From Gammaproteobacteria bacterium (GTDB lineage Bacteria > Pseudomonadota > Gammaproteobacteria > Pseudomonadales > Azotimanducaceae_A): a stretch of 13,453 nt of DNA. The stretch is from contig DUAT01000159.1 in the NCBI GenBank assembly GCA_012960755.1, positions 1 to 13,453 on the forward strand, written 5' to 3'. Numbering within the stretch: position 1 is the stretch's first letter; every line of letters starts with the position of its first letter. A model generated the notes under the pieces. That model made no database searches, had not been told where the DNA came from, and worked only from the letters and a program-made list of their open reading frames with translations. The translations under genes were made by a program, and so were the position numbers. Below, in pieces: positions 1-13,453 of the stretch.

Positions 1-1
1 G

Positions 2-67
2 GGCGTATCCAGGCAAGCAGTGATTAAAATGTGGCTGGCTGAGAGGTTGAAGATTGAAGCAGCATGA
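2..67 (+). pseudogene. C-terminal fragment of a BrnA/CopG-type antitoxin
   Basis: The window opens inside a reading frame that ends GVSRQAVIKMWLAERL followed by a short tail and TGA at 65-67. This resembles the C-terminal ribbon-helix-helix end of BrnA/CopG-type antitoxins, where a segment like LGVTRQSxIKxWIAERL is usual. Only about 21 residues are visible, so it cannot be told whether the gene is intact to the left or already cut. A toxin gene would be expected just upstream, outside the window. The assignment rests on one short motif recalled from the family. Confidence 0.45.
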
Positions 68-146
68 ATTCCGCCGAACGTATACCAGCGTTTTACTAGG
101 TATTGGCAAGTTAACTGCGCTTGGTTCACTATTTAAGAGTGACTAA

Positions 147-819
147 AAACGATACCGATTCCCGCCAGAAATCATCCAATACGCTGTCTGGCTCTATTTT
201 CGATTTAATCTAAGTCATCGTGATATCGAAGATTTGTTGGCTCAACGCGGAATTATTGTCACTCGAGAATCAATTCGATTGTGTGCAATAAATTCGGATC
301 GAAATATGCCGCCAGATTGCGTAGAAGGCATCAGGGATATGGTGACACTTTCTTTATTGATGAAGTGTTCATTAAGATTGATGGCAAACAACGTTACCTC
401 TGGCGAGCCGTGGACCAAGATGGAGAGGTTGTCGATGTGTTTCTTCAGAGTCGACGAGATGCTAGGTCAGCCAAAGGATTCTTCAAGCGGATGCTAAAGA
501 AACACAAAACTGAACCACGGGAAATTGTGACGGATAAATTAAGAAGTTACGGCGTGGCACATCGCGAGTTGATTCCTGACACAATTCAAACATGGAGAAG
601 TACGCCAACAATCGAGCTGAGTTGTCGCATCAACCGACCAGGGTGAGGGAGCGGGGCATGCGTAAGTTCAAATCAGTGAAGCAAGCTCAGAGGTTCTTAA
701 ATACTCATGCTGCTGTATATAATCTGTTCAATCTAGGTCGTCATTTGCTATCGGCGGAAACATATCGATTCTTCAGATTGCGTTCCTTTGCGTCTTGGAA
801 AAATGCAGCGATGGTATAG
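147..819 (+). pseudogene. IS6-family transposase, broken by two frameshifts
   Basis: Three consecutive frames together spell a nearly complete IS6-family DDE transposase. Frame one, from about 147, reads RFPPEIIQYAVWLYFRF then LSHRDIEDLLAQRGIIVT up to about 280. A one-base loss near 282 (TG where TGG is expected, in IRLWC) moves the frame to CNKFGSKYAARLRRRHQG, FIDEVFIKIDGK and VTDKLRSYG. A second one-base loss near 590 leads to YANNRAELSHQPTRVRER and the terminal part NLFNLGRHLLSAETYR, with a stop at 817-819. The catalytic triad is present but split: D in FIDEVF, D in VTDKL, E in NRAELSHQ. A stop at 144-146 blocks the frame upstream. No terminal inverted repeats or target duplication are visible, so the element is a dead relic. 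Confidence 0.88.
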
Positions 820-1035
820 ATCAAATCTGGTTGAATTGTTGGTCTTTTGAAGAGTTAATTTGGCAGTACCCATCATTGGTATCAGCGGAAACTTATCGAG
901 TGTCCCTGGCGAAATCTTTGTTGAGATGGATTCGAGTCCGAAAGTGACCAACGTCGTCAGATGCTGGAAACTTAAGTTTTACAGTCCTTGAAAGCGCCGC
1001 TCTTTTGTAGTTATAGACGTGCCATGAATGTGCAT

Positions 1036-1058
1036 TTAGTGTACTGTAACTACATTAT
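1036..1058. promoter_or_regulatory. Operator site 1 (TetR-type palindrome) at the CoA-transferase promoter
   Basis: The site reads TTAGTGTA, seven bases, TACATTAT. Its half-sites are inverted with 6 of 8 positions matching. It shares half-sites and the exact 8-7-8 layout with the perfect palindrome at 4542-4564. A candidate -10 box TATAGT (1056-1061, 5 of 6 to consensus) overlaps its right edge; no good -35 is seen. Binding there would block RNA polymerase. That the ligand is the cluster's TetR protein is inferred. Confidence 0.5.
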
Positions 1059-1067
1059 AGTGATCGA

Positions 1068-1087
1068 GCTCGCGGTGAAACGCGAGC
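1068..1087 (+). other. Leader hairpin upstream of CoA-transferase
   Basis: GCTCGCG, loop GTGAAA, CGCGAGC form a perfect 7-bp GC-rich stem 39 nt before the start codon. If transcription starts about 7 nt after the TATAGT box, the hairpin lies at the very 5' end of the mRNA, where such stems can protect against decay. It could instead be a protein-binding palindrome. No U-run follows, so it is not an intrinsic terminator. Confidence 0.4.
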
Positions 1088-1126
1088 GAAGTAATTGAGT
1101 GAGTTAAACGGCTAAAGGAGGGCAAC

Positions 1127-2401
1127 ATGGCAGGTGCATTGGAAGGCATACGAGTAGTAGAGATGGCACTGGCTATACAAGGACCGGCAGCTGGCTTGCA
1201 TTTTGCCAACATGGGTGCGGAAGTTATCAAGGTCGAACCACCATTTGGAGATGCAAGCCGGTACCATCGCGGCGCAAACAACACTTTGCCTAAAGAAGCT
1301 CTTGGATCACAGTTTCTTGCGTTGAACAAAGGCAAGCGATCTGTCTCATTAGACGCCCATACAGAGCTCGGGCAACGAGTGTTGCACGAGTTGTTGGAAA
1401 CTGCAGACGTATTTATCACCAACTATCGCAGTGATGCACTTGCACGTATGGGGCTTGACGTAAATGAGCTAGGCGAAAAGTATCCTAAACTTGTCGTCGG
1501 TAAGGTCAATGGATTCGGACCTTATGGTGAGGATGCACACAAGGCCATGTTGGATGGTGCAGCCCAGGCCCGTGGTGGCCTCATCAGTATGACGGGTTAC
1601 CCAGATGATGTTCCGATGGCACCTGGCATTATGTTGGCTGATCATGGTGGTGCCATGCAGTTGGCGCTAGCCTGCATGACCGCATTGGTTGCGCGTCATA
1701 CTACAGGTCGTGGACAGATGGTGTGCACATCTTCGCTTGGCACGATGTTGTGGATGCAGATGTGGGAATTGCAGCACTCGGCAATCACAGGCGTGCCATT
1801 GTCTCGCACCGGCCCGCACCATCCGAATCTTAAAGCTCCTTATGGTGTGTATGCGACCTCTGATGGAAGAGCAGTGATGTTCGTTAGCGCTAGAACAGAC
1901 GAGGCGTGGGCGGAGTTCTGGATATTTATGGATAAGCCGGAAGTCATTCTCATGGATGCTTGGGATACAGCTGGCAAACGTATCGGACTTGCTGGTTCTG
2001 ATGAGCAGCTACCGGAGATTCGACAGTTGATGCGAGAAGCTATTGGCTCGAAGACCCTTGAGGAAGTCGAAGCCTTTTTGCGAACTCAACCTGAGATCAT
2101 CTGGGAGCGAGTTAGAGGTCACGAAGAGGTGCTAAACGATCCTCAGAACCTTGCGAATGAATATATAACGGAAATAGATGTGCCTCTACTGGGCACAGTA
2201 AAGACTATTGGTCCCCTGGTACATCTCAGCGATACGCCAGCTCTAGGTCAGCGATTGCCGCCCGAATTGTCTGCAGACACCTCTACTGTTATGGATGAAC
2301 TTGGGTTCTCTGCTGAGGAGGCGAAGGAGGTCATCGATCACGCGCAAGCAGTTGGTGCAGAATTACTAGCTGCACTATGGGGAAAGGACGAGGAAGAGTG
2401 A
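1127..2401 (+). CDS. Class III (CaiB/BaiF-family) CoA-transferase
   Basis: This 424-residue cytoplasmic protein has the length and motifs of family III CoA-transferases, which move CoA between carboxylic acids through a glutamyl/aspartyl-CoA anhydride mechanism. Visible landmarks are the N-terminal LEGIRVVEMA, the Rossmann-like segment ANMGAEVIKVEPPFGD (28-42), LNKGKRSVSLD (66-76), and GIMLADHGG with the expected catalytic aspartate at D172. The start is firm: AAAGGAGGG precedes the ATG by about 6 nt. Operator site 1 and a hairpin lie just upstream. It is separated from the second CoA-transferase of the cluster (7204-8415) and differs clearly from it in sequence, so the two probably act on different acids or directions. 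The substrate cannot be assigned; the family call is secure. Confidence 0.93.
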   Translation: MAGALEGIRVVEMALAIQGPAAGLHFANMGAEVIKVEPPFGDASRYHRGANNTLPKEALGSQFLALNKGKRSVSLDAHTELGQRVLHELLETADVFITNYRSDALARMGLDVNELGEKYPKLVVGKVNGFGPYGEDAHKAMLDGAAQARGGLISMTGYPDDVPMAPGIMLADHGGAMQLALACMTALVARHTTGRGQMVCTSSLGTMLWMQMWELQHSAITGVPLSRTGPHHPNLKAPYGVYATSDGRAVMFVSARTDEAWAEFWIFMDKPEVILMDAWDTAGKRIGLAGSDEQLPEIRQLMREAIGSKTLEEVEAFLRTQPEIIWERVRGHEEVLNDPQNLANEYITEIDVPLLGTVKTIGPLVHLSDTPALGQRLPPELSADTSTVMDELGFSAEEAKEVIDHAQAVGAELLAALWGKDEEE

Positions 2402-2780
2402 TTACAAAAGTATAGTTCACGATGAGGCGAATACCAGGGCATGTAAGTTTTGATAAATATAGGCATTATGGATACAAGGGTTGCGGCACGGTGGAGTGTG
2501 GTCAACTTGTAGCTATTGTCAATTCGATCCGCGTCAATGGTTGACATGATTCTGCTGCAGTCGCCGGTGAATTGAGCGATATGGCGTTGAGCAAAAAACA
2601 CATCTTTACTCTGAAGAAGTAGTCCCCGTAAAGATGTTGATATATGTCGTGTGCTACGTGTCTATGTTCTATCTGCTCTGTCAGGTGTCACTTAAACAAC
2701 AGTCCAATTCTGTCGTCTGTTCGAGGATGCTCAAAGAAGCCTGGCTTCAAGGCATAAACAAAGTTATTAGGTCAACCGTA
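2402..2780. other. Intergenic region before the TetR gene
   Basis: No gene is supported here; open frames in it lack ribosome binding sites and family features. A small palindrome GTCAA-TGG-TTGAC lies at 2533-2545, with a further TGTCAA half-site at 2517-2522. No copy of the 23-bp operator seen at the other promoters was found, so autoregulation through that motif is not evident. No hairpin with a T-run marks the end of the preceding gene. Confidence 0.4.
2533..2545. promoter_or_regulatory. Small palindrome upstream of tetR
   Basis: GTCAA, three bases, TTGAC is a perfect 5-3-5 inverted repeat, with another TGTCAA 10 bases to its left. It could be a regulator site for the tetR gene. It is short enough to be chance, and no matching -10 box follows at a proper distance. 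Confidence 0.2.
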
Positions 2781-3380
2781 ATGGCAGCAAAGAAAAAACC
2801 AATCCAGCGTCGTTTGAAAGCAGATGAAAGACGATTAATCATCATGAGAGCAGCGATGCGGCTGTTTATTGATAAGGGTTATGCGGCGACTCGTATGGAG
2901 GAGATCGCTGAAGCAGCCGGGTGCACTACGGGCCCGCTCTATCACTTTTTCAAAACTAAGTACGACATTTTCGCAGCAGTAGCAGAGCAGACTTTTGAAC
3001 AGTTTGTAGGCAGGGCGAGAGCACATAGGGAGACCATCAATCAACAGTCTCCTTTGGCTCGCATGAAGGCAAGTATTGACAAGATCATGGATGAAGTAGA
3101 GTACACCACTGCCCAGATGTTTATACGTGAAACACCGATCGTGTTAGGCGAGCAACAATGGTCTGGCGTCATTGACGAGCTGATGACCAAGAGCTTTGAA
3201 AGCGATCTCAGAGACGCGATGATTGACAACCTGATAGAACCTGAGCCACCCCTGCCGGTGGCCGAATTCTTTAGTTCTGCAGTGGTAAATGCGATATCGC
3301 GTGCAGACCCGAAGAACAAGGAGTCTCTCAGGTTATCCAAGAATGCGATCCTGCGGATGGTAGACAGGCTCGAGGTATAA
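2781..3380 (+). CDS. TetR-family transcriptional regulator
   Basis: This 199-residue protein has an N-terminal TetR DNA-binding domain: helix 1 ADERRLIIMRAAMRLFIDKGY (14-34), then ATRMEEIAEAAGCTTGPLYHFFKTKYDIF (36-64) containing the helix-turn-helix and the typical LYxxFxxK end. The remainder is a helical ligand-binding domain without a recognisable subfamily motif. The ATG at 2781 is chosen because the basic leader MAAKKKPIQRR leads straight into the domain; the frame is open back to 2634, but that extension is hydrophobic, Cys-rich and unlike the family. The ribosome binding site is weak. The gene sits amid CoA-transferase, dehydrogenase and amidohydrolase genes and is the natural repressor for the three operator sites, probably relieved by a pathway acid or its CoA ester (inference). 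Confidence 0.92.
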   Translation: MAAKKKPIQRRLKADERRLIIMRAAMRLFIDKGYAATRMEEIAEAAGCTTGPLYHFFKTKYDIFAAVAEQTFEQFVGRARAHRETINQQSPLARMKASIDKIMDEVEYTTAQMFIRETPIVLGEQQWSGVIDELMTKSFESDLRDAMIDNLIEPEPPLPVAEFFSSAVVNAISRADPKNKESLRLSKNAILRMVDRLEV

Positions 3381-3417
3381 TTTGCTCCATGCGATGAAAC
3401 TCGCGCTCGACTTCGCG

Positions 3418-4281
3418 CTAGAGGTCAAGTTTCAGGACCTTCTTAGAGTTTTCCCTGAGAAACTTTGGCCAGACTTCTTTCTTGAATGGAACGTTTTCCA
3501 TCTCACCCATTATCCGTTCCATTGTCATACCCATCGGAAAGTAGCCGCCATAGATTACTTTGTCAGCACCCCTCGTGTTTGCATAATCAATAATGGCTTT
3601 CGGGTAGAATTTTGGAGCAAAAGCGGAGGTTGAGTAGTACAAATTCGGCCACTTCAACATGAGCTTTACTGCGAGATCTTCCCAGGGTTCGCAGCCATGG
3701 CGAGTGACAAGGACCAACTCGGGGAAGTCATACATAACCTGGTCTATCAGCTCAACTCGTTGAGGAGCCATTGGTAGTCGGGGACCGGGTACCCCGGCAC
3801 ACATAAAGATTGGCACATCAAGTTCGATGCACTTGGCGTAAATGGGATACATGAGCGGATCATTGATTGCTACTTGTGGCTTATATCCTGCGTTAAATGC
3901 GCTAAATGATCGTACGCCAAATTCTTCATACTGCCTAACCATGTTCCTGATACCGTCCATCCCGCGATTTGGATCCACTGTACCTTGTGCGATGAATCGA
4001 TCGGGATGCTGTTTCAGTGCTTCCCTGCTTATGTTGCCATCAAGTGTTATTACACCAAGTTCGATGCCGAAGCGATCCATCTCATTGAGAGTCACGGTCA
4101 CAGGGTCGCCGGTGCTGTAAAGATCCTTTGGTGACTTTTTGAACATGTAGTCCACTGGCGACTTAAGACCGTCCTTTGGCCCAGCACCGTCTGGCTTCGT
4201 ACTCAAACTCTTCGCCAACCGTTCGTAGATCTTGGGGTCGGGAAAACCAATCATGGTGTCAATAATACCTGTGCTATTCAT
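3418..4281 (-). CDS. Amidohydrolase-2-like (PF04909) protein lacking usual metal ligands
   Basis: This 287-residue protein has the fold signature of the amidohydrolase-2 family (TIM barrel; hydrolases and decarboxylases): YDFPELVLVTRHGCEPWEDLA (184-204) and LMLKWPNLYYSTSAFAPK (208-224). Two metal-binding landmarks are altered. The N-terminal HxH motif is replaced by IIDTMIGFPD, and the C-terminal GSDxP aspartate motif by YGGYFPMGMT (244-253). I recall similar proteins elsewhere with AGYFPMG, so this may be a coherent non-canonical subfamily, but that is from memory. The ATG at 4281 is chosen because GAGGA stands about 12 nt upstream; the frame extends six codons to a TTG at 4299 that overlaps this ribosome binding site. 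It converges on tetR with 37 nt between the stops. Operator site 3 overlaps its promoter. The reaction is unknown. Confidence 0.85.
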   Translation of the reverse strand: MNSTGIIDTMIGFPDPKIYERLAKSLSTKPDGAGPKDGLKSPVDYMFKKSPKDLYSTGDPVTVTLNEMDRFGIELGVITLDGNISREALKQHPDRFIAQGTVDPNRGMDGIRNMVRQYEEFGVRSFSAFNAGYKPQVAINDPLMYPIYAKCIELDVPIFMCAGVPGPRLPMAPQRVELIDQVMYDFPELVLVTRHGCEPWEDLAVKLMLKWPNLYYSTSAFAPKFYPKAIIDYANTRGADKVIYGGYFPMGMTMERIMGEMENVPFKKEVWPKFLRENSKKVLKLDL

Positions 4282-4314
4282 GCTTTCGTTTTTCCTCAAT
4301 TCTTACTGGCGAGA

Positions 4315-4337
4315 TCAATATAACATATCTACAATAA
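4315..4337. promoter_or_regulatory. Operator site 3 at the minus-strand amidohydrolase promoter
   Basis: TCAATATA, seven bases, TACAATAA. It has the same 8-7-8 layout as site 2, matching its left half at 6 of 8 positions and its right half at 7 of 8. Read on the minus strand, a candidate -10 box TATATT (complement of 4317-4322, 5 of 6 to consensus) lies inside it, about 34 nt ahead of the start codon. It is the weakest of the three sites and was found by looking for the layout. Confidence 0.4.
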
Positions 4338-4541
4338 ATTGAAGATTACACAGCTATTCTATATGCTGGCCGTGATCTCTTAAACCGTTCCGCTAGTAAC
4401 TGGTTAAGCTGAGGTTCAACGTCATAATCTAATAAGATATTGAATAATATAAAATATATTACAGAAAAAGAATTTGATTGCATGCTGGTCGCTAGCCAGA
4501 TCGGGTGTCCCGGAACGTTGTACACGATTTCACTTTCAATA

Positions 4542-4564
4542 TTAATGTAGACGTAATACATTAA
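4542..4564. promoter_or_regulatory. Operator site 2 at the dehydrogenase operon promoter
   Basis: TTAATGTA, seven bases, TACATTAA: a perfect 8-bp inverted repeat. A candidate promoter TAGACG (4548-4553), 17 bases, TACTAT (4571-4576), each 4 of 6 to consensus, has its -35 box inside the palindrome. This arrangement fits a repressor site for the three-gene operon downstream. The cluster's TetR protein is the likely ligand by context. Confidence 0.6.
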
Positions 4565-4693
4565 ACTGCATACTATCCCTCTGCATGAGCTGAACGATGA
4601 AGTCAGCCATCCATGAACGTAAATCACAAACAAAGAGGGAAGGGCGATGCAATCGAAAGTCAGACGCGGGTTCTTTGTACTAGGGTGGTTAGA

Positions 4694-5926
4694 GTGACAG
4701 ATGATTTAGAAGTCTTCCGGGCTGAGACACGGCTTTGGCTTGAGGAAAACTATCCAGACGGTCTCGGATCGAACGATTATTCGGGGCCAGAGGACGAACA
4801 AGATATCTGGGGTGGGAAGAAGTGCCGCTGGGTAAATCCTGAGAGAAAGGATTGGCTTGACAGGATGGCTGGCCGTGGTTGGACTGCTCCAACTTGGCCG
4901 ACGAAATATGGAGGTGGTGGTTTATCGTCATCACAAGCAAAGGTTCTCGCAGCGGAGCTGGCGCGCCTAAATTGCAAGCCGCCGTTGTTTTCGTTGGGGA
5001 TATCCATGCTGGGTCCTGCCCTGTTGGAGTTCGGAACCGAAGAGCAAAAGGCGCAACATCTGCCACCAATTGTGCGAGGTGAGATCCGCTGGTGCCAGGG
5101 CTACAGTGAGCCTGGAGCAGGGTCAGATCTCGCAAGTCTTCAATGTAAAGCTGTTAGGGATGGAGATGACTTTGTCGTAACAGGTCGAAAAGTTTGGACG
5201 TCGGGAGCAGACAAGTCAGACTGGATATTTTGTTTGGTGCGAACCGATCCCACCGTCTCCAAGCATGAAGGTATCAGTTTTCTTCTCATCGATATGGAGT
5301 CCCCTGGAGTTTCCGCATCACCAATCAGATTGATATCGGGTGACTCGCCTTTTTGTGAGACACTTTTTGATGAGGTTCGTGTTCCGGTTAGTAATATGGT
5401 GGGGCAACTCAACAAAGGCTGGGATGTGGCGAAACGTGTGCTGCAGTTTGAGCGTGTAATGGTGTCTGGCATGGGGCAGGGCAATGAAGCAGGTGATAAG
5501 CCAAGTCTCAGTAATGCTCGTCCCCGTTCCCTTCGTTCCCTCTATAGATCTACTACTGAAGATGCGTTAAGGGATCATGAGCATGCTCTGGCAGATGAAG
5601 TTGCTCGTGCAGAAATGAATCTCAGAGCATTTCGACTAACAATGAGAAGAGTGAGCGAAGAATCGAAATCTGGCAAAAGTATCGGACAGGAAGTTGCCAT
5701 GCTCAAGCTAGTTAGCAGTGAATTGAGTAAGGAACGTTCAGAGTTGAAGGTTCGAATTCTTGGTACCCAGGGATTGGGCTGGGAAGGTGAACAGTTCGAT
5801 GAGCAAGAGCTGATGGTCACCCGGGATTGGCTGCATAGTCTGGCTGGCACAATCGCGGGTGGTTCATCCGAAATACAGAAAAACATTATCGCCAAGCGGA
5901 TTCTGGGCTTACCCGATTCTGACTAG
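4694..5926 (+). CDS. Acyl-CoA dehydrogenase (FadE-like)
   Basis: This FAD-dependent acyl-CoA dehydrogenase has 410 residues from the GTG at 4694. In that numbering the FAD/substrate segment CQGYSEPGAGSDLAS spans 134-148, the middle-domain FVVTGRKVWTSGADKSDWIF spans 160-179, and the C-terminal IAGGSSEIQKNIIAKRILGLP is intact. The YEGT glutamate used as catalytic base in medium-chain enzymes is replaced by IAGG. A glutamate in LQFERVM (E253) stands where isovaleryl-CoA dehydrogenase has its base in LERL, so it is the likely base. The GTG start is preferred because AGGG stands 8 nt upstream and VTDDLEVFRAETRLWL is a normal beginning; the frame also opens at an ATG at 4613 with no ribosome binding site. 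It is the first gene of an operon. It probably introduces a 2,3-double bond into the CoA-activated substrate, which is unknown. Confidence 0.9.
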   Translation: MTDDLEVFRAETRLWLEENYPDGLGSNDYSGPEDEQDIWGGKKCRWVNPERKDWLDRMAGRGWTAPTWPTKYGGGGLSSSQAKVLAAELARLNCKPPLFSLGISMLGPALLEFGTEEQKAQHLPPIVRGEIRWCQGYSEPGAGSDLASLQCKAVRDGDDFVVTGRKVWTSGADKSDWIFCLVRTDPTVSKHEGISFLLIDMESPGVSASPIRLISGDSPFCETLFDEVRVPVSNMVGQLNKGWDVAKRVLQFERVMVSGMGQGNEAGDKPSLSNARPRSLRSLYRSTTEDALRDHEHALADEVARAEMNLRAFRLTMRRVSEESKSGKSIGQEVAMLKLVSSELSKERSELKVRILGTQGLGWEGEQFDEQELMVTRDWLHSLAGTIAGGSSEIQKNIIAKRILGLPDSD

Positions 5927-5970
5927 GCACACAGAAAGCTTGATAAATAAAAGTAACACAGGAGACCGTT

Positions 5971-7173
5971 ATGACGAACTTCCACATTTTTGATGCTGAC
6001 AATCATTACTATGAAACTCAGGATGCGTTTACAAGATACTTGCCCAAACATCTCGCGGGCCTGTTCAAGTTTGTCCAGGTAGATGGCCGGACCAAACTGG
6101 CCATTAATAATCACATCTCTGAATACATCCCTAATCCGACATTTGAGGTCGTTGCTCCACCGGGGTTATATGAAATCAAGTATCGACTTGAAAACCCCAA
6201 CTCCACCATGTCGCCCGATGAAGCGAAAAATTTGGAGATGCCTCCCAAGTACATGAAGTCCATACCAGCTTTTTTTGAGCCTGGACCTAGAATCGAATTG
6301 ATGAACGAACTTGGAGTTGATCGAACGATTATTTGGCCCACCTTGGCGACTTTACTGGAAGAGCGGCTTGCAGACGATCCAATTGCAACGCACGAAGCGG
6401 CGCATGCGTTCAATGAGTGGCTGCTGGATCAGTGGTCGTATGTATACCAAGATCGTATCTTCTCGACTCCAATTATTGCTCTCAATATTGTTGACCGCGC
6501 AATTGAAGAACTGGAGTGGGTTCTTAAGAAAGGCGCGAAGGTGATTCTAGTTCGTCCGGCACCAGTACCTGACTTTAACGGTCGTAGGCGTTCGTTCGCA
6601 TTGCCTGAGTTTGATCCGTTTTGGGCAAGAGTGCAGGAAGCTGACGTATTAGTAGGCATGCATGAAGGCGACAATGGTTTCCATAATTATCTGAACAACT
6701 ACGAAGGACATACCAGGGAGTTCCTTCCCTTCAATACCAGAATCTCAGCATTTACCAAGCTGATCAACGCTGAATCCCGACCAATCAGCGATGTAATTGC
6801 ATCGATTGTCGGTCATGGATTAGTTACCAGATTCCCACGCCTGAAGTTTCTGCCGGTTGAGAATGGATCATCGTGGGTAAGACCGCTGCTGGACAAGTTC
6901 AAGCGCTGTTATGGGCGTTCACCCAGCTACTTCGTCGAAGATCCGGTTGAAGCCTTTAACAGGTGTATCTGGATTCATCCTTTTCACGAGGAAGATACAG
7001 TCGGTTTGGCCAAGGAACTTGGCGCTGATCGAATCACTTTTGGCTCTGACTATCCACATCCTGAGGGGTTGGATAAGCCCAAAGAGTTCGTGAAAGAGCT
7101 GAAAGGATTGAATGAAGACGAACAGCGAATGATCATGGGTGGCAATCTGTCCGCTCTGATGGACGCAGCTTAA
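5971..7173 (+). CDS. Amidohydrolase-2 family (PF04909) metal-dependent hydrolase/decarboxylase
   Basis: This 400-residue protein of the amidohydrolase-2 family has most of the metal site. The N-terminal IFDADNHYYE (6-15) supplies D8/D10/H12 in place of the classic HxH. VLVGMHEGDNG puts a histidine at 231, VTRFPRLKFLPVENGSSW ends in the family's strand-7 segment, and ITFGSDYPHPEG gives D360 of the GSDxP motif. Members include hydrolases and non-oxidative decarboxylases, so the reaction cannot be fixed. AGGAGA 6 nt before the ATG settles the start. It lies 44 nt after the dehydrogenase and 30 nt before the CoA-transferase, so the three are very likely cotranscribed. Unlike the smaller relative at 3418-4281 it looks catalytically competent. 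Confidence 0.9.
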   Translation: MTNFHIFDADNHYYETQDAFTRYLPKHLAGLFKFVQVDGRTKLAINNHISEYIPNPTFEVVAPPGLYEIKYRLENPNSTMSPDEAKNLEMPPKYMKSIPAFFEPGPRIELMNELGVDRTIIWPTLATLLEERLADDPIATHEAAHAFNEWLLDQWSYVYQDRIFSTPIIALNIVDRAIEELEWVLKKGAKVILVRPAPVPDFNGRRRSFALPEFDPFWARVQEADVLVGMHEGDNGFHNYLNNYEGHTREFLPFNTRISAFTKLINAESRPISDVIASIVGHGLVTRFPRLKFLPVENGSSWVRPLLDKFKRCYGRSPSYFVEDPVEAFNRCIWIHPFHEEDTVGLAKELGADRITFGSDYPHPEGLDKPKEFVKELKGLNEDEQRMIMGGNLSALMDAA

Positions 7174-7203
7174 CTTGACCCAAGGCGACGCACTGGTATT
7201 GAC

Positions 7204-8415
7204 ATGGAAAATGAGATTGCTGGGCCACTAAGTGGCATTACCGTCATTGATTGCACAATGGTTCTGTCCGGACCATTCGCAACGATGATTTTGGCTGATT
7301 TGGGCGCTAACGTAATCAAGGTTGAGCCGCCCTATGGTGATGGCGCTAGAAGAGTAGCCCCCGTTCCCCCTGACTATGTCAGTGTTGCCAAAGGTGCTTC
7401 TGAGTCGTGTGATTACGGTGCCTACTTCGGCAGCGTTAACCGAAACAAAAGAAGTATCGTGCTCGACCTCAAACAGGCGGAAGACCGCGAAGTTTTTCTC
7501 AAGTTGTGTGATACGGCCGATGCGGTCACTGAAAACCTTCGCTCGGGTGTTATGGACGACCTGGGAATAGGTTACGAGGTTATCAAGGCACGTAATCCAC
7601 GAATTGTCTATGGATGCATTAGAGGCTTCGGTGATCCCCGAACTGGAGAAAGCCCTTATAGGGATTGGCCTTCCTACGATGTAATTGCTCAAGCCATGGC
7701 AGGGCATGTGCACATAACAGGTCCGCGAACCAGCAAGGGGTATCCCGCCGGTGCTGCGATTGGTGATGTGTACCCAGGTACACTTCTGGCAACTGGAATG
7801 ATCGCTGCACTGTTTCATGCGCAGAAGACGGGAGAGGGTCAGTTCGTGGATGTGGCAATGTATGATGCGATGTTGGCCTTAGCCCATGATGTCGTCTCCC
7901 TTTATGGTTTCGGCCGGCTGGAAATGGAGCGGCGTGACCTGCACCATCCAGCGTCTACGCCCTTTGGGATCTATGAAGCATCAGACGGATCGGTTGCGAT
8001 AGCAGCTCCTGACGACAAGCACTGGGCAATATTGTGCGAGGTCATGGAGAGGCCCGATCTACTCAGTGACAGCCGGATGAAAAACAAGTTTAGTCGAGGA
8101 AAAAATCACGAATATCTTGAAGAAGAAATCTCAAAGTGGACGCGTAGCTTGACGAAAAGTGAGGTGATGTCGGCTTTAGGTGGGAAGGTCCCGTGTGGGC
8201 CGGTGAATACTGGAGCTGATATTTTTTCTGATCCACATGTTTACGCCAGAGATATGATTGTAGAATTCACCCCGCAGGGAGATAACCCGCCAGTCTCAAT
8301 TGTCGGTTGCCCGATCAAGTTCAATAAGACGCCATCAGGTGTCTACTCCAGACCCCCCAAACTAGGTGAGCATACGGAAGAAATACTTTCAGAGTTGGGC
8401 TTACTCGATAACTGA
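7204..8415 (+). CDS. Class III (CaiB/BaiF-family) CoA-transferase, second copy
   Basis: This 403-residue family III CoA-transferase carries LSGITVIDCTMVLSGPFA, the conserved LADLGANVIKVEPPYGDGAR (30-49), VNRNKRSIVLDLK (78-90), TENLRSGVMDDLGIGYE and GAAIGDVYPG, with the expected catalytic aspartate at D188. The C-terminal part VPCGPVNTGADIFSDPHVYARDM is typical of the family, which suggests a conventional formyl-CoA/succinyl-CoA transferase-type enzyme more than the divergent copy at 1127-2401 does. It is the last gene of the operon that starts at 4694, 30 nt after its neighbour. No strong ribosome binding site precedes the ATG (AAGG is about 18 nt away), so translation may be coupled. Likely job: activate or deactivate a pathway acid by CoA exchange. 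Confidence 0.93.
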   Translation: MENEIAGPLSGITVIDCTMVLSGPFATMILADLGANVIKVEPPYGDGARRVAPVPPDYVSVAKGASESCDYGAYFGSVNRNKRSIVLDLKQAEDREVFLKLCDTADAVTENLRSGVMDDLGIGYEVIKARNPRIVYGCIRGFGDPRTGESPYRDWPSYDVIAQAMAGHVHITGPRTSKGYPAGAAIGDVYPGTLLATGMIAALFHAQKTGEGQFVDVAMYDAMLALAHDVVSLYGFGRLEMERRDLHHPASTPFGIYEASDGSVAIAAPDDKHWAILCEVMERPDLLSDSRMKNKFSRGKNHEYLEEEISKWTRSLTKSEVMSALGGKVPCGPVNTGADIFSDPHVYARDMIVEFTPQGDNPPVSIVGCPIKFNKTPSGVYSRPPKLGEHTEEILSELGLLDN

Positions 8416-8870
8416 AAGCACGGCTGGTTTCGGAGACCCGAGTGATTCGAATGGTTTTCCGAAATGCGTGAGTTTTGATCCAAGATACTTTGGCAATCTG
8501 AAAAAAATGTGGGTTATTTGTCTTATTCTCTCGATAGATGGTTGATGAATATTTGTTGTACAGTTCACGAATGGTGAAGAATTGTTTTGATGTTCAGTAG
8601 GAATCGGATCAATTGTTAGAAATTCCGAAAGAGTAGGGATTCACCATCGAAAATGAGTGGCGAGAAGCTGCTTGAGTTCTTTTCAGATCATTATTTGCGA
8701 GGGACAACGGTTTGTATCAACTCCCGGTAGCAGCTTAGATTAGAAATCGCACAGGACAGGCTAGCTATTCTAAATGCCGCTCAAGATCAAAAGCAGAGGA
8801 TAAGGAAAATAAACCGCTTTGTGTTCTTTCTTTTACTCCAGACCGCCTGGTCTGATGTCACTCCCGATTA
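8416..8870. other. Intergenic region without a recognised gene
   Basis: This 455-bp space lies between two stop codons (convergent genes). I see no credible reading frame, tRNA or repeat in most of it. A short inverted repeat lies at 8839-8854, near the end of the minus-strand gene. No hairpin with a T-run follows the CoA-transferase operon, so its terminator is not identified. Confidence 0.5.
8839..8854. other. Inverted repeat beyond the dienelactone hydrolase gene
   Basis: CAGACC, loop GCCT, GGTCTG: a perfect 6-bp stem 16 nt past the stop of the minus-strand gene. Its position suits a transcript end, but the bases following it on the minus strand are purine-rich (GAGTAAAAGAAAG), not a T-run, so it is at most a non-canonical terminator or 3'-end stabiliser. 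Confidence 0.3.
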
Positions 8871-9605
8871 TTAACCCTGAAGTTTCCGCTTAAATAAATC
8901 AAAAACCGTATCCCAAACACGTTCGGCTGCATCTTCGTTGTAAAGTCCGCCGCGACCAGGAAAACAGAATCCATGGTGGCACCCTGGATGTATTTCTATC
9001 TCATGCTTTACCTGATTGGCCTCTAGCGCCTTTTTCAGTTCAGGCACAACATTGTCACCAACGTATTCATCTGTCTCGGCAAATCCCAGGTAAAGTTCTG
9101 CATCAATGTTATTTGCCAGTAAATGTGGGGAGTCAGCTTCCTCTGTCACAATGGCAACGCCATACAGCGAGGCAACAGCCTTAAACCTGTCCGGGTAGTT
9201 GCCAGCCGCCGCAACAACATACTGACCACTCATACAATAACCGATGCAACCCACCGCTCCTGCCGCATGTTCACTGTCGGTCAGATAGTTCAGCATGGCG
9301 CCTGTATCAGCCATCACCAGATTCAGGTTTAGCGACGACATTGCCTTAAACATCTTTCTCATCTCAGCCTCATCGCCTGTTGATAAATCAAATGTTTCAG
9401 TGTTGGGACGGTAATACATATTTGGCAGCAGGCAATAATAACCTTGTGCTGCGATGCGACGGGTAAACTCCCTCAGCTCCTCCCTGATACCAGGCGCGTC
9501 CATATAGAGAATGACAGCTGGGAAAGGCCCGGCTGTGTCCGGATATGCAGCGAAACAATCCATATCACCATCATCAGTTTTAATCTTGAAATTTTGCTCG
9601 TTCAT
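8871..9605 (-). CDS. Dienelactone hydrolase-family alpha/beta hydrolase
   Basis: This 244-residue protein has the usual length and triad of the dienelactone hydrolase family. The nucleophile cysteine C124 is in the elbow GCIGYCMSGQY (119-129), aspartate D179 is in FAETDEYVGD, and a histidine is in PGCHHGFCFPGRGG (H211 by alignment with the usual xHGF). The N-terminal oxyanion region PAVILYMDAPGIREELREF also fits. Such enzymes hydrolyse lactones or esters, classically carboxymethylenebutenolide in ring-cleavage pathways, but many members act on other substrates, so no gene symbol is given. AGGGGA about 6 nt ahead supports the ATG at 9605. It is transcribed away from the phosphodiesterase gene and has no operon partner in the window. 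It could assist the catabolic cluster on its left, but nothing shows shared control. Confidence 0.88.
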   Translation of the reverse strand: MNEQNFKIKTDDGDMDCFAAYPDTAGPFPAVILYMDAPGIREELREFTRRIAAQGYYCLLPNMYYRPNTETFDLSTGDEAEMRKMFKAMSSLNLNLVMADTGAMLNYLTDSEHAAGAVGCIGYCMSGQYVVAAAGNYPDRFKAVASLYGVAIVTEEADSPHLLANNIDAELYLGFAETDEYVGDNVVPELKKALEANQVKHEIEIHPGCHHGFCFPGRGGLYNEDAAERVWDTVFDLFKRKLQG

Positions 9606-9682
9606 GCATTCCCCTTTGCTGTCAAATACTCAGTATTCCATCTATGCGCGTGCTTTACCATGATGGTACCGGAACTCTGCCG

Positions 9683-9719
9683 AGACTAAAGTTCAGACTA
9701 GTTCAGACTAAAGTTCAGA
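9683..9719. repeat. Short tandem repeat (12-10-12 bp units)
   Basis: Three head-to-tail units, AGACTAAAGTTC, AGACTAGTTC and AGACTAAAGTTC, are followed by AGA. The middle unit has lost two bases. The array directly abuts the 74-bp palindrome on its right, so it may be part of the same element or a trace of slippage at its insertion point. Confidence 0.7.
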
Positions 9720-9793
9720 ATACATGGGGTAGGGGTAAAGTGCCGGGCTAAAAGACTGTGATTTACTCCGGCACTTACCCCGACCCCATGTAT
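9720..9793. repeat. REP/MITE-like long palindrome
   Basis: Two arms of about 32 bases (9720-9752 and 9762-9793) are inverted copies around a 9-nt loop. They share ATACATGGGGT, GGGGTAA, GTGCCGG and TAAA, with one mismatch and one extra base in the outer 27 positions and a 2-base mismatch near the loop. The outer ATACATGGGGT plus GGGGTAAGTGCCGG wording is like palindromes scattered in gammaproteobacterial genomes and mobilised by Y1 (REP-associated) transposases; that link is from memory. It encodes no protein. It sits between divergent genes and could fold as DNA or RNA into a very stable hairpin. Confidence 0.7.
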
Positions 9794-9904
9794 CCTTAAA
9801 ATTTCAATGACAGACTGAACGTCGTTCGGTACCAGAACTGATAGGCACCATTTCGGATCCTGATGCGTATAATGCCCCCAGGACCTGATCTTAGTGGATT
9901 GTTC

Positions 9905-10891
9905 ATGAAGAAATTATCTATCCAGATCTTCGCGGTGCTTTTTCTCTTTTCTGGTGTAACTGCCGCCAAACCCATCGTCATTGCTCATCGCGGCGCCAGT
10001 GGGTATCTGCCAGAACATACATTGGCAGCGTACAGGCTCGCTATCGAAATGGGGGCAGACTATATCGAGCCGGATCTGGTGCTGACGAAAGACGGTATTT
10101 TCGTGGCAAGGCACGAGCACTATCTGAGTCGTACAACCGACATAGCGGATCATCCGGAGTTCCTTGTTCGCCGCAAGCAGGTTGGCGAGAGAACGGACTG
10201 GTTTGTCGAAGACTTCACCAGGGCAGAGTTGTCATTGCTCAAAACCAGACAGGCCGTTACCGGCAGATCTGCAGAACATGATGGGAAACATGGCATACCA
10301 ACGTTCCAGGAAATTATTGACCTGGTGAAAGCCGAATTAGCACGAACTGGTCGGTCTATTGGTTTGTATCCAGAAACCAAGGAACCTGGTCATTTCGGGA
10401 AGTTGGGCTTTGATGTTGCATCCCTGTTGTTGGACATTCTTGAAAAAAACGATCTCAATTCACCGAATGCGAAAATATTTGTCCAGTCCTTTGAACCACA
10501 GATACTCCGCTCCCTGAACGGCCGTATCAAAGTACCGCTGGTGCAGCTGGTGATGCCTGTAAAAAACTCGCAGGGTCAGTACCAGTCCAATATCCCGCTG
10601 GCGACACTTTCTGAGTACGCGCAGGTGGTTGCGCCGATGAAGTGGCTGCTTATAGACAGAAATCGTGAGGCGAACGGTTTCCTACGGCAAGCCAGGGATC
10701 TGGGTCTGTTGGTGCATGTCTGGACCTTTCGCGACGATAGTTTTCGAGCAGATGTGTTCGCCGATGGTGAGAAGGAAATTGAAGTCTTTCTAAAGCTGGG
10801 TGTGGATGGGGTTTTTACCGATTTCCCCGACACGGGCGTTAAGGTGCGGGATGCGGTCGTGGGTGACGCACAATCACGGGCAGGGTTTTGA
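9905..10891 (+). CDS. Secreted glycerophosphodiester phosphodiesterase (GlpQ-like)
   Basis: The protein has 328 residues from the ATG at 9905. It hydrolyses glycerophosphodiesters to glycerol-3-phosphate and an alcohol, probably in the periplasm. Residues 1-21 form a signal peptide: KK near the start, the hydrophobic core LSIQIFAVLFLF, and a likely cut after VTAA. The catalytic domain begins VIAHRGASGYLPEHT (25-39) with H28/R29 of the HRG motif. YIEPDLVLTKDG gives metal ligands E55 and D57, ARHEHYLSRTTD gives the second catalytic histidine H70, and LYPETKEP supplies E157. VHVWTFRDD and GVDGVFTDFPD close the barrel. The frame opens 14 codons earlier (9863), but those residues are proline-rich and precede the signal peptide, so the later ATG is chosen; its ribosome binding site is weak. 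It has no operon partner. Confidence 0.92.
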   Translation: MKKLSIQIFAVLFLFSGVTAAKPIVIAHRGASGYLPEHTLAAYRLAIEMGADYIEPDLVLTKDGIFVARHEHYLSRTTDIADHPEFLVRRKQVGERTDWFVEDFTRAELSLLKTRQAVTGRSAEHDGKHGIPTFQEIIDLVKAELARTGRSIGLYPETKEPGHFGKLGFDVASLLLDILEKNDLNSPNAKIFVQSFEPQILRSLNGRIKVPLVQLVMPVKNSQGQYQSNIPLATLSEYAQVVAPMKWLLIDRNREANGFLRQARDLGLLVHVWTFRDDSFRADVFADGEKEIEVFLKLGVDGVFTDFPDTGVKVRDAVVGDAQSRAGF

Positions 10892-10919
10892 AGTGTCATG
10901 TCAGCGATAGTTCATCTTA

Positions 10920-11235
10920 CTATTGGGCTAACTTGGCACTTGCAATGCGGTTTAGACTAACACCCGACTCAGCTGCTTTGACAGCCAGTTTACGATGGAC
11001 ATCAGGAGGTACCCGTACCATGAATTTCCCGCTGTAGTTCTTTGTTGCTAAAGCTGGCGGAACATCTTCACCACAAGATTCCATATCCTTTATGCAGTTT
11101 CGAACAACTTTTCGGATTCCCTTGAGTGAAGCTTCAGGTGATTCAGCCAACCAGCTAAGACTCGGAAATTCCGCACAGAGCCCAATAAACTCCTCATCTT
11201 CTTCGGACCAGGAGAATAAGTGATTTAAACCGCAT
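10920..11235 (-). CDS. HicB-family antitoxin with apparent frameshift behind the start
   Basis: The frame from 11222 down to the TAG at 10920 (100 residues) is a typical HicB antitoxin. FSWSEEDEEFIGLCAEFPSL, LAESPEASLKGIR and VVRNCIKDM form the N-terminal HicB fold, and YSGKFMVRVPPDVHRKLA to GVSLNRIASAKLAQ forms the DNA-binding ribbon-helix-helix. No ATG is in this frame; upstream only a TTG (11318) is available and adds 32 residues unlike the family. An ATG at 11235, preceded by CAGGGG, lies one frame off. Ignoring one base (11223) joins MRFK directly to HLFSWSEEDEE, giving a normal 104-residue protein. So either the gene has a fresh one-base insertion, or the sequence has an error, or an unusual start is used. 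No HicA toxin gene was found upstream on the minus strand. Confidence 0.75.
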
Positions 11236-11427
11236 TTCCCCTGAATTTCGAAAGTATCCGGGCAAAGAATTCTTAGACAAAAGTTTAGCGTAACAGCTTG
11301 TCCGTATTGGTTGGTCAATGTCTGGAAAGGTGTTGATCTGCTGGCTTACAGAGTGTTGGGTTGATCTCTTAGGAGATTTAAATGTCGGGCGGGGGTGATT
11401 TTGGCGTGAGTAATAGACATACCATCA

Positions 11428-11448
11428 ATACTGCAGTATTCCAGATCA
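11428..11448 (+). repeat. Repeat motif copy 1
   Basis: This copy begins with the perfect 12-bp palindrome ATACTGCAGTAT and continues TCCAGATCA. It matches copy 2 (11630-11650) in direct orientation and copy 3 (11682-11702) in inverted orientation; the shared wording is ATACnnCAGTATTyCnGAT. Confidence 0.55.
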
Positions 11449-11629
11449 GATTTAGTAATTCGAAACCCCAGAAATAAAATCCAGCAAGAAATACTATGGA
11501 ACGTACGGTATTCAACAATCGTAAGACTATGCCGAGATTCCGTATGACGCTTCAATTTTTCCCTAACCACAGGTTCCGTGGTTCTCATGGTCCAAGGGAT
11601 TATTTTTTACTTTCGGGACCATACCATGG

Positions 11630-11650
11630 ATACCACAGTATTCCGGATTG
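11630..11650 (+). repeat. Repeat motif copy 2
   Basis: It begins ATACCACAGTAT and continues TCCGGATTG, in the same orientation as copy 1. It differs from copy 1 at about five of 21 positions, all of them outside CAGTATTCC. Confidence 0.55.
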
Positions 11651-11681
11651 TCGCTCTCAAAATTGATCGCTGTATCGAGAT

Positions 11682-11702
11682 CAATCAGAAATACTGCGGT
11701 AT
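11682..11702 (-). repeat. Repeat motif copy 3 (inverted)
   Basis: Read on the minus strand it is ATACCGCAGTAT followed by TTCTGATTG. It faces copy 2 across about 30 bp, so copies 2 and 3 form a loose inverted pair. Confidence 0.5.
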
Positions 11703-12066
11703 CTTCGGTATGCTTTCAAGCTTGATTAGAAAGTGCGCAATTGCGTTTCAAATCGTATGTGAAAGTGGTTTGAGATTAATCTGATAGATGATGTGACTAC
11801 TATTTGAACAGTTCGGAGCGGTTGAGAATTGTCTGGATATTTGATGAGGCGGTTGTTGGCGGTGTGAGACACAGTTGTATCATATGAGATTAAAGAGTAA
11901 ACCGTGTGCCACGGGTTGGATAACAAATGTAGAAATCGATGTTGGCACCTATTGCCAGACGACTTTCACCAGGCATTTGACAATACAATGTTTATTACCG
12001 GCAGGTTTTACTGGCAAATAACCGTTGGTTATCGTCTGATACTCATCTACAAATAGACGCAAGACC

Positions 12067-12089
12067 AGCACCTGTTGGAAAAAGGTGCT
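12067..12089 (+). other. Hairpin upstream of the selenoprotein gene
   Basis: AGCACCT, a 9-nt loop, AGGTGCT: a perfect 7-bp stem ending 22 nt before the ATG at 12112. Only two T's follow, so it is a poor terminator. It may instead shape the leader of the gene. No regulator family is indicated. Confidence 0.4.
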
Positions 12090-12111
12090 TTGACTGGAAT
12101 CGGTAAACACC

Positions 12112-13215
12112 ATGCATTCACCAGAAGATTTACCTGTACACCTGGCACCAGCCGTTCAGTCCGCCCTGTCCTGGGTTAATACTACCCGAGGCACAAACTA
12201 CAACTTAACCGGACTGGTGGATGTCGATGACATAGAAAGTGTCACCGAGCCCTTCGAGCTTGGCCTGGTTCTGTGTGATGGCGATATATGCGCGCGTGAA
12301 CAGGTCCGCGTCGTACCTAGGGGCGAAGCCTACCACTTCGATTTTGTCGCGGAAGCTGCACCCGATATCCCGCCATTGCTTGATCCCCCTACAGGCGTCC
12401 GGAGTGAGTGGCTGGACAAACAGCTCGAAAAACACGATTTCGTCGTGCTGCTCTATTATCGCGGACTCTGGTGACCCCCCTGCCGCTTCGAGTTACGAAG
12501 CTACGTCAAGTCCGGTGTGCTGGATCAGATTCATGCGGCAGGTGGGGAGGTGTTTGGCATCACAAGCGAACCGCAAACCCTGGCCACCGAGGCAGAAGTG
12601 GAATGGGGAACGCAGTTCCCGGTGATCGGGGACCCGCACCACGAAATCCGCAAAGTATGTAAAGACAGAGGATATCTGGCGGTCTTTTATAACGAAGACG
12701 ACGGTCACCTGCGAGAGCGCAGTTGGGCGTCCCATCCCAAAGGTTATTACCAACCAGCGGTGCTGGCGGTACATAAATCAGGGCGCGTTTTGTACCGCTG
12801 GCGCTGTGTGCCAAGGTTCAGCAACATGAGCGGTGCAGGTGGTCGACCCGAAGCGGATTATACGTGGGACAAGATTCAGTTGGCACTAGATACCACTGAA
12901 GATTCAGCACCTGACCTGACACCTGAGATGGGGTCTGAGACAGTGTCCTGGCCGAAGTTTCTGCTGATATTGACAGCGCACGGTTGGTTCCTTCGACCCA
13001 GAGCATTTCCGCTGGCCCGCGAGGGGGATAAGGCACTGGTGAGTCCGGCAAAGATGATGAAGCGGGTATACGGGTTTGTGGTGTTCTGGGTGATACTGCT
13101 GCTTGTTCTGCCATTAGCCTGGGTCGGTCTTGCCGCATTGGTTTGGCTGGCGGTGCTGACCCCTGGTTTGATTGAGATTCATCGTCAGTTCCAGAATGAA
13201 CCGGATCCATTTTGA
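12112..13215 (+). CDS. Peroxiredoxin-like selenoprotein (in-frame TGA at 12472-12474 read as Sec121)
   Basis: The frame from the ATG at 12112 meets TGA at codon 121 and continues open to TGA at 13215, giving 367 residues with Sec. Around the TGA the text is VVLLYYRGLW-U-PPCRFEL, the AhpC/TSA-like (Prx-like) active site normally written YRGxWCPxC; here the first cysteine is Sec and C124 is the partner. Downstream GEVFGITSEP, FPVIGDPHHEIRKVC, YYQPAVLAVHKSGRVLYRW and a GAGGRPEAD segment are normal thioredoxin-fold peroxiredoxin features. A SECIS-like hairpin follows at once. Residues 1-100 form an N-terminal domain I do not recognise, with CDGDIC at 55-60. Residues 321-351 form one or two membrane segments. 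Probable role: membrane-bound thiol peroxidase or disulfide oxidoreductase. Standard calling would split it into 120- and 232-residue genes. The start has only a weak GGAA 12 nt upstream. A nonsense mutation is the alternative, but it would have to fall exactly on the redox cysteine. Confidence 0.85.
12472..12501 (+). promoter_or_regulatory. UGA codon plus bacterial SECIS-like hairpin
   Basis: After the TGA (12472-12474) ten bases lead to a perfect 6-bp stem GCTTCG (12485-12490), loop AGTTA (12491-12495), CGAAGC (12496-12501). The loop begins 16 nt after the TGA and has G at its second position. Both features meet the published bacterial SECIS pattern: loop 16-37 nt after UGA, and a G in the first two loop bases. 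SelB bound to this loop would deliver Sec-tRNA. The hairpin lies within coding sequence, as expected in bacteria. Confidence 0.75.
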
Positions 13216-13234
13216 TACCAGATCGTTGATCTTT

Positions 13235-13254
13235 ACTCGGCACGAAGGCCGAGT
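13235..13254 (+). terminator. Possible transcript end after the selenoprotein gene
   Basis: ACTCGGC, loop ACGAAG, GCCGAGT: a perfect 7-bp GC-rich stem 20 nt past the stop codon. The position is right for a terminator, but the following bases GCAATAAG lack a T-run, so its strength is doubtful. Confidence 0.45.
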
Positions 13255-13298
13255 GCAATAAGTGCGGCTGGGGTTGCATGAGTAGTGTGTCACTGTAA

Positions 13299-13421
13299 AT
13301 CGATGCGTTGGATCTGGCTCAGTTCTACGTTAACGATCTGCTGACGGTCGTCCAGATTCCGGATGCGGAGACTGAGCAGGATCGTGATCTACTAAGATCT
13401 CGTCAACAGCTCAGAAGATAA
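13299..13421 (+). pseudogene. IS110-family transposase fragment
   Basis: One frame reads IDALDLAQFYVNDLLTVVQI and then PDAETEQDRDLLRSRQQLRR before a stop at 13419-13421. This matches the DEDD-domain end of IS110-family transposases (usual text KTDRIDALxLAxFYANxLLTVVQxPD). A stop stands directly before the fragment (13296-13298), where KTDR would be expected, and two stops follow its end. It is a decayed internal piece of about 40 codons with no start. More remnants may lie beyond the right edge of the window. Confidence 0.75.
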
Positions 13422-13453
13422 GACAAATAAAACACATTTTTCGAAAAACGGTC

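Follow-up and report, generated by a model that had tools for sequence, protein, structure and literature searches.

An in-frame UGA in a redoxin-type gene of a gammaproteobacterium: evidence for a bacterial selenoprotein with a UxxC active site

Near the end of the stretch of DNA analysed here – the window, 13,453 nucleotides of a gammaproteobacterial contig (DUAT01000159.1) – a long reading frame is interrupted once, by a TGA at position 12472. Does this codon end a short gene, or is it read as selenocysteine (Sec, U) within a longer protein, and what would such a protein do? Our answer is that the internal TGA almost certainly encodes selenocysteine in one full-length protein, and we hold with high confidence that a bacterial selenoprotein gene is the best explanation of the locus as a whole.

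The reading frame and its internal TGA

The frame is open from the ATG at 12112 to the TGA at 13213–13215, with the internal TGA as codon 121 and, as the original prediction had said, 246 sense codons beyond it. The same prediction held that ordinary gene calling would report two truncated genes, and a mechanical list of open reading frames under translation table 11 does split the frame into pieces of 120 amino acids (12112–12474) and 232 amino acids (12517–13215). The features of the gene itself are as follows:

12112–13215, forward strand: whole selenoprotein gene, 367 codons including the TGA at 12472–12474 as Sec, followed by the stop codon; in alignments, relatives share roughly this start
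12472–12474, forward strand: in-frame TGA, putative selenocysteine 121, from the reading of the frame and the alignment of relatives
12485–12501, forward strand: bacterial SECIS-type hairpin of 6 bp with the loop AGUUA (12491–12495) and loop G at 12492; pairing conserved, with covariation

Coding constraint is visible on both sides of the TGA when the window is compared by codon position with four relatives of the same length, over 115 codons before the TGA and 149 after it; against one of them (L001), differences at codon positions 1, 2 and 3 number 27, 18 and 71 before the TGA and 18, 19 and 73 after it. Public protein records give a more partial picture. A search of 5.8 billion proteins with the read-through protein produced 456 hits, and the 120 listed among them are 215–245 residues long and span at most 65% of the query; 25 of these listed hits, aligned in our alignment A1, all start after the TGA, without the active site, so that the listed public copies comprise no more than the C-terminal part.

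Relatives were also sought at the level of DNA. Scanning the contigs of 84,980 species (genome_contigs) with alignment A1 gave 89 loci, the best 80 of which were kept; single-sequence scans of genome_contigs and viral_contigs found no match, nor did the A1 scan of viral_contigs, and neither plasmid records, phage records nor PHROGs gave a match. Among the best 80 of the 89 loci, codon 121 is TGA in 76, TGT in three (L048, L077, L079) and TGC in one (L063). The TGA had been placed at an active-site Cys position, and it does align with Cys in relatives (YRGLW-U-PPC); the expectation of Cys at residue 121 in many relatives held in kind but not in number, Cys being found in few (4/80, against 76/80 with TGA). 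The 80 loci span records named Gammaproteobacteria, Myxococcota, Acidimicrobiia, Verrucomicrobia, Chloroflexi, Alphaproteobacteria and Saprospiraceae, among others – nearly all of them metagenome bins, some of whose names may be wrong.

Departures from this pattern are few. Further stops besides the TGA occur in L028 (two) and L057 (one), and L054 has Arg in place of Cys124; the interrupted L028 and the protein P0135, with a scrambled active-site region, are probably products of frameshifts from assembly or calling. Within the order of G031, a genome with a Cys form, the family was matched in 33 of 79 genomes, and 35 of the 36 full-length rows have one TGA (one of them also a TAG), counted per row with the TGA site read in part of the rows; the remaining row is the Cys form of G031 itself. 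A search of 198 genomes from the phylum of G048, another genome with a Cys form, found the family in G048 alone, and one of 199 genomes from its taxonomic family found the gene family in three. Some genomes have paralogues (three copies in G467; two, L116 and L120, in G001), each with one TGA. Comparison across relatives shows the UGA at codon 121 to be kept as a sense codon at a redox-active Cys position.

The hairpin after the UGA and the selenocysteine machinery

A SECIS-like hairpin with suitable spacing and a loop G had also been predicted, and the window hairpin lies within the constraints published for such elements. The available text of PMC13188914 gives the bacterial SECIS (bSECIS) model as a stem of 4–16 bp and a loop of 3–9 nt with G in one of its first two positions, 16–37 nt from the UGA and with a minimum free energy of at most −7.5 kcal/mol. 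In the window, the hairpin starts 10 nt past the TGA and has 6 bp and a loop of 5 nt with G second (then U), a UGA-to-loop distance of 16 nt and, for the 42 nt after the TGA, −8.0 kcal/mol. An Rfam scan of the window found no match over a family cut-off, only four sub-threshold matches of miRNA type.

All six pairs are present in 76 of the 77 TGA genes (the window and 76 loci), with the loop AGUU(A/G); the sole exception, L072, has a diverged hairpin with three of six pairs in this register. Re-encoding the same peptides with each gene's own codon usage would be expected to give only 4.5 complete hairpins in 77; the hairpin is therefore not there by chance. A covariation test used 28 selected rows, 27 of them distinct: pairing holds in 98.1% of cells and two of the six pairs change on both sides; such double-sided changes fill 24 cells against a shuffled mean of 7.6 (0/500 shuffles as high), the number of covarying pairs is not above shuffles (372/500 as high), and the relatedness of the rows inflates the other covariation measures. 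Codon choice within the hairpin points the same way: the loop Leu is TTA or TTG in 77/77 TGA genes, against a per-gene mean of 21%, and the hairpin Glu is GAG in 76/77, against 55%. This comparison shows the hairpin, which overrides codon choice, to be under selection. The hairpin seems to shape the protein sequence too, the residue after Glu–Leu being Arg (CGN) in 77/77 TGA genes; it is Leu in the Cys forms L063, L077, L079 and L089 and Arg in the Cys form L048.

The machinery for Sec insertion was searched for in 49 relatives' genomes, hand-picked for diversity, which between them contain 50 of the 80 loci; the TGA form is present in 45 of these genomes and the Cys form in four. Full-length SelA was found in 39 of the 45 TGA genomes (excluding a weak partial hit in G043), SelB over cut-off in 38, SelD in 38 and tRNA-Sec in 36, at a bar of at least 50 bits that was set above the Rfam cut-off of 47, the search giving matches in control genomes too. 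SelA, SelB or tRNA-Sec is present in 40 of the 45. The six TGA genomes in which full-length SelA was not found (G002, G006, G015, G032, G039, G043) are represented by metagenome bins or single cells whose completeness is unknown: G032 has tRNA-Sec and SelD, G002, G006 and G043 have SelD only, and none of SelA, SelB, tRNA-Sec and SelD was found in G015 and G039. Of the four genomes with Cys forms, G031 yielded SelA, tRNA-Sec and an incomplete SelD but no SelB over cut-off; in G041, G048 and G049 there was no match for SelA or SelD, no tRNA-Sec reached 50 bits and no SelB its cut-off. Against a background of SelA in 33 of 244 genomes in the order of G001, the gene occurs in four of the 244 and SelA in all four of these, which are few and related; the order of G031, where 75 of 79 genomes have SelA, gives no such contrast. 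The selD genes of G027, G028, G029, G030, G037 and G038 each have one in-frame TGA, consistent with a Sec-containing SelD, and the partial selD of G031 also has one.

These observations bear on two other ways of reading the codon. If the TGA were a true stop – a nonsense mutation, a pseudogene or a sequencing error – two fragments would be left, and all that speaks for this is that mechanical lists of reading frames and database proteins show the gene in such a way; yet the TGA stands at the same codon in 76 of 80 loci from several phyla, the frames are open on both sides of it in nearly all, the hairpin is conserved and codon-position bias continues across it. Conservation across loci already refutes this reading, to which we give practically no weight. 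Reassigned UGA codes exist in other lineages, and the codon might be read in that manner (e.g. as Trp or Gly), or passed by unspecific read-through, without Sec. That, however, is scarcely credible here: no evidence in its favour came to light, in nearly all 80 loci the frame contains a single TGA, always at the site aligned with Cys, Sec machinery is found in most genomes tested, the hairpin is conserved and the window gene itself ends in TGA. Sec insertion at UGA 121 is, in our judgement, close to certain. By analogy with established bacterial Sec insertion, SelB with GTP and Sec-tRNA(Sec) would bind the hairpin and insert Sec at the UGA, giving one protein of 367 residues.

Architecture and probable activity of the protein

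Alignment A2 comprises 28 rows, A3 52 and A4 50. The read-through protein can be divided into an N-terminal domain, a redoxin domain and a predicted membrane hairpin, described here from a structural model, hydropathy and alignment:

12112–12357, forward strand: N-terminal domain, about residues 1–82, predicted as a four-stranded sheet bearing a single helix; contains two invariant Cys (model, alignment)
12274–12276, forward strand: codon of Cys55, an invariant column in the 52 rows of A3 and 50 rows of A4
12289–12291, forward strand: codon of Cys60, an invariant column in the 52 rows of A3 and 50 rows of A4
12394–12900, forward strand: redoxin domain (AhpC/TSA-like, thioredoxin superfamily), residues 95–263
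12481–12483, forward strand: codon of Cys124, the second redox residue in UxxC, with conservation of 90% or more in A3
13045–13107, forward strand: predicted transmembrane helix 1, residues 312–332 (helix in the model, hydropathy)
13114–13188, forward strand: predicted transmembrane helix 2, residues 335–359 (helix in the model, hydropathy)

The N-terminal domain has a weak structural resemblance to the cystatin/monellin arrangement and no Pfam or PDB sequence match of note. For the redoxin domain, Pfam AhpC-TSA (PF00578) matches residues 104–181 with 31.5 bits against a cut-off of 26, the sole Pfam hit over its cut-off, and all 52 of 52 members match PF00578 at E ≤ 0.01. The part of the frame past the TGA had been called clear peroxiredoxin-like sequence throughout; this is right for the redoxin fold of residues 95–263 but not for the rest, which includes the predicted two-helix membrane hairpin. 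Anchoring in the membrane through this C-terminal hairpin is quite probable. Basic residues flank the hairpin on both sides and no N-terminal hydrophobic stretch was found by hydropathy, for which reasons the most likely placement of the redox domains is on the cytoplasmic side of the inner membrane; six truncated or frameshifted rows of 81 (L028, L029, L036, L037, L038, L073) were dropped from the hydropathy counts and from the tree discussed below.

A thiol/selenol redox enzyme is what we expect the protein to be, with considerable confidence. The choice between peroxidase and disulphide reductase is finer. The strict peroxiredoxin active-site motif is PxxxTxx(C/U). It is also given, as PxxxTxxU, in the available text of PMC13188914. 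In the window protein the motif is absent: residues 114–121 read LYYRGLWU, with an invariant Gly118 at the place of the Thr, and the site itself is WUPPC. The original prediction had put the TGA at the peroxidatic Cys, of which the active-site Cys position survives while the canonical peroxiredoxin surroundings do not. The missing motif disfavours a classical peroxiredoxin mechanism, and peroxiredoxins such as Bcp and AhpC further differ from this protein, which has Cys124 three residues after Sec and extra domains.

The same selenoprotein might instead be a membrane-tethered thiol:disulphide oxidoreductase of the ResA/TlpA type, whose Sec121–Cys124 pair would reduce or exchange disulphides. 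Thioredoxin-fold disulphide reductases have a WCxPC site, which WUPPC resembles; the peroxiredoxin Thr is missing; there is a weak match to NCBIfam ResA (NF002854; E 0.0015, 18.5 bits, short of the cut-off of 170); and the top PDB hits by sequence, though weak throughout, are to thioredoxin-like proteins, ResA 1st9 (E 0.12) among them. Set against this are AhpC-TSA as the only Pfam family over its cut-off and a structural model whose best matches are peroxiredoxins, with 1st9 only at rank 40 – although likeness of fold does not decide activity. ResA-type proteins, moreover, act outside the cytoplasm, whereas the window protein has no N-terminal hydrophobic stretch, and its N-terminal and membrane parts and its Sec also set it apart from them. 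We give the oxidoreductase a substantial chance that nevertheless stays short of even, and lean slightly towards a peroxidase.

For the preferred selenoenzyme, the following course may be envisaged. U121-P-P-C124 would form the redoxin active site, with Sec121 attacking a peroxide or an oxidised thiol. The substrate may well lie near the membrane, where a lipid hydroperoxide would be a sensible candidate given the position of the protein. The resulting Se–OH or mixed selenenyl sulphide would be resolved by Cys124, and either a thiol donor from outside or the Cys55/Cys60 pair might then reduce the selenenylsulphide; a relay through this pair is a guess that we consider rather unlikely.

Within 6 kb of the gene, no neighbour family recurs in over 14 of the 81 loci, counting the window, and hence no operon partner emerged. 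Relatives of the CoA-transferases are found at this distance from the selenoprotein gene in nine of the 81 loci, the window among them. The window itself has a catabolic-looking cluster at 1127–8415 (two type III CoA-transferases, an acyl-CoA dehydrogenase, two amidohydrolases and a TetR regulator) and a partial IS240-type DDE transposase at 234–646 (PF13610, 96 bits, profile positions 3–82 of 139). An intergenic inverted repeat at 9714–9799, with 25-nt arms that are 88% complementary, further inner arms and the sub-threshold miRNA matches, looks like a small non-autonomous mobile element or a REP-type hairpin.

Selenium and sulphur forms, and the place of the family

In the genomes examined, Sec forms outnumber Cys forms. 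The 76:4 ratio leans towards Sec, since similarity to a Sec query set the ranking of the loci, and a protein search with a Cys query points the same way. That search gave 328 hits; among the 120 listed, 13 are at least 387 residues long and the others at most 279. Eleven of the 12 long hits that were read have WCPPC, the twelfth being P0135, whose scrambled motif resembles a frameshift, so that 12 clusters among the 120 listed look like full-length Cys forms (11 read and one, P0128, inferred). A further Cys form, in G335 (L089/L090), is split over two frames.

The maximum-likelihood tree, built from 75 rows, requires the Cys label to change twice, once for L063, L077 and L079 together and once for L048 alone. 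The latter is sister to the Sec form L050 (support 100/95), stands in a genome with SelA and keeps five of six hairpin pairs (P 0.29, not significant alone); over the 30 bases after codon 121, a stem base and a silent base distinguish it from L050. With SelA in the genome and a hairpin short of one pair, the simple reading is that L048 arose by one Sec-to-Cys change. Such cases have precedents, a 2006 study having counted 15 Sec-to-Cys events, 11 of which left the Cys form in a Sec-using organism, some with remnant features (available text of PMC13188914 and PMC1794560).

For the other Cys group, the direction of change would depend on the root, and the data leave the tree unrooted: a protein search for an outgroup gave 200 hits, and the 120 listed among them look, by length and identity, like the same family. 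It is conceivable that the family started out with Cys and acquired Sec a single time, the Cys forms of Saprospiraceae and Verrucomicrobiota being ancestral and not a loss. A 100/100 branch, where the root could be placed, separates L063, L077 and L079 from the other rows, and these three, like L089, show no convincing relic of the hairpin (pairing P 0.086, 0.046 and 0.20 for L063, L077 and L079 respectively, and 0.52 for L089). Midpoint rooting, on the other hand, nests the three inside the Sec forms, if weakly, and L048, nested among Sec forms, speaks for one Sec-to-Cys change while being silent on the other group; we consider a Cys-based origin doubtful. A bolder proposal makes the family a near-obligate selenoprotein, a self-contained inner-membrane redox device in which a cystatin-like N-terminal Cys pair, at the tip of a β-hairpin, passes electrons to the UxxC redoxin site and whose Cys forms are losses, one of them in a host with Sec machinery; since discovery methods would have had few Cys homologues to start from, it would have been overlooked. 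Taken together, this strikes us as improbable.

By domain and motif, the window protein fits the known UxxC class of peroxiredoxin-like (Prx-like) selenoproteins, from whose published members it would be set apart by description only. The class was already treated as known in the 2005 Sargasso study (PMC1088965) and recurs, in the available texts, in the 2008 GOS study (PMC2398784) and in reviews of 2022 (PMC9312934) and 2026 (PMC13188914). As described there, the Sargasso and GOS proteins share with the window family an AhpC/TSA- or redoxin-type domain, UxxC, a bacterial SECIS and aquatic bacterial hosts; no three-part layout is described for them in these texts, a difference between descriptions, and their members may include the window family. 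The Sargasso class is also Sec-rich, like the window family, with 22 Sec and four Cys forms (PMC1088965); the GOS counts (PMC2398784) are 225 Sec and 2,740 Cys for Prx-like 1 (PF00578) and 68 and 2,608 for Prx-like 3 (PF08534). In the available text of PMC13188914, entries for a Prx-like thiol:disulphide oxidoreductase and a 'Redoxin family protein' have the same Pfam domain and a UxxC motif; compared by description, that text mentions neither an N-terminal Cys-pair domain nor a membrane hairpin, and the word 'transmembrane' is absent from it.

The window protein reaches no NCBIfam cut-off, and the 52 members together match two families, both weakly (best E 5.5e-6). One, the SelL-related NF040769, resembles the redoxin part and matches 32 of 52 members at E ≤ 0.01 (best E 5.5e-6), yet the window protein scores 11.7 bits against a cut-off of 120, over residues 105–178 only; SelL itself has UxxU. 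In the texts covered by a literature search, which left subscription papers, preprints and supplements outside and so does not show absence from print, the three-part architecture is not described, 'WUPPC' occurs only in an unrelated paper, and none of the nine new families of the deep-Sep study is named as a redoxin in the available text of PMC12013277.

For annotation, the consequence is that databases usually show this family cut short, the listed hits being short proteins. For biology, a family dominated by Sec lends itself to testing under what conditions Cys fails as a substitute, with its Cys relatives as ready-made comparisons. Such dominance is not unique to the window family: besides the Sargasso class, the available GOS text (PMC2398784) has SelW-like (427 Sec, 56 Cys), UGSC-containing (255, 21) and PrdB (235, 110) proteins, and the Sec-rich families already tabulated in print, one of them Prx-like, may include the window family.
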